Source: an uncultured Oscillospiraceae bacterium
Lineage (GTDB): Bacteria > Bacillota > Clostridia > Oscillospirales > Oscillospiraceae
Assembly (NCBI GenBank): GCA_950075865.1
Contig: CATMVA010000003.1
Span: forward strand, 62,001-126,000
Length of the DNA: 64,000 bases
Direction of reading: 5' to 3'
The translations under genes and the position numbers were made by a program. The notes beneath the pieces are model-generated. The model was not told the origin of the DNA. It ran no database searches and was given only the letters and a program-made list of their open reading frames with translations. Of the stretch, positions 1 to 64,000 are shown in pieces (positions within the stretch are counted from its first letter, which is position 1; every line of letters begins with the position of its first letter).

Positions 1-805
<805 letters not shown>

Positions 806-976
806 TCATACACTCCTTTTTCAGATTTCAGCCGGTTTGCAAAGCAAAACTGTCTGTCCTCATTATATCTGGAAATGAATGGAATGGCAAGGCCGCTTTT
901 TCAACCAATTTCTTGCATAGCCACCCAAACCGTGGTAGAATGGAAAGACGAGACAGGAAAAGGAAGGAACGACAAC

Positions 977-2143
977 ATGGAAATCAACGGGCAAACCGTA
1001 AACGAGGTCAAGCGCTACGACGAGCTGGGCCTCTCCCCAGAAATCCTGAAGGCCCTGGACAAGAAGGGCTACCAGGTGGCCACCCCGGTGCAGTCGGGGG
1101 CCATCCCCTTCTTCATGGACTGGCAGGACGTGATCGCCAAGGCCCCCACGGGCACGGGCAAGACCTTCGCCTTCGGCATCCCCATGGTGGAGCACACCGA
1201 CCCCGAAAGCACCGACGTGACCTCCCTGGTCCTGGCCCCCACCCGGGAGCTGGCTATCCAGATCCAGGAGGAGCTTCGGGACCTGTGCGAGTTCAAGGAA
1301 GGGGTCCGCACCGTGGTGCTCTACGGCGGCGCCCCCATCGAAAAGCAGATCCAGCAGCTCAAAAAGCACCCCCAGATCGTGGTGGCCACACCGGGGCGGC
1401 TCATGGACCACATGAAGCGGCGCACCGTCCGGCTGGGCCATGTGGAGACCGTGGTCCTGGACGAGGCCGACCGGATGCTGGACATGGGCTTCATCCGGGA
1501 TGTGACCCGGATCTTAGACCAGATCAAGTCCCGGCGGAACCTGGGCATGTTCTCGGCCACTATTTCCCGGGAAGTGATGGATATCTCCTGGGTCTACCAG
1601 CGGGACCCCGCCGAGATCACCGTCCAGGCCGACCTGCAGAACAAGCCCGACATCGACCAGTACCGCATCGAGGTGGACCGGGGTGCCAAGGCCGAGCTGA
1701 TGGTCCAGCTCCTGACCCACGGGGGCTACGAGCGGGCCATCGCCTTCTGCAACACCAAAAATATGACCGACCGGCTCTCGGGGCTGCTCAAAATGAACGG
1801 CGTGAAGTGCGAGGCCATCCACGGCGACATCCAGCAGTCGGCCCGGGAGAAAAGCCTCCAGCGCTTCCGGGAGGGGAAATTCCGGGTACTGGTGGCCACC
1901 GACGTGGCCGCCCGGGGCCTGGACATCGACGACGTGGACGTGGTCTTTAACTACGACGTGCCCGACGAGAACGAGTACTACGTCCACCGCATCGGCCGCA
2001 CCGGCCGGGCCAAGCGCCACGGCGTGGCCTACACCTTCGTCTCCGGGGTCACCGAGGACCTGCGGATGGACAACATCGTCCGTGGCACCCGGAACATGGT
2101 AAAGAAGCTGAAATACGACAAAGGCACCCTCATCGAACTGTAA
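977..2143 (+). CDS. DEAD/DEAH-box ATP-dependent RNA helicase
   Basis: APTGTGKT, PTRELAIQI, VLDEADRMLDMGF, FSAT, HRIGRTGRA motifs; ATG at 977 inside the longer 17..2143 ORF. Confidence 0.95.
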   Translation: MEINGQTVNEVKRYDELGLSPEILKALDKKGYQVATPVQSGAIPFFMDWQDVIAKAPTGTGKTFAFGIPMVEHTDPESTDVTSLVLAPTRELAIQIQEELRDLCEFKEGVRTVVLYGGAPIEKQIQQLKKHPQIVVATPGRLMDHMKRRTVRLGHVETVVLDEADRMLDMGFIRDVTRILDQIKSRRNLGMFSATISREVMDISWVYQRDPAEITVQADLQNKPDIDQYRIEVDRGAKAELMVQLLTHGGYERAIAFCNTKNMTDRLSGLLKMNGVKCEAIHGDIQQSAREKSLQRFREGKFRVLVATDVAARGLDIDDVDVVFNYDVPDENEYYVHRIGRTGRAKRHGVAYTFVSGVTEDLRMDNIVRGTRNMVKKLKYDKGTLIEL

Positions 2144-2150
2144 AAACAAC

Positions 2151-2190
2151 AAAACACGGCAGGTCGCGTGACCTGCCGTGTTTTTGTTTT
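2151..2190 (+). terminator. Intrinsic terminator (likely bidirectional)
   Basis: AAAACACGGCAGGTC-GCGT-GACCTGCCGTGTTTTTGTTTT. Confidence 0.85.
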
Positions 2191-2209
2191 CTCTGCAAGG
2201 GCCGGGATC

Positions 2210-3727
2210 TTATTTTTCGGCGTAAGCCTCGATGGCGGCGTTCACCGCGCGGACGATGGCGTTGGGAGTCCGGGTGGCACCCGACACCACCATATTGATG
2301 CCGCCCTCCACCACAGTACCGCCGGTGGATTCCTTGGTGGTCAGCTCGTAGGGGGTGACAGGGTTCTTGGCGTTCAGACCCTCGAACTTAGCGGTAAAGG
2401 CCTCGATATGGTAGATCAGCTCACCCACATTGCTGAAGGCTCCGCCATACTCCCAGGCATTGGCCAGGTAGGTGGAATCGGAGTGCTCGGCCACAAAAAC
2501 CTTGCTCAGGGTGTCGGTCTTCTTGTCGATAGTCACGTCCACCACGGTGGAACCGCAGGTACCACCGGGGAAGTTCATGGCCTTGTCGCCCAGCACCCGG
2601 TAGGTGACGGCGGCATCGCTCTCATCAATAATTCCGATGAGCTTACCATAGGCGTCGGCGCCGGTGAGTTCAGTGGTGAAGTTCTCGTAGATGTCCAGGG
2701 CATCATAGAGAACCATATCCCCCAGACGATAAGCGATCACGGCCACGCCGGGCTTATTGGCGTAAATGACCCCCGAACTGACAGTCAGGTCATCGCCGAA
2801 AGCAGCCACAGACTGGCCAGCGGGATAGGTTACCTTCTCCTTGTATAGCACGTCCTCGGTCACCAGGGTGATGGCGTCGGCGGGATACTGGGCCACGATT
2901 TCAGTCTTCACGATGACCTCATCCTTCAGCCCGGTCTGGTCCACAGGATAGGGATTGTTGGCCATATACCGGTCGGTCATCATGCTCTGGTAGGGACGGA
3001 TGATAAACTGATCTTTGGTGTCCAGGTAGCTCTGGGCAGCCTGGGCCACAGCGGAAGCCAGGGCCTCGTCGCCGGCGGTCAGGTCCTTGGCGGACTTGCC
3101 CACAAAGGCAGCCTTCGCCTGGGACAGGGTCTCCATCTCCACCCCGAACTCCGTCATCACGGCTGGGTTGCCGTAGCCGGTGAGGGCCACGGCCAGCACC
3201 TTGTCTGTCTCGGGGTCAAAGTCCACCCATACAGCCACAGGGAGGTCGCCCTCCATAGCGCAGCCGGCTACCCGGACGTAGGGGACGGCGAAGGCGGTCA
3301 CATCGGGCACTTCAGGGGAGGGAGCGGGCTTCTCCACAGCGGCGCCAAAGGCAGACAGGTCGCCGCCGGCGTTCTCGATGGCGGCCTTCACGGCGGTCAG
3401 GAAGCCCTCGGAAGCCAATGTGGCCCCTGAGACGGCGTCCAGATTGACGCTCTGGTTCTCCTTGACGGCAGCGGTCAGCTGCTCGATGGCTTTGCCGCCG
3501 ATGGCTTCGGTCTCGCTCTGCTCGGTGACCTTCACGTCCTCGATGACGGACTTGTCGGCAGAAAGGGTGACCTCAACCTTGATGGCACCGGCGTAGCCGG
3601 TTCCTTCTCCGGTACCAGTGACAGACTGAGGCGCCTCGGGGGTAGGCGTCGGCTTACCGCCACAGGCAGCCAATCCCAACACCAGACTAAGGGTGAGCAG
3701 TGTGCAGGCAAGTTTCTTTCTGTTCAT
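2210..3727 (-). CDS. FMN-binding domain lipoprotein
   Basis: Lipobox LGLAACGG; FMN_bind-like segment ...DAVSGATLASEGFLTAVKAAIENAGG and a second C-terminal VSGATRTPNAIVRAVNAAIEAY. Confidence 0.8.
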   Translation of the reverse strand: MNRKKLACTLLTLSLVLGLAACGGKPTPTPEAPQSVTGTGEGTGYAGAIKVEVTLSADKSVIEDVKVTEQSETEAIGGKAIEQLTAAVKENQSVNLDAVSGATLASEGFLTAVKAAIENAGGDLSAFGAAVEKPAPSPEVPDVTAFAVPYVRVAGCAMEGDLPVAVWVDFDPETDKVLAVALTGYGNPAVMTEFGVEMETLSQAKAAFVGKSAKDLTAGDEALASAVAQAAQSYLDTKDQFIIRPYQSMMTDRYMANNPYPVDQTGLKDEVIVKTEIVAQYPADAITLVTEDVLYKEKVTYPAGQSVAAFGDDLTVSSGVIYANKPGVAVIAYRLGDMVLYDALDIYENFTTELTGADAYGKLIGIIDESDAAVTYRVLGDKAMNFPGGTCGSTVVDVTIDKKTDTLSKVFVAEHSDSTYLANAWEYGGAFSNVGELIYHIEAFTAKFEGLNAKNPVTPYELTTKESTGGTVVEGGINMVVSGATRTPNAIVRAVNAAIEAYAEK

Positions 3728-3869
3728 TGTTCTTCTTTTCCTCCAAAAATTTTGTTATTTCTGAGACAAGCTCAGGCGTTTAGTATACTCTATACCGGAG
3801 GTGAAGTCAAGGAAAGTCCTTTCAACCTGCTGAAACCCGGGATCGCTTCCTTATGTTTCTCTCTCTTTT

Positions 3870-4814
3870 TTACAAATATTCCAACTGCCGAAACAGGAAT
3901 ATCCAGAAGGTAATGGTGAAGGCCGACAGAAGGGTGGTCACCACGATGGCGCTGGAAGTAAGCACCTCGTCCGCCCCCATGCTTTTCGCCATCACATAGC
4001 TGGTGGCCGTGGTGGGCGCCCCCAGCATAATGAGGAGGGATGCCAGCGTCTGGTCCCGGAAGCCCATGGCCGCCGCGATGGGCAAAAAAATACCGGGCAG
4101 AGCCATCAGCTTGATAAAAGCGATAGTCAGAGTGGGCTTCAGCTTGGCCACGGCCTTCCGCCCCTCGAACCCGGCCCCGATACACAGCAGGGCCTGGGGG
4201 GAGGCGATGGACCCCACCGAGGTCAGGGCCTTGTTCAGGATGAAGGGTATGGGGAGGCGCAGGGCCGAGACCGCCGCCCCCGCCAAAATCCCCACCAGCA
4301 GGGGGTTGGTCAGCAGCTTTTTCACCAGCCGCCCTCCGTCCCCCTTTTGAAACCCGTGGCCGGGTCCCTCGATGGTCAGCAGCAGAATGGCGTAGAGGTT
4401 GAAGAAGGGCACGCACCCCAGAATGACCTGGGAGATGGGCCCGGTGTTCCCGTAGATATTGGCGATGAACACCGCCCCCAGGATGGCCAGGCTGCTGCGG
4501 TAGCTGCCCTGAACAAAGGCCCCCACTATGCTCTTGTCTTTCAAAAGCCGCCGGGCCAGGAACCACAGGCCGAAGACCATGACAGTGGTGACCGCCGCGC
4601 AGAACAGGATCAGCTTGGGCTGGAACTCCTGCCGCAGGTCGGAGCCCGCCATATCACAGAACAGGTAGATGGGCAGGGTCACCTTGAAATTCAGGTTGTT
4701 GGTCACCGTGACAAAATTCTCATTGAGAATCCCGGTCTGCCGCAGGGCGTAGCCCAGCAGAATCACCAGGAACACCGGCACGGTAGCGTTCAGGCTGTAG
4801 ATCAGATTGTCCAT
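3870..4814 (-). CDS. AEC family (auxin efflux carrier-like) transporter
   Basis: 10-TM type protein, MDNLIYSLNATVPVFLVILLGYALRQTGILNENFVT... Confidence 0.85.
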   Translation of the reverse strand: MDNLIYSLNATVPVFLVILLGYALRQTGILNENFVTVTNNLNFKVTLPIYLFCDMAGSDLRQEFQPKLILFCAAVTTVMVFGLWFLARRLLKDKSIVGAFVQGSYRSSLAILGAVFIANIYGNTGPISQVILGCVPFFNLYAILLLTIEGPGHGFQKGDGGRLVKKLLTNPLLVGILAGAAVSALRLPIPFILNKALTSVGSIASPQALLCIGAGFEGRKAVAKLKPTLTIAFIKLMALPGIFLPIAAAMGFRDQTLASLLIMLGAPTTATSYVMAKSMGADEVLTSSAIVVTTLLSAFTITFWIFLFRQLEYL

Positions 4815-4832
4815 GGGCCCATCTCCCTCTCC

Positions 4833-6017
4833 TTAGTCTTCCCGCTTTACCGGGATATGGACCCGCTCGATGCCGTCGGCCGCCGCCTTTACCAGGCCCT
4901 CCACATCCAGCCCTTCTTCGGCCCGGAGGCACTCCTCCACCGTGGGCTTGAGCCGGGGGTGCTTGGGGGTAAAGACCGTACAGCAGTCCTCATAGGGCAG
5001 GATGGAGGTCTCAAAAGTGCCAATATACCGGGCGATGCGGACGATCTCGTCCTTGTCCATGCCCACCACCGGGCGGAAGATGGGCAGGTCGGTGACCGCC
5101 CCGGTGCACTCCATGGCCGTCATGGTCTGGCTGGCCACCTGGCCCAAGGACTCCCCGGTGACCAAGGCCCCGGCGCCGCAACGTTTGGCTACCTCGGCCG
5201 AGATCCGCATCATGAACCGCCGCATCAAGATGGTAAAGAGCTCCTCGGGACAAGACCGCCGCAGTTCCTCCTGAATGGCGGTGAAGGGTACCACATGGAC
5301 GGTGAGCCGTCCGGTCCAGGGGGTCAACAGCCGGGCCAGCTCCAGCACCTTCTCCTTGGCCTCCTGGGAGGTATAGGGATAGGAGAAAAAGTGGACCATC
5401 TCCAGCTCCAGCCCCCGCTTGGCCATCATCCAGGAGGCCACCGGGGAGTCGATGCCGCCCGAGAGCAGGCTCACCGCCCGCCCAGCCATGCCCACCGGCA
5501 GCCCGCCGGCCCCCGGCACCGGGGTGCCGTGGATGTAGGCCGCCGTATCCCGGACCTCCACATAGACCGTCAGGTCCGGGTGGTGCATCTCGGCCGTCAG
5601 ATGGGGGTAGCGCTCGTCCAGCTCGCCTCCCAGATACTGGGCCAGCTGGATGGAGTTGAGGGGGAAGGTCTTGTCGGACCGCTTGCACTCCACCTTGAAG
5701 GTCCCGGCCGCCGCCAGTTCCTCCCGCAGAAAATTCTGGATCCCAGAGAGCATGGCATCCTTGTCCTTCTCGCAGGGGAAGCACCGGCACACATGGTTGG
5801 CCCCGAAGGTCTTGCGCATGGCCTCGAAGGCCCGGTCCATGTCGCATTCCTCGTTTTTCGGCTCCACATAGGTAATGGACTGCTTGGAATAGACCTTGAA
5901 GTCTCCGTAGAGCTTCAGCCGCCTTCTGGCGTTGGACATGAGCTGCTCCTCAAAATTGTGGCGGTTCAGGCCCTTGAGCACCAGCTCGCCCAGCTTGAGC
6001 AGGATGATCTCCTTCAT
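4833..6017 (-). CDS. thiI: tRNA 4-thiouridine synthase ThiI
   Basis: MKEIILLKLGELVLKGLNRHNFEEQL..., SGGIDSPVASWMMAKRG; start trimmed from ORF 4833..6248. Confidence 0.93.
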   Translation of the reverse strand: MKEIILLKLGELVLKGLNRHNFEEQLMSNARRRLKLYGDFKVYSKQSITYVEPKNEECDMDRAFEAMRKTFGANHVCRCFPCEKDKDAMLSGIQNFLREELAAAGTFKVECKRSDKTFPLNSIQLAQYLGGELDERYPHLTAEMHHPDLTVYVEVRDTAAYIHGTPVPGAGGLPVGMAGRAVSLLSGGIDSPVASWMMAKRGLELEMVHFFSYPYTSQEAKEKVLELARLLTPWTGRLTVHVVPFTAIQEELRRSCPEELFTILMRRFMMRISAEVAKRCGAGALVTGESLGQVASQTMTAMECTGAVTDLPIFRPVVGMDKDEIVRIARYIGTFETSILPYEDCCTVFTPKHPRLKPTVEECLRAEEGLDVEGLVKAAADGIERVHIPVKRED

Positions 6018-6160
6018 ATTCCGGTTCCTTTCCGGCCCAAAGGCCGCGTCATTGCCCCCTATTATACTGATTTCGTCCCGGAAATGCAAGAGGGGAAGGC
6101 CCCCCTGATATGGTTGACCCGCCCCGTTGTTTTGTGGTATACTGTCATAAATATGGGCTT

Positions 6161-6400
6161 CTATTGCAGGGCGGCCAGGGTGAGCCGGACCCCCAGGCGG
6201 AAGCCCCGGGAAGAGCACTCCCTTTGCAGCCAGTCCGAAGCCCCGCACTGGGCCTCGGTGAGCCCGTCCAAAAAGTCCAGGGAAAACTTCTCCAAAATTG
6301 CGGCGGTGTAAGGATCTGTTCTGTCCAGAAGGGCAAAGTATTCCGGGGGCCGGGAGTCCGGGCGGGTGACGTCTTCCAGATAGGCTAAAATGTCGTCCAT
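6161..6400 (-). CDS. Small helical protein (DUF6809-like)
   Basis: MDDILAYLEDVTRPDSRPPEYFALLDRTDPYTAAILEKFSLDFLDGLTEAQCGASDWLQRECSSRGFRLGVRLTLAALQ; AAGGAG upstream of ATG at 6400. Confidence 0.6.
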   Translation of the reverse strand: MDDILAYLEDVTRPDSRPPEYFALLDRTDPYTAAILEKFSLDFLDGLTEAQCGASDWLQRECSSRGFRLGVRLTLAALQ

Positions 6401-6435
6401 TGTGATTGCTCCTTTACGCATTAAATCTACGTACT

Positions 6436-6464
6436 ATTATACGCAGATAAAATACGTATGTCAA
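6436..6464 (-). promoter_or_regulatory. Consensus sigmaA promoter with TACGTA operator-like sites
   Basis: On minus strand TTGACA-17 nt-TATAAT (TGTCAA 6459..6464; ATTATA 6436..6441). TACGTA at 6453..6458 (within ATACGTAT) and 6428..6433. Confidence 0.8.
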
Positions 6465-6470
6465 TAGGGG

Positions 6471-6689
6471 ATGGTGATTTTTATGCAAGAATTTCATATC
6501 CGCTTGAGATCCATCCGCATGGAGAAGAAAAAGACGCAAAAGCAGACGGCGGAAGTGCTGGGCATGAATTTGCGGTCATATCAGCTATACGAGCAGGGAA
6601 CCGTGGAGCCCAACATCAAAAAGCTCCTGACCCTGGCCGATTTCTTCGATGTGAGTTTGGACTATCTCATGGGGAGAACCGATTCATAA
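6471..6689 (+). CDS. XRE-family HTH transcriptional regulator
   Basis: IRMEKKKTQKQTAEVLGMNLRSYQLYEQGTVEPNIKKLLTLADFFDVSLDYLMGRTD; start could be 6471 or 6483. Confidence 0.85.
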   Translation: MVIFMQEFHIRLRSIRMEKKKTQKQTAEVLGMNLRSYQLYEQGTVEPNIKKLLTLADFFDVSLDYLMGRTDS

Positions 6690-6970
6690 TTTTTTCTTTT
6701 TTCTCCCAGGGGGCCATCTTTTCGTGAAAAGAATTGGCCCCCTGGACCCCCAAGAAAAGCCCTTGCCAACCTTATTTCCGGCGGCTCCCTCACAGCGACC
6801 CGTGGTCTTTCTTGCGCTGCTACCGCTGACATCATCGTGACCTTCGGCTCCTGTTGTTGGAATCGGCGCCGCCTTGCGTGTTTATCCTTGCGGCGTTGGC
6901 GGCGGGGCCGCCCCGCCATCCCCCGAGCCGAGCGCCGCTGCAAATAATCCCCCGCAAAGGAGGTGTCCCC

Positions 6971-7432
6971 ATGCCGTATTACATTCTCTCCATATTCCTC
7001 ATTGTCATTGACCAACTGGTCAAATGGTGGGTCCGCACCGCCATCCCCCTGGGGACGGCCATCCCCTTCATCCCCTGGCTGATGGACCTGACCTACACCC
7101 AGAACACCGGGGCCGCCTTCTCCAGCTTCTCGGGCCTGACCTGGCTGTTGGCCCTGGTCTCCCTGGGGGCCTCGGCGGTCCTTGCCGTTCTGCTGTGGAA
7201 AAACTACTTTCCCGGCATTCTGGGAAAACTCTCCCTCAGCCTCATCCTGGCCGGGGCGGTGGGCAACCTCATCGACCGGGTATTCCTGGGCTTCGTCACC
7301 GATATGTTCATGACCACCTTCATCAACTTCGCCGTCTTTAACGTAGCCGACATCTGCGTGGTGTGCGGCGGGATCTTGATGGCGGTCTACGCTCTCTTTT
7401 TCTGGGACAAGGACAAGGAGAAGACTCCATGA
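6971..7432 (+). CDS. lspA: Lipoprotein signal peptidase (signal peptidase II)
   Basis: MPYYILSIFLIVIDQLVKWWV..., TQNTGAAFS, GAVGNLIDRVFLGFVTDMF. Confidence 0.95.
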   Translation: MPYYILSIFLIVIDQLVKWWVRTAIPLGTAIPFIPWLMDLTYTQNTGAAFSSFSGLTWLLALVSLGASAVLAVLLWKNYFPGILGKLSLSLILAGAVGNLIDRVFLGFVTDMFMTTFINFAVFNVADICVVCGGILMAVYALFFWDKDKEKTP

Positions 7433-8331
7433 CCGCCGTCACGGTCACCGCCGGCGGGAAGGAGCGGCTGGACCTGCTTCTCTCCCGGGAGCTGGACCTG
7501 ACCCGCTCGGCGGTTCAGAAGCTGCTGGAGGAGGGAGCGGTGACCTTGGAGGGTCTGCCCCCGAAAAAGAACCGCAAAACCGCCCCCGGGGAGGTCTACG
7601 TGGTGGCCCTTCCCGACCCCGAGCCCATGGAGGCCACTCCCCAGGACATTCCCTTGGACGTGGTCTATGAGGACGACCACGTCATCGTCATCAACAAGCC
7701 GGTGGGCATGGTGGTCCACCCCGCCCCCGGCCACCCCGACGGCACGCTGGTCAACGCTCTGTTATATCACTGCGGAAATAGCCTCTCCGGAATCAACGGC
7801 GTCCTGCGCCCCGGCATCGTCCACCGCATCGACCGGGACACCTCGGGCCTCATCATCGCCGCCAAGAACGACGCCGCCCACCTGTCCCTGGCCGCCCAAC
7901 TGGAGGACCACTCCCTCTACCGGGAGTACCACGCCATCGCCGTGGGGGGCTTCAAGGAGGACCGGGGCACCGTGGACGCCCCTATCATCAGGCACCCGGT
8001 GGACCGGAAGAAAATGGCTATCGACCGGGCAAAAGGCAAGCCCGCCGTCACCCACTGGGAGGTGCTGGAGCGGTACGCTGGTTATACCTACCTGAAATGC
8101 CTGCTGGAGACCGGCCGGACCCACCAGATCCGGATCCACCTGGCCTCCATTGGCCACCCCCTGCTGGGGGATACGGTCTACGGCGCCAAAAAGCCGGTCC
8201 CCGGCCTCGCCGGCCAGTGCCTCCACGCCAAAAAGCTCACCTTCATCCACCCCGCCACCGGGGAAAAAATAACCGTGGAGTGTCCCCTCCCCGACTGGTT
8301 TGAGGCAGTCCTGAAAAAATTGCGGCAGTAA
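7429..8331 (+). CDS. RluD-family pseudouridine synthase
   Basis: S4-like N-terminus; GIVHRIDRDTSGLIIAAKND catalytic motif; ATGA overlap with lspA. Confidence 0.93.
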   Translation: MTAVTVTAGGKERLDLLLSRELDLTRSAVQKLLEEGAVTLEGLPPKKNRKTAPGEVYVVALPDPEPMEATPQDIPLDVVYEDDHVIVINKPVGMVVHPAPGHPDGTLVNALLYHCGNSLSGINGVLRPGIVHRIDRDTSGLIIAAKNDAAHLSLAAQLEDHSLYREYHAIAVGGFKEDRGTVDAPIIRHPVDRKKMAIDRAKGKPAVTHWEVLERYAGYTYLKCLLETGRTHQIRIHLASIGHPLLGDTVYGAKKPVPGLAGQCLHAKKLTFIHPATGEKITVECPLPDWFEAVLKKLRQ

Positions 8332-8365
8332 AAAGCGGAGCGCTTCAGCACTCCGCTTTTTTTGC
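8330..8365. terminator. Bidirectional intrinsic terminator between convergent genes
   Basis: AAAAAGCGGAGCGC-TTCA-GCACTCCGCTTTTTTT. Confidence 0.85.
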
Positions 8366-8896
8366 CTTCTTCTTGCAGTACCGGTCCTCCTCGCTGAACA
8401 CGCAGCCGCAGTATTTCTGCATGTAAAGCCCCAGCTCCCGGGCCTCGGTCTGGCCCTCCCGGTAGTGGGGGGAGAAGTCGTAGGGAGCGAACTTCACCCC
8501 GAACTGCTTGGCCACCTTCTCCCCGGTCTCGAAGATCAGGGGGGTGTTCTGGTAGGGGGAGACCGTCAGGGTGGTGCAGAAGGAGTCGAATCCGTGCTCG
8601 GCGGCGTATTGGGCCGCTTTCGCCAGCCGGACAGCATAGCAGTAACCGCAGCGGTTCTCGATGTCGTGGGCCACCGCCCGGACAAATGGCCGCAGGCCGT
8701 ATTCGTCCTCCTCGATGAGCTTCAGGCCGATGGACTGGGCATATTCCCGCAGGCAGTTGCGCCGGGCACGGTACTCGGTGAAGGGGTGGATGTTTGGGTT
8801 ATACCAGAAGCCGGTGGGCTCGATGCCCTCGTTTCTGAGCTGTTTGATACAGGCCACCGAGCAGGGGGCGCAGCAGATATGGAGCAAAAGAGACAT
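8345..8896 (-). CDS. queH: Epoxyqueuosine reductase QueH
   Basis: MSLLLHICCAPCSVACIKQL..., ENRCGYCYAVRLAKAAQYA, DSFCTTLTVSPYQN; DUF208/QueH family pattern. Confidence 0.9.
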   Translation of the reverse strand: MSLLLHICCAPCSVACIKQLRNEGIEPTGFWYNPNIHPFTEYRARRNCLREYAQSIGLKLIEEDEYGLRPFVRAVAHDIENRCGYCYAVRLAKAAQYAAEHGFDSFCTTLTVSPYQNTPLIFETGEKVAKQFGVKFAPYDFSPHYREGQTEARELGLYMQKYCGCVFSEEDRYCKKKAKKAEC

Positions 8897-9028
8897 GGAT
8901 GGGACTCCCTTCCCGCAAAACGCAAAGTTAAAGTTATTATATTATAAAATTCCAAAAAGGGCAAGGCCTTGCCTGGATGGACCGGTTGTGCTAAAATAGA
9001 AAAAATATCTGACACGGGAGGCTCATTC

Positions 9029-9619
9029 ATGGGGGGCAAAGAGGAATTTATCGAGATCTACAGATCCCAGATCCACCGGGAGGGTGCCGACACCCTGCTG
9101 GATTATCTGGAGAACAAGTCGGACTTCTTCACCTGCCCGGCCTCGGCCAAGTTCCACGGGGCTTACGCCGGCGGACTGTGTGACCACAGTCTCAACGTCT
9201 ACCACTGTCTGCTGGATTACTTGGACCGGGAACGGGTCCAGGAGCTTTACGGCGTGGAGGCCTCCGGCGAGAGCATCGCCATCGTCTCCCTCCTCCATGA
9301 CTTGTGCAAGATCGGCTGCTACAAGTCGGGCACCCGGAACGTGAAAAACGAGGCTACGGGACAGTGGGAAAAGGTTCCCACCTTTTTTTATGAGGACCCC
9401 ATGCCCTACGGCCACGGAGAAAAGAGCGTTTACATCATCTCAGGCTTCATGAAACTCACCCGGGCCGAGGCCATGGCCATCCGCTGGCATATGGGCTTCT
9501 CAGGGGGCGAGGATGCCCGTCTGGTGGGGCAGGCTTTGGAGCAGTATCCTCTGGCCTTCGCCCTCAGTGTGGCTGATATGGAGGCCACCTATTTCTTGGA
9601 AGGAGAGGAACAAAATTGA
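9029..9619 (+). CDS. HD-domain hydrolase
   Basis: GGLCDHSLNVY...SLLHDLCKIGCYKS; HD residues; ATG at 9029 with RBS GGGAGG. Confidence 0.85.
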   Translation: MGGKEEFIEIYRSQIHREGADTLLDYLENKSDFFTCPASAKFHGAYAGGLCDHSLNVYHCLLDYLDRERVQELYGVEASGESIAIVSLLHDLCKIGCYKSGTRNVKNEATGQWEKVPTFFYEDPMPYGHGEKSVYIISGFMKLTRAEAMAIRWHMGFSGGEDARLVGQALEQYPLAFALSVADMEATYFLEGEEQN

Positions 9620-11004
9620 GCGAACACAAGGAAACACAGCAAAATCCTCTGGGTACCGCCCCCGTCGGGAAACTGATGCTCAAGCTGGCCGCCCCCGCCG
9701 TGGCGGCCCAGCTGGTCAACGCCCTTTACAACATCGTGGACCGGATGTATATCGGCCACATGGCGGACGGAGGCGACCTTGCCCTCACCGGCCTTGGGGT
9801 CTGCTTCCCCATCATCATCTTCATCTCGGCCCTCTCGGCTCTGGCCGGCGTGGGGGGCGGCTCCCGGGCAGCCATCCGTATGGGGGCCGGTGATATGGAT
9901 GGAGCTGAGGACATTCTGGGGGGCTGTACCGCCCTGCTGGTGGTCATGGCCCTTCTGGCCACCGTGGGCTTCCAGCTCTTCCGGGATCCCCTGCTTCTCC
10001 TCTTCGGGGCCAGCGAGAATACTCTGCCCTACGCCTCGGGCTATCTGCGCATTTATCTCTGGGGCTCCATATCCGTGCTTTTCTCCATCGGTCTCAATAA
10101 CTTCATTACCACCCAAGGCTTCTCCTTTTTCTCCATGATGACCGTGATCATCGGCGCGGTGTGCAACATCGTTCTGGACCCCATCCTGATCTTTGGTCTT
10201 CACATGGGAGTCCAAGGTGCCGCTCTGGCCACCATCCTGTCCCAGACCGTGTCCGCCGTCTGGGTCGTCTTCTTCCTGATCGGAAAGAAGACCCTGCTCC
10301 GGCTCCGCTGGAGCAAGCTGCGGCTGAAGAAGGAGGTCCTTCTTCCGGTCATCGCCATCGGCGTCTCCCCCTTTATCATGCAGTCCACCGAAAGTCTGGT
10401 GTCCATCGCCTTCAACACCTCGCTGAAGGCTTACGGCGGCGATGTCTATGTGGGGGCCATGACCATCGCCACCTCGGTGATGCAGGTAGCCTCCATGCCC
10501 CTCCACGGCATTTCCCAAGGAGCCCAGCCCATTGTGGGCTTCAACTACGGCGCCGGGAACTTTGACCGGGTGAAAAAGGCCTTCCGCCTGCTGTTGACCA
10601 GCTGTGTGATCTGCACCTGCGTCATCTGGGCCATGTCCGAATTCTGCCCCGACCTCTTTATCGCCCTTTTCAACGACAAGCCCGAGCTGGTGGACGTGGC
10701 CCGGCGGACCATCCGGGTCTACATGGCCGGCATGTTTGCCTTTGGTGTCCAATCCTCCTGCCAACAGACCTTTGTGGCTCTGGGGCAGGCCAAGATATCC
10801 CTCTTCCTCGCCCTGCTGCGGAAGATCATCCTGCTCATCCCCCTCATTTTCATCCTGCCCCAGTTCTTGGCCGACAAAGTTTTCGCCGTCTGGCTGGCCG
10901 AGCCCATCGCCGACATTCTGGCCGCCGCCACCACCGGCACCATGTTTGCCATCCGCTTCCCCAAGATCCTCAAACAGCGGGAAAACGAGATTCACAAAGG
11001 CTGA
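9616..11004 (+). CDS. MATE family efflux transporter
   Basis: GTAPVGKLMLKLAAPAVAAQLVNALYNIVDRMYIGHM...; TTG start overlapping upstream TGA. Confidence 0.93.
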   Translation: MSEHKETQQNPLGTAPVGKLMLKLAAPAVAAQLVNALYNIVDRMYIGHMADGGDLALTGLGVCFPIIIFISALSALAGVGGGSRAAIRMGAGDMDGAEDILGGCTALLVVMALLATVGFQLFRDPLLLLFGASENTLPYASGYLRIYLWGSISVLFSIGLNNFITTQGFSFFSMMTVIIGAVCNIVLDPILIFGLHMGVQGAALATILSQTVSAVWVVFFLIGKKTLLRLRWSKLRLKKEVLLPVIAIGVSPFIMQSTESLVSIAFNTSLKAYGGDVYVGAMTIATSVMQVASMPLHGISQGAQPIVGFNYGAGNFDRVKKAFRLLLTSCVICTCVIWAMSEFCPDLFIALFNDKPELVDVARRTIRVYMAGMFAFGVQSSCQQTFVALGQAKISLFLALLRKIILLIPLIFILPQFLADKVFAVWLAEPIADILAAATTGTMFAIRFPKILKQRENEIHKG

Positions 11005-11044
11005 AAAACAGCACCCCGCCCAGAGGGCGGGGTGCTGTTTTCCT
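11005..11044 (+). terminator. Intrinsic terminator
   Basis: AAAACAGCACCCCGCCC-AGA-GGGCGGGGTGCTGTTTT. Confidence 0.85.
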
Positions 11045-11053
11045 GTGCGCGTT

Positions 11054-11090
11054 AAAAAGGGCGGCCCGAAGATGGGCCGCCCTTTTTGCC
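11054..11090. terminator. Second terminator, likely serving the convergent serpin gene
   Basis: AAAAAGGGCGGCCC-GAAGAT-GGGCCGCCCTTTTT. Confidence 0.8.
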
Positions 11091-11092
11091 TG

Positions 11093-12331
11093 TTATTCCA
11101 CGCTGTTGATGACCCCGCAGAACACCACTTGGCCGCTCCCCTTGTCCCGGATGAGGAAGGAAAAGGGCCGGTCCAGAAAGACCTCCCGGACTTGCCGCTC
11201 CACCGGCATGGCGGCGGCGGTGGCCTCCGCGATCACTGCCGTGACGGCGGCCGCTTCGGTGCCCTCCTCGTACATTTTCATATATGTCTTGTGGATCACA
11301 TCGCTGACGTGGGCCTCCCAGTCGCCGGCCTGGGCCTCGTCGGTGAGCATGGCATCCAGGGCGTGGTCCTCAAAGAGGCTTCCCAGCCCAAGGCCGGTCA
11401 GGGTCTCCACCAGCGAGGTGGAATACTCCAGCTCAAACTTGGGGATCTTGATGTTCACGTCATAAGCCCCCGTCCGCGAGGCTAAAAAACCATCCATGTC
11501 CAGCTCCCTAAGGTTTACCGCCCCCACGGCCTTGGGCAGGAGGGCGATGAACTCGTAGCCGTCCTCGTAGTCCTTGGCGAAGCCGATGCCCCAGTCGGTC
11601 TCGAAGTAGGTCCCCAGCCACGCTGTCATAAACCCAGCCTTCTGCTCTCCGTCCGGGGCATGGAAGACCTCCTCGCTCACCTGCCACTCCTCAAAGGGCT
11701 CGACCCACTTGCCGTTGAAGTAGAGGGCGTTGATGAGAAGGGCCAGGGTGTCCTCGGTGAGGCCGTCCGGGGTGATGATGGAGTCGATCTTGCCGTGGGT
11801 CTTTTCCTTCACCCAGCTGTTGATGGTGTCGGCATCAGCCTGGCTTCCCGGAGTAAAGCGCCCCTCCCCGGCGGCGTAGACCTCCCGGAGGGAGTTTTTG
11901 AACTCCTCCCGGACCAGAGGCTCCATACTCCCGTTGAACCACATGGAGTTGGCCATGGACAGGGTGTTGTCCTCCCTGGCCATGTAGGGGCCCAGCAGGC
12001 CGTTGAGCTGCTCAGGGGTCAGGCCCAAGAGGGTCTCCATGGCCCCCGCCGCCTCCCCAGCGGCTCCGTTGGCCGCCATGGCAAGGGCCATTTCGATGGA
12101 CAGGGGGGAGAGGATCACATTCCCCGCCGGGTCCTTTCCGTTCTCCAGCTCCAGAAGCCGGAGCACCAGGCCGTTGGGAGTGACCTTCTCCAGAACCACG
12201 GGCTGCCGGGATGGGTCTGGCGCGTCGTCGGCGTCTATTTTCGGCGTTTCGATGGGGATAGAGGGCATATAACCGGCCATACAGCCCATCAGCAGGGACA
12301 GGACCATGGTAGCGGCAATAAGCTTCTTCAT
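11093..12331 (-). CDS. Serpin family protein, predicted lipoprotein
   Basis: Lipobox LLMGC; serpin core (NVILSPLSIEMALAMAANGAAG, INALYFNGKW, DVNIKIPKFELEYS, HKTYMKMYEEGTEAAAVTAV, DRPFSFLIRD). Confidence 0.95.
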   Translation of the reverse strand: MKKLIAATMVLSLLMGCMAGYMPSIPIETPKIDADDAPDPSRQPVVLEKVTPNGLVLRLLELENGKDPAGNVILSPLSIEMALAMAANGAAGEAAGAMETLLGLTPEQLNGLLGPYMAREDNTLSMANSMWFNGSMEPLVREEFKNSLREVYAAGEGRFTPGSQADADTINSWVKEKTHGKIDSIITPDGLTEDTLALLINALYFNGKWVEPFEEWQVSEEVFHAPDGEQKAGFMTAWLGTYFETDWGIGFAKDYEDGYEFIALLPKAVGAVNLRELDMDGFLASRTGAYDVNIKIPKFELEYSTSLVETLTGLGLGSLFEDHALDAMLTDEAQAGDWEAHVSDVIHKTYMKMYEEGTEAAAVTAVIAEATAAAMPVERQVREVFLDRPFSFLIRDKGSGQVVFCGVINSVE

Positions 12332-12402
12332 AACGGCACCTCGCTTTTGCTTGGATACTCGTTAGACGAGATTCTAAGGGAAAAGTTCCCAGAGGGCAAA
12401 AA

Positions 12403-12437
12403 TTTACCTGGAAAAACCTACGGCTTTTCCAGGTAAA
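12403..12437 (-). terminator. Intrinsic terminator overlapping the GNAT stop codon
   Basis: Minus strand TTTACCTGGAAAA...TTTTCCAGGTAAATTTTT; arms 12403..12415 and 12425..12437. Confidence 0.75.
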
Positions 12438-12942
12438 AGCTCACCAGATCCACTGCGCCCCGGTCCGGGATGTAAAAGCCCTTACGGACCGTCCCCTCCC
12501 GGGTAAAGCCCAGCTTTTCCAGCATGGCAATGGAGGGGCTGTTGCAGACAGCGGCTCCCGCTATGACCAGTTCGGTATCGGTCTCCTGAAACAGATGGTC
12601 AATAGCGGCCTTCACCGCCTCGCCGGCATAGCCCCGGCGGCGGAAATTCGGTGCGATCACATAGCCTATCTCCATAGCCTTCACCGCCCGGCGGTCGTCG
12701 GGAAACAGGTGGAGGGTACCGATGACCCTGCCTTCTCCTTTCAATTCCAGCATATACCGCCCCTCACCCGAGGCAAAAATATCCATCAGCTTCCAAAACT
12801 GTTCATCCTTTGCGGGATAGGGCTCATAGCCCCCGTCCAGATAACAGGTCTCCCGGTCCGAAAGAAAGGCAAGACAGTCGTCGGCGTCTGACCGACGGAA
12901 GGGCCGCAGGAGAAGCCGGCCGGTCTCAATGGTCGTTGTCAT
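12418..12942 (-). CDS. GNAT family N-acetyltransferase (RimJ/RimL-like)
   Basis: [24 protein letters not shown]...[27 protein letters not shown]...[21 protein letters not shown]. Confidence 0.9.
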
Positions 12943-14758
12943 GGGTTCTCTCCTTCTCCAGCCACACCATCAGCGCTGCCACGTCGGCGGGGGAGACGCC
13001 CGAGATGCGGCTGGCCTGACCTAAGTTCAGGGGGCGGATCCGGCTGAGCTTCTCCCGGGCCTCCAGCCGGAGGCCCTCCATGCTTTTGTAATCCAGCCCG
13101 GCGGGGAGGGCCCAGTCCTCCAGCCGCTTCATCTCGGCCACCTGTTTCTCCTGCCGGCGGAGGTAGCCGGCGTACTTGATCTCGATCTCGGCCGCCTCGG
13201 TGACAGCGGGGGGCAGGTTGGGCCGCTGGGGGTCCAGAGGGGCAAGGCTCCCATAGCTGTTTTCCGGCCGCTTGAGCAGATCGGCAAGGTGCCCGCCGGG
13301 GCAGGGGGCCTTTTCCAGCCGTTTGATCTCGGCGTCCACGGCGGCGTATTTATCCACCACCCGTTGATAATCCTCATCGCTCACCAGGCCCACGGTATGG
13401 CCGATATGGGCAAGCCGCCGGTCAGCGTTGTCCTGCCGCTGGAGAAGGCGGTACTCGGTGCGGGAGGTCATCATCCGGTAGGGTTCGTTTGTGCCTTTGG
13501 TCACCAGATCATCGATGAGCACCCCGATGTAGCCCTGATCCCGGGTAAGGGCCAACGGAGGCTGTCCCTTGAGCTTCCGGGCGGCGTTGATGCCGGCGAT
13601 CAGCCCTTGGGCGGCGGCCTCCTCGTAGCCCGAGGAACCGTTGAACTGCCCTGCTCCGTAAAGGCCGGGGATCCTTTTGTGCTCCAAGGTGGGCAGCAGC
13701 TCGGTGGGGTCCACGCAGTCGTACTCGATGGCGTAGGCCGCCCGGGTCATCTCGGCATTTTCCAAGCCGGGGACGGTGCGGAGCATCCTCACCTGAACTT
13801 CCTCAGGGAGGGAGGAGGAGAAGCCTTGGATGTAAAGCTCCTCGGTATTAAGGCCCATGGGCTCCACAAAAAGCTGGTGCCGGGGCTTGTCCGGGAAGCG
13901 GACGATCTTGGTCTCAATGGAGGGGCAGTACCGGGGGCCTACCCCCTCGATGGTCCCATCATAGAGGGGGGAACGGCTTAGATTCTCCCGGATGATCCGG
14001 TGGGTCTCCCCGGTGGTGTAGGTCAGCCAGCACACCACCCTGTTTTCGGGGGGAACCTGGGTGGAGAAGGAGAAGGGCACCGGGGTCTCATCTCCCGGCT
14101 GGAGCTCCATTTTGGAAAAGTCCACGCTGCGGGCGTTCACCCGGGGAGGTGTGCCTGTCTTGAACCGGCGGAGGGTGAGGCCCAGCTTCCGAAGGCTCTC
14201 GGACAGTGCCCCCGCGGCGGCCAGACCGTCAGGGCCGCTCTCCCGGGTGACCTCCCCCACAATGGTGCGCCCGGCCAAATAGGTGCCCGAGCAGACAATG
14301 GCAGCCCTGACCCCATACACCGCGCCGTGGGCGGTGCGGACAGCCGAGACCGCCCCGCTTTCGTCGGTGAGAATGTCGGTGATCTCGGCCTGCTTGACCC
14401 ACAGGTTTTCCTGCCTTTCAAGAGTATGCTTCATAAGCTCCTGATACCGGCGGCGGTCGGCCTGAGCCCGAAGGGACCAGACGGCGGGGCCTTTGCCCCG
14501 GTTCAGCACCCGGTACTGGATGCAGGCACGATCGGCAGCCTTGGCCATCTCGCCCCCCAGAGCGTCTATCTCCCGGACCAGGTGGCCCTTGCCTGTGCCT
14601 CCGATGGCGGGGTTGCATGGCATATTGCCAACCGCGTCCAGATTCACTGTGAAGCAGAGGGTCCGCATACCCAGCCGGGCGGCGGCCAGGGCGGCTTCTA
14701 TCCCAGCGTGCCCCGCCCCGATGACAGCAATATCAAATTGTCCGGCGTGATAGTCCAT
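12926..14758 (-). CDS. mnmG: tRNA uridine-5-carboxymethylaminomethyl modification enzyme MnmG
   Basis: [22 protein letters not shown]..., [22 protein letters not shown]. Confidence 0.96.
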
Positions 14759-14775
14759 GTTCTCTCTCCCGGAGG

Positions 14776-15669
14776 TCAGTTTCCGTATACGATGTCCACA
14801 GGGGTGTTAACGGCGGAGACATCCAGTTGGGTGTGCTCGCCACCGAACTCCCCGTCCAGGGTGATGGTCAGGGGCTCCTCCCCCGTGAAGCGGAGGTGGG
14901 TGGAGTGGAGACCCACCACGCCGCTCTCTTCGCTGTACTCCTGGCGGGCCAGGGCACGGACAGCGGTGTTGAGCTGGGCGATGGACTGGGGGGCACGGAC
15001 CAGTATGCACTCCAGAAGGCCGTCGGAGAGGGAGACCTCGTCGGCGGGAAGCCCGATGAGCCCTCCTACCGACACCGTGTTGGAGATCATGCCGTAAATG
15101 TAGTCTCCCTCCTCCACGCCGCCGTCGTGCTCCACCTTCAGGTGCCAGCTTTTCAGGCTACTCAGCTCGCTGATCCCCTTCATCACATAGGCCAAGTGGC
15201 CGAAGATATTTTTCAGCTCCTGAGGGGTAGAGTAGGCCGTGTCGGAAAAGGCGCCGAAGGCGGCCACGTACACAAAGTACCGGTCGTTCACCTTCCCCAG
15301 GTCCACCCCGCGGGGGGTGCCCGTCACAGCCGTGGCGGCCTGCTCCTCCATGGACTTGGGCAGGGCCAGGTTCCGGGCAAAGTCGTTGGTGGTGCCGGCG
15401 GGAATATAGCCCAGGGGCGGCCGGGACTCACGGGGCAGGTCCAGCAGGCCCAGAATGACCTCGTGGAGGGTGCCGTCCCCTCCCGAGCAGACCACCCGGT
15501 CATAGTCGGCCGCCGTCCGAGCGCCTACGGTGGCGTCTCCCCGGCCTTGGGTAGGCCAGACGGTGACGAGCCAGCCCGCCTTGGCAAAGGCGTTGAGAAT
15601 GCCACCCAGCTTGCCCCGGACCCGGCCTTTGCCGGCGTGAGGGTTATAGATGAACAGCAATTTTTTCAT
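14776..15669 (-). CDS. Diacylglycerol kinase-family lipid kinase
   Basis: [15 protein letters not shown]..., [32 protein letters not shown]. Confidence 0.92.
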
Positions 15670-15855
15670 AGAAGAAGGTCCTCCCGAAACAGTGTCTTCT
15701 GCTATTATAGCGTTTTTTTAGAAAAATGGAAGCCCCGGCATGGCCCCGGAGCCGGGTCGGCGTCTAAAAAAAGTCTTAAATTTGCAACCGGCCGGGGAAT
15801 TTGATACTCTATATAAATGGAAACCGGTTCCAAAACAAAAAAGGAGGTGAGGCCC

Positions 15856-16404
15856 GTGACCGACGAAATGCTGGTGGAGCTGCTGTTCACCCGCTCGGAG
15901 GACGCCATCCCCTCCCTGCTGGCCCAGTACGGGGCCTACTGCCGAACCATCGCGGGACACATTCTCCCCGACGGGCGGGATGTGGAGGAGTGCCTCAACG
16001 ACTGCTGGCTTTCGGTGTGGAAGGCCATTCCACCCGCCCGGCCGGAACATTTCAAAGGCTGGCTGGGGGCGGTGGTCCGCCACCGGGCCATTGCCATCGG
16101 GAAGGAAAACGGCCGGGCGGCCCCGGCTGTTGACGAGGCCGCTTTGGAGCTTCTACGGGACCTGTCCCCCGGTGGGAACCTCCAAGACCGGGCTGAGGCC
16201 AAGGAGCTGGGGGAGGCCGTCTCGGCTTTCCTATGGACCCAGAAGCCGGAGGTCCGCCGGGTCTTTCTCCGGCGGTACTGGGGCTGTGAGGGCTTGGAGG
16301 CGATCGCCCGGGAAATGGGCTGGAGCCTGAGCAAGACCAAAAGCACGCTGTTCCGGACCCGGAACAATCTGAAGGATTTTTTGCAGAAGGAGGGCTATTT
16401 ATGA
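15856..16404 (+). CDS. ECF-type RNA polymerase sigma factor
   Basis: Sigma-70 region 2/4 pattern; AAGGAGGTG RBS 7 nt before GTG at 15856 (ORF track start 15817). Confidence 0.85.
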   Translation: MTDEMLVELLFTRSEDAIPSLLAQYGAYCRTIAGHILPDGRDVEECLNDCWLSVWKAIPPARPEHFKGWLGAVVRHRAIAIGKENGRAAPAVDEAALELLRDLSPGGNLQDRAEAKELGEAVSAFLWTQKPEVRRVFLRRYWGCEGLEAIAREMGWSLSKTKSTLFRTRNNLKDFLQKEGYL

Positions 16405-17375
16405 AGGAAAACAGAGACTGGATCACTGAGACCCTTGACCATCTGGACCCCGCCCTGATCGAGGACATGGACGGACAGACCAAGGCCAAAAGGCGCCCGG
16501 CGCCCGTGCGGGTGCTGATGGCGGCGGCGTGCATCTGCGCCCTGCTGGTGACAGCCGCCATGGCTGCTGAGGCAATGGGATTTGATTTTGTGATGCTCTT
16601 TCATAAGGGCGAGGAGAAAACGTTCACGTATGTGATCCACGGGTCAGATGAGCTGCTGGAAGGGAGCAGCATTTTCGAGATCGACGGCTCCGGAATCATG
16701 GAAAGAATTCCTTTAAATGAGCTTTCCCCCGCCCTTCAGGAGTTAGGGGAGAAGCGCAAGGATGAGGATTGGTACGGCGAGGAGCGATTCTTTGCTTCTT
16801 GGGCGGAAGCGGAGGAATTTCTGGGCCGCAAGCTCGCCTACAATGCCGCGCTGGAAGAATTTCTGTCCAACGAGATCGCCGAAGATGCCGCTGCCATAAA
16901 TACCATGCCGGGGTGGACGCCGCGCATGCCGTATACACGCTGGAATGGTGACAAACTGGTTCAGTCGGGAAGGTGTCTCTTGGATGCCTCTTTCAAATAC
17001 GGAGAGCTCAACTCGGTCACTATCTCTGCGGTGTATACGATGCCTCTCTCAGATGGCAAAAAGAAGACTCTTTGCGTGGATGCCGATTTTTACGTTGGGG
17101 AGGGGCCGCTTCAATCCCCTATCTGGGCATTCAGCAGCAATAACGGCCTTTGGTCAGTGGATGGGCAGGAGAACTATCTGACCGCCAACAAGCTGGAGTC
17201 CGCGATCATAGACGTGAAGGTGGTCCGGGATGGCAATGTCACGCAGGATGGATGCTATCAGGCCTTCTTCTTCCTGCGGGGAAGCCGTTTTCACTTGAAG
17301 GCCCACTATTCCGGCCCCGAGGAGCAGGAAGCCACTCTGGCTGGACTGAAAGAAGTTTTGGACAATTTCCAGTAA
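16401..17375 (+). CDS. Single-TM membrane protein, candidate anti-sigma factor for upstream ECF
   Basis: ATGA overlap with sigma gene; TM RVLMAAACICALLVTAAMAAEA; paralogous to 18014..18910. Confidence 0.6.
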   Translation: MKENRDWITETLDHLDPALIEDMDGQTKAKRRPAPVRVLMAAACICALLVTAAMAAEAMGFDFVMLFHKGEEKTFTYVIHGSDELLEGSSIFEIDGSGIMERIPLNELSPALQELGEKRKDEDWYGEERFFASWAEAEEFLGRKLAYNAALEEFLSNEIAEDAAAINTMPGWTPRMPYTRWNGDKLVQSGRCLLDASFKYGELNSVTISAVYTMPLSDGKKKTLCVDADFYVGEGPLQSPIWAFSSNNGLWSVDGQENYLTANKLESAIIDVKVVRDGNVTQDGCYQAFFFLRGSRFHLKAHYSGPEEQEATLAGLKEVLDNFQ

Positions 17376-17509
17376 TCAGTTTTGCATCACACCCCGGCGG
17401 GAAAATTTCCCGCCGGGGCGCTTATTTTGCGGGATCGGGATGTGGTATAATATTTCCAAAATTTTTTCTACAGCATGAAGTATTTTTCTCCCTCAGAGGG
17501 TATTAGGGG

Positions 17510-17523
17510 TGAAACGCGTTTCA
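17510..17523. repeat. Perfect 14-bp palindrome upstream of second ECF sigma gene
   Basis: TGAAACGCGTTTCA; a similar imperfect site TGGAAACCGGTTCCA at 15818..15832 before the first sigma gene. Confidence 0.6.
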
Positions 17524-17536
17524 AGGAGAGGGTCCT

Positions 17537-18010
17537 ATGCTGACCGAGCAGGAATTTCATCAGATTGCGGAAAGCCAGCTGAATATGGTCTACCGACTGG
17601 CCCTGAGCTGGCTGCGCTCCCCCGCCGACGCGGAGGACGCGGCCCAGAATGCCATGCTCCGGCTGTGGCGGACCGACACCCAGTTCCAGGGGGAGGAGCA
17701 CCTGAAGCGCTGGCTGGTGCGGGTGACGGTGAACGAGTGCAAGCGCATCGCCCTCCACCCCTGGCGGAAGCGGAACGTCCCTCTGGAGGAGGCGGTCGGG
17801 GCCCCCGTCTTTGAGGACCCGGACCAGGGGGCGCTCTACCAGGCGGTGACGGCCCTGCCGGAACAGTATCGGGTACCCCTCTACCTCTACTATTACGAGG
17901 GCTACTCGGTCTCCGAGGTGGGGGAGCTGCTGGGGCTGAAGGCGGCCACGGTGGAGACCCGGCTGGTGAGGGCGAGAGCTAAATTAAAAACCATGCTGAC
18001 GGAGGAATGA
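17537..18010 (+). CDS. ECF-type RNA polymerase sigma factor
   Basis: AESQLNMVYRLALSWLRSPADAEDAAQNAMLRLWR...LPEQYRVPLYLYYYEGYSVSEVGELLGLKAATVETRLVRARAKL. Confidence 0.93.
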   Translation: MLTEQEFHQIAESQLNMVYRLALSWLRSPADAEDAAQNAMLRLWRTDTQFQGEEHLKRWLVRVTVNECKRIALHPWRKRNVPLEEAVGAPVFEDPDQGALYQAVTALPEQYRVPLYLYYYEGYSVSEVGELLGLKAATVETRLVRARAKLKTMLTEE

Positions 18011-18013
18011 ACC

Positions 18014-18910
18014 ATGGAAAACAAGTATCGGGATATGATGGACCGGGTGGAGGCCTCCCAGCAGTTGAGAATGGAGGTCATGAAGATGAGTGAACAGGAA
18101 CGGACCAAAAAGACCCGCCCGATGTCCATGCGGGTGCTGCTGGCGGCGGCCTGTATCTGTGCCCTGTTGGCGGTGGGCGTTGCGGCCGCTGAGGTAATGG
18201 AGTTCGATTTTGTGAAGATCTTTTCCCATGAAGAAGATGGTATGCAGATCGACGGCTATGAGGTGGACGCCTCCGGGGTGAGAGACATCCCCATTTCGGC
18301 GTTCTCCCAAGCGGTTCAGGACTTGGAGGAGCAATATAAGGATGCGGGCCTTCATACGGAGCATCTTACCTTCGACTCCTGGGAGGAGGCCGAGGAATAT
18401 CTGGGGTATGAGATCGTGGATAACTCCGTGTTGGCCCCGGGAGAGTATATCCCCACTTGGCGGCGGTATGAAGAGGATGGAGTGACCGTGGAAGGGAACT
18501 GCGTCGTGGATATTTTTATTGGGAAATATGGGATCTCCAGGATCATGGTTACTTCCGCTATAAGAGGACGGTCGATAGGAATGCATCACGGCTTTACAGT
18601 AACCGCTACCATCTCTGTGGGCGACCAGCCGGATCAGACTGACACCCCCGGCATCTGGTATGGGGTCAACACTGACTTCGATACCATGGAGGGACAGGAG
18701 AGTTATCTGGCCGCCAACGGGCTGGAGACCGTGATCGTCGGTACGAAAACTGTCCCGGGTAGTTTGCCTCCCGGCTTTGATGGAAACGGCAAATACTACG
18801 CCAATTTCTTCCTTCGGGGCATTCGGTTTAAGGTAGAGACCGGCTATCGTGCCGAGGATCAGGTGACCGCCCTTCCCGAACTGAAGCAGGTACTGGACGC
18901 CTTTGAATAA
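18014..18910 (+). CDS. Single-TM membrane protein, candidate anti-sigma factor
   Basis: MRVLLAAACICALLAVGVAAAEVMEFDFVKIF; adjacent to sigma gene. Confidence 0.6.
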   Translation: MENKYRDMMDRVEASQQLRMEVMKMSEQERTKKTRPMSMRVLLAAACICALLAVGVAAAEVMEFDFVKIFSHEEDGMQIDGYEVDASGVRDIPISAFSQAVQDLEEQYKDAGLHTEHLTFDSWEEAEEYLGYEIVDNSVLAPGEYIPTWRRYEEDGVTVEGNCVVDIFIGKYGISRIMVTSAIRGRSIGMHHGFTVTATISVGDQPDQTDTPGIWYGVNTDFDTMEGQESYLAANGLETVIVGTKTVPGSLPPGFDGNGKYYANFFLRGIRFKVETGYRAEDQVTALPELKQVLDAFE

Positions 18911-18917
18911 AATAGCC

Positions 18918-18955
18918 AGTCAAAGGGAAAGTCCCGATTATGGGACTTTCCCTTT
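18918..18955 (+). terminator. Hairpin terminator
   Basis: AAAGGGAAAGTCCC-GATTAT-GGGACTTTCCCTTT. Confidence 0.7.
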
Positions 18956-18995
18956 GCTATACTGGGACCATCAAAGGAAAAGGAGTTGGCCCCAG

Positions 18996-19124
18996 ATGAC
19001 AGAAAAGTTTGAAGTAAGGTATGTAGGGGGTCACGTGGAGGTCTACGACGCCGGGGGAAACTTCTGCTTCTCGGCCGACACCAAGAGCGAGGCCGAGAGC
19101 GAGCTGTTGGACATGGCAGCATGA
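18996..19124 (+). CDS. Small protein of unknown function (42 aa)
   Basis: AGGAG RBS; MTEKFEVRYVGGHVEVYDAGGNFCFSADTKSEAESELLDMAA; followed by terminator. Confidence 0.6.
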   Translation: MTEKFEVRYVGGHVEVYDAGGNFCFSADTKSEAESELLDMAA

Positions 19125-19138
19125 CCCAAAAAAGTGTG

Positions 19139-19197
19139 AAAGGGGGACCTGTATACCGGGCAGAGGCCCGGGCGCGGGTCCCCCTTCGCTTTTTTGT
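19139..19197 (+). terminator. Intrinsic terminator
   Basis: AAGGGGGACC...GGTCCCCCTTCGCTTTTTT. Confidence 0.75.
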
Positions 19198-19309
19198 GAT
19201 ATTTTTTCTTTTCGGCACAGCATCTTGTATTTTTGCGCTTTTTGTGGTACAATTATCCTGAAATGTTACGGCCCAAAAACCGATTTTACCGATATGCGAG
19301 GGAATTTCC

Positions 19310-21307
19310 ATGGCAACCAGAAAACAGGTATACGACAACACCTCCATCTCCTCCCTGAAGGGGGCCGACCGGGTCCGGAAGCGCCCCGGCGTCATTTTCG
19401 GCTCGGACGGACTGGACGGCTGCCAGCACGCCGTTTTCGAGATCCTGTCCAATGCCATCGACGAGGCCAAGGAGGGCCACGGCAGCCTCATCACCGTGAC
19501 CCGGTACCTGGACAGGTCCATCGAAGTGGAGGACCAGGGCCGGGGCTGCCCTGTGGACTGGAACGAGAAGGAGGGCCGGTGGAACTGGGAGCTGGTCTTC
19601 TGCGAGCTCTACGCCGGCGGCAAGTACTCGGCGGGGGAGGAGAACTACGAGTACTCCCTGGGCCTCAACGGTCTGGGCTCCTGCGCCACCCAGTACGCCA
19701 GCGAGTTCTTCGACGCCTGCATCCACCGGGACGGGTTTGAATACACCCTCCACTTTGAGAAGGGCCAGATCACCGAGCCCGAGGAGACCTTCCTCCACAA
19801 GACCCCGTGGACGGGCAAAAAGACCGGCTCCAAATTCCACTGGAAGCCCGACCTGGAGGTCTTTACCGACATCAATATCCCGGCGGAGTACTACACCGAC
19901 GTGATGAAGCGGCAGGCGGTGGTCAACGCCGGGGTCACCTTCCGGTTCCGGAACGAGACCGCCCCCGGCAAGTTCGAGACCGCCGATTTCCTCTACGAAA
20001 ACGGCATTCTGGACTATGTGAAGGAACTCTCGGGGGAGAATTCCCTGACCGCCCCCGTCTTCTGGCAGACCGAGCGGAAGGGCCGGGACCGGGAAGACAA
20101 GCCGGAGTACAAGGTGAAGCTGTCGGTTTCCCTGTGCTTCTCCAACACGGTGCAGGTCATGGAGCACTACCACAACTCCTCCTGGCTGGAGCACGGCGGC
20201 TCCCCCGAGAAGGCCACACGGTCAGCCCTGGTGGCCGCCATCGACGCCTACCTGCGGGCCCAGAGCAAGTACCAGAAGTCCGAGAGCAAGATCACCTGGC
20301 AGGACGTGGAGGACTGCCTGGTGATGGTGTCCAACAACTTCTCCACCCAGACCTCCTACGAGAACCAGACTAAGAAGGCCATCAACAACAAGTTCGTCCA
20401 GGATGCCATGGCCGAGTTCCTGAAGGCCCAGATGGAGGTCTACTTCATCGAAAACCCCTTCGACGCCCAGAAGATCGGCGAGCAGGTGCTCATCAACAAG
20501 CGGTCCCGGGAGTCGGCCGAGAAGGCCCGGCTCAACATCAAAAAGAACCTGACCAAGGCCATGGACATCTCCAACCGGGTCCAGAAATTCGTGGACTGCC
20601 GGAGCAAGGATCCGGAAAAGCGGGAGCTCTATATCGTGGAGGGCGATTCGGCCATGGGCGCCGTCAAGCTCTCCCGGGACGGAGATTTCCAGGGCATCAT
20701 GCCGGTCCGGGGCAAGATCCTCAACTGCCTGAAGGCCGACTATCCCCGCATTTTCAAGAGCGAGATCATCACCGACCTGCTGAAAGTCCTGGGCTGCGGG
20801 GTGGAGGTCAATGACAAACGGGCCAAAGACCTGCCCGCCTTTGACCTGATGAACCTCAGGTGGAACAAGGTGGTCATCTGCACCGACGCCGACGTGGACG
20901 GCTATCAGATCCGCACCCTGATCCTGACCATGCTCTACCGGCTGACCCCCACCCTCATCAACCGGGGGTATGTCTACATCGCGGAATCCCCCCTTTATGA
21001 GATCACCTATAAGGAAAAGACCTGGTTCGCTTACTCTAACAAGGAGAAGGACGACATTGTCAAGGAGATCGGGGAGGACAAGAAGATCAACATTCAGCGC
21101 TCCAAGGGCCTGGGTGAGAACGAGCCCGAGATGATGTGGCTCACCACCATGAACCCCGAGACCCGGCGGCTCATCAAGGTCATGCCCGAGGACGCCGAGG
21201 CCACCGCCGCCATGTTCGACCTGCTGGAGGGGGACAACCTCCAGGGCCGGAAGGACCACATTGCCGAGAACGGGTACAAATTTTTGGAATTGGCCGATAT
21301 ATCGTAA
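19310..21307 (+). CDS. Type IIA topoisomerase B subunit (ParE/GyrB-like)
   Basis: RVRKRPGVIFGS, EILSNAIDEA, YIVEGDSAMGAVKLSRDG, TDADVDGYQIRTLILTMLYR. Confidence 0.9.
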   Translation: MATRKQVYDNTSISSLKGADRVRKRPGVIFGSDGLDGCQHAVFEILSNAIDEAKEGHGSLITVTRYLDRSIEVEDQGRGCPVDWNEKEGRWNWELVFCELYAGGKYSAGEENYEYSLGLNGLGSCATQYASEFFDACIHRDGFEYTLHFEKGQITEPEETFLHKTPWTGKKTGSKFHWKPDLEVFTDINIPAEYYTDVMKRQAVVNAGVTFRFRNETAPGKFETADFLYENGILDYVKELSGENSLTAPVFWQTERKGRDREDKPEYKVKLSVSLCFSNTVQVMEHYHNSSWLEHGGSPEKATRSALVAAIDAYLRAQSKYQKSESKITWQDVEDCLVMVSNNFSTQTSYENQTKKAINNKFVQDAMAEFLKAQMEVYFIENPFDAQKIGEQVLINKRSRESAEKARLNIKKNLTKAMDISNRVQKFVDCRSKDPEKRELYIVEGDSAMGAVKLSRDGDFQGIMPVRGKILNCLKADYPRIFKSEIITDLLKVLGCGVEVNDKRAKDLPAFDLMNLRWNKVVICTDADVDGYQIRTLILTMLYRLTPTLINRGYVYIAESPLYEITYKEKTWFAYSNKEKDDIVKEIGEDKKINIQRSKGLGENEPEMMWLTTMNPETRRLIKVMPEDAEATAAMFDLLEGDNLQGRKDHIAENGYKFLELADIS

Positions 21308-21320
21308 GGAGGGCGCCCCC

Positions 21321-22301
21321 ATGAAGCTTGGTATCTTAGGCACCGGGACCATCGCAGGGGAGCTGCTGCCCGATCTGGCGGCCCTGGGAACCGAGGCAGC
21401 CTGGCTGCTGGCCACCCCCCGCTCCCGGGAGCGGGCCGAAGGTATGGCCGAAAGGTTCGGCCTTACCGGAGTGGTCTATGACTACGATGAGCTGCTGGCT
21501 CTGGACGTGGATACGGTCTATGTGGCCCTGCCCAACTCCCTCCACTATGAATATACCAAACGGGCCCTTCTCCGGGGCAAGCATGTGATCCTGGAAAAGC
21601 CCGCCGTCACCCGGCGGAGCGAGCTGGAGGAGCTGTGGGCCCTGGCCAAGGAGCGGGACCTGGTGCTGGTGGAGGCTGTCCCCATGCGCCACCGGGAGGG
21701 CTTCCGGGCCCTGCAAGCGGCGGTGGGCAAGGTGGGGAGGGTCCGGCTGGCCTCCCTCTACTACTGCCAGCGCTCCCGCCGGTACGACGCCTTCCTCCGG
21801 GGGGATATCCACCCGGTCTTTGACCCCGCCAAGGCGGGGGGCGCCCTGATGGACCTAAACCTTTACAATATTCACGCCCTGGTGGGGCTTTTCGGGGCTC
21901 CCCAGCGGGTAGAGTACCACGCCAACATCACCCGGGGCATCGACACCAGCGGGGTACTTACCTTAGATTACGGGGACTTCCAGGCCGCCGCTCTGGCCGC
22001 CAAGGACTGCCCCTCTCCGAAAGAGTCGGTGTTCATGGGGGAGGAGGGCTTCCTCCAGGCCGACCTGCGCTTCCTGAACGGTTACATCTTCACCGCCCGG
22101 ACCGGGGAGCGTGAGGAAGTCCGGCTGGAAGCGTGCCGTGCCCATCGGCTGGTCGAGGAGTTTTTGGTATTCAAGGATATCATCGCCCGCCGGGACATGG
22201 CAGCCGCTGAGGAGCTGATGCAGGGTTCCCTGACGGTGGCCGGGATCCTGGAGGAGGCCCGGAAAAAAGCGGGGATCGTCTTTCCGGGGGATGAAGAATG
22301 A
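21321..22301 (+). CDS. Gfo/Idh/MocA family oxidoreductase
   Basis: MKLGILGTGTIAGELLPDL..., VYVALPNSLHYEYTKRALLRGKHVILEKP. Confidence 0.93.
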   Translation: MKLGILGTGTIAGELLPDLAALGTEAAWLLATPRSRERAEGMAERFGLTGVVYDYDELLALDVDTVYVALPNSLHYEYTKRALLRGKHVILEKPAVTRRSELEELWALAKERDLVLVEAVPMRHREGFRALQAAVGKVGRVRLASLYYCQRSRRYDAFLRGDIHPVFDPAKAGGALMDLNLYNIHALVGLFGAPQRVEYHANITRGIDTSGVLTLDYGDFQAAALAAKDCPSPKESVFMGEEGFLQADLRFLNGYIFTARTGEREEVRLEACRAHRLVEEFLVFKDIIARRDMAAAEELMQGSLTVAGILEEARKKAGIVFPGDEE

Positions 22302-22408
22302 GCAGATTCAGAAAATGACATATTCATTGAACTTTTAACGGATAATCACCACACAAAAGTAATGGTGACCTGCGAAAACAAAAAAACGCTGAATCTGTAA
22401 GGGCGACT

Positions 22409-22696
22409 GTGATGGAGAGAACAACGAAATGTAAACCCGATAATTTGTGCATGGCAATATGCACAATTTGCCTGGCGGTAAGATTCATTGAGTATTTTCT
22501 AATTGAAGCAGATAAAACAGTTATTGGAGAAAACGTGCTCCACAAAGTTGTCGGAATTATAATATCGGCAATTTCTTCAACTAGTGCAGATGAATTGCAA
22601 ATTATCAGGATTATGGTTGCGCAGCTTCTTTCTTTTACTTTTGTGTTAGCAACTTATTGTCGTAGGAACAAAAAGCAAACAGGGAAAATTTTATGA
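22409..22696 (+). CDS. Hypothetical membrane protein in AT-rich island
   Basis: 95-aa ORF, GTG or ATG start; two hydrophobic segments; composition differs from flanks. Confidence 0.4.
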   Translation: MMERTTKCKPDNLCMAICTICLAVRFIEYFLIEADKTVIGENVLHKVVGIIISAISSTSADELQIIRIMVAQLLSFTFVLATYCRRNKKQTGKIL

Positions 22697-22748
22697 AGCA
22701 AGCACCTTAACAATGAGTTTTCAAAGAACACTTAAAAACGGATAAGGA

Positions 22749-25007
22749 TTGATACCTATGGCCAAGAAGAAAAGCCCTGACGAAGTGAAGCACCGCCCGG
22801 CCGACCCCAATGTGATGGGGCTTCGGCGGGAGGTGGTGGAGCAGCCCATCACCCAGACCCTGGAGATCAACTTCATGCCTTACGCCATGAGCGTCATCAT
22901 GTCCCGGGCCATTCCCGAGATCGACGGGTTCAAGCCCTCCCACCGGAAGCTCCTCTACACCATGTACCTGATGAAGCTGCTGGGAGGTCCCCGGACCAAG
23001 TCGGCCAACATCGTAGGCCAGACCATGCGCCTCAACCCCCACGGCGACGCCGCTATCTACGACACCATGGTGCGCCTCTCCCGGGGCTACGGAGCCCTGC
23101 TCCACCCCTTTGTGGACAGCAAGGGCAACTTCGGCAAGGTCTACTCCCGTGACATGGCCTGGGCCGCCTCCCGGTACACCGAGGCCCGGCTGGACGGCAT
23201 CTGCAACGAGCTGTTCCGGGACATCGACCAGGACACGGTGGACTTTGTGGACAACTACGACGGCAGCATGAAGGAGCCCACCCTCCTGCCCACCACCTTC
23301 CCCAACGTGCTGGTGAGCGCCAACCAGGGCATCGCCGTGGGCATGGCCTCCAACCTCTGTGGTTTTAACCTCCAGGAGGTGTGTGAAGCCACCATCGCCT
23401 ACATGAAGGACCCGGACTGCGATTTGATGTCCATTCTCAAGGCTCCCGATTTCCCCACCGGCGGTGAGCTGCTCTACGACGGCGCTGCCCTCAGCGAGGT
23501 CTACAAGACCGGTCGAGGCTCCTTCCGGGTCCGGGCCCGGTGGCGGTATGTGAAAGAGGAGAATGTCATCGAGATCTACGAGATTCCCTACACTGCCACC
23601 TCCGAGGCCATTATGGACAAGATCACCGAGCTGGTGAAGGCGGGCAAGCTGAAGGAGATCGCCGACATGCGGGACGAGACCGACCTCTCCGGCTTGAAGC
23701 TGACCATCGACCTGAAACGGGGCACCGATCCCGACAAACTGATGGCGCGGCTCTTCAAGTCCACCCCCCTCCAAGACTCCTTCCCCTGCAACTTCAACAT
23801 CCTCATCGCCGGCATGCCCCGGGTCATGGGGGTGCGGGAAATTCTGGAGGAGTGGGTGGCCTGGCGTATCGACGGGGTCCGTCGCCGGACCTGGTTCATT
23901 CAGAAAAAGAAAAAGGATCAACTCCATCTCCTGAAAGGCCTGAAGAAGATCCTGCTGGATATCGACAAGGCCATCAAGATCATCCGGGATACCGAACTGG
24001 ATGCCGAGGTGGTCCCCAACCTGATGATAGGCTTCGGCATCGACCAGATCCAGGCTGACTATGTGGCCAACATCCGCCTGCGGAACATCAACAAAGAGTA
24101 CATCCTCAAGCGGGTCGAGGAGGTAGCCGGCCTGGAAAAGGAGATCGCCGACCTCCAGGATATTCTGGATAAGCCCCAGCGGGTCAAGACCATCATCGCC
24201 GACGAGCTCCGGGATGTGATGAAGAAGTATCCCTCCCCCCGCCGCACCGAGATCATCTACGAGTATCAGGCCGCAGTGGAGGAGGAGACCGTGGACGAGA
24301 CCCCCGACTATCCCGTGAATGTGTTTCTCTCCAAAGAGGGATACTTGAAGAAGATCACCCCCCAGTCTCTCCGGATGGCTTCCGACCAGAAGTACAAGGA
24401 GGGGGACGGCCCCAGCCAGTTCTGGGAGGGCACCAACAAGGCCGAATTGCTGGTCTTCACCAGCCAGCAGCAGTGTTACAAGACCCGGCTTTCCGATTTT
24501 GACGACACCAAGGCCAGCGTGCTGGGCGACTACCTGCCCACCAAGCTGGGCATGGACCCTGAAGAGACCGTGGTCTGGGCCTGCATCACCACCGACTACT
24601 CGGGCCACCTGCTTTTCCTCTTTGAAAACGGCAAGGCCGCACGGGTGGAGCTTTCCGCCTACCAGACCCAGACCCGGCGGAAGAAGCTGACCGGGGCCTA
24701 CTCGGACAAATCCCCTCTGGTCACCGCCTTCCACCTGACCGAAGACCGGGAGCTGGCCCTGGGCTCCACCGAGGGCCGGTGCCTGGTGTTCCACACCGCC
24801 GTCCTGGCCCCCAAGTCCACCCGGAACACCCAGGGGGTGGGGGTTATGACCCTCAAGGCCAAGCACCGCCTGGAGTGGGCCCGGCCGCTGGAGAATACCG
24901 CCATCAAGGACCCGGCCCGCTACCGGGCCAAATCTCTCCCTGTCATGGGTGCCCTTCTGAAGCCCGAGGACCGGGGAGAAAAGCAGCTCTCGCTGCTGGA
25001 GGAGTAA
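22749..25007 (+). CDS. Type IIA topoisomerase A subunit (ParC/GyrA-like)
   Basis: NFMPYAMSVIMSRAIPEIDGFKPSHRKLLYTMYLM..., DTMVRLSRGYGALLHPFVDSKGNFG, ASRYTEARL. Confidence 0.92.
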   Translation: MIPMAKKKSPDEVKHRPADPNVMGLRREVVEQPITQTLEINFMPYAMSVIMSRAIPEIDGFKPSHRKLLYTMYLMKLLGGPRTKSANIVGQTMRLNPHGDAAIYDTMVRLSRGYGALLHPFVDSKGNFGKVYSRDMAWAASRYTEARLDGICNELFRDIDQDTVDFVDNYDGSMKEPTLLPTTFPNVLVSANQGIAVGMASNLCGFNLQEVCEATIAYMKDPDCDLMSILKAPDFPTGGELLYDGAALSEVYKTGRGSFRVRARWRYVKEENVIEIYEIPYTATSEAIMDKITELVKAGKLKEIADMRDETDLSGLKLTIDLKRGTDPDKLMARLFKSTPLQDSFPCNFNILIAGMPRVMGVREILEEWVAWRIDGVRRRTWFIQKKKKDQLHLLKGLKKILLDIDKAIKIIRDTELDAEVVPNLMIGFGIDQIQADYVANIRLRNINKEYILKRVEEVAGLEKEIADLQDILDKPQRVKTIIADELRDVMKKYPSPRRTEIIYEYQAAVEEETVDETPDYPVNVFLSKEGYLKKITPQSLRMASDQKYKEGDGPSQFWEGTNKAELLVFTSQQQCYKTRLSDFDDTKASVLGDYLPTKLGMDPEETVVWACITTDYSGHLLFLFENGKAARVELSAYQTQTRRKKLTGAYSDKSPLVTAFHLTEDRELALGSTEGRCLVFHTAVLAPKSTRNTQGVGVMTLKAKHRLEWARPLENTAIKDPARYRAKSLPVMGALLKPEDRGEKQLSLLEE

Positions 25008-25011
25008 CGAC

Positions 25012-25884
25012 ATGGATCGAACGCCCAAACAGCTTCTTAAAAACTATCTGATGATCTTTCTGGGGTGCGCCGTCTACGCCCTGGCCTTTGACTGGTGCTT
25101 CGAGCCCAACGCCATCGGCTTCGGCGGCGTCACAGGTCTGGCCCAGATCGTCAACGTTTTCTTTCCCCAGATCAACATCGGCCTTCTGGTGATCCTGTTC
25201 AATATTCCCCTCTTTCTCATCGGCTGGCGGCTCTTCGGCACCCATATGCTGATCTCCTCCCTGACCGCCATGGCCCTGTCCTCCCTGATACTGGACGCCC
25301 TGGCCATAACGGTCCATTTCCCGCCTATGGAGGATGTTCTGCTGGCCTGTGTGGTGGGCGGGGTGCTGTTGGGCCTGAGCCTGGGCATCATTTTCCTACA
25401 GGGGGCCACCACCGGAGGCACCGAGATCGTGGCCCGGCTGCTGAAGCTGAAGTTGTCCTGGCTGCCCATGGGCAAGTGCCTGCTGGCTGCCGACCTTGTG
25501 GTGGTAGCTCTGGTGGCCCTGGTCTTCCGCAACATCAATACCGCTCTTTACGGCACGGTAGGTATCTACCTCTCCACCGTGGTCATGGATAAGGTACTCT
25601 ACGGCATGGACAACGCCAAGGTGGCCTATATCATCTCAGACAAGCCCGAGGAGATCGCCCGCACCATCCTCCACGACCTGGATCGAAGCTTCACCTACCT
25701 GCGGGGAGAGGGAGGCTATCTGGGTACCGAGAAAAAGGTGATCCTGTGTGCCTTTAAGCAACGGGAGATCGTCACCATCAAAGAGACCATCCGCCGGGTG
25801 GATCCCAACGCCTTTATGATCGTCACCTCGGCCCACGAGGTGCTGGGAGAGGGCTTTGGGAGCTACCGGCCCGATACCCTGTAA
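25012..25884 (+). CDS. YitT family membrane protein (DUF2179)
   Basis: FEPNAIGFGGVTGLAQIV..., GATTGGTEIVARLL, C-terminal DUF2179-like segment. Confidence 0.9.
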   Translation: MDRTPKQLLKNYLMIFLGCAVYALAFDWCFEPNAIGFGGVTGLAQIVNVFFPQINIGLLVILFNIPLFLIGWRLFGTHMLISSLTAMALSSLILDALAITVHFPPMEDVLLACVVGGVLLGLSLGIIFLQGATTGGTEIVARLLKLKLSWLPMGKCLLAADLVVVALVALVFRNINTALYGTVGIYLSTVVMDKVLYGMDNAKVAYIISDKPEEIARTILHDLDRSFTYLRGEGGYLGTEKKVILCAFKQREIVTIKETIRRVDPNAFMIVTSAHEVLGEGFGSYRPDTL

Positions 25885-25915
25885 CACCGCCGTTTCCGGG
25901 AAGGGAGGGGAATCC

Positions 25916-27019
25916 ATGAAAAAACGAAGCCTTGCCCTGGCGCTGGCCCTGTGCCTGTGCCTGACGGGCTGCGCCAATCTGCTGGACCGCTCCTACCAAG
26001 TTTCGGCCGCCCACATGGACCGGCCCGCCACCGCCGGGGACCCCTCGGTCCTTCAGGCTACGAACTACCGGGAGCTGGTCTCGGCAGTGCTCTATTTCGT
26101 CTCCCAGGGGGAGGAGAGCGGCTCCATCCAGCTGCTGGACTATCCCGGGAATGTGGAGGACGCCCTGGCCGCCGCCTGTCTGGAGGTGGCCACCGAGGAT
26201 CCTCTAGGAGCCTACTGCGTGGATTACATCCGTCACGAGTTGACGCGGGTGGTCTCCTATGATCAGGCTACCCTCTCCATCCACTACCGCCGCACCATGG
26301 AGCAGGTGGATTCCATAGTCCGGGTCACGGGCACTTCTGCCATCCGCACCGAGCTGCGGGAGGCTCTGAACAGCTTCGCCGGGGAGGTAGTCCTCCGGGT
26401 GGCCTACTTCGCCGGGGACGCGGACACCATCGCCTCCCTGATCCGGCAGGCTTACTACGACAATCCAGCCGCCGCCTTCGGCCTCCCCCAGGTGGAGATC
26501 GCCATCTATCCTGAAACCGGCCGGGAGCGGGTGGTGGAGATCCTTCTTACCTACCCGGAGAGCGCCGAGGAGCTGCAGCGGAAAAGCGAGGCCCTCGCCG
26601 CGGAGGTCCAGGCCCGGGCTAGAGACCTTCAGGGCCTGGAGGAGCAAAATGTGGCGGTGACCGCGATCCCGGATGCCCTATACGACCCAGAGGGGGATAC
26701 CCCCTATGACGTTCTCGTGGAGGGGAAGGCCAACTCCGAAGGGATGGCCCTGGCCTACGCTCTGCTCTGCAAAGAGTCCGGCCTTTCCTGCGAGATTGTG
26801 GAGGGCACTCTGGCCTGGACGCCGGAGGCGGAGGCCCCGGACCAGGAGGAAGTCCGTTTCTGGAATATGCTTACCCTGTCCGGCGAGCGGCGCTATCTGG
26901 ATCCCTCGGACCCAAGGCCGGAGCTCCTCACTGCCCAGGCACTCTTTGACCGAGGTTACCGCTGGGCTGGCGGGCCGGCGGAGGAGCGGGCAGAAGGGAC
27001 CCAGGAAGCCGGGATCTAG
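25916..27019 (+). CDS. Lipoprotein with transglutaminase-like C-terminal segment
   Basis: Lipobox LTGCANLL; EGKANSEGMALAYALLCKESGLSCEIVEGTL...FWNMLTLSGERRYLDPSD. Confidence 0.6.
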   Translation: MKKRSLALALALCLCLTGCANLLDRSYQVSAAHMDRPATAGDPSVLQATNYRELVSAVLYFVSQGEESGSIQLLDYPGNVEDALAAACLEVATEDPLGAYCVDYIRHELTRVVSYDQATLSIHYRRTMEQVDSIVRVTGTSAIRTELREALNSFAGEVVLRVAYFAGDADTIASLIRQAYYDNPAAAFGLPQVEIAIYPETGRERVVEILLTYPESAEELQRKSEALAAEVQARARDLQGLEEQNVAVTAIPDALYDPEGDTPYDVLVEGKANSEGMALAYALLCKESGLSCEIVEGTLAWTPEAEAPDQEEVRFWNMLTLSGERRYLDPSDPRPELLTAQALFDRGYRWAGGPAEERAEGTQEAGI

Positions 27020-27420
27020 ACGGAAATGTGAATGCGCCACGGAAAGCCCCGTCTCGTCCATTTAGGAAACTGGTCCATTGTTCTGATGGAAGGTTTTGCC
27101 TGAACCACCGGGCCAGTGGAGAAAGCGCGGAGAAGGCGGAAAAGCAGTGCATCACCTTCAGGGATCGGCTCATCAACGGGCGCCCGGATCTGGAGAACCT
27201 GACCTTTTGCAGATAAAGCTGCGGAAGGGAATCCTTTTCGACCAGGGAAGACGGTTTGATGTGGACTTTACTGAATTTTACAGAAGAGCTTTGGTATACA
27301 CAAGTCAATGCCGCACCTAATACCTTATTTCAGCAAGAACAGGCGAAAACAATTTTTTGCTTTACACATAAAAGAAGATGTGTTATATTATTATAGCATG
27401 CAAAAAATACATGCATACCT

Positions 27421-27486
27421 TGAGGCTTAGTTTGGGGACATGGGCCGCGCTACGGCGGTCTTCCGCCCGCCCTTTACTCAGCCTCA
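27421..27486 (+). promoter_or_regulatory. Structured rpsO 5' leader, candidate S15 autoregulatory RNA
   Basis: TGAGGCTTAGT (27421..27431) pairs with ACTCAGCCTCA (27476..27486), 10/11, enclosing a GC-rich hairpin just upstream of rpsO. Confidence 0.5.
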
Positions 27487-27518
27487 CAGGCAGATTAAAT
27501 GAAAGGTGGAAACACAAC

Positions 27519-27785
27519 ATGATCCGCAAAGACGAAAAGACGGCCGTTATCGAGGCCAACCGCACCCACGAAACCGACACCGGTTCACCTGAGGTCCAGA
27601 TCGCCATCCTCACCGCCCGCATCAACCAGCTCACCGAGCATCTTCGGGTGCACATCCACGACAACCACTCCCGCCGGGGCCTTTACAAGATGATCGGCCA
27701 GCGCCGGAAGCTGCTGGATTACCTGATGAAGAAGGATATCGAGCGCTACCGCGCCATCATCGCCAAACTGGGCATCCGTAAGTAA
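27519..27785 (+). CDS. rpsO: 30S ribosomal protein S15
   Basis: [55 protein letters not shown]... Confidence 0.97.
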
Positions 27786-27794
27786 GAAAAATAG

Positions 27795-27840
27795 GCCAGG
27801 GCAGCGCGGGGCAGACCCGCTGCCCTGGCTTCTATTTTTG
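27795..27840 (+). terminator. rpsO terminator
   Basis: GCCAGGGCAGCG...CGCTGCCCTGGCTTCTATTTTT. Confidence 0.8.
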
Positions 27841-27872
27841 CAAGTAAACTCAGCGCCCCGCCGACCTGCGTT

Positions 27873-27931
27873 TTTAGCAGTTGAATATGGACCCGGAAGG
27901 GGAACCGCCGGATTTATATTCAAGTGCTAAA
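27873..27931 (+). promoter_or_regulatory. Long stem-loop in pnp 5' leader
   Basis: TTTAGCAGTTGAATAT (27873..27888) vs ATATTCAAGTGCTAAA (27916..27931): 15/16 pairing. Confidence 0.65.
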
Positions 27932-27970
27932 GCAAGGGGATGGCGGGAGAAAACAAAGGAGGACAACCTC

Positions 27971-30109
27971 ATGTCAACCGTTATCACCCACAAACAGTTC
28001 AACGAAAAGACCTGGTCCATGGACCTGTGCGGGCGGCCCCTCTCCATCACTATGGGCCATGTGGCCGAGCTGGCCACCTCTTCCGCTATGGTCCGCTACG
28101 GTGACACCACCGTGCTGGTGGCCGTCACCTGCTCCCCCCGTCCCCGGGACGGTATCGACTTCTTCCCCCTCTCCGTGGACTTTGAGGAGAAGCTGTACGC
28201 CGTGGGCCGGATCCCCGGCTCCTTCCTGCGCAGGGAGGGTCAGCCCTCCCTGCCCGCCGTGCTGGCCAGCCGGGTCATCGACCGGTCCATCCGGCCCTTG
28301 TTCCCCTATGACTTCCGCAACGACGTGGTGGTCACCTGCACCGTCATGAGCCTGGACCGGGACTGCTCGCCCGAGGTCACCGCCATGATCGGTGTCAGTG
28401 CCTGCCTGGCCGTGTCCAACATCCCCTGGGCCGGCCCCATCGGCTGTCTGGAGATGGGCTATGTGGACGGCAAGATCGTCTACAACCCCACCACCGAGCA
28501 GAAGCATGACTCCATGCTGGACCTGACCGTGGCTGCCTCCAAGGAGAAGGTCATCATGATCGAGGCCGGGGCCAAGGAGCTTCCCGACGACATCATGTAT
28601 GATGCCATCCTCAAGGCCCACGAGGAGATCCAGAAGCAGGTGGCCCTCATCAACCAGATGGTGGCCGAGGTGGGCAAGGAGAAAATGACCTACGACCACG
28701 CCGCCTTCGACCAGGAGCTTTTCGACAAGATCGTCGCCGACTTTATGGATGAGGCCAAGGCCGCCATGGACACCGACGACAAGAACGTCCGGGAAGAGCG
28801 CTGGAACGCCATGATCGAGAAGTGGCACGAGAAGTACCTGGAGGATCACCCCGACATGGACCAGTTCCTGGAGGAGATCACTTACAAGTTCCAGAAGAAG
28901 ATCGTCAAGCAGTGGCTCCTGGAGGGGCACCGGGTGGACGGCCGGAAGAAGAACGAGATCCGGCCCCTCTCCGCCGAGGTGGGCATTCTGCCCCGGGTTC
29001 ACGGTTCCGGCCTCTTCACCCGCGGCCAGACCCAGGTCCTCTCCATCTGCACCCTGAATACCTTGTCCGCCACCCAGAAAATGGACACCATCTGGGAGGA
29101 GGAAGAGGTCCGCTATATGCACCACTACAACTTCCCCTCCTATTCGGTGGGTGAGGCCCGCGCCGCCAAGAGCGTCAACCGCCGGGAGAAGGGCCACGGT
29201 GCCCTGGCCCAACGGGCTCTGGAGCCCGTGATCCCCTCGGTGGAGGAGTTCCCCTACGCCATCCGTGTGGTCAGTGAGGTCCTTTCCTCCAACGGCTCCA
29301 CCTCCCAGGGCTCCATCTGCGGCTCCACTCTGGCCCTCATGGACGCCGGCGTGCCCATCAAGGCCCCCGTGGCCGGCATCTCCTGCGGTCTCATTCAGGA
29401 CGACAACGGCGGCTTCACCACCTTCATCGACATCCAGGGTGTGGAGGACTTCCACGGCGAGATGGACTTCAAGGTGGCCGGCACCAAGGCCGGTATCACC
29501 GCCATCCAGATGGACATCAAGAATGACGGCCTGAGCCACGCCATCATCAAGGAGGCCCTGGACATCACCCGTGATGCCCGGTACGCCATCCTGGACGAGA
29601 TCATGCTCCCCTGTATTTCGGCCCCCCGGGCTGAGCTGAGCAAGTGGGCCCCCAAGATGATCTCCATGAAGATCGACGTGGACAAGATCCGGGAGGTCAT
29701 CGGAAAGGGCGGCAGCGTGATCCAGAAGATCGTGGCCGAGTCGGGCGCCCAAGTGGACATTGAGGAGGACGGCACCATCCACATCGCCTCCCCCGATGCC
29801 GAGAAGTGTGACGCCGCCAAGAAGATGATCGAGACCATCGTCTTTGTCCCCGAGGTGGGCGCTCTCTACTACGGCAAGGTTGTCCGTATCATGGATTTCG
29901 GCGCTTTCGTGGAGCTGGCCCCCGGCAAGGACGGCATGGTCCACATCTCCAAGCTGGCCAACCACCGGGTGGACAAGGTCACCGATGTGGTCAACATCGG
30001 CGACATGATCTGGGTGAAGGTCACCGAGATCGACGAGAAGGGCCGCGTGAACCTCTCCTACAAGGACGCTCTCCGGGAGCTGGAGAACAACCCCGGACTG
30101 AAGAAGTAA
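27971..30109 (+). CDS. pnp: Polyribonucleotide nucleotidyltransferase (PNPase)
   Basis: RNase PH-like domains, KH (IREVIGKGGSVIQKIVAESGA) and S1 (GALYYGKVVRIMDFGAFVELAPGKDGMVHIS). Start trimmed to ATG at 27971. Confidence 0.96.
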   Translation: MSTVITHKQFNEKTWSMDLCGRPLSITMGHVAELATSSAMVRYGDTTVLVAVTCSPRPRDGIDFFPLSVDFEEKLYAVGRIPGSFLRREGQPSLPAVLASRVIDRSIRPLFPYDFRNDVVVTCTVMSLDRDCSPEVTAMIGVSACLAVSNIPWAGPIGCLEMGYVDGKIVYNPTTEQKHDSMLDLTVAASKEKVIMIEAGAKELPDDIMYDAILKAHEEIQKQVALINQMVAEVGKEKMTYDHAAFDQELFDKIVADFMDEAKAAMDTDDKNVREERWNAMIEKWHEKYLEDHPDMDQFLEEITYKFQKKIVKQWLLEGHRVDGRKKNEIRPLSAEVGILPRVHGSGLFTRGQTQVLSICTLNTLSATQKMDTIWEEEEVRYMHHYNFPSYSVGEARAAKSVNRREKGHGALAQRALEPVIPSVEEFPYAIRVVSEVLSSNGSTSQGSICGSTLALMDAGVPIKAPVAGISCGLIQDDNGGFTTFIDIQGVEDFHGEMDFKVAGTKAGITAIQMDIKNDGLSHAIIKEALDITRDARYAILDEIMLPCISAPRAELSKWAPKMISMKIDVDKIREVIGKGGSVIQKIVAESGAQVDIEEDGTIHIASPDAEKCDAAKKMIETIVFVPEVGALYYGKVVRIMDFGAFVELAPGKDGMVHISKLANHRVDKVTDVVNIGDMIWVKVTEIDEKGRVNLSYKDALRELENNPGLKK

Positions 30110-30120
30110 AAACAAATCAA

Positions 30121-30155
30121 GGGGCGGGGGATACTTCCCCCGCCCTCACTTTTCC
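30121..30155 (+). terminator. Intrinsic terminator
   Basis: GGGCGGGGGA-TACT-TCCCCCGCCCTCACTTTT. Confidence 0.75.
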
Positions 30156-30173
30156 CAACAAGGAGCGATCCCC

Positions 30174-31538
30174 ATGTCCCAAACGCCCAAGCCCACCTCC
30201 CGAGTCAGCGACATGACCCGGGGGGAGCCTATCAAGCTGATTTTAGCCTTCGCCATCCCCCTGTTCATCGGAAACATCTTCCAGCAGGTCTACAGCATGG
30301 TGGACACCATGGTGGCGGGCTACTTTCTGGGGGACAGTGCCATCGCCGCCATTGGCGCCACCTCCTCCCTTTACTCCCTGCTGCTGAATCTGGCCATCGG
30401 CATGAACAACGGCTACGCCATCGTGGTGACCCAGTGCTTCGGCGCCCATGATGAGAAAAAACTGCGGCAGTCCGTGGCAGGCATGATCCTGCTCAACGCC
30501 GCCGTCACCCTGACCGTGACCGCGCTCTCCCTGACCTTTCTGGAGCAGCTCATGCACTTTATGAACACCCCGGAGGGCATTTTCAGAGACGCCTACCGCT
30601 ATATCTGGATCATCTGCGCCGGTATGCTGGCCACCATCGCCTACAACATGTTTGCCGGATTCATGCGGGCTATGGGCAATAGCCAGACCCCCCTCTATTT
30701 TCTCATCTTCTCCAGCGTCCTGAACATCGCCCTGGACCTTCTCATGGTGGTGGTCTTCCAAATGGGGGTAGCGGGGGCCGCCCTGGCCACTGTGGTGTCT
30801 CAAGCCGTCTCGGCCATTTTGAGCGGCATTTATGTGCTGCGTCATTACCGGAACGTCTGCCCCACCCGAGAGGATCTCCGGATACCCAAGGTCATGCTGG
30901 GCGACCTGCTCACCTCGGGCATCGCCATGGGGCTGATGCTCTGCGTGGTGGATCTGGGCTCGGTGATCTACCAGCGGGCCAACAACGACCTGGGGGAGAC
31001 CATCATCACGGCCCACACCGCGGTCCGCAAACTCTTCGGTCTGACCTGTCAGCCTCTGGGAGGCATCGCCACCTCAGTGTCCACCTTCGTGGGGCAGAAC
31101 TGGGGTGCCCGGCAGCCCGACCGCATCCGCTATGCGCTGAAACGGGCCATTTGGATGGAGCTGGCCTGGTGCGCCTTTATCGCCGTGGTGGTCTTCGCCT
31201 TTGGCGGCACCCTGGTCCGGTTCACCACCGGCACCTCCGACCGGTCGGTTATCTCCAACGCGGTCATGGGCCTTCGATGGAACGTAAGCTTCTACCCGGC
31301 CTTGGGGATCCTGCTCTGCCTGCGGACCAGCATGCAGGCCATGGGGCAGAAGGCCGCCCCCATCATCTCCAGCGTGGTGGAGCTGACCTTCAAGCTGGCC
31401 TCCGCCCGGTGGATCATCCCCGCTCTGGGCTACTTTGGCACCTGCATCACCGAGCCCATCGCCTGGGTGTCCATGATGCTCTGGCTGGCCGGGGCCTACT
31501 TCTTCTGTCAAAAGAAGCTGCGGTCCGCGGCCGAATAA
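30174..31538 (+). CDS. MATE family efflux transporter
   Basis: MTRGEPIKLILAFAIPLFIGNIFQQVYSMVDTMVAGYFLGDSAIAAIGATSS... Confidence 0.93.
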   Translation: MSQTPKPTSRVSDMTRGEPIKLILAFAIPLFIGNIFQQVYSMVDTMVAGYFLGDSAIAAIGATSSLYSLLLNLAIGMNNGYAIVVTQCFGAHDEKKLRQSVAGMILLNAAVTLTVTALSLTFLEQLMHFMNTPEGIFRDAYRYIWIICAGMLATIAYNMFAGFMRAMGNSQTPLYFLIFSSVLNIALDLLMVVVFQMGVAGAALATVVSQAVSAILSGIYVLRHYRNVCPTREDLRIPKVMLGDLLTSGIAMGLMLCVVDLGSVIYQRANNDLGETIITAHTAVRKLFGLTCQPLGGIATSVSTFVGQNWGARQPDRIRYALKRAIWMELAWCAFIAVVVFAFGGTLVRFTTGTSDRSVISNAVMGLRWNVSFYPALGILLCLRTSMQAMGQKAAPIISSVVELTFKLASARWIIPALGYFGTCITEPIAWVSMMLWLAGAYFFCQKKLRSAAE

Positions 31539-31548
31539 ATCTCCGCAA

Positions 31549-31584
31549 AAAGGCCGTCCCTCTGTCGAGGGACGGCCTTTCAGT
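31549..31584. terminator. Bidirectional terminator
   Basis: AAAAAGGCCGTCCCTC-TGTC-GAGGGACGGCCTTT. Confidence 0.8.
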
Positions 31585-31595
31585 TTACTCTGGGT

Positions 31596-33986
31596 TTACT
31601 GCTTGATGACCAGGGTGGCCACAAAGGTAGTCCCCTTGAAGCTGCCGTAGACCTCCACCCGGTCCTCCACCTTCAGGCTGTTCAGGGTCAGGGAACTTCC
31701 ATTGCGGTCGATGATCTTGGCGTTGCCGGTCCGCAGATCCACTGTCACCGGGTCGGTGCGGTCGTCGGGCAGGATGGTCACCGACCGGGTGTTGCCCTGG
31801 TTGGTGGTGATGAGCACCGTGCCGGACAGCCGGTCGGCCTGGGCGGCCGTGGCCGTAATGTCGATGGAGAGGGCCTCGTCCCCGCTGGTGACCAGGGCCA
31901 CCGTATCCCCCTGGTTGATGTCCCGGAAGGTGGCGGCGGCGCCGTTCTTGGTCACCGACACCCCGTTGCCCACCGCAAAGGTCTGGGTGCTACCGTCGCT
32001 CAGGGTGAGGACGATGGCGCTGCCCGACGTATTGGTGCTGAAGCCCGCCACCTTGCCGGTCAGGTCGGGCTGACGGGGGGTGGCCGCGATCTGGTCCACC
32101 TTGTTATACCGCAGGGTGACCACCAGGCTGTCCCCGGTACGAAGCTCAAACAGGGTGCTCTTCTTGCCTGCCCGGGTGATGGAGGGCAGCTGGTTCAGGT
32201 CCAGTTCATAGCTGGCCGAGCCGCCGTCCGGCCGGGTAACGGTCAGCACGGTGGTAGCCCCGTAGTTGAGAGAGGCCAGAGTCCCCTCCACCGTGATGTT
32301 GGCGGGGTAGGCGTCGATCTCCACCACCACACCGCTGGAGAGCCTGGCAGTGACGAACCAGTCGTTTTCGATCTGGGTGCGGCTCTCCCCATTGTAGGTG
32401 ATGATTGCATTACTGTCCACCGCGGCCGAGACCTCCCGGCCACCGTCCAACGCGTCGGCAATGACCACGGTCTTGGCGCCGCTGAGGGTGCCCTGCCGGA
32501 CCACACGGCCCTGGCGGTAGACCGTCAGGGTGTCCACCTCCACCGCCGTCACTTGCTCGTTCTCATTCACCCGGAGGGTAGCGCTGTAGCGGACCTGGGT
32601 GGCGGCCAGAGCCCCGGAAAAGCCATTGACAGTCACCGCCGCCGTGGTGGGAATGCCGTAGGTGGTAGTCACTCCATTGGGGGTGGCCAGGGTCATGGTG
32701 GCCGAGCCGTCGGCGGCCAAAGTCAGGCTGCTGATCAGGCCCTGGACCTGGGTGGTGCCTCCCCACAGGACAACACCGGCCAGATGCCCAGTCTCGTCCA
32801 CATAGCAGGTAGCGTTGGTGTAGCCGGCCTCCGGGTCAATGACCTCCCGGCCGCCCACCTGGCTGTTGGCCTGGATCTCGGTGAACCGGTCCATGGTGTA
32901 GGTGTGGGAAGCGCCGCTCTCCAGCAGGGTGATGTTCCGCCCCTCCAGGGCGGCCACCAGCCCCTGATGGGCGGTGAGGACGCCACTGAGCCGGGCCTCC
33001 TGGGCCTCTCCCTTCTCATTCAAATTCAGCCGGACATACTTCCCGTTGCGCAGGAAGGAGACGTCGGCCAGCATGTTATCCTCGTAGACCTTTCCCTCCA
33101 CCGGGACCCGGCAGGTCCTGGTACCTGAGATCTCGCTCTCCAGGGTCAGGCTCACGCCCCCATCCAGCTCGGTGGTCACATTGGTGATCCGTCCGGCCAC
33201 CCATTTATAGTCGGTGTATTCGCTCAGCTCAGGCTGGATCCCCAAATCCTCCATGACCTGAAGGGCCTGGCTCATCAGAACGGTCATCTGTCCCCGCTTG
33301 ATGGCCCCCTTGGGGTCAGCGATCCGGACCCCCTCGCTGTTATCCAGACCGCTGAACACCTTGTAGTAGGTCAGAATATACACATAGGGCCGCAGGGCCG
33401 GGGTGATCTGGTCAGCGTCGGCGTAGCGGCTGCGGAGATAACTCAGGCACTGCTCGTCAGAGACGATTCGGGCCAGGGGCTCCAGCTGCATGGCACGGAC
33501 CAGGTACATACACACATTTTCCCGGGAAATATTCCACAGCAGATAGGGCTGGGGCCCGCCCGAATAATTGAGGGTGGAGGGAGCGATCTGCCCCAGGGCT
33601 TCCAGCTCGTCCAGAGAGAGGATCCCGGACTCCACCGCCACAGCCAGCTCCCGGATAGCTCCGGCGCCCCAGGCGGCCACGCTGGAGGGCAGAACGGCGG
33701 TGACCTCAGCCCCCCGGTCGGCGTAGATGGCATTGCGGGTCTCCTCGGCAATGCCAGTGACCCGGGCACAGAACAGAAGGCTCTCGGTGGCGCTCATGTT
33801 CCGCTCGGGATAGAAGTTGCCGTCGGTGGAGCCGGCGGCATAACCCCGGGCCTTCATATCCTCAATATAATCCTTCGCCCAATGGTTCTCAATATCGGGG
33901 AAGGCGGCGGCATGGGCCGGGATCACGGCCAGGGAAAGGGTGAGGGACAGAGTCAGGGCCAGCGCGCCAAACCGTTTCAGTTTCAT
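31596..33986 (-). CDS. S-layer homology domain-containing secreted protein
   Basis: Signal peptide MKLKRFGALALTLSLTLSLAVIPAHAAA; SLH-like FPDIENHWAKDYIEDMKARGYAAGSTDGNFYPERNMS; GGAGG before ATG at 33986. Confidence 0.82.
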   Translation of the reverse strand: MKLKRFGALALTLSLTLSLAVIPAHAAAFPDIENHWAKDYIEDMKARGYAAGSTDGNFYPERNMSATESLLFCARVTGIAEETRNAIYADRGAEVTAVLPSSVAAWGAGAIRELAVAVESGILSLDELEALGQIAPSTLNYSGGPQPYLLWNISRENVCMYLVRAMQLEPLARIVSDEQCLSYLRSRYADADQITPALRPYVYILTYYKVFSGLDNSEGVRIADPKGAIKRGQMTVLMSQALQVMEDLGIQPELSEYTDYKWVAGRITNVTTELDGGVSLTLESEISGTRTCRVPVEGKVYEDNMLADVSFLRNGKYVRLNLNEKGEAQEARLSGVLTAHQGLVAALEGRNITLLESGASHTYTMDRFTEIQANSQVGGREVIDPEAGYTNATCYVDETGHLAGVVLWGGTTQVQGLISSLTLAADGSATMTLATPNGVTTTYGIPTTAAVTVNGFSGALAATQVRYSATLRVNENEQVTAVEVDTLTVYRQGRVVRQGTLSGAKTVVIADALDGGREVSAAVDSNAIITYNGESRTQIENDWFVTARLSSGVVVEIDAYPANITVEGTLASLNYGATTVLTVTRPDGGSASYELDLNQLPSITRAGKKSTLFELRTGDSLVVTLRYNKVDQIAATPRQPDLTGKVAGFSTNTSGSAIVLTLSDGSTQTFAVGNGVSVTKNGAAATFRDINQGDTVALVTSGDEALSIDITATAAQADRLSGTVLITTNQGNTRSVTILPDDRTDPVTVDLRTGNAKIIDRNGSSLTLNSLKVEDRVEVYGSFKGTTFVATLVIKQ

Positions 33987-34131
33987 TCTGTGTTCCTCCA
34001 TAAATTCGAGACGTGGGGAAAATATTCTGTAAACCACATTATACGCCATCCGGGCCGGAAAATCAACTGTTTTATGGGCCGGAAGCAAATCAGGGATCGG
34101 CCCAAAGGCCGACCCCTGATCTTCTGTCCAA

Positions 34132-36909
34132 TCACCATTCGATGGCGACTACCCGGGCGCACCGATCGCACAGCTCGGCGTGGTGTCCTTCCGTGCCGAT
34201 GTGCTCGTCGTGTTTCCAGCAACGGGGACACTTCTCCCCAACAGCGGGGGTAACATCCACTTTCACCTCGTTCATATCGCTCTTTTGCAGCTCCGCCTGA
34301 GAGACAATAAACAGGTCGGCCAGCGTCCCTGCGTCCAGCCCATCAAAAGCAGTCTCAAAAGCCGGGACGGTGAGCACAATTTTCGCCTCCAGGCTTTTTC
34401 CGATCTTCTTCTCGCTCCGGGCAGTTTCCAAGGCGTTATTGACTACGTCGCGGAGCTTGACGATCGTGTTCCAGCGGGCTTCCTCCTCCTGACTGAGGGC
34501 GAAGGCCGGGTCGAAATCGGGCATGTCGTTGAATAGTACGCTCTCGGCATTGTCCTCCTTGCCATGGGGCATGGCCGCCCAGATCTCGTCGCTGGTGAAG
34601 GCCAGCACCGGGGCAATGAGCCTTGTCATGCCGTCCAGGATGAGGAACAGGGCGGACTGTGCGGAGGCGCGGCTGGCGGCGTCGCCACAGTACAGCCGGT
34701 CCTTGATGATGTCCAGATAGAAGTTGGACATCTCAACCACGCAGAAGTTGTAGATGGCCCGGTAGGCAATGTGGAAATCATAGCTGTTGTAGGCCGCCCG
34801 GCAGGTCTGGGCCAGCTTGCCCAGCTGGGCCACCGCCCACCGGTCCAGATCGCTCATGTCAACGGGAGCCATCCGGGTGTTGGGATCAAAGCCGTCCAGA
34901 TTGCCCAGCATGTACCGGGCGGTGTTCCGGATCTTCAGGTAGGCCTGACTCAGCTGCTTCAGGATCTCGGGGGAGATGCGCATGTCCTGGGTGTACTCGG
35001 CAGAGGCCACCCACAGCCGGAAGATATCGGCGCCGTACTCCTTCAGCACGTCATCAGGGGAGATTGCGTTGCCCAGGGACTTGTGCATCACCTTGCCCTC
35101 GCCGTCCACGGTCCAGCCGTGGGTGACGATCTGCTTATAGGGGGCCACCCCATTGATGGCGATGGAGGTCAGCATGGAGGACTGGAACCAGCCCCGGTAC
35201 TGGTCGCCCCCTTCCAGATAGAGGTCGGCGGGGTAGCCCAGATTCTCCCGCTCGTCGGCCACAGCCGCCCAGGTGGAGCCCGAGTCGAACCACACGTCCA
35301 TGATGTCGGTCTCTTTGGTGAAGTGGCGCTTGCCGCACTTGGGGCAGACAAAACCCTGAGGCAGCAGGTCCTTGGCCTCGGCGTCGAACCAGATGTTGGA
35401 GCCGTGCTCCCGGAAGAGCTTTGCCACATTGGCGATGGTCTCGGGGGTCACAATGTCGGCCCCGCAGTCATCGCAGTAGAAGATAGGGATGGGCACGCCC
35501 CACACCCGCTGGCGGGAAATGCACCAGTCGTTGCGCTCCGAGATCATGGAGATCATCCGGTCCTTGCCCCAGGCGGGGTGCCAGGTGATTCCCTCGCAGG
35601 AGTCCACGGCGGCCTTCTTGATGGCGTCTACAGAACAGAACCACTGCTCGGTGGCCCGGTAGATGATGGGGTGCTTGCACCGCCAGCAGTGGGGGTAGGA
35701 GTGGGTGATGTTCTCCTTACACAGCAAGAAACCCTCGGCCTCCAGATCGTGGACCACCATGTCGTTGCCCTTGGCATAGTACTGGCCGTTGTAGCGCTCG
35801 TCGGTCATGATGCCCTTGGCGTTCACCGGCACGGGTACCCCGATGTTGGTCAGTCCCGCCTTGTCGTACTGCCGGCAGATGTTGAAGTCGTCGGCGCCGA
35901 AGCCGGGGGCAGTGTGAACGCAGCCCGAGCCGGCCTCCAGGGTCACATGCTGGCCGCAGAGAAGTACGCTCTCCCGGTCAAAGAGGGGGTGCTTGGCCGT
36001 CATTAGCTCAAACTCGCTGCCCTTAAGGGTGCAGAGCACCTCACAGGCGGCATAGTCCAGCCCGGCAGCCTTGCACACCTTCTCGGCCAGCTCCTTGGCC
36101 ATAATATAGACCTCCCCATTGGGGGCCTTCAGCAGCACATAATCAAACTCGGCGTTGACGCAGATAGCGAAGTTGCCCGGAATGGTCCAGGGTGTGGTGG
36201 TCCAGATGACGAAGTACAGCTTGGAAAGGTCGCAGTACCGCCCCAGCTCGCCCTTGTCGTCCTTCACAGGGAACTTCACAAAGATGGTGGTACAGGGGTC
36301 GTCCTGGTACTCGATTTCGGCCTCGGCCAAGGCGGTCTGGTCATGGGGACACCAGTAGACCGGCTTCATACCCTTGTAAATCAGGCCCTTCTCGGCCATC
36401 TTGCCGAAAACCTCGATCTGCTTGGCCTCAAATTCGGGCTTTAAGGTAATGTAGGGGTTTTCCCACTCGCCCAGCACCCCCAGCCGCTTAAACTGCTCGG
36501 TCATCCGGGCGATGTAGCCCTCGGCGTACTCCTGGCACTTGGTCCGGAAGTCAGCGGTGGACATTTCCTCCCGCTTCACGCTCTTGTCTTTCAGAACGGC
36601 GGTCTCGATGGGCAGGCCGTGGGTGTCCCAGCCGGGGACATAAGGGGCCTGGAAGCCCATCATGTTTTTGCTCTTGACGATGATGTCCTTCAGGGTCTTG
36701 TTCATGGCGGTGCCAATATGGATGTTTCCGTTGGCGTAGGGCGGGCCGTCGTGAAGAATGAAGCGGGGCTTGCCCTCGTTCTGCTTCACCATCTTACGGT
36801 AAAGATCCCTTTTCTCCATCCCCTCCAGCATCTCAGGCTCCCGCTTGGGCAGCCCCGCCCGCATGGGAAAGTCGGTCTGGGGCAGGTGTACGGTGGCGTT
36901 GTAGTCCAT
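34132..36909 (-). CDS. ileS: Isoleucyl-tRNA synthetase
   Basis: HDGPPYANGNIHIGTAMNKTLKDII (HIGH), KMHKSLGNAISPDDVL (KMSKS-type), C-terminal zinc cluster CPRCWKH..CDRC. Confidence 0.97.
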   Translation of the reverse strand: MDYNATVHLPQTDFPMRAGLPKREPEMLEGMEKRDLYRKMVKQNEGKPRFILHDGPPYANGNIHIGTAMNKTLKDIIVKSKNMMGFQAPYVPGWDTHGLPIETAVLKDKSVKREEMSTADFRTKCQEYAEGYIARMTEQFKRLGVLGEWENPYITLKPEFEAKQIEVFGKMAEKGLIYKGMKPVYWCPHDQTALAEAEIEYQDDPCTTIFVKFPVKDDKGELGRYCDLSKLYFVIWTTTPWTIPGNFAICVNAEFDYVLLKAPNGEVYIMAKELAEKVCKAAGLDYAACEVLCTLKGSEFELMTAKHPLFDRESVLLCGQHVTLEAGSGCVHTAPGFGADDFNICRQYDKAGLTNIGVPVPVNAKGIMTDERYNGQYYAKGNDMVVHDLEAEGFLLCKENITHSYPHCWRCKHPIIYRATEQWFCSVDAIKKAAVDSCEGITWHPAWGKDRMISMISERNDWCISRQRVWGVPIPIFYCDDCGADIVTPETIANVAKLFREHGSNIWFDAEAKDLLPQGFVCPKCGKRHFTKETDIMDVWFDSGSTWAAVADERENLGYPADLYLEGGDQYRGWFQSSMLTSIAINGVAPYKQIVTHGWTVDGEGKVMHKSLGNAISPDDVLKEYGADIFRLWVASAEYTQDMRISPEILKQLSQAYLKIRNTARYMLGNLDGFDPNTRMAPVDMSDLDRWAVAQLGKLAQTCRAAYNSYDFHIAYRAIYNFCVVEMSNFYLDIIKDRLYCGDAASRASAQSALFLILDGMTRLIAPVLAFTSDEIWAAMPHGKEDNAESVLFNDMPDFDPAFALSQEEEARWNTIVKLRDVVNNALETARSEKKIGKSLEAKIVLTVPAFETAFDGLDAGTLADLFIVSQAELQKSDMNEVKVDVTPAVGEKCPRCWKHDEHIGTEGHHAELCDRCARVVAIEW

Positions 36910-36944
36910 AGTAATGTCTCCTTTATGCGAAATTTGTTTTTGTT

Positions 36945-37229
36945 TCAGCTCTCCCTGTCAAAAATGATCTTACTCTCCAAAAGGGGGCCATAGGTCTCTT
37001 TCCAGCGAAAGTGGAGCTCCGAACGGTCGTAGGTCTCCAGTGCCGCTGCCGTCAACTCCATCTCGATCATCAGGTGGGATCGGTTTGCCCGGCAGCTGTT
37101 GGAGGGGTAGGTCCACACCCCCGTGATCCCTTCTATGTCCAATGTCCTTTGAAAAAGGGCCCGAATGGGCTCTACCAGGACGCCCCAGTCTACTTCCGGC
37201 TTAAATTTGACGATAATATAGTGCCGCAT
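36945..37229 (-). CDS. Small Dabb-like (stress-response A/B barrel) protein
   Basis: MRHYIIVKFKPEVDWGVLVEPIRALFQRTLDIEGITGVWTYPSNSCRANRSHLMIEMELT... Confidence 0.55.
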   Translation of the reverse strand: MRHYIIVKFKPEVDWGVLVEPIRALFQRTLDIEGITGVWTYPSNSCRANRSHLMIEMELTAAALETYDRSELHFRWKETYGPLLESKIIFDRES

Positions 37230-37253
37230 AGCCCCTCCTTTTTAAAAACGTCT

Positions 37254-37430
37254 TTATTCCTCTCTGTTTGCCTGAGAAGGCTTTTCGGGCCGATGGGCGC
37301 AGAGCTCGCAGGCCGGGTCGGCGCAGGTGCTCTCCCACCACACATCGCATCGGGGACAGAAGAGAGCGTCATGCCGGGCAGAGTAGGCGGTTTCCCCGCC
37401 GCAGTGGGGGCAAAGGTTTTTCTCCTTCAT
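37254..37430 (-). CDS. 58-aa zinc-ribbon protein (below ORF-track length cut-off)
   Basis: Reverse-strand reading MKEKNLCPHCGGETAYSARHDALFCPRCDVWWESTCADPACELCAHRPEKPSQANREE*; three CxxC pairs. Confidence 0.65.
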   Translation of the reverse strand: MKEKNLCPHCGGETAYSARHDALFCPRCDVWWESTCADPACELCAHRPEKPSQANREE

Positions 37431-37439
37431 AAACGCCTC

Positions 37440-38114
37440 CTATCCCTCGGTATACCGGGCTGTCTCCTCGTCACTTTCAAAGAAGTCCAGCAGGTCCTGC
37501 TTGTTGATGGGCCAGTTTTCCTCATCTCCGCAATCCTCTGTAAAAAAGCGTTCCACTTCCTCATAGGTCAAGGACATGACGCTGGACCGATAGCCCACAT
37601 ACTCCGCCCGGATCTCCTGGGGAAGGGTATAGGGCCGCTTGGTCAGCACCATGTCCCCGTTCACCAGATAAATGAGGGTCACTCTTACCATACCCCCGCT
37701 CTCTTCCCCGGTCAACCCAAAATAGGGGTCGAATTCGCCGTCCAGCACCTTCCGCACTGTCCCGGTCCAGTCCTCCCGCTCCGGCCCGGTGCGGGCAAGG
37801 TCCTCGCAGATGCCCAAAATCGTGCCGTCGGAATTATCCCGGGCCCAAAGCTCCAGAAACAGGACCATGGCCCAGTAGGCCTCCTCCTCGGTCAGGTCCC
37901 CCCAACCGCCGCCGCGGGTGATCCGGGCCGCCGCCTCATGCCAGAGCTCCATCATGGCCGGGTCGGTGGAGCTTCCATCCTCCTGGGGCATCATCCCGCC
38001 CAGAAAGGTGTCCAGCTCGGAGAGCAGCGCCTGATCCTCCCCGGTCACCCCGTCCCAGATCCCGTCCAAAAACCCGTAGGCCGCCCGGTAGCTTTCCTTC
38101 CAGGTCAAGGTCAT
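37440..38114 (-). CDS. Hypothetical protein
   Basis: ORF with start MTLTWKESYRAAYGFLDGIWDG; overlaps upstream gene stop by ATGA. Confidence 0.65.
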   Translation of the reverse strand: MTLTWKESYRAAYGFLDGIWDGVTGEDQALLSELDTFLGGMMPQEDGSSTDPAMMELWHEAAARITRGGGWGDLTEEEAYWAMVLFLELWARDNSDGTILGICEDLARTGPEREDWTGTVRKVLDGEFDPYFGLTGEESGGMVRVTLIYLVNGDMVLTKRPYTLPQEIRAEYVGYRSSVMSLTYEEVERFFTEDCGDEENWPINKQDLLDFFESDEETARYTEG

Positions 38115-38575
38115 GGCTGATCGCGCCCCCTGTCTTTTCCCATATCGCATATTTGCCGAAGCTGCTGCAAAAAGGGCTTTAAGGCCGCTTGGTCCGCCTG
38201 AAATTCAAAGGACAAGGTCTGTGCCCAGGCCTCCCCATAAAGGACACCGGAAACCGTGATCCGGCCGGTTTTGTTCATCACCAGCCTGAACCAGCAACCA
38301 TATTCGGCGTCCCGGAGCCCTACCTCCCGGCATTGAAATTCATAGAGCGCTCCAAGCTCCTCCGTGAAACGGCAGAGGTCCTTCCAACCGCAGCCCCAAT
38401 ATCCTGTTCCGGAAAATCCGTCAGAGCTTACTTTCATAAGCCAGCCCGAATCGTAGCACCCCCGGCCCCAATAGGGGTCGTTAAAGTCGCTTTGAATATC
38501 CTGAAAGGCCAGAAAATTTTCGCCGTAACGCAGCTCGCAGGAGCCGCAATGCCGCAAGCCCGTTTCTCTTTCCAT
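38111..38575 (-). CDS. Hypothetical protein, WapI-like immunity-type fold suspected
   Basis: MERETGLRHCGSCELRYGENFLAFQDIQSDFNDPYWGRGCYDSGWLMKV...; GGGAGG RBS; directly follows T-box terminator. Confidence 0.5.
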   Translation of the reverse strand: MERETGLRHCGSCELRYGENFLAFQDIQSDFNDPYWGRGCYDSGWLMKVSSDGFSGTGYWGCGWKDLCRFTEELGALYEFQCREVGLRDAEYGCWFRLVMNKTGRITVSGVLYGEAWAQTLSFEFQADQAALKPFLQQLRQICDMGKDRGRDQP

Positions 38576-38603
38576 TGCCTTCCCTCCCTTGACCACAGGC
38601 AAC

Positions 38604-38845
38604 AAAAAACGCCCTTGCCCCCAAAAGGAGACAAAGGCGCAAACCTCTGCGGTACCACTCCAATTCCGTACACAGTACGGCACTCATGCGCGCGGTAACG
38701 GGCGCTCCCGCCGGGACTTACTTCGTTTCAGCTCCGTCGTTCTGAGGTGATCCTTCCCCCATCCTCCCTGACCGCCTTTCACCACAACGGCGGCTCTCTG
38801 GGCAGCTCAGACCGGGTACTCGTCCTCATCGTCACGTTTTACAAA
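38604..38845 (-). ncRNA. T-box leader, isoleucine-type (specifier AUC)
   Basis: Minus strand: AGUA of specifier loop, AGAGAG and GGUG stem-I elements, specifier AUC (38749..38751), antiterminator GUGGUACCGC (38649..38658), then terminator GCGCCTTTGTCTCC...GGGGGCAAGGGCGTTTTTTG. Confidence 0.88.
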
Positions 38846-38848
38846 GGA

Positions 38849-38877
38849 ATTGTAGCGGGTTTTCCCCCGGATGTCAA
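38849..38877 (-). promoter_or_regulatory. sigmaA promoter of the T-box operon
   Basis: Minus strand TTGACA (38872..38877), 17-nt spacer, TACAAT (38849..38854). Confidence 0.85.
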
Positions 38878-38899
38878 GGGGAAAGGGTCAAAATGGGCA

Positions 38900-38932
38900 A
38901 AAAAGGACCCGGCGTTCCGCCGGGTCCTTTTC
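38900..38932. terminator. divIVA terminator
   Basis: AAAAGGACCCGGC-GTTC-CGCCGGGTCCTTTT. Confidence 0.85.
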
Positions 38933-38936
38933 ATCC

Positions 38937-39683
38937 TCAGATCTCGTAATCCTTCCCGAACTTCAGGTTCTTGAAGTCGATGCGGCGGGTGGGCTTCTCC
39001 TCCTCGTCGTCCTCGTCCTCCTCGGCCTTGGGCTCCACGGTCTTGGGAATCACGGGTGTGACCACCGGCCCCCGCTTCAGGGCCTCGTAGATCTCATTCT
39101 CCTCCAGGGGCTCCGCAGGCCCAGCAGGCTCCTCCTGAGGGGGGAGCTCCTCCCCGATGGCCTTCTCCACGGCGCTGCTGATGGACTCGGCCGCCGCGGC
39201 CACCTGGTCCCCCTGGTGGGCTGCCGCCACCAGCTTGGAAAGACCGTCAATGTACTCCACCTCGTGCTGGCAAAGCTCCTTGAGCTTGGCGATATACGCG
39301 GCGGTGGCCTTCTGGGCGGCGGTGAGCCGCAGCTGCTCGTTGGCCACCTCCTGCCGGATCTCCTGGATCTTGTCCTTAGCCTCGGACTCAGCGTCCCGGA
39401 CGATGGTGGCCTTCTTGGCCTCGGCCTCGCTCACCATCTGGTCGGCCATCTTTTGGGCCGTCATCAGGGCCTTCCGCATGGCGTCCTCGGTGGAACGGTA
39501 CTCCTCCACCTTGTCGGCCAGGACCTTCATCTTGGCTTTCAGCGTGGTGTTTTCCTTAAAAAGGGTGGTATAGTCGGCAGTGACCTGGTCCAGGAACTCA
39601 TCCACCATGGCCATATTGTACCCGCCAAAAGAGGCTTTTGTAAAGGCGTGCTCCGCCACTTCCTGAGGCGTCAGCATGTTCAT
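38937..39683 (-). CDS. DivIVA domain-containing cell division protein
   Basis: MLTPQEVAEHAFTKASFGGYNMAMVDEFLDQVTADY..., long coiled coil. Confidence 0.9.
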   Translation of the reverse strand: MNMLTPQEVAEHAFTKASFGGYNMAMVDEFLDQVTADYTTLFKENTTLKAKMKVLADKVEEYRSTEDAMRKALMTAQKMADQMVSEAEAKKATIVRDAESEAKDKIQEIRQEVANEQLRLTAAQKATAAYIAKLKELCQHEVEYIDGLSKLVAAAHQGDQVAAAAESISSAVEKAIGEELPPQEEPAGPAEPLEENEIYEALKRGPVVTPVIPKTVEPKAEEDEDDEEEKPTRRIDFKNLKFGKDYEI

Positions 39684-39698
39684 CCCACTCTTTCTTTC

Positions 39699-40178
39699 TT
39701 AGAAGTATAGACCGTTGTTCTCCAGCTCGTCGATCAGGTCGCCCAGAATGTCCACATTGTAGGGGGTAATGATGTAAGTGGACAGGGCCACCTTCTTCAC
39801 CTTGCCCTCCTGGGCATAGGCGGCGCCGGACAGGAAGTCCAGGATCCGCCGGGACACATCCTTGCTGGTCTGCTCCAGGTTGAGCACCACGGTCCGCTTC
39901 TCCCGGAGATGGTCGGCGATCTCGGCGGCGTTCTCGAACCGGTCGGGTTTCACCAGGACCACCTGGAGCTGAGTGGTAGTGTGGATATTGACCACCTTGT
40001 TGCTCCGCCGCTCCGTGCGGTCAGGCTCAAAGGCCGAGAGGGTCTCGGTCCGGGCCGCCTTCTCCTTGATGGCGGTACGGTCCAGTTTGCCAGTGCCCAT
40101 GGTGTCGAAATCGTCGAAGTCGTCCTCCTCGTCCTCATAAGGCCGGGCGATGCGCTTCAGCTCGTCAAGCAGTCCCAT
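39699..40178 (-). CDS. sepF: Cell division protein SepF
   Basis: MGLLDELKRIARPYEDEEDDFDD...KPDRFENAAEIADHLREKRTVVLNLEQTSKDVSRRILDFLSGAAYA. Confidence 0.93.
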   Translation of the reverse strand: MGLLDELKRIARPYEDEEDDFDDFDTMGTGKLDRTAIKEKAARTETLSAFEPDRTERRSNKVVNIHTTTQLQVVLVKPDRFENAAEIADHLREKRTVVLNLEQTSKDVSRRILDFLSGAAYAQEGKVKKVALSTYIITPYNVDILGDLIDELENNGLYF

Positions 40179-40209
40179 TTTTATTTCCTCCTCAGAAAAT
40201 TGTAATAAC

Positions 40210-40923
40210 TCATTCGGTCCTCTCTGTCCTCACCCGGGGGCCAAAGAGAGCAGTACCCACTCTCACCAGAGTGGCCCCCTCCCGGACGGCGTCGGGATAG
40301 TCCCCGCTCATCCCCATGGACAGACAGGTGATACCAGAATTATTATCATCCATTTCCCGTTTTATGTCAACAAAAAGTTGCTTTATTTCCCGGAAAATTT
40401 TTTGGCTGCCCCCCTCCGGGAGAGCCGGCGGGACCGCCATCAGCCCCCGCAGCCGCACATGCGGACACTCCAAAGTCTTCCGGCACAGGGCTTTGACCTC
40501 CTCCGGCAGCACTCCGGACTTGCTCTCCTCCCGGCCGATGTTGACTTCGATCAAAATATCCTGCCGAAGGTCCAGCCTGGCCGCCTCGGCCTCGATAGCC
40601 TCCAGAAGCCGGAGGGAATCCACCGACTCGATGAGGTCCACCCGCCCCACCACCTGCCGAACCTTGTTGCGCTGGAGATGGCCGATGAAGTGGAGCCCCG
40701 CACCGTCGTAGGCGTTTGCCTCCAGATGGGCCGTCATCTCCTGGACCCGGTTTTCCCCGCACACCGTGATCCCTGCGGCGATGGCCGCCCGGATGGTCTC
40801 GTCGGTCTGGGTCTTGGTGGCGGCCACCAGGGTGATCCCGGCCGGGTCCCGGCCCGCCTCCCGGGCGGCTACAGCGATCCGTTCCTTTACCGCGCGGATA
40901 TTCTCTTCCAAGCTCACAGCCAT
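40210..40923 (-). CDS. YggS family PLP-binding protein
   Basis: ENIRAVKERIAVAAREAGRDPAGITLVAATKTQ..., FIGHLQRNKVR, LSMGMSGDYPDAVREGATLVRVGTALFG. Confidence 0.95.
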   Translation of the reverse strand: MAVSLEENIRAVKERIAVAAREAGRDPAGITLVAATKTQTDETIRAAIAAGITVCGENRVQEMTAHLEANAYDGAGLHFIGHLQRNKVRQVVGRVDLIESVDSLRLLEAIEAEAARLDLRQDILIEVNIGREESKSGVLPEEVKALCRKTLECPHVRLRGLMAVPPALPEGGSQKIFREIKQLFVDIKREMDDNNSGITCLSMGMSGDYPDAVREGATLVRVGTALFGPRVRTERTE

Positions 40924-40945
40924 CCTCTCTCTTTCCGCCGGCATC

Positions 40946-42232
40946 TCAATCCAGGACCTTTCCGTCCCAGATCTCTCCACGGGCCAGGATGACCTCGTCC
41001 CCCGCCCGGAGCACCTTTCTCTGCTGGTTCTCAGTCGCATCCTCGCTGAGCAGGGGCTCCACCAGGTAAAAATCCTCCCCCTGGGCCAGGATGCTCACCG
41101 GCTTGCGCTCGGCCGTGACTCCCACCCGCACATAGACGCAGGCCACATTCACCTGTTTGACCTCGCCGGTCTCCTTGTCGGTCTGCTCCACGGTCTCCAC
41201 CCGGAGGGCCCCGGTGGGCACCCGGATCCCCGTTCTGCGGACAAAGACCAGCTCCACCGTCTGCCGGCGGAGAAGGGTGGTGTCGGACAGAAACTTGTTG
41301 GAGGAGAGCACTACGGCCACCCTCCCTTGCTGATCCGCTCCGATCTTTTCCACCTTCATATCCACCTCGCCGGCCCAGTCACGGGAAAAGCGGACGGTCA
41401 CGGACTCCCCCTCCACCAGCCGGTTGGCCTCCTCCCCGGTGAGGGGGCAGACAAAATACCAGGTGGAGCTGGTGATCAGCTTGGCCAAAGAGTTTGCGCT
41501 CACCGCCCGGCCTTTCTCCTCCATGGCGTCCAGGTCGGCGGGGGTCAGGCTCTCCACCATGTCGGGGGTCAGAATGCTCTCATACCCGTCCACCTGGCCG
41601 GAGAAAATGCCGCTCCCGGTCACGGTGACCCGCCCCACGCTCTCCACGGTCTGAGCCCGGAGCGCGTCGATCTCCCTCCGGGTGCTGGACAGGGCGGCGG
41701 ACAGGGCGTCGGCGTCGCCGTTGCGCCTGGCCTGCTGATAGACCGCGCTCCGGAAGGAGGCCGTCTGACTCTCCAGGCGGGTAAAGTCCCCCGCCTCCAC
41801 CGCCGCGCGCAGGGTCACCATGGTGTCCAGCACCAGCTGGCCCACGTTGTCTCCCTGCCCGGTGCTGTCGTCATCGGCGGCGGCCAGTGCCTGGGCAAGC
41901 TGGGCCTCCTCGGTCCGCAGCATCTCCAGCCGTTCCGAACGCTCCATGGCCTCGGCGTCGGCGTACAGCAAAGCAACGGTGGCTCCTGCCGCCACCTTCT
42001 CCCCCTCCACGGGGGTGATCCGGACGATCCCCCCCACCTGGCCGGTCAGCACCTGCTCGGAGCGGACCATCCAGCCGGTAGTCTCCACCGTGTCGTCCAG
42101 CTCATAGCCATAGGCTTGCACGGTGGGGTAGGGATCCCGCAGCCCCTTCCAGGCCGCCCCGCCCAGATACAGCAGGATGGCCAGGAAGAAGAGGACCATC
42201 ACGATTCGATTGACCAGAGTGCCTTGCTTCAT
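40946..42232 (-). CDS. HlyD-like membrane adaptor protein
   Basis: N-terminal TM, GWMVRSEQVLTGQVGGIVRITPVEGEKVAAGATVALLY, central coiled coil. Confidence 0.75.
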   Translation of the reverse strand: MKQGTLVNRIVMVLFFLAILLYLGGAAWKGLRDPYPTVQAYGYELDDTVETTGWMVRSEQVLTGQVGGIVRITPVEGEKVAAGATVALLYADAEAMERSERLEMLRTEEAQLAQALAAADDDSTGQGDNVGQLVLDTMVTLRAAVEAGDFTRLESQTASFRSAVYQQARRNGDADALSAALSSTRREIDALRAQTVESVGRVTVTGSGIFSGQVDGYESILTPDMVESLTPADLDAMEEKGRAVSANSLAKLITSSTWYFVCPLTGEEANRLVEGESVTVRFSRDWAGEVDMKVEKIGADQQGRVAVVLSSNKFLSDTTLLRRQTVELVFVRRTGIRVPTGALRVETVEQTDKETGEVKQVNVACVYVRVGVTAERKPVSILAQGEDFYLVEPLLSEDATENQQRKVLRAGDEVILARGEIWDGKVLD

Positions 42233-42263
42233 AAGTTCTCTCTCTTTCGGGGAAACGATGCGC

Positions 42264-42497
42264 TTACGTTATAGGGTCTGGGGTTAAATCAATAGGATGT
42301 ACCGGCGCAATGGTGGAGATGGCGTGCTTGTAGATGACCTGCTGCTTTCCATCGGAATCCAGCACCACTACAAAGGGGTCGAATCCGGTGATCTTGCCCC
42401 GCATCTGGAAGCCGTTCATCAAAAACATGGTGACGGGCTCCTGGGCACGGCGGGCGCGGGTGAGAAACAGGTCCTGAAGGTCATTGGGTTTTGACAT
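42264..42497 (-). CDS. hfq: RNA-binding protein Hfq
   Basis: [61 protein letters not shown]. Confidence 0.96.
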
Positions 42498-42569
42498 GGA
42501 AAACATCCTTTCTCTATAAAAGATGTTTCCATAATATACCAGTTATAACGTGAAAACCGTCGAACCCTG

Positions 42570-44603
42570 TCAAACCCGCCGCTTAAATTGCTTTTCCAGC
42601 TGAGCCCTGGGCAGCTCCACGCACACAGGCCTTCCATGTGGGCAGTATTTCACCTCGCCCGACATGACGGCCCGTGTCACAGCCTCCAGCTCCTCGGCGG
42701 CGTTCTTCCAGCCCCCCTTGATGGCCGCCTTGCAGGCCATGGTGTGCCAGATCTCGTCCATCCGCTCGGTCTCCCCGGTCTCCCCGGTGAGGGAGAGCCG
42801 CCCGGCGATCTCAGTGAGGGCGGCGGGGGCCTGTCCGGCCTCCAGATAATCGGGGACCCGGCGGACCACCAAAGCGCCACCCCCGAAGTCCTCCACCTCA
42901 AAGCCCGCCTTGTCCAGCTCGGTGGCATAGTCCAGCAGCAGACTGTGTTCCTCGGGGGTGGGGGTAAAGACCACGGGGGTCAGCAGAAGCTGGGACATGG
43001 GGGTATACCCGGCGGAGCGCATCCGGTCAAAGTTCATCCGCTCGTGGGCGGCGTGCTTGTCGATGAGCAGGGCCTTGTCCCCCTGCTCCACCACCACATA
43101 GGTGCGGAAAAGCTCCCCCACAATGCGCCATGGCTGCTCTGGCTCCTCCTCCAAGGTCTGGAAAGCCTGGGAGGGGCGCGGGGCGGGAGCGCCCCGCGCC
43201 ACAGTGGGGGTGGCTCGCTCTGCAAGGGTACCCTGCTTTTCCTCCGTAATATTTTTCTTCACCGGCAAAAAATCGGCAGCGGAGGAAGACAGAGGGACGG
43301 TTCTTTTGTCTTGTTCTGAAACCAGTGGGGTGTTTTCTTTTTCCTGCCTCGATCCCGTGGGGCGGGGCGCCCCCGCCCCGCCAAAAGACAGGGAAGAAGA
43401 CAAGGGGACGGTTCCTTTGTCTTGGGCGGCAGTCACTCTCCCCATCGTCCCCTTATCCGTCACCGGCGGGACGTCATTGGCCTTTCGGTCAACGACTGTC
43501 CCGGCAGCGGCTTTGCCGCTGCCGGGCGCCGTAAAATCACGCATGGGCAGACTGGTCTGCCGCCCCTCGTCCACATGGGGATGGAGAGCCTCCTCCGCCG
43601 CCTGGGGTCGGGTCCTGTCTCCCCCCAGAGCCGAGAGAACGGCGTAGTAGACCGCCGAGAAGACCGCCCGCTCGGCGCCGAATTTGACCTCCTGCTTGGT
43701 GGGGTGGACGTTCACATCCACCGCGTTGAGCTTCACGGTCAGGTGGAGCACACAGCCGGGGAACTTGCCTACCATCCTTTGATTGGCGTAGGCCTGCTCC
43801 AGGGCTGCCGTCATGGACTGGCTCTTCACATACCGGCCGTTGACAAAGAAGAACTGGTAGCCCCGGTTTCCCCGGCAGCAGGTGGGCAGGGAGACGAAGC
43901 CGGACACACTGATGTCCTCCCCGCTGCCCTCAGCGGGCACAAAACCCAGGGCCAGCTCCCGGCCCAGCACGGCGTACAGGGCCGAGCGAAGCTGTCCGTC
44001 CCCCGGGGTCAGCAGCTCCTGCTTCCCGTCCCGGATAAACTTGAAGGAGACCTCCGGGTGGCTGAGCGCCTGCTTCTGGACCGCCGAGAAGCAGGCGGCT
44101 CCCTCGGCGGCGTCCTTTTTCATGAACTTGAGCCGGGCCGGGGTGTTGAAAAAGAGATCCCGGACCAGCAGGGTGGTGCCCAGGGGGCAGCCGGTCTCCT
44201 CCCGCATCACCACCGTGCCCCCCTCCAGGGTCAGGGAGGTACCCAGGGCGTCCTCCTGCCGCCGGGTGAATAGCTCCACCCGTGCCACGGCGGCCACGGC
44301 AGCCAGAGCCTCCCCCCGGAAGCCCAGGGTGCCGATGGCCTCCAGGTCGTACTCGGTGCGGATCTTGCTGGTGGCATGGCGGAGAAAGGCGGTCTCGCAC
44401 TCCTCGGGGGCGATGCCGCAGCCGTCGTCGGTGATCCGGATGAGGCTCATGCCCCCGTTCTGGATCTCCACAGTCACCGTATGGGCCCCCGCGTCCACCG
44501 CGTTCTCACACAGCTCCTTGACCACGCTGGCCGGCCGCTCCACCACCTCGCCCGCGGCGATCAGATCGGCCACATGGGGCGCAAGCTCCTGAATATGGGG
44601 CAT
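42570..44603 (-). CDS. mutL: DNA mismatch repair endonuclease MutL
   Basis: IAAGEVVERPASVVKELCENAVDAG, GFRGEAL; C-terminal domain with CPHGRPV. Confidence 0.96.
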   Translation of the reverse strand: MPHIQELAPHVADLIAAGEVVERPASVVKELCENAVDAGAHTVTVEIQNGGMSLIRITDDGCGIAPEECETAFLRHATSKIRTEYDLEAIGTLGFRGEALAAVAAVARVELFTRRQEDALGTSLTLEGGTVVMREETGCPLGTTLLVRDLFFNTPARLKFMKKDAAEGAACFSAVQKQALSHPEVSFKFIRDGKQELLTPGDGQLRSALYAVLGRELALGFVPAEGSGEDISVSGFVSLPTCCRGNRGYQFFFVNGRYVKSQSMTAALEQAYANQRMVGKFPGCVLHLTVKLNAVDVNVHPTKQEVKFGAERAVFSAVYYAVLSALGGDRTRPQAAEEALHPHVDEGRQTSLPMRDFTAPGSGKAAAGTVVDRKANDVPPVTDKGTMGRVTAAQDKGTVPLSSSLSFGGAGAPRPTGSRQEKENTPLVSEQDKRTVPLSSSAADFLPVKKNITEEKQGTLAERATPTVARGAPAPRPSQAFQTLEEEPEQPWRIVGELFRTYVVVEQGDKALLIDKHAAHERMNFDRMRSAGYTPMSQLLLTPVVFTPTPEEHSLLLDYATELDKAGFEVEDFGGGALVVRRVPDYLEAGQAPAALTEIAGRLSLTGETGETERMDEIWHTMACKAAIKGGWKNAAEELEAVTRAVMSGEVKYCPHGRPVCVELPRAQLEKQFKRRV
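43175..43200. repeat. GC palindrome inside mutL linker
   Basis: GGCGCGGGGC-GGGAGC-GCCCCGCGCC. Confidence 0.75.
43286..43312. repeat. Palindromic element inside mutL linker (copy 1)
   Basis: AAGACAGAGGGACGGTTCTTTTGTCTT. Confidence 0.7.
43356..43382. repeat. GC palindrome inside mutL linker, also present upstream of mutS
   Basis: CGTGGGGCGGGGCGCCCCCGCCCCGCC; 25/27 identical to 48007..48033. Confidence 0.8.
43396..43423. repeat. Palindromic element inside mutL linker (copy 2)
   Basis: AAGACAAGGGGACGGTTCCTTTGTCTT. Confidence 0.7.
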
Positions 44604-44625
44604 GAAACGTCACCTCTTTCCTCTC

Positions 44626-45321
44626 TCATACTATAAATAAGATCAGCGCGTTGAGCCCGCCGTGCAAAACCGTGCAGGCCCACACGCTTCCGCCGTTCTC
44701 ATAGCACAGGGTCAACGCCGCCGACGTGGGCAGGTAGAGCACCGAAAGCAGCAAAAAACGGGGATCCCCGAAGTCCCAAGCGTACCGCCACACCATGGAG
44801 ACGGCGTAGAACAGGGTGACCAGGATCATGGCCATAGGCTTGCTGTACTCCCGGAGCTGTCCGTACAGGAACCCCCGGTACATGGTCTCCTCCACCAGAG
44901 GGATCAGCAGCAGCACAAGGGTCAGGGTAGGCCCCGGCGCCAGCAGGTATTCCTGCGCATATTGCATGGGGATGGGGTCCGCCACCGGGAAAGGCAGCCT
45001 CTGGAGCAGCAGCCGGAGCCCTCCCGCCGCCACCAGCCCCGCCAGAATGGCGTACAGGTTCTCGGGTAGCCAGTCCACCAGCCCTACCAGATCCCTCCTG
45101 AGCTGGCTCCAGAAGGTAAACAGTGCTAGGAGGAAGAGGACGGCGTAGTAGACCACATTGGCCTCGGCCATCAGGAGTTCCCCTTTCTCTCCCTCCCCCA
45201 TGGCCAGTCCTTGGAACCAAGCGTTGAGCCGGGGAAACACGAACAGATAAAGAAGGAAAAGCACCGTGCCCCGCTGCCGGGCCGACGGGCTCAATTCACT
45301 TTTCCAGTTGCGACGGAACAT
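44626..45321 (-). CDS. CPBP family intramembrane metalloprotease
   Basis: EETMYRGFLYGQLREY, later HGGLNAL; multi-TM; start MFRRNWKSE at 45321. Confidence 0.88.
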   Translation of the reverse strand: MFRRNWKSELSPSARQRGTVLFLLYLFVFPRLNAWFQGLAMGEGEKGELLMAEANVVYYAVLFLLALFTFWSQLRRDLVGLVDWLPENLYAILAGLVAAGGLRLLLQRLPFPVADPIPMQYAQEYLLAPGPTLTLVLLLIPLVEETMYRGFLYGQLREYSKPMAMILVTLFYAVSMVWRYAWDFGDPRFLLLSVLYLPTSAALTLCYENGGSVWACTVLHGGLNALILFIV

Positions 45322-45365
45322 GGGCTTCCCCCCCTTCTTACCATATTTTCTTCGGACAGGCCCGC

Positions 45366-47966
45366 TTACCCCAATTCTTTTTTCCACCGATAAATCAGAT
45401 TCATGGCCTCGATGGGCGTCAGAGTGTCCACATCCACCGCCCGGAGCTTGTCCTGCAATGCCTGGGCCGCCATGCCCTCCAGAGAGAACTGGTCGCTCCC
45501 GGCTGCCGGGCGCTGCGTCCCCACCGCCCCGGGCTGCCAGTCGTGGGCCTCCAGCTCGGAGAGAATGGCTCTGGCCCGGGCGATCACCCTGTCGGGCACC
45601 CCAGCCAGCTGGGCCACCTCGATGCCGTAGCTGGCCCCGGCGGGACCGGGGACGATCTTCCGGAGGAAGACCACCCCATCCTTCTTTTTCTTGGCGGCAA
45701 TGTTGTAGTTTTTCACCCCGTCGATCTCCCCCTCCAGAGCGGTGATCTCGTGATAGTGGGTGGCGAAAAGGGTCTTGCACCCCAGCTTTTTGGGGTCGGC
45801 GCAGTACTCCAGCACCGCCCTGGCAATGGCCATGCCGTCATAGGTGGAGGTCCCCCGTCCGATCTCGTCCAGGATAAGCAGGCTCTTGCCCGTGGCGTTC
45901 TTCAGCAGCTCGGCCACCTCGGTCATCTCCACCATGAAGGTGGACTGCCCGGCCGACAGGTCGTCGCTGGCTCCAATGCGGGTGAACACCCGGTCCACGA
46001 TGCCGATCCGGGCCGCCCGGGCGGGGACAAAAGACCCCATCTGGGCCATGAGCACCATCAGGGCCACCTGCCGCATATAGGTGGATTTTCCCGCCATGTT
46101 GGGCCCCGTGATGATGGCCACCCGGTTCTCCCGGTTGTCCAGCCTGGCGTCGTTGGGGACAAAGAGGGTATTCTTGGCAGCCTTCTCCACCACAGGATGC
46201 CGCCCCTCGGTGATCTCAACGGCGTCCGAGAGGTCCACCTGGGGCATACAGTAGTTGTTCTCGGCGGCCACCCGGGCGAAGGAACACAGCACGTCCACCT
46301 GCCCCACGGCGGCGGCCGAACGCTGGATCTCCTCAGCCTTCCCGGCGGCCATCTGCCGCACCTCGGTGAAGAGCTTGTACTCCAGCTCCACCACCTGGTC
46401 CTGAGCCGTGAGGATGGTGTGTTCCATCTCTTTCAGCTCCGGGGTGATGTACCGCTCGCAGTTCACCAAGGTCTGCTTGCGGATATAGTTGTCCGGGATG
46501 GGCACCGTGTTGGCCTTGCTCACCTCGATATAGTACCCGAACACCCGGTTGAAGCCCACCTTCAGCCGCTGGATGCCGGTTTTCTCCTTCTCCTGGGCCT
46601 CCAGGGCGGCCACCATGTCCTTGCCTCCGGTCAGGATGCCCCGGAGCCGGTCCACCTCGGCGTTGTAGCCCTCCCGGATGAATCCTCCTTCCCGCACCGA
46701 GAAGGGGGGCTCGTCCACAAAGGCGGCGTCAATGAGCCCCCGCAGTTCGGCAAGGTCGTTCAGCTCCTCCCGGAGCACACTCAGCAGGGAGGAGGACAAA
46801 GGGGAGAGCAGCAGCCGCAGGACCGGCAGCTTTCCCAGCCCGCGGGAGAGGGCTACCATGTCCCGTCCCCCGGCGGTGCCGTAGGCCACCCGGCTGATGA
46901 GCCGCTCCAGGTCGGTGACCTCCTTCAGCTCCCGCTCCAGCTCCTGCCGGGCCACCGAGTCCTCCACCAGGTCTTTTACCGCCCCCTGGCGCTTGCCGAT
47001 CTGGGCCGGGGAGAGGAGGGGCCTCTCGATCCAGGAGCGGATGAGCCGGTGTCCCATGGGGGTAGCCGTCTTGTCCAGCACCCAGAGAAGGCTCCCCTTC
47101 TTCTCGCCTCCCCGCAGGGTCTCGGTCAGCTCCAGGTTCCGCCGTGCGGCCAGATCCAGCTCCATGAACTCCCCGGTGGTGTAATATTGGATCTCGGACA
47201 TATAGGAAAGGTCGGTCTTCTGTGTGGCGTACAGATAGCCCACCAGAGCCCCCACCGCCCGGACGGCCACTCCGGCCGTCAGGTCCTCTTTTCCCTTCCG
47301 GAACTGCTTTTCCACCGTCCGCCGGGCCTTGTCTGGGTCAAAATCGCTCCCGGTCGCCTTCTCCAGCCGGCAGCCCAGCCGCTCGTCCAGAAAGCTCCGA
47401 AGAGCCGCGTCCTCCCAGGCCTCGGGAGAGAGCAAAGCCTCCCGCGGGGCAAACCGTCCCAGCTCGTTCTCCAGGTGCTCCCGCCAGGCGCTCCCCTCAA
47501 AGCTGGTGCAGGCGGCCTCCCCGGTGGAAAGGTCGGCAAAGCACACCCCTGCCGACTCCCCCTCCAGACACAGGGCGCACAGGAAGTTGTTTTTCCCCTC
47601 CTCCAGCATGGTCTCCTCAATGACCGTGCCGGGGGTGACGATGCGGATGATGTCCCGCTCCACCAGTCCCTTGGCCGTGGCCGGGTCCTCCATCTGCTCG
47701 CAGATAGCCACCTTGTACCCCTTGGCAATGAGCCGGGAGAGATAGGCATCCACCGAGTGGTAGGGCACCCCGCACATGGGGGTCTGCTCCTCGGCGGGCC
47801 TCCCCCGGTCCCGGGTGGTCAGGGCCAGCTCCAGCTCCTTGGAGGCGATTTTGGCGTCCTCGTTGAACATCTCATAGAAGTCCCCCAGCCGGAAGAACAG
47901 CAGGCAGTCCGGGTGGTCGGCCTTGATTTTATTGTATTGCAGCATCATGGGCGTGCCTTCGGCCAT
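45366..47966 (-). CDS. mutS: DNA mismatch repair protein MutS
   Basis: TPMMLQYNKIKADHPDCLLFFRLGDFYEMF..., GPNMAGKSTYMRQVALMVLMAQMGSFVPA. Confidence 0.97.
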   Translation of the reverse strand: MAEGTPMMLQYNKIKADHPDCLLFFRLGDFYEMFNEDAKIASKELELALTTRDRGRPAEEQTPMCGVPYHSVDAYLSRLIAKGYKVAICEQMEDPATAKGLVERDIIRIVTPGTVIEETMLEEGKNNFLCALCLEGESAGVCFADLSTGEAACTSFEGSAWREHLENELGRFAPREALLSPEAWEDAALRSFLDERLGCRLEKATGSDFDPDKARRTVEKQFRKGKEDLTAGVAVRAVGALVGYLYATQKTDLSYMSEIQYYTTGEFMELDLAARRNLELTETLRGGEKKGSLLWVLDKTATPMGHRLIRSWIERPLLSPAQIGKRQGAVKDLVEDSVARQELERELKEVTDLERLISRVAYGTAGGRDMVALSRGLGKLPVLRLLLSPLSSSLLSVLREELNDLAELRGLIDAAFVDEPPFSVREGGFIREGYNAEVDRLRGILTGGKDMVAALEAQEKEKTGIQRLKVGFNRVFGYYIEVSKANTVPIPDNYIRKQTLVNCERYITPELKEMEHTILTAQDQVVELEYKLFTEVRQMAAGKAEEIQRSAAAVGQVDVLCSFARVAAENNYCMPQVDLSDAVEITEGRHPVVEKAAKNTLFVPNDARLDNRENRVAIITGPNMAGKSTYMRQVALMVLMAQMGSFVPARAARIGIVDRVFTRIGASDDLSAGQSTFMVEMTEVAELLKNATGKSLLILDEIGRGTSTYDGMAIARAVLEYCADPKKLGCKTLFATHYHEITALEGEIDGVKNYNIAAKKKKDGVVFLRKIVPGPAGASYGIEVAQLAGVPDRVIARARAILSELEAHDWQPGAVGTQRPAAGSDQFSLEGMAAQALQDKLRAVDVDTLTPIEAMNLIYRWKKELG

Positions 47967-48006
47967 AGGGAAACCTTCTTTCTTTATTCAAAAAATTCTG
48001 TTTCTT

Positions 48007-48033
48007 CGTGGGGCAGGGCGCCCTCGCCCCGCC
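48007..48033. repeat. GC palindromic repeat upstream of mutS
   Basis: CGTGGGGCAGGGCGCCCTCGCCCCGCC; matches mutL copy at 43356..43382 with 2 differences. Confidence 0.8.
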
Positions 48034-48064
48034 GCCATGCCGGCGCCCTACAAAAAGCAAACCA

Positions 48065-48274
48065 TTACCTCTTATCCTTCAGCCCCAGCAGATAATCCGC
48101 CGAAACCCCGAAATACCGGGCAAAATCCGCAATAAACGGCGCCATGGGTTCCCTCTCCCCAGCTTCATAACGCTGATAGGTCGTCCACGCAACCCCCAAA
48201 GCATTTGCCGCGTCTATTTGCCGGAGCTTTTTTTCTTTCCGGACTTCTCTCATTCTTTTCCCCAAAATTTCCAT
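48065..48274 (-). CDS. XRE-family HTH transcriptional regulator
   Basis: MEILGKRMREVRKEKKLRQIDAANALGVAWTTYQRYEAGEREPMAPFIADFARYFGVSADYLLGLKDKR. Confidence 0.9.
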   Translation of the reverse strand: MEILGKRMREVRKEKKLRQIDAANALGVAWTTYQRYEAGEREPMAPFIADFARYFGVSADYLLGLKDKR

Positions 48275-48286
48275 ACGATCCCCCTA

Positions 48287-48329
48287 TTGACATTCCCATA
48301 TGGGAGTATTATAATATTCCCATATGGGA
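48287..48329 (+). promoter_or_regulatory. Consensus promoter with two identical 12-bp palindromic operators
   Basis: TTGACA (48287..48292), 17 nt, TATAAT (48310..48315); TCCCATATGGGA at 48294..48305 and 48318..48329. Confidence 0.9.
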
Positions 48330-48339
48330 GGTTTTTATA

Positions 48340-48555
48340 ATGGATGATTTAATAACCCGTCTTTACTATTTTGTCGATGACTTTCTTCCCGTCGTCCCCC
48401 ATCCCAACGATGCCGAACAGGCCCTGGTGGCCACCCTGACCCCGGAGCAGATGGTCCTGCTTGAAGATTATCAGATGGAGGTTTTCCGTCGGGACGATGC
48501 CGAGCGGCGGGCCCTGTTCACCTTTCTGGTGAAGCTGGGCATCCACATCCCTTAG
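48340..48555 (+). CDS. Small helical protein (DUF6809-like)
   Basis: MDDLITRLYYFVDDFLPVVPHPNDAEQALVATLTPEQMVLLEDYQMEVFRRDDAERRALFTFLVKLGIHIP; divergent from XRE gene. Confidence 0.65.
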   Translation: MDDLITRLYYFVDDFLPVVPHPNDAEQALVATLTPEQMVLLEDYQMEVFRRDDAERRALFTFLVKLGIHIP

Positions 48556-49973
48556 GCCAGCTCTCCCCACAGCGACCAGGTGTTGGCCCCCGTGACGGTC
48601 ACCTCCTGGAAGGTGCCGATCAGGCTCTCCTCCCCCTCCTTCACCCGCACCAGCCGGTTCCCCGGCGTCCGGGCGGTAAGGGCGAAGCCCTCCTCCTCGC
48701 AGACCCCGTCAATCAGACAGCGGAGCGTTTTGCCGATGTAAGCGGCGTGCTTCTTGGCCGAGATGGCGTTCTGGGCGTCCACCAGCCGCTGGAAATTGGC
48801 CTTTTTCTCGCTCATGGGCATGGGGTCGGGCATTTTGGCCCCCGGCGTGCCCTCCCGGGGGGAATAGATAAAGGTAAAGAGGGCGTCGTACTCCACCTCT
48901 TCAATGAGGGAGAGGGTGTCCTCAAACTCCTCTGTGGTCTCCCCGGGGAAGCCCACGATGATATCGCTGGTGATGACCACATCGGGCACTTGCTCCCGGA
49001 GCCTTCTCACTTTGTCCAGGTAGATCTCCCGGTCGTAGTGCCGGTTCATGGCCTTCAGCACCCGGTCGTTTCCCGCCTGAACAGGCAGGTGAAATACCGG
49101 GGCGATCTTTTCACACCGTCCCATCACCTCAAAAAGCTTCTGGGAGGCGTCCTTGGGGTGGGAGGTCATGAACCGGATGAGGAAATCCCCCGGGATGGCG
49201 TTGATCTGCTCCAGAAGGTCGGCAAAATCCATGCTGAGCCCCAGATCCTTGCCGTAGGAGTTCACATTCTGCCCCAGCAGGGTGATGTCCTTATACCCCT
49301 CGGCCACCAGTTCCCGGCACTCGGCAAGCACATCCTCGGGCAGCCGGGACCGCTCCCGGCCCCGGACGTAGGGCACGATGCAGTAAGTACAGAAGTTGTT
49401 GCACCCGTACATGATGGAGACCCAAGCCTTTACCTTCCCCTGCCGGACCACCGGAATGCCCTCGGCGATGCTCCCCGGCTCGTCGGTGTTCTCAAAGACC
49501 CGCCCCCGGCGGGAGAGTACCCGGTAAAGAAGCTCGGGAAATTTCCACAATGCGTGGGGTCCGAACACAATGTCCACATGGCGGTAGGATTCCCTGATTT
49601 TATCCGCCACCTGGGGCTCCTGGGCCATACAGCCGCAGACGCAGATGATCTGCCCCGGCTTCCGCCGCTTGGTGTGGACCAGCGCCCCGATGTTGCCGAA
49701 GACCCGGTCCTCGGCGTGGCCCCGGATGGCGCAGGTGTTGATGACGATGACGTCGGCCTCATTCTCGTCCCCGGTAAAGCCGTATCCCATGCTTTTGAGG
49801 TAGCCCCGGATGCGCTCCGAGTCGGCCTCGTTCTGCTGGCAGCCGTAGGTGTCCACAAATGCCCTGTATTCTCTGGGAGCGGCCGTGAGCCGCTCCTGTA
49901 CTTTTTCGCAGAATTCCCCCTGCCGGGCGATCTCTTCAGGGGAAATACGGGTGGTCCGGTTTTCCATCTCCAC
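48552..49973 (-). CDS. miaB: tRNA-2-methylthio-N6-dimethylallyladenosine synthase MiaB
   Basis: VDTYGCQQNEADSERIRGYL..., GCNNFCTYCIVPYVRGRERSR. Confidence 0.96.
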   Translation of the reverse strand: MEMENRTTRISPEEIARQGEFCEKVQERLTAAPREYRAFVDTYGCQQNEADSERIRGYLKSMGYGFTGDENEADVIVINTCAIRGHAEDRVFGNIGALVHTKRRKPGQIICVCGCMAQEPQVADKIRESYRHVDIVFGPHALWKFPELLYRVLSRRGRVFENTDEPGSIAEGIPVVRQGKVKAWVSIMYGCNNFCTYCIVPYVRGRERSRLPEDVLAECRELVAEGYKDITLLGQNVNSYGKDLGLSMDFADLLEQINAIPGDFLIRFMTSHPKDASQKLFEVMGRCEKIAPVFHLPVQAGNDRVLKAMNRHYDREIYLDKVRRLREQVPDVVITSDIIVGFPGETTEEFEDTLSLIEEVEYDALFTFIYSPREGTPGAKMPDPMPMSEKKANFQRLVDAQNAISAKKHAAYIGKTLRCLIDGVCEEEGFALTARTPGNRLVRVKEGEESLIGTFQEVTVTGANTWSLWGELA

Positions 49974-50074
49974 CCCTCCTTTTTCGGGTATGCTGAATGA
50001 TTGATTATATCATTTTTCCGCTTCATTTTCAAGGGCAGCGCAAATATAGAAATCAGGACCTACCCATTATAGTT

Positions 50075-50115
50075 AGGTTACACCAGTCAATCGACTACGT
50101 GTGACCTATTTTTTT
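50075..50115 (+). terminator. Terminator-like hairpin at host/phage junction
   Basis: AGGTTACAC-C-AGTC-AATC-GACT-AC-GTGTGACCT-ATTTTTTTA. Confidence 0.6.
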
Positions 50116-50136
50116 ATGCCGTTTGGAGGTGAGGAA

Positions 50137-50400
50137 ATGGCCGACTATGCTTTCAGGACACTGGAGGACCGCCGGAATTTGCAGGATCTCTACGAAACCG
50201 GCCTGTCCCCCAGGGAATTGTCCGAAAAGATGGAAAAGACCGTCACAGTGATCTACACGGAACTGCGGCGGGGCCGGGACGGCACCCGGCTGGAGGACGG
50301 GCGCCTGAAATATGACGCCACGGTGGCCCAGCGGGCCGTGAACAGGTCCCTGGAGCGGAGGGGCAGAAAAGCCAGCCGCACCAGCCAGGGCGCAACTTAA
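50137..50400 (+). CDS. Small HTH-like phage protein
   Basis: RRNLQDLYETGLSPRELSEKMEKTVTVIYTELRRGRDG; GGAGGTG RBS. Confidence 0.6.
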   Translation: MADYAFRTLEDRRNLQDLYETGLSPRELSEKMEKTVTVIYTELRRGRDGTRLEDGRLKYDATVAQRAVNRSLERRGRKASRTSQGAT

Positions 50401-50418
50401 AACGAGGGGGAAAAGGGT

Positions 50419-50886
50419 ATGGCAAGAAAGGAAATTAAGTTCATGCGGAAACTCGGCGGCGGCTGTGAGGGACGCCAAGACGGTGTGATCTATCGGATCA
50501 ATGTAGACCGCACACTGCTGGGAACGTGTGCCCCTGCCTATTCCGTCAGCGCCTACGACACAAAGGACAAGGGCCGGACAATCAGCACATCGGGCCACGT
50601 CCGTTTCCACCTGGACGGCGCCAAGGAGTTCTGCCAGCAGATCGCCGCCGGCGAGATCGACCTGGAGGAACTGCGCCAGAGGTTCGCAGCGGAGGACGCC
50701 GCAAAAGAGCAGGCAGCCGTACAGGCGGCCACGGCGGAGGCCAAGGAGTTCCGCGCCAAGCTGGAGGCCGCCGGCATTTCCTACCACAAACTGCTGGAAC
50801 TGGAGGCCGAGCGGGAAAACCTGTCCGGCATTGCCCACAGCATTCTGGTGGGCTGGGAGCGCGGGGAGGGCCTGCCGAATGGGTGA
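50419..50886 (+). CDS. Hypothetical phage protein
   Basis: ORF 155 aa in operon. Confidence 0.6.
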   Translation: MARKEIKFMRKLGGGCEGRQDGVIYRINVDRTLLGTCAPAYSVSAYDTKDKGRTISTSGHVRFHLDGAKEFCQQIAAGEIDLEELRQRFAAEDAAKEQAAVQAATAEAKEFRAKLEAAGISYHKLLELEAERENLSGIAHSILVGWERGEGLPNG

Positions 50887-51274
50887 AGAAAACAACGCCG
50901 CCGGGATGGTGGCATACATGGACGGCAAGCCGGTGGAGATATGCGAGGAGATCCCGACGCTGACAGAACTGGAGCCGGTGACAGCGGAAGAAGCCGCGGC
51001 CCGTGGAACCGTCACTGCCGAGAAACTGGCGGAGGTAACGGAAACAATCAACGCCGCATTTGCCGCCATTGTGCCGACGTTTGAGCAACTGGCCAGGTCA
51101 CTGGGGAGGTTTGCCACTGCCATTGCGCTGGGGTATGAACTGCAAAAGGCGATCCGGTGGGCAGAGGTCTACAACCCGAAACTGGCCCACTTCTACCACC
51201 ACACCAAAAAGCGGAGGATCCGCAAGAAGTACGCCAAACGGATCCTGGCCTGGTATCGGGAGGAGTTCACATGA
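50879..51274 (+). CDS. Hypothetical phage protein
   Basis: MGEENNAAGMVAYMDGKPVEICEEIPTLTELEPV...; overlaps neighbours. Confidence 0.6.
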   Translation: MGEENNAAGMVAYMDGKPVEICEEIPTLTELEPVTAEEAAARGTVTAEKLAEVTETINAAFAAIVPTFEQLARSLGRFATAIALGYELQKAIRWAEVYNPKLAHFYHHTKKRRIRKKYAKRILAWYREEFT

Positions 51275-52221
51275 ACGTATTAAGCCTCTTTGACGGTATC
51301 AGCACAGGGCGCCTGGCGCTGGATATGGCGGGGATCCAGGTTGACCGGTATTTCTCCAGCGAGGTGGAACCGGCGCCCATGGCCGTCAGCGCAAAGCGCT
51401 GGCCAGACGTGGAACAGATTGGAGATTGCCGACGGGTAAAGGCAGAGGATCTGCCCAGGATCGACCTGGTGATTGGCGGAAGCCCGTGCCAGGGGTTTTC
51501 CAGGGCGGGCAGGCACCTGAACTTTGACGACCCCCGCAGCGCCCTATTTTTTGAGTACGCAAGGGTGCTGGCGGAGGTGCGGGCCATCAATCCGGCGGCC
51601 AGGTTCCTGCTGGAAAACGTGGCCATGAAAAAAGAGTGGGAGGCGGTCATAACAGAAACCCTGGGCGTGTCCCCCATCCACATCAACAGCGCCAAGGTAT
51701 CAGCGCAGAACCGCCAGCGGGTCTACTGGACCAACATTCCGGGCGTAAAGCAACCGCCGGAAAGAAATATCAAGCTGGCGGACGTGATCGACAGGTCCGT
51801 GAACACCGCACAATATGTTGCGGGGGGGGGTATCCTATTCGACCCTACGATCCCGGAGCGGGCGCGGGCGCTTGTCACCAAGGACGGCGACAAGGTGCGG
51901 ATCCGCCAGGCAACAAAGGCGGGCTATATTGTGGCGGAGGACGGCGACGGCGTAAACCTGGCCTTTCCGACCTCTACCACCAGGCGCGGCAGGGTCATAA
52001 AGGGGAAAAGCAACGCCCTGGACTGTTCGTGTGAAGCCTGCATTTTTTACGATGGAATAATCCGCCATTTTACCATCACAGAACTGGAACGCCTCCAGAC
52101 ATTGCCGGACGGCTACACGGAGGGGATAACCCAGACGGAGCGGAAAACGGCAATCGGGAACGGCTGGACGGCGGAGGTCATAGCCTGGATATTCGGCTTT
52201 TTGAAAGAGGAAACACAATGA
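51271..52221 (+). CDS. DNA (cytosine-5) methyltransferase, canonical motif order
   Basis: VLSLFDGISTGRLAL (I), VIGGSPCQGFS (IV), FLLENVAMK (VI), QNRQRVYW (VIII), IGNGWTAEVIAWIF (X). Confidence 0.93.
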   Translation: MNVLSLFDGISTGRLALDMAGIQVDRYFSSEVEPAPMAVSAKRWPDVEQIGDCRRVKAEDLPRIDLVIGGSPCQGFSRAGRHLNFDDPRSALFFEYARVLAEVRAINPAARFLLENVAMKKEWEAVITETLGVSPIHINSAKVSAQNRQRVYWTNIPGVKQPPERNIKLADVIDRSVNTAQYVAGGGILFDPTIPERARALVTKDGDKVRIRQATKAGYIVAEDGDGVNLAFPTSTTRRGRVIKGKSNALDCSCEACIFYDGIIRHFTITELERLQTLPDGYTEGITQTERKTAIGNGWTAEVIAWIFGFLKEETQ

Positions 52222-53060
52222 AGAATGAAAAAAGCCTGGCCACCGTGGTGGCGGACGCCTACGACGGCCTGCTGGCCGGGATCAACAAAATGCCGCCATT
52301 TAGATGGGCGGGCACTCTGGCCGAATGGCTGATGGACAAGCTGACCGCCGCCATCGAGCGGGCCACACACAAGGAGGAAAACATGGACGACGTAAAAATC
52401 GCGGTGCCGGGGATCTCCGCAGAGGAGGCCACCGAAAACATACGCAGAAACATGGAACTGTTGAACAGACCGCCCCTGTCGGAGCGGGTGCGGGAGGAGT
52501 TCCGCCAGATTTTCACCGAGAAGATCCACCGCCCCGGCGCGGAGAAACTGCTGGACTGGCTGGACAGAAACGAGTTTTTCACCGCCCCGGCCTCCAGCAA
52601 GCACCACCTGGCCGTTCCCGGCGGCCTGGCCCTGCACAGCCTGAACGTGTACCGCCGCCTGGTAGAGATCGCGGAGAAAGAGGAGGACGGCCAGACCCCG
52701 GCATACAAAACCAAGGTTCTCCCGCTGGAAAGCATAGCCATCATGGCCCTGCTGCACGACGTTTGCAAAACGGACTGCTACCACAAGGATCCGGCCACCA
52801 GCACCTATAAATTCCGGGACCCCCTCCCTCTGGGGCACGGAGAAAAGAGCGTGTACATCATCACCCGGTACATGGAACTGTACCCCACCGAGGCCCTGGC
52901 AATCCGGTGGCACATGGGGGCCTATGACGACGCCGTGAAAGGCGGATCCAAGGCTTTCAATGAAGCCATGAGAATGACCCCGTGGGTTTGGAGATTACAC
53001 CAGGCTGACATGATCGCCGCCTGGGAGGACGAAAGGAGCGGGGACAATGGGAACACCTGA
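52218..53060 (+). CDS. HD-domain hydrolase, homologous to 9029..9619
   Basis: GGLALHSLNVYRRLVEIA...LESIAIMALLHDVCKTDCYHK...PLGHGEKSVYIITRYMELYPTEALAIRWHMGAYDD. Confidence 0.88.
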   Translation: MKNEKSLATVVADAYDGLLAGINKMPPFRWAGTLAEWLMDKLTAAIERATHKEENMDDVKIAVPGISAEEATENIRRNMELLNRPPLSERVREEFRQIFTEKIHRPGAEKLLDWLDRNEFFTAPASSKHHLAVPGGLALHSLNVYRRLVEIAEKEEDGQTPAYKTKVLPLESIAIMALLHDVCKTDCYHKDPATSTYKFRDPLPLGHGEKSVYIITRYMELYPTEALAIRWHMGAYDDAVKGGSKAFNEAMRMTPWVWRLHQADMIAAWEDERSGDNGNT

Positions 53061-53232
53061 ACGGCTGGACCTGTGTAAACCCTGCGCCGCGGAGAAGTCC
53101 CGCCAGGGGGTACGGCTGAAAACCGTGTCCGGGAGGACGGAAAAGATCACCTGTGCCGCCTGTGGCCGTCGGCGGTTTGGACGGACGTATGAGGCGGTGA
53201 ACGCCGAAGAAAAGGAGGATCCGAAGCCATGA
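53047..53232 (+). CDS. Small zinc-finger-like protein
   Basis: LCKPCA...ITCAACGRRRFG. Confidence 0.5.
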   Translation: MGTPERLDLCKPCAAEKSRQGVRLKTVSGRTEKITCAACGRRRFGRTYEAVNAEEKEDPKP

Positions 53233-54074
53233 CGGAAAAGTATTTCGAGGTTGAGATCCGGGACCGGGCCGCCATTGCCGCACAGGAGCGGGAGGCCCGG
53301 CACGAAAAGCGTCGGAGGATCGCCCGCAGGCAGGCACGGATCAAGCGTGGGATCCTGGTGGCCATCCTGCTGGTCCTGGTGGCCGTTGTGGTAGCCAGGG
53401 CACTGCCTGGGGCTGACAGCGTGGAGGTGCCGGCGGCCACGCCCACACCGACGCCCACCGAGCGGGTGGAGGTCAAGGAAACCATGGCCATCATCGACCC
53501 GGACATGGGCCTGGTGGATCCCGGCGCCGCCCAGGTGCCAGCGGAAGAACCCCCGGCGGAGGTGGCGGACCCCAAAATGGTCACGGACGCCATCGTGGAG
53601 ATCCTGCTGGCCCAGGGCTACCTTTCGGACACAGTGCCACTGCCCTACGAATACCAGGACTATATGCGGTTCTTTTCCGCCGTCTATGGGTGCCCCTACC
53701 CCGTGGCCCTGGCCGCGGCAGACTGTGAAACGGGCGGAACCTTTGACATGGACCTGGTTGGCCGGGTGGGAGAGGTTGGAATATTCCAGCTGAACCCCGG
53801 CCCGAATGGGAGATACCACGCCGACCTGGAGGAGAACACGGGCATGGACCCGAACACCCCCATGGGGAATATTGCCGGTGGGTGCTATCTGCTGGGGAAG
53901 TACATGGACGCCTACGGCGGCGACACGAACAAGGCGGCCATGGCCTACAACATGGGGCCGTCTGGTGCCGCGAAGGCGTGGGAGGCCGGGATCACCTCCA
54001 CCGAATACTCCAGGAAGTTCACCGAGAACGTGGAGAAGTGGGAGGCCCTGGTAAACGCATGGCGCGGTATTTGA
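53229..54074 (+). CDS. Membrane-anchored lytic transglycosylase-like protein
   Basis: TM ILVAILLVLVAVVVARAL; SLT-like ALAAADCETGGTFDMDLVGRVGEVGIFQLNP...AMAYNMGPSGAAKAW. Confidence 0.75.
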   Translation: MTEKYFEVEIRDRAAIAAQEREARHEKRRRIARRQARIKRGILVAILLVLVAVVVARALPGADSVEVPAATPTPTPTERVEVKETMAIIDPDMGLVDPGAAQVPAEEPPAEVADPKMVTDAIVEILLAQGYLSDTVPLPYEYQDYMRFFSAVYGCPYPVALAAADCETGGTFDMDLVGRVGEVGIFQLNPGPNGRYHADLEENTGMDPNTPMGNIAGGCYLLGKYMDAYGGDTNKAAMAYNMGPSGAAKAWEAGITSTEYSRKFTENVEKWEALVNAWRGI

Positions 54075-54328
54075 ACGGCCCGCAGGACCGGATCAGAAAG
54101 CCGGGCAGCCAGGCAGAGCGGGCAAGGATAGAACGCTGGCGCTTTCCGGCAGCGGCCAGGGTGACGCACCCGAACCATGGCACCGTGGTGGTGCCGTGCA
54201 GGTCAAAGCTGGCCGCCATCATGTGCGCGGCAGAGGTGTGGGGGTGCAACTGGACAAGCCTGGAGGGCGCCGAGGTATGGAGGGCCGAGCCTGGGGACAG
54301 GGTGGCCACCATGCCCCACATTATATAA
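54059..54328 (+). CDS. Hypothetical phage protein
   Basis: ATG at 54059: MARYLNGPQDRIRKPGSQAERARIERWRFPAAARVTHPNHGTVVVPCRSKLAAIMCAAEVWG... Confidence 0.55.
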   Translation: MARYLNGPQDRIRKPGSQAERARIERWRFPAAARVTHPNHGTVVVPCRSKLAAIMCAAEVWGCNWTSLEGAEVWRAEPGDRVATMPHII

Positions 54329-54343
54329 AAGGAGGGCACGGAA

Positions 54344-54928
54344 ATGATTATCAGCGAAAGCGGCCTGAACCGGGCCATTAAAGACGCCAAGAGATACGGC
54401 GGTTACACAGTGATGATGGAGGAGGACACGGTGGCCATCTATGCCCAGGAATGGTTCATCAAATGCCCGCGCCAGAAATTCCCGCGCAAGGCGCTGGCCA
54501 CCATCGTGGAGCATATCGGGACAATCCCGGAGGACGGGGTGCCCATGACCGTGACCAAGAAAGGCGATCCCCAGCTGGTCATGGCGGAGGCCGCCCAGGA
54601 CGACATGACGCACTGGTGTACCGGCCAAAGCGGCGACCAGGTGACAATGGTGCCAGTGATCATGCAGGGCTACCAGATTTTCCAGACGACGGAGGGCCGC
54701 GGGGCCTGCTGGGGCGCCCCGGTCATGCACCTGGACCTCCTGGAGCGGGTGGACGCCGAGCATATGACGGCGGACGTGATCGACAATGACCGCCTGCTGT
54801 GGCGCGGCGAGGGTGAGGCAATCGTGATCGACGCCGTGCGGAAAGCCACGTCCGGCTGGGCGAGAGCCTGGGAGCGCGTGGTGTGGGAGGCCCTGGAGGG
54901 CGTGGACCTGCACCGCGAGGAGGTTTGA
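54344..54928 (+). CDS. Hypothetical phage protein
   Basis: 194-aa ORF, GGAGGG RBS upstream. Confidence 0.65.
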   Translation: MIISESGLNRAIKDAKRYGGYTVMMEEDTVAIYAQEWFIKCPRQKFPRKALATIVEHIGTIPEDGVPMTVTKKGDPQLVMAEAAQDDMTHWCTGQSGDQVTMVPVIMQGYQIFQTTEGRGACWGAPVMHLDLLERVDAEHMTADVIDNDRLLWRGEGEAIVIDAVRKATSGWARAWERVVWEALEGVDLHREEV

Positions 54929-54930
54929 CC

Positions 54931-55170
54931 ATGGCGACGAACTTTGACCAGATCACAGCCTCCACCGCCGCCCTGGCCACGTTCCTGGCCTCCCTCCCTA
55001 CCATGCGGGGGCCGTGGGATAAAGCATTTGACCAGGCTTTCTGCTCCACCTGCGCCGTCCAGGACTGCAACGCAGAGGGGTGCCCGTATCAAAAGGTGCG
55101 GGACGCCGCAATCCTGTGGTGGCTGGGACTGGAGGTGGGCAACAATGGCGGAAATCATCCTGGAGGGTGA
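54931..55170 (+). CDS. Small cysteine-containing phage protein
   Basis: MATNFDQITASTAALATFLASLPTMRGPWDKAFDQAFCSTCAVQDCNAEGCPYQ... Confidence 0.55.
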   Translation: MATNFDQITASTAALATFLASLPTMRGPWDKAFDQAFCSTCAVQDCNAEGCPYQKVRDAAILWWLGLEVGNNGGNHPGG

Positions 55171-56155
55171 CGCCCTGGACCGTCTGCAAGGGATCCCGGC
55201 GGAAAGTATAGACACCTGCGTGACCTCCCCGCCCTACTACAACCTGCGGGATTATGGAGAGCCTGGCCAGATCGGCAACGAGGAAACGGTGGAGGAATAC
55301 ATAGGCAAACTGGTGGAGGTTTTCCGGGAGATCCACAGGATCCTGCGCCCAGCCGGGACGCTGTGGGTCAATATCGGGGACAGCTACGCCACAAGTTCCG
55401 GCCCGCAGCCGCCGGCCAACACCAGGAACTCCACGGGGCACACGAAAAAGGCCGTGCCGGAGGGCTACAAGCGCAAGGACATGATCGGGGTGCCGTGGCT
55501 ACTGGCATTTGCCCTCCGGGCAGATGGTTGGTATTTACGCCAAGACATTATATGGGCGAAAACCAACTGTATGCCGGAGAGCGTCCGGGATCGTTGCACC
55601 AGATCCCACGAATACATTTTCCTACTGTCAAAGCAAGAACACTACTATTTCGACGCCGAGGCAATAAGCGAACCGGTGCAAGGGGCCACAACAAAGCGGC
55701 TTTTGCAGGATCTGGAGGGTCAAGCGGGATCCAGGAAACAGCAAGGGCGCGGCAGCAGGCCCATGAAGCCGGTGGCGCCACGGTTCGGCGGTGAAAAGTA
55801 TGGAGCCTCCACGGCAGAGGAAACCAGAACAAAGAGCGGGAAAGAATACCGGCCAACCGCCAGGCGCAACAAGCGCGACGTGTGGAACATCGGAACCGGA
55901 GGCTTTCGCGGTGCCCACTTTGCCGTGTTCCCGGAGAAGCTGGTGGAACCCTGCATTTTGGCCGGGTGCCCGGCTGGGGGCACTGTGCTGGATCCTTTCG
56001 CCGGGAGCGGAACCACCGGCGCCGTCGCAAAGCGGCTGGGCAGGAACTTTTTAGGCATAGAACTGAACCCGGCATATTGCCAAATGGCAAGGGAGCGGAT
56101 CGCCACCGCCCAGCAGTATGCGGAACAACTGACACTGGAGGAGATAGCGCCATGA
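55145..56155 (+). CDS. Site-specific DNA methyltransferase (SPPY type, N4-C or N6-A)
   Basis: TCVTSPPYYNLRDYG and C-terminal VLDPFAGSGTTGAVAKRLGRNFLGIELN. Confidence 0.93.
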   Translation: MAEIILEGDALDRLQGIPAESIDTCVTSPPYYNLRDYGEPGQIGNEETVEEYIGKLVEVFREIHRILRPAGTLWVNIGDSYATSSGPQPPANTRNSTGHTKKAVPEGYKRKDMIGVPWLLAFALRADGWYLRQDIIWAKTNCMPESVRDRCTRSHEYIFLLSKQEHYYFDAEAISEPVQGATTKRLLQDLEGQAGSRKQQGRGSRPMKPVAPRFGGEKYGASTAEETRTKSGKEYRPTARRNKRDVWNIGTGGFRGAHFAVFPEKLVEPCILAGCPAGGTVLDPFAGSGTTGAVAKRLGRNFLGIELNPAYCQMARERIATAQQYAEQLTLEEIAP

Positions 56156-56976
56156 AAAAGCTGGAAACCGAGCGGGTGGCCCTGTACTGCGGGGACTGCC
56201 TGTGCGAAATGGAGGCCGTCCAGGACGGTGTGGCCGACATGGTGCTGACGGATCCCCCCTACTCCTCCGGCGGACTGTTCGCTGGGGACAGAAAAGCCAG
56301 CACCCGGAAAAAGTACACAGACGCGGACTTTTCCGGCGCCGCCCGTTTTCAGAATTTCAGCGGCGACAACATGGACCAGCGCAGTTTTACCGAGTTCATG
56401 CGGCGGGTATTCATGGCCGCCAGGATGAAATCGAAGCCTGGGGCGGTCCTGGCCGTGTTCATAGACTGGCGGAACCTCCCGGCCATTACGGACGCTATCC
56501 AGTCTGCAGGCTGGGTATGGCGCGGCCTGGTGGTGTGGGATAAAGGCACCGCCCGGAATATTCCGGGGCGTTTCCGTTCCGACTGTGAGTATATCGTGTG
56601 GGGCACCAACGGGGACAAGCCCGTGGACTGGCAAGCCGGTGGATCCGCCATGCCTGGGTGCTACCACATCGGATCCGTACCGAACCAGAAAAAGAACCAC
56701 CAGACCGAGAAGCCGGTGGAACTGCTGGAGAAGATCCTGGCCATCTGCCCGGAGGGCGGCACCGTCCTGGACTGCTTTATGGGTTCCGGCAGCACCGGCG
56801 TGGCCTGTATCACCACCGGGCGCCGGTTTATCGGGATCGAACTGGACAAGGGATATTTTGAAACAGCGGCCCGGCGGATTACCGAGGAGGCCGCACAGTA
56901 CACCCTCTTTGACGCGGGGGGGGCACTAATAACCATCATTTGGTTGGCCATGACGCCCAGCCGGGCGCATGAGTAA
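56152..56976 (+). CDS. DNA methyltransferase (DPPY type)
   Basis: DMVLTDPPYSSGG; VLDCFMGSGSTGVACITTGRRFIGIELDKGYF. Confidence 0.93.
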   Translation: MKKLETERVALYCGDCLCEMEAVQDGVADMVLTDPPYSSGGLFAGDRKASTRKKYTDADFSGAARFQNFSGDNMDQRSFTEFMRRVFMAARMKSKPGAVLAVFIDWRNLPAITDAIQSAGWVWRGLVVWDKGTARNIPGRFRSDCEYIVWGTNGDKPVDWQAGGSAMPGCYHIGSVPNQKKNHQTEKPVELLEKILAICPEGGTVLDCFMGSGSTGVACITTGRRFIGIELDKGYFETAARRITEEAAQYTLFDAGGALITIIWLAMTPSRAHE

Positions 56977-56992
56977 AAAGGAGGAAAACACC

Positions 56993-57658
56993 ATGAAGAT
57001 CAGACACACCATTGAAAACAACATCACCTGGGAGCAACTGAAAGCGGCGGCGGAGGCCGGGACGGCGGAGAGCCTGGCCCCGCTGAAAAGCGAGATCGAT
57101 CTGACCCTGGAGGGCGGCGAGGCCGTCACCGTGGTGGTGGCCGCCCACCTCCCTGCCACGGCGGACAAGCCCGCCGGGATCCGCTTTGTGTTCAAGGACG
57201 CCCTGGCCGAGCCGCACCGCATGAACGACGACTGGACCAACAAGGGCGGCTATAAGGCCAGCGAGGGCCGCCGGTACATTCTGGAGGAGGTCTACCCCCG
57301 CCTGCCCGCCGACCTACGGGCGCTGATCCGGCCCCGCAAGATCGTGGAGAATATCCGGGAGGGCGTACTGGAGTATGAGGATCCCCTGTGGTTGCCCTCC
57401 GAAACGGATATGTTTGGCCGGGGTGAGGACAGCTGGCAGCACGGCAAGGTTGACGGCCCCGACGACTTCCAACTGCCCATCTACATGACCGAGCGGGACC
57501 GGGTGAAGCTGTGCGGAGATTATGGCACATACCCCCAGTGGTGCCGTTCCGTCCATTCCGGCAACACCTACTATTTCTGCCGTGTCTACGGTGGCGGTAG
57601 CGCCAGCTTCGACAACGCCACCGCTTCCTGGGCGCTGGCCCCCGGCTTTGACTTCTAA
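56993..57658 (+). CDS. DUF6273-like protein with C-type-lectin-fold-like C-terminus
   Basis: C-terminus WCRSVHSGNTYYFCRVYGGGSASFDNATASWALAPGFDF*; hairpin directly after stop. Confidence 0.65.
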   Translation: MKIRHTIENNITWEQLKAAAEAGTAESLAPLKSEIDLTLEGGEAVTVVVAAHLPATADKPAGIRFVFKDALAEPHRMNDDWTNKGGYKASEGRRYILEEVYPRLPADLRALIRPRKIVENIREGVLEYEDPLWLPSETDMFGRGEDSWQHGKVDGPDDFQLPIYMTERDRVKLCGDYGTYPQWCRSVHSGNTYYFCRVYGGGSASFDNATASWALAPGFDF

Positions 57659-57674
57659 TCTGGAAATATCCAGA
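57659..57674. repeat. Hairpin directly after stop codon
   Basis: TCTGGA-AATA-TCCAGA. Confidence 0.6.
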
Positions 57675-57713
57675 AATATCCAGCCGCGCAAGCGGCGGAT
57701 CCCTGACATAAAA

Positions 57714-57755
57714 AGACCCCCTGCGCCGTGTTGTCAGCACCGGGCGCAGGGGGAG
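57714..57755 (+). terminator. Strong GC hairpin (terminator-like, no clear U-tract)
   Basis: CCCCCTGCGCC...GGGCGCAGGGGG. Confidence 0.55.
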
Positions 57756-57831
57756 ATATAACGGCGGCTTTCACCGCTCCAGAGATACCTATATTATACC
57801 ATATCCCTGGGCGGTGTGCAACAGCAAAAAT

Positions 57832-57854
57832 TCACGGGGCCAGGCGCCCCGTGA
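57832..57854. repeat. 9-bp-stem hairpin upstream of Rep gene
   Basis: TCACGGGGC-CAGGC-GCCCCGTGA. Confidence 0.6.
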
Positions 57855-57911
57855 GGCGCCGGTAAGAGTGATTAGTAAAGTGACCAGCAACCTGAAAAGG
57901 AGGGTAACACC

Positions 57912-58670
57912 GTGGCCTATGTCCATAGGCGGGTGGTAGCTGGCCAGACCGTCGAACACAGGAAAATGCAATCCTACCGGGTACACACCAAGGGGGTCAA
58001 GAGGGGGCCAAACAAGGGCACCACCACGGAGAAGCAGGCCAAGATCAACGAGAGGGTGGCCGAGGAACACCTGCGCTGGGATATAAACGCCAACTTTAAG
58101 CACAAGGACCTACACGCGGTTCTCCACTACTCTTTTCTGGACAAGCCCACCACCCTGCGGCAGATCCTGGACGATAAAGCGGAGTTCTTAAAGATCCTGC
58201 GGAAGCTGTGCCGAAAGCACAAGGTCAAGCCCAAGGTCCTGGTGGTGATCGAAACCAAGAGCATGACCAACCCACACCTGCACGTTATCATATCCAGGAT
58301 TGACACCGAGATCATCCAGGACGCCTGGGAGGCCGTCCCGCCCCAGGGGGGCTATATCAGTTTTCAGAGCCTGGACAACCGGGGAAATCATTACAAGCTG
58401 GCCCATTATCTGGTCAAGGAGAGCCGGGACACCATGCGGAGATACCGGGAGGAACTGGGGATCCGCGGGAAAAGGTACACCAAGAGCCAGAACATGGTCA
58501 AGCCCACGGTGACGTATGAAAAGGTGCCCGCCTCCTCCTGGAAGAAAGAACCCAAGGCCAGAAAGGGCGCGTACCTGTACAAGTTCGACGACGGCAGCAC
58601 CAGCCGGAGCGGGTGGCACGAAATGACGGGCTACCCATACCAGGAGTATTTCGAGGTTTTCAACGAATAG
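57912..58670 (+). CDS. Rolling-circle replication initiator-like protein (HUH endonuclease)
   Basis: HUH motif NPHLHVIISR; downstream tyrosine motif NHYKLAHYLVKES. Confidence 0.7.
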   Translation: MAYVHRRVVAGQTVEHRKMQSYRVHTKGVKRGPNKGTTTEKQAKINERVAEEHLRWDINANFKHKDLHAVLHYSFLDKPTTLRQILDDKAEFLKILRKLCRKHKVKPKVLVVIETKSMTNPHLHVIISRIDTEIIQDAWEAVPPQGGYISFQSLDNRGNHYKLAHYLVKESRDTMRRYREELGIRGKRYTKSQNMVKPTVTYEKVPASSWKKEPKARKGAYLYKFDDGSTSRSGWHEMTGYPYQEYFEVFNE

Positions 58671-58682
58671 GAGGGCAAGACG

Positions 58683-58985
58683 ATGAAAATTTACATAGCC
58701 GGGAAGATTACCGGCGACAAGCGATATAAAGCCAAGTTCGCCGCGGCGGCAAAGAACCTGCAGACGGCTGGCCATGTGGTCCTGAACCCGGCCACCCTGC
58801 CGGCGGGCCTGACGGACGCCGACTATATGCGGATCGGCATGGCCATGTTGGACACGGCGGATCAGGTCACATTCCTGCCGGACTACCAGGAGAGCGCGGG
58901 AGCCATGGTGGAAATGGACTACTGCCGCCGGATCGGAAAGCCGTGGGGTCTGTACCTGGAGCCGCAAGGGGGTGGCCGCCGATGA
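58683..58985 (+). CDS. DUF4406 (nucleoside 2-deoxyribosyltransferase-like) protein
   Basis: MKIYIAGKITGDKRYKAKFAAAAKNLQTAGHVVLNPATLPAGL...SAGAMVEMDYCRRIGKPW. Confidence 0.85.
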   Translation: MKIYIAGKITGDKRYKAKFAAAAKNLQTAGHVVLNPATLPAGLTDADYMRIGMAMLDTADQVTFLPDYQESAGAMVEMDYCRRIGKPWGLYLEPQGGGRR

Positions 58986-60622
58986 AAAGGATTTTAATAG
59001 GCGGATCTCCGTGTACGTTCTGGAGCATAGCGCAGACCAAGAACCGGGAAACAGAGGCCAGCGGAATGGGCTGGGAACTGTTCAAAAACTACCTGATCGC
59101 CCTGGAAAAATACAAGCCGGATTATTTCCTGTATGAAAATAACAAGTCTATGTCCGCAGCCATCCGGGCACAAATCACCGAGGAACTGGGCATGGAGCCA
59201 ATCCTGATAAACTCCGCCCTGGTGAGCGCCCAAAGCCGCCAGCGGCTTTACTGGGTTGGCAAGCGCAACCCAGATGGGACTTATAGCCGGGTGGAAATGG
59301 AACTGCCGGAAGATCGCGGAATACTCCTCCGGGACATTCTGGAAAGCGGAATACCCATGCGGGAAAAGGGCTATACGCTGAAAGCAAATTACGCAAACGC
59401 CGGGCCGGTCAATGGTGTGTGTGGCCGCCACTTTCCCGCACCCATGGCGGCGGAACCCGTAAATGTAACCATGCCTGTGAGGGTTGGAACCATTGAGAGC
59501 GGGACGCAGACCGAACACGACAGTAAACCGTTCAGAGTGTATAGCCCGGATGGAAAGGCGGTCACGCTCCAGGGTGAAGCTGGAGGCTATGGCGCCAAGA
59601 CCGGGCTATACGCAACGCCGATATGTATAAATCAGCTTTCGAGCGGGAAATCACGAACCGTTGACGCACACATGGGAAAGCTGGAAAACAACCTGGTGCC
59701 AAGGATAAACGACCCGAACCCGGCAAAGCAGCAGTACGACTGCATAATCCAGCCAATACGGGTGGGCGATATGCCAAACGCCAAAGGAGAAGTGAGCGGG
59801 AGCCAAAGCGGGCGAATTTATAGCGCGGACGGGAAAAGTGTACCCCTCCAGGCAAGGCCGAATGGAGGCGGAGCGGATGGAGCCTCCACGGGGCTATACG
59901 CCATACTGCTGACTGACTGCGCCGCTTGCGCCGCCGGGCGGGTTGTGGGGCGCCGAATAAATGCGGACGGCCACAGGGACGACTACAACCAGAATATCGA
60001 GCGTTTCCAGCGTTTCGAGGTGAACATCGACCCGCAAAAAACAAACTGCCTTTCCACGGTAGAAAAAGACAACATGGTGGCAATTCCCATCCAGATCAAA
60101 GAACTGGAAACCGAAAACGGAAAGATCGAGGAAATGGCCATTGAAATGCCGGACGGGAAACTGAAACCGATCTATGCTGTCTGGGACGGGCAAATCACAA
60201 TAAAAGGGAAAACGTACCCCATAAAACTGCCCGATGGGTTCTATATCATCCGAAAATTGACAGTTCTGGAGTGTATGCGCCTCCAGACAGTGCCGGAGGG
60301 CTACATATTCCCTGTTTCAGAAAGTCAGGCGTACAAAATGCTGGGCAATGGCTGGACGGTGGACGTGATCGCCCACATCATGTCCCACTTTGAGGGGATC
60401 ACCACCGAGCGGGTAGAAGTCCTATCCATGTATGACGGAATGAGTTGTGGCCATATTGCGCTGGACAAGCCGGGTGCCACCGTCGTCAGATACTACGCAA
60501 CCGAGATCGACAAGTACGCCATCAAGACGACCATGGCCAACTACCCGGACACCATCCAACTGGGGGACGCTTTCCAACTCCGGGAGGACGACTGGAGCCT
60601 GCCGCAAGTACAGGAGGGGTAA
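58982..60622 (+). CDS. Circularly permuted DNA (cytosine-5) methyltransferase
   Basis: N-terminus starts at motif IV (MKRILIGGSPCTFWS), then FLYENNKSM, QSRQRLYWVG, LECMRLQTVPEGY, MLGNGWTVDVIAHI; motif I region (VEVLSMYDGMSCGHIALDKPG...YYATEIDKYA) at the C-terminus. Confidence 0.85.
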   Translation: MKRILIGGSPCTFWSIAQTKNRETEASGMGWELFKNYLIALEKYKPDYFLYENNKSMSAAIRAQITEELGMEPILINSALVSAQSRQRLYWVGKRNPDGTYSRVEMELPEDRGILLRDILESGIPMREKGYTLKANYANAGPVNGVCGRHFPAPMAAEPVNVTMPVRVGTIESGTQTEHDSKPFRVYSPDGKAVTLQGEAGGYGAKTGLYATPICINQLSSGKSRTVDAHMGKLENNLVPRINDPNPAKQQYDCIIQPIRVGDMPNAKGEVSGSQSGRIYSADGKSVPLQARPNGGGADGASTGLYAILLTDCAACAAGRVVGRRINADGHRDDYNQNIERFQRFEVNIDPQKTNCLSTVEKDNMVAIPIQIKELETENGKIEEMAIEMPDGKLKPIYAVWDGQITIKGKTYPIKLPDGFYIIRKLTVLECMRLQTVPEGYIFPVSESQAYKMLGNGWTVDVIAHIMSHFEGITTERVEVLSMYDGMSCGHIALDKPGATVVRYYATEIDKYAIKTTMANYPDTIQLGDAFQLREDDWSLPQVQEG

Positions 60623-60625
60623 CAA

Positions 60626-60829
60626 ATGGCGTGTTTTCTGGTATATAGCCGGGCGGGAACCATCCAAGGGAAAGAGCAAACGGCGGAAAAGGCCATTGCC
60701 AGGGCGAGGGAGATTGCCCGTCGGGAGGGGTACGCAGACGTGGTAAAGCAAGGCACACGCAGCCGTCGGCGGTTTTATGAAAGCGGGCGGATAAAGACAC
60801 TAAAGAGAAAAAGGACGGTGACGGCGTAG
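60626..60829 (+). CDS. Small basic phage protein
   Basis: MACFLVYSRAGTIQGKEQTAEKAIARAREIARREGYADVVKQGTRSRRRFYESGRIKTLKRKRTVTA. Confidence 0.6.
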   Translation: MACFLVYSRAGTIQGKEQTAEKAIARAREIARREGYADVVKQGTRSRRRFYESGRIKTLKRKRTVTA

Positions 60830-61680
60830 TGGAGCGAGTGACGATCACCGAGCGGGTGGACCATTTCAACCTGGGACAGATCGCAAGGAGTGGGCAGACG
60901 TTCCGATGGATCCGGCAAGGGCCGCAGACGTACACCGTCCCAGCCGCCGGCGACTACTGCACGGCGTTCATGCCGGAGCGGGACCAGCTGAAAATCAGGT
61001 GCCGGGCGGATATGGTCAATTTCTGGCGGCGCTATTTTGGGCTATGCGATCCGTACCCGGAATACTGGGCCACCATCGACGCCTGGGCAGAAAAGGACGG
61101 CCCGGAGGCGTACCTGACCAAAGCGGCGGCATATGCCGACGGAATGGTGATCCTGCGCCAGCCAGCGTGGGAGGCCACGGCCAGCTTTGTGATCAGCCAA
61201 AACAACAACATACCCCGCATAAAGGCCATTATTGAGGCCCTATGCCGGAGGTTTGGCCACATGATCACGCTGCCAAGCGGCGGGTGGGTCTATACATTCC
61301 CGGAGCCGGAGAAACTGACCGACGCGGCCCACCTGGGCGGCCTGGGCCTGGGGTACAGGGACAAATACCTGGCCGCCCTGGCCTCTGCCGTGGCTGGTGG
61401 CAGTGTAGACCTGGAGAAGCTGGCCACGACAGACTATGAAGCCGCCAAGGAGGCCCTGAAAGCCATACCGGGGATCGGGGAAAAGGTGGCCAACTGCATT
61501 TTGCTTTACGGGCTGGGGCGCCTGGAGGCGTTCCCCGTGGACGTGTGGATCCGGCGGATATTAGAACGGGAGTTCCCGGACGGGTTCCCTGCGGGCCGAT
61601 ATGCCGGGTTTGCGGGGCTGGTCCAGCAGATCATGTTCTGCTATGAGCGGGAGAGCGGGAGGCCAACGGCGTGTATATAG
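60829..61680 (+). CDS. OGG1-like DNA glycosylase/AP lyase (HhH-GPD)
   Basis: FNLGQIARSGQTFRW; HhH-GPD IPGIGEKVANCILLYGLGRLEAFPVDVWIRRIL with Lys and Asp in catalytic positions. Confidence 0.87.
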   Translation: MERVTITERVDHFNLGQIARSGQTFRWIRQGPQTYTVPAAGDYCTAFMPERDQLKIRCRADMVNFWRRYFGLCDPYPEYWATIDAWAEKDGPEAYLTKAAAYADGMVILRQPAWEATASFVISQNNNIPRIKAIIEALCRRFGHMITLPSGGWVYTFPEPEKLTDAAHLGGLGLGYRDKYLAALASAVAGGSVDLEKLATTDYEAAKEALKAIPGIGEKVANCILLYGLGRLEAFPVDVWIRRILEREFPDGFPAGRYAGFAGLVQQIMFCYERESGRPTACI

Positions 61681-61871
61681 AAACCGGGTTCCGCTACTTC
61701 CGCCTGAAATGCCGGAAGTGCGGGGAATGTATGTTCATCAAGCTGGCCGCCAAGCCAGGGAAAACCGCCCGCCGGAAATGCGAGTGCGGAGAGGTTGCGG
61801 TGATCCGGGCCACACAGACGGACGGGAGGCCGACGGCGGAAATTATATCCGGCGATATGGAACCGGGATAG
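61671..61871 (+). CDS. Small zinc-ribbon-like protein
   Basis: FRYFRLKCRKCGECMFIKLAAKPGKTARRKCECGEVAVI; GTG start overlapping glycosylase stop. Confidence 0.55.
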   Translation: MYIETGFRYFRLKCRKCGECMFIKLAAKPGKTARRKCECGEVAVIRATQTDGRPTAEIISGDMEPG

Positions 61872-61887
61872 AACGGAGGACAGCAAC

Positions 61888-62823
61888 GTGAAAGTGGGAT
61901 TGATCGACGTGGACGGCCACAACTACCCAAACCTGGCGCTTATGAAGCTGTCAGCATGGCACAAAGCCAAGGGCGACACGGTGGAATGGTGGTGGTCCGA
62001 TCTGTTCCAGTTCGATCTTGTCTACATGGCCAAGGTATTCAGTGACGCATACACCAAGGACGCGCCAGAGCCTATGAACGCCGAGCGAGTGATCAAGGGC
62101 GGGACGGGGTACGCAATCACCCTGGAAAATGGCGTGGAGGTCTACCACGCCGAGCGGGACCTGCCGCTGGCGCCGGAGATTGAACACATTTACCCGGATT
62201 ATTCGCTATACCCGGAACTGACGAAAGAAACGGCTTTCGGATTTTTGACACGCGGGTGTCCACGCGGGTGCGCCTTTTGCCATGTAGCCGGGAAAGAGGG
62301 GCGGGCCAGCAAAAAGGTGGCCAATTTGTCGGAGTTCTGGAGTGGCCAGCGAAACGTGACCATCATGGACCCAAATATACTGGCCTGCAAGGATCGAGAG
62401 GACCTGCTGGCCCAGTTGGTAGCCTCCGCCGCCTATGTGGACTTCAACCAGGGACTGGACATTCGACTGATCGACAATGACGTGACGGCCCTACTGGGGA
62501 AAATGAGGGTCAAATGCCTACATTTCGCATGGGACAACCCGGCGGAGGATCTGGAGCCGTTCTTTGCTAAATTTTCGGAGCGATACGCGAGAAAAGACAG
62601 ACGCACCAAGGTGGTGTATGTTCTAACCAATTTCGGAAGTACGCAAGAGGAGGATCTGCACAGGATCTACACCCTGCGACGGCTGGGGTTTGACCCGTAT
62701 GTGATGATCTACAACAAGCAGGAAGCGCCACGGGAAACCAGGCTTTTGCAGAGGTGGTGCAATAACCGGGTCATATTCAACACCGTGCCGGACTTCCGAA
62801 ACTACGACGAAAAACTGGGATGA
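61888..62823 (+). CDS. Radical SAM domain protein
   Basis: TRGCPRGCAFCHV (CxxxCxxC); DFNQGLDIRLID. Confidence 0.88.
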   Translation: MKVGLIDVDGHNYPNLALMKLSAWHKAKGDTVEWWWSDLFQFDLVYMAKVFSDAYTKDAPEPMNAERVIKGGTGYAITLENGVEVYHAERDLPLAPEIEHIYPDYSLYPELTKETAFGFLTRGCPRGCAFCHVAGKEGRASKKVANLSEFWSGQRNVTIMDPNILACKDREDLLAQLVASAAYVDFNQGLDIRLIDNDVTALLGKMRVKCLHFAWDNPAEDLEPFFAKFSERYARKDRRTKVVYVLTNFGSTQEEDLHRIYTLRRLGFDPYVMIYNKQEAPRETRLLQRWCNNRVIFNTVPDFRNYDEKLG

Positions 62824-62838
62824 AAGGGGAATTTTGAA

Positions 62839-63033
62839 ATGGGCGACATGGAAAAAGCGATTGCCGGCGTGGGGGCGGTGGCTGAAATGTCCCTTGTATA
62901 TTTTCGAGCCGCCATAGGAGCCGGAGCGACACTGGAGGAGGCCATAACATTGACCAGGATATACCTGGAGGCGCAATTTGCAGAAGCCGCCAGGCAAAAG
63001 AAAGAGCAGGAAAACGCCGAAATGGAGGAATGA
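62839..63033 (+). CDS. Hypothetical small phage protein
   Basis: 64-aa ORF in operon. Confidence 0.5.
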   Translation: MGDMEKAIAGVGAVAEMSLVYFRAAIGAGATLEEAITLTRIYLEAQFAEAARQKKEQENAEMEE

Positions 63034-63036
63034 CCT

Positions 63037-63441
63037 ATGAAAGCCATACTTGCAAGCATTAAACCGGAGTGGTGGAAGAAGATCCTGGCCGGCGACAAGG
63101 GCCTGGAGATCAGGAAGTCCGCCCCGCAGAGCAAGGACGGGCGGAGGTTCACCTGGCCGTTGACCGTCCTGGTCTATGTGAGCGGCACCGGGGCCATCCA
63201 GGGGCAGTTCACCTGTCCGGGCTGGATCAAAACCAACCTGCTGGAAATGCTGGTGGATCAGTCTTGCGTCCCGCTGGAGGATCTGCGGGCATACGCCAAG
63301 GGCGGGAGCCTTTACGGGTGGGTGGTGCAGAACCCGGAGAAGTTCGACGAACCCGCCCAGCTGGCCGAACTGGGCCTGGAGCGCCCGCCCATGTCCTGGT
63401 GTTATGTCGAGATCCCGGATCCCGCCCCGGAGGAGGTATAA
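63037..63441 (+). CDS. ASCH/PUA-like domain protein
   Basis: MKAILASIKPEWWKKILAGDKGLEIRKSAPQS... Confidence 0.8.
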   Translation: MKAILASIKPEWWKKILAGDKGLEIRKSAPQSKDGRRFTWPLTVLVYVSGTGAIQGQFTCPGWIKTNLLEMLVDQSCVPLEDLRAYAKGGSLYGWVVQNPEKFDEPAQLAELGLERPPMSWCYVEIPDPAPEEV

Positions 63442-63445
63442 GACA

Positions 63446-63619
63446 ATGAGAAAGCCGATCCTTTGCAGGCTGGGCCTGCACAAGCTGGACAGATCGCACT
63501 ATGTCGTGGTGAAACGCCGCCACTGGCCCAGCAAAAAAGAGTATCACCGGAATTATTCCGTGTGTGAGCGGTGCGGAAAGCTGATCGGCACCATCCGCCT
63601 GGACTGCGCCAAGAAGTGA
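63446..63619 (+). CDS. Small CxxC protein
   Basis: MRKPILCRLGLHKLDRSHYVVVKRRHWPSKKEYHRNYSVCERCGKLIGTIRLDCAKK. Confidence 0.6.
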   Translation: MRKPILCRLGLHKLDRSHYVVVKRRHWPSKKEYHRNYSVCERCGKLIGTIRLDCAKK

Positions 63620-63634
63620 GCAGAGGGGAACGCC

Positions 63635-64000
63635 ATGGCCATCAACATCACAGACCTGCCGCCGCGATACCAGGCGCAGGCATTGAAAGAACTGGAGAAG
63701 CAGCAGAAGCGGCGGGGGCTTATGCCCTCCGCCGCCGCTGTGCAGAACGGAGCCAGGGGGCCAAAGTATCACAACTCCCCCACCGAGCGGGTGGCGGAGG
63801 ACGGCACGGTGATCAAGTTTGACAGCCAAAAAGAGGCCCGGAGGTACGACGAACTGATCCAGCGCCTCCGCGCTGGCCTGATCCGGGATCTCCGCCTCCA
63901 GGTTGATTTTACGCTCCAGGAGGCATACACGGACGAAAACGGCCACCGTGTCCGGGCCATCCGATACAGGGCCGATTTTACATACAGAACCCCGGACACC
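63635..64000 (+). CDS. DUF1064 domain phage protein (partial, runs off window)
   Basis: PKYHNSPTERVAEDGTVIKFDSQKEARRYDELIQRLRAGLIRDLRLQVDFTLQEAY. Confidence 0.8.
   Translation, partial: MAINITDLPPRYQAQALKELEKQQKRRGLMPSAAAVQNGARGPKYHNSPTERVAEDGTVIKFDSQKEARRYDELIQRLRAGLIRDLRLQVDFTLQEAYTDENGHRVRAIRYRADFTYRTPDT

Follow-up and report, generated by a model that had tools for sequence, protein, structure and literature searches.

The gene considered here lies at 58982–60622 on the forward strand of the window, i.e., the whole 64,000-nucleotide stretch of contig CATMVA010000003.1 that was analysed, and encodes a protein of 546 aa; the ORF list and translation agree with the coordinates and length given in the initial annotation. 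It starts with ATG, its N-terminus reads MKRILIGGSPC and its C-terminus IQLGDAFQLREDDWSLPQVQEG. The stop codon of the upstream DUF4406 gene and the methyltransferase ATG overlap as ATGA, an overlap that had already been noted and that makes translational coupling of the two genes likely. The two genes and the motifs of the protein are as follows:

58683–58985, forward: DUF4406/nucleoside 2-deoxyribosyltransferase-like gene (Pfam PF14359, 101 bits; phrog_355; sequence)
58982–60622, forward: circularly permuted C5-cytosine DNA methyltransferase, 546 aa (ORF and translation; Pfam PF00145; rotation test)
59000–59014, forward: motif IV GGSPC, residues 7–11, with the catalytic Cys11, 6 residues from the N-terminus (invariant in the 31-sequence alignment)
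Residues G28–LF34: motif V (conserved in the family alignment)
59132–59143, forward: motif VI YENN, residues 51–54, with the catalytic Glu52 (invariant in the 31-sequence alignment)
59231–59245, forward: motif VIII QSRQR, residues 84–88 (Q84, R86 and R88 invariant in the 31-sequence alignment)
59339–60172, forward: target-recognition region, module string F-A-B-C-D (module scan; low AlphaFold2 confidence)
60251–60286, forward: motif IX, residues 424–435 (Pfam profile positions 274–320 match residues 422–468)
60344–60358, forward: motif X GNGWT, residues 455–459 (invariant in the 31-sequence alignment)
60422–60451, forward: motif I LSMYDGMSCG, residues 481–490 (family alignment, rotation test, X–I linker)
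60503–60511, forward: motif II EID, residues 508–510 (invariant in the 31-sequence alignment)
60557–60568, forward: motif III QLGD, residues 526–529, with the protein ending 17 residues further on (translation, family alignment)

All of these motifs are conserved in the family alignment, and the motif IV Cys, the motif VI Glu, the motif VIII QxRxR and the SAM-pocket residues are invariant among the 31 aligned sequences; Glu508 of motif II is expected to bind the SAM ribose. The order along the chain is IV-V-VI-VIII, the target-recognition region, IX-X and I-II-III, and the earlier claim that motif IV comes first and the I–III block last is borne out by both the motif positions and the family alignment. 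The protein scores 94.6 bits in total against Pfam PF00145 (DNA_methylase; cut-off 22), in two pieces, and belongs to this family by its conserved motifs and its catalytic Cys and Glu. Against NCBIfam TIGR00675 (dcm), it reaches 81.6 bits, below the curated cut-off of 100.65, with a match that is split because the chain is permuted. The canonical neighbour at 51268–52218 (317 aa) is as had been described and matches Pfam DNA_methylase in one piece.

Terminase large subunit, portal and minor tail genes lie downstream on the same contig, which identifies the element as a tailed prophage. In addition to the canonical C5 enzyme, the prophage carries the following genes:

55094–56152 and 56152–56973: two adjacent N6/N4 DNA methyltransferases (PF01555)
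57912–58667: REP_ORF2-G2P/rolling-circle-type replication initiator homologue, here in a tailed prophage (phrog_3584)
60826–61677: OGG/AlkA-like DNA glycosylase (TIGR00588, 145 bits at a cut-off of 398; OGG_N, HhH-GPD)
61888–62823: radical SAM protein (phrog_9298, 323 bits)

The module holds four DNA methyltransferases in total. The glycosylase, just downstream of the methyltransferases, had no PHROG match at the limit used. A protein that matches the REP_ORF2-G2P family of Pfam (L050:8014–8787) stands for a cluster of neighbouring genes present at 19 of 108 permuted loci, and the radical SAM cluster (phrog_9298) occurs in 13 of the 108, the window included. No restriction gene was recognised next to the methyltransferase among the neighbours scanned with Pfam. 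Judging by this setting, the permuted enzyme is probably an orphan methyltransferase of the prophage whose role would be to shield phage DNA from restriction.

Rotation of the chain and the site of the cut

The permutation was tested with a profile that contained canonical-order enzymes exclusively: phage enzymes from outside the permuted family, plus the canonical neighbour. When every rotation was scored, the best single contiguous domain reached 184.9 bits, compared with 96.6 bits in the native order; the optimum was obtained when reading starts at residues 470–477, which is the X/I junction, and the rotated match runs without a break across the native ends, over profile positions 2–204. 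The initial annotation had proposed that a re-permuted sequence would align to a canonical C5 profile as one continuous fold, and this is what was observed. With the canonical-order profile, the C-terminal I–III block alone scores 83.5 bits, compared with at most 10.6 bits for 2,000 shuffles, and the permuted motif order is far beyond chance. In a phmmer search of solved structures, DNMT3A/3C was matched in three pieces, with the query order IV-VIII, X, I-II. The protein can be classed as circularly permuted, since rotation restores one continuous match and both pieces belong to one gene with no separate N-terminal half; the latter point, also part of the first description, holds for the sequence upstream and for the family loci. 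Judged from its sequence, the 546-aa ORF is a real circularly permuted C5 methyltransferase.

Relatives were collected in one scan of IMG/VR (58 loci) and one scan of GTDB genome contigs (79 loci), and gene classes were assigned by block HMMs for IV-VIII, IX-X and I-III, giving 94 single-ORF permuted genes, 26 canonical relatives, 11 split permuted genes and 3 split canonical genes. The motif order and the cut are common to the 94 complete ORFs and the 11 split-gene loci, which come from IMG/VR, phage and genome records. Of the 93 permuted ORFs with a closed 5' end, 74 have an in-frame stop no more than 30 codons ahead of GGSPC, and 91 of 93 permuted loci have no extra I–III block in the fetched flanks; a second block occurs only in the window, as part of the canonical neighbour, and in L103, as part of two permuted copies. 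The latter two genes (L103:5281–8052) stand in tandem with about 60 bases between them. A duplicated-gene intermediate, with I–III twice in one ORF, was searched for among the family ORFs, and none was found.

The linker from motif X to motif I is 21–23 residues long in all members measured. In the canonical relatives, the III–IV loop, counted from the GD of motif III to GGxPC, is mostly 16 residues long, while the permuted members end at a median of 18 residues past the motif III GD and start about 5 residues ahead of GGSPC. The comparison of these positions indicates a cut at the same place, and the new ends of the permuted family, as read from the aligned chains, lie in the III–IV loop. The dN/dS of the permuted family is 0.079 for IV-VIII, 0.086 for IX-X and 0.077 for I-III; as the value for I-III is on a par with that of the catalytic block, the C-terminal block is no remnant.

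Distribution and origin of the permuted family

The permuted relatives belong to viruses and prophages of mostly gut-type Clostridia. Most hosts fall in the Oscillospiraceae, the Lachnospiraceae and other clostridial groups; Erysipelotrichaceae, Atopobiaceae and Bacteroidota are represented by single MAGs. Of 201 sampled genomes of the window host's family, 7 have a relative of the IV-VIII block, counted by the presence of this block in any motif order, as expected of a mobile gene. Plasmid searches returned three matches, none of which covered 80% of the query. The hits in the Roseobacter phage CRP-9, Vibrio phages ICP1 and 1.133, Escherichia phage ESCO8 and Pelagibacter phage HTVC309P matched the whole query in three pieces and at first sight seemed permuted, yet all of them proved canonical when read. 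The relative in phage nd4 is annotated as hypothetical, a label that may result from the splitting of the TIGR00675 match by the permutation.

Some family members deviate from the single-ORF form. Permuted genes split into two overlapping ORFs are present in L024, L025, L028, L029, L049, L050, L052, L072 and L107; the break falls mostly between VIII and IX, and in L107 between X and I. Some of these split genes recur in several contigs, and some of those from metagenomes may be sequencing frameshifts. Local lesions or sequencing errors seem to be the source of the in-frame stops in L026 and L033. Two members of about 200 aa (L053:3687–4286 and L058:3679–4269), which have no target region and have apparently lost motif VIII, are probably internal deletions.

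A tree was built by a quick search from the three blocks concatenated in canonical order. In this tree, the permuted sequences are split from most canonical sequences with an SH-aLRT of 99, and holding all permuted rows as one clade gave a tree 53 lnL units better, with p 0.944 in the AU test; a single origin of the permutation fits best and is not rejected by the AU test on this quick tree. A reversion to canonical order had been considered for five canonical sequences that fell inside the permuted clade in the free quick tree, and was set aside given the 53 lnL advantage of the constrained tree. The closest canonical relatives carry the same unusual motif IV, GGSPCTxWS, and the same target modules, and the natural reading of this sharing is that the change would have run from canonical to permuted. 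Most likely, the permutation arose once from canonical-order phage enzymes of the GGSPCT type, by a presumed route of duplication and trimming, and the permuted enzyme would later have spread through the viruses and prophages of Clostridia. Since canonical-order close relatives with common target modules exist (e.g., L101, L122 and L133), this route is testable by comparison.

Target region, predicted structure and fusions

The target region is 48 to 295 aa long in most permuted members, L053 and L058 being without one. The module scan distinguished at least 11 segment types, from which the region is assembled as a mosaic in varying combinations, mostly with 1–5 recognised segments per member, where one segment is not necessarily one full recognition domain. 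The window protein has five segments, F-A-B-C-D; other members have, for instance, F-A-C-E, H-A-D-C-E, J-A-G-I, G-A or a single I, and the same segments were found by the module scan in canonical-order relatives. The window protein thus carries several exchangeable target-recognition cassettes in one variable region, and such a modular region suggests that several short DNA sequences may be recognised, that is, that the protein may be multispecific. The initial annotation had identified the permuted enzyme correctly and had overlooked both this modular region and the prophage and virus family to which the gene belongs.

The AlphaFold2 model of the window protein (pTM 0.58) is confident in the core, whereas residues 120–370 lie below 50 pLDDT and the target region is modelled unreliably. 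For the short member L043, pLDDT was 81 and pTM 0.77, with the I–III block mostly above 90. The best Foldseek matches were DNMT3A/B, plant DRM2 and M.HhaI; the TM-scores were modest, about 0.4, because Foldseek alignments are sequential and cannot follow the permutation, and the full-chain TM-score was for this reason judged uninformative.

Six loci (L009–L012, L075 and L076) carry an XF1762/Mom-like domain of about 190 aa as a C-terminal extension, with matches to NF045478 (218 bits for L075) and to phrog_1384, "Mom-like DNA modification protein". These fusions could possibly carry out a two-step DNA modification in one chain. In addition, a 781-aa protein of an Atopobiaceae MAG (L091:5998–8340) joins a permuted C5 enzyme to a D12 (Dam-like) N6-adenine methyltransferase. 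The permutation frees the C-terminus, which may make fusions to DNA modifiers more likely.

Activity, alternatives and relation to known enzymes

The gene is very probably that of an intact orphan prophage C5 methyltransferase, permuted in the III–IV loop, with a modular target region and a single origin. The motif order, the intactness of the gene, the constraint on it, the fit of the family as one clade and the prophage setting are shown directly, whereas the activity, the targets, the benefit to the phage and the route of the permutation are what we infer. Since the linker between motifs X and I has a fixed length (21–23 residues), the chain should refold into the usual pocket, with X and I–III binding SAM and IV–VIII providing catalysis. 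Conservation of the motifs suggests that the cytosine would be flipped and then methylated by the standard mechanism with Cys11 and Glu52. The module string would probably recognise several short DNA sequences, as the multispecific enzymes of Bacillus phages do, and the enzyme would likely methylate phage DNA against host restriction.

A protein with the C5 fold that is catalytically dead, or serves only in DNA binding or regulation, is unlikely: motif VI reads ENN where ENV is usual and motif IV reads PCT where PCQ is usual, which speaks for such a loss, but the motif IV Cys, motif VI Glu, motif VIII QxRxR and SAM-pocket residues are invariant in the 31-sequence alignment, and DNMT3, with PCN in the alignment, likewise has no PCQ. 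The DNMT3 enzymes are active despite this. It is less likely still that the chain, rather than folding alone, exchanges its I–III block with the canonical neighbour at 51268 or, as a domain-swapped dimer, with another copy of itself. The split genes of the family (e.g., L052 and L049/L050) suggest that fragments can assemble, and complementation between the parts of split C5 enzymes is known (PMC5944983); against this stand the confident single-chain AlphaFold2 model of L043, the 91 of 93 permuted loci whose fetched flanks hold no other I–III block, and the short, fixed X–I linker. An RNA substrate (tRNA), as for Dnmt2, is compatible with the sequence alone, but is very improbable: the target region is large, is built of modules and recombines, as in multispecific phage DNA methyltransferases, some members are fused to Mom-like or Dam-like DNA modifiers, and modules are shared with canonical phage DNA methyltransferases. 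A further possibility, raised at the outset, is that a first gene lost its 5' part and by chance became joined to what is left of the start of a second, degraded methyltransferase gene, namely the I–III block; the tandem pair in L103 lends this some colour, as a state through which a duplication route would pass. It is already refuted by conservation across the family: the block occurs without interruption throughout, purifying selection acts on it as on the catalytic block, its SAM-binding residues are invariant, and the same junction with a 21–23 residue linker recurs in about 94 divergent ORFs.

The preferred reading, a natural C5 enzyme permuted between III and IV, can be compared with several known systems. 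Active C5 methyltransferases have been engineered at ten permutation types (PMC5944983, 2018); the same study's survey of REBASE placed the cut of all 27 natural permuted C5 enzymes in the variable region, a uniformity remarked on by the authors, and found no natural type B. Among the active laboratory permutants of M.HaeIII, M.MpeI and M.SssI (types B/C) are some whose start lies in the II–III interval, within III or in the III–IV interval (PMC5944983, its ref. 14), and M.HaeIII permutants evolved in the laboratory have start sites that include the III/IV region; the authors liken these permutants to types B/C (PMC5944983). Such start sites resemble that of the window protein, but the permutants with them are engineered or laboratory-evolved. 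M.BssHII, M.Alw26I, M.Esp3I and M2.BsaI (type H) likewise represent a natural C5 permutation with X joined to I; however, type H enzymes have their ends in the variable region and the order IX-X-I-VIII (PMC5944983), whereas the window protein has its ends at III/IV and the order IV-X-I-III. With its blocks in the order IV-VIII, IX-X, I-III, it falls outside type H, and the initial annotation, right that natural permuted C5 enzymes are known, had chosen in M.BssHII a comparator that is cut elsewhere. In plant DRM, which was also a Foldseek hit, X is likewise joined to I, and the family profile matches plant DRM contiguously over X–I (profile 284–388 to chain 177–283), which is consistent with the same X-to-I junction; however, the DRM enzymes have the order VI-X then I-IV (PMC3934875), a cut at V/VI and UBA domains and are plant-only, and the N-terminal motif IV sets the window protein apart from them.

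Among the phage families, phrog_116 is that of canonical phage methyltransferases, whereas phrog_17284 and phrog_16427, which are not annotated as permuted, align with permuted members over unbroken stretches, TRD-IX-X-I or IX-X-I-III; phrog_17284, whose profile matches a continuous TRD-IX-X-I of permuted C5 methyltransferases, is filed as unknown function. The beta-class amino-methyltransferases have an analogous order, IV-VIII then X-I-III, with N6A/N4C chemistry and an unrelated target region. The multispecific C5 enzymes of the Bacillus phages SPR, phi3T, rho11 and H2, which have the canonical motif order, resemble the window protein as phage enzymes with several exchangeable cassettes. 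Their cassette architecture is treated in references given in PMC8936443, Wilke 1988 among them. No report of a natural III/IV-permuted C5 enzyme was found in the open-licence literature, and prior recognition elsewhere is possible. Set against the patterns in PMC5944983 and PMC3934875, the family is a new natural permutation class within the C5 methyltransferase superfamily.

The family also accounts for a likely annotation gap: permuted members score under the NCBI dcm cut-off, one phage copy is labelled hypothetical and phrog_17284 is filed as unknown function. If multispecific, these enzymes would offer a compact and modular means of writing 5mC, and their ends would lend themselves to fusions. 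Tentatively, and with slightly more doubt than confidence on our part, one ancestral III/IV permutation may have given rise to a successful, widespread prophage lineage, multispecific by its shuffled target cassettes, in which the C-terminus near the SAM pocket is used to attach Mom-like or Dam-like domains; if true, this lineage would be the natural counterpart of the III/IV permutants that have until now come from the laboratory alone. The family represents a second bacterial and phage solution to permutation, one that is deeply conserved rather than accidental.
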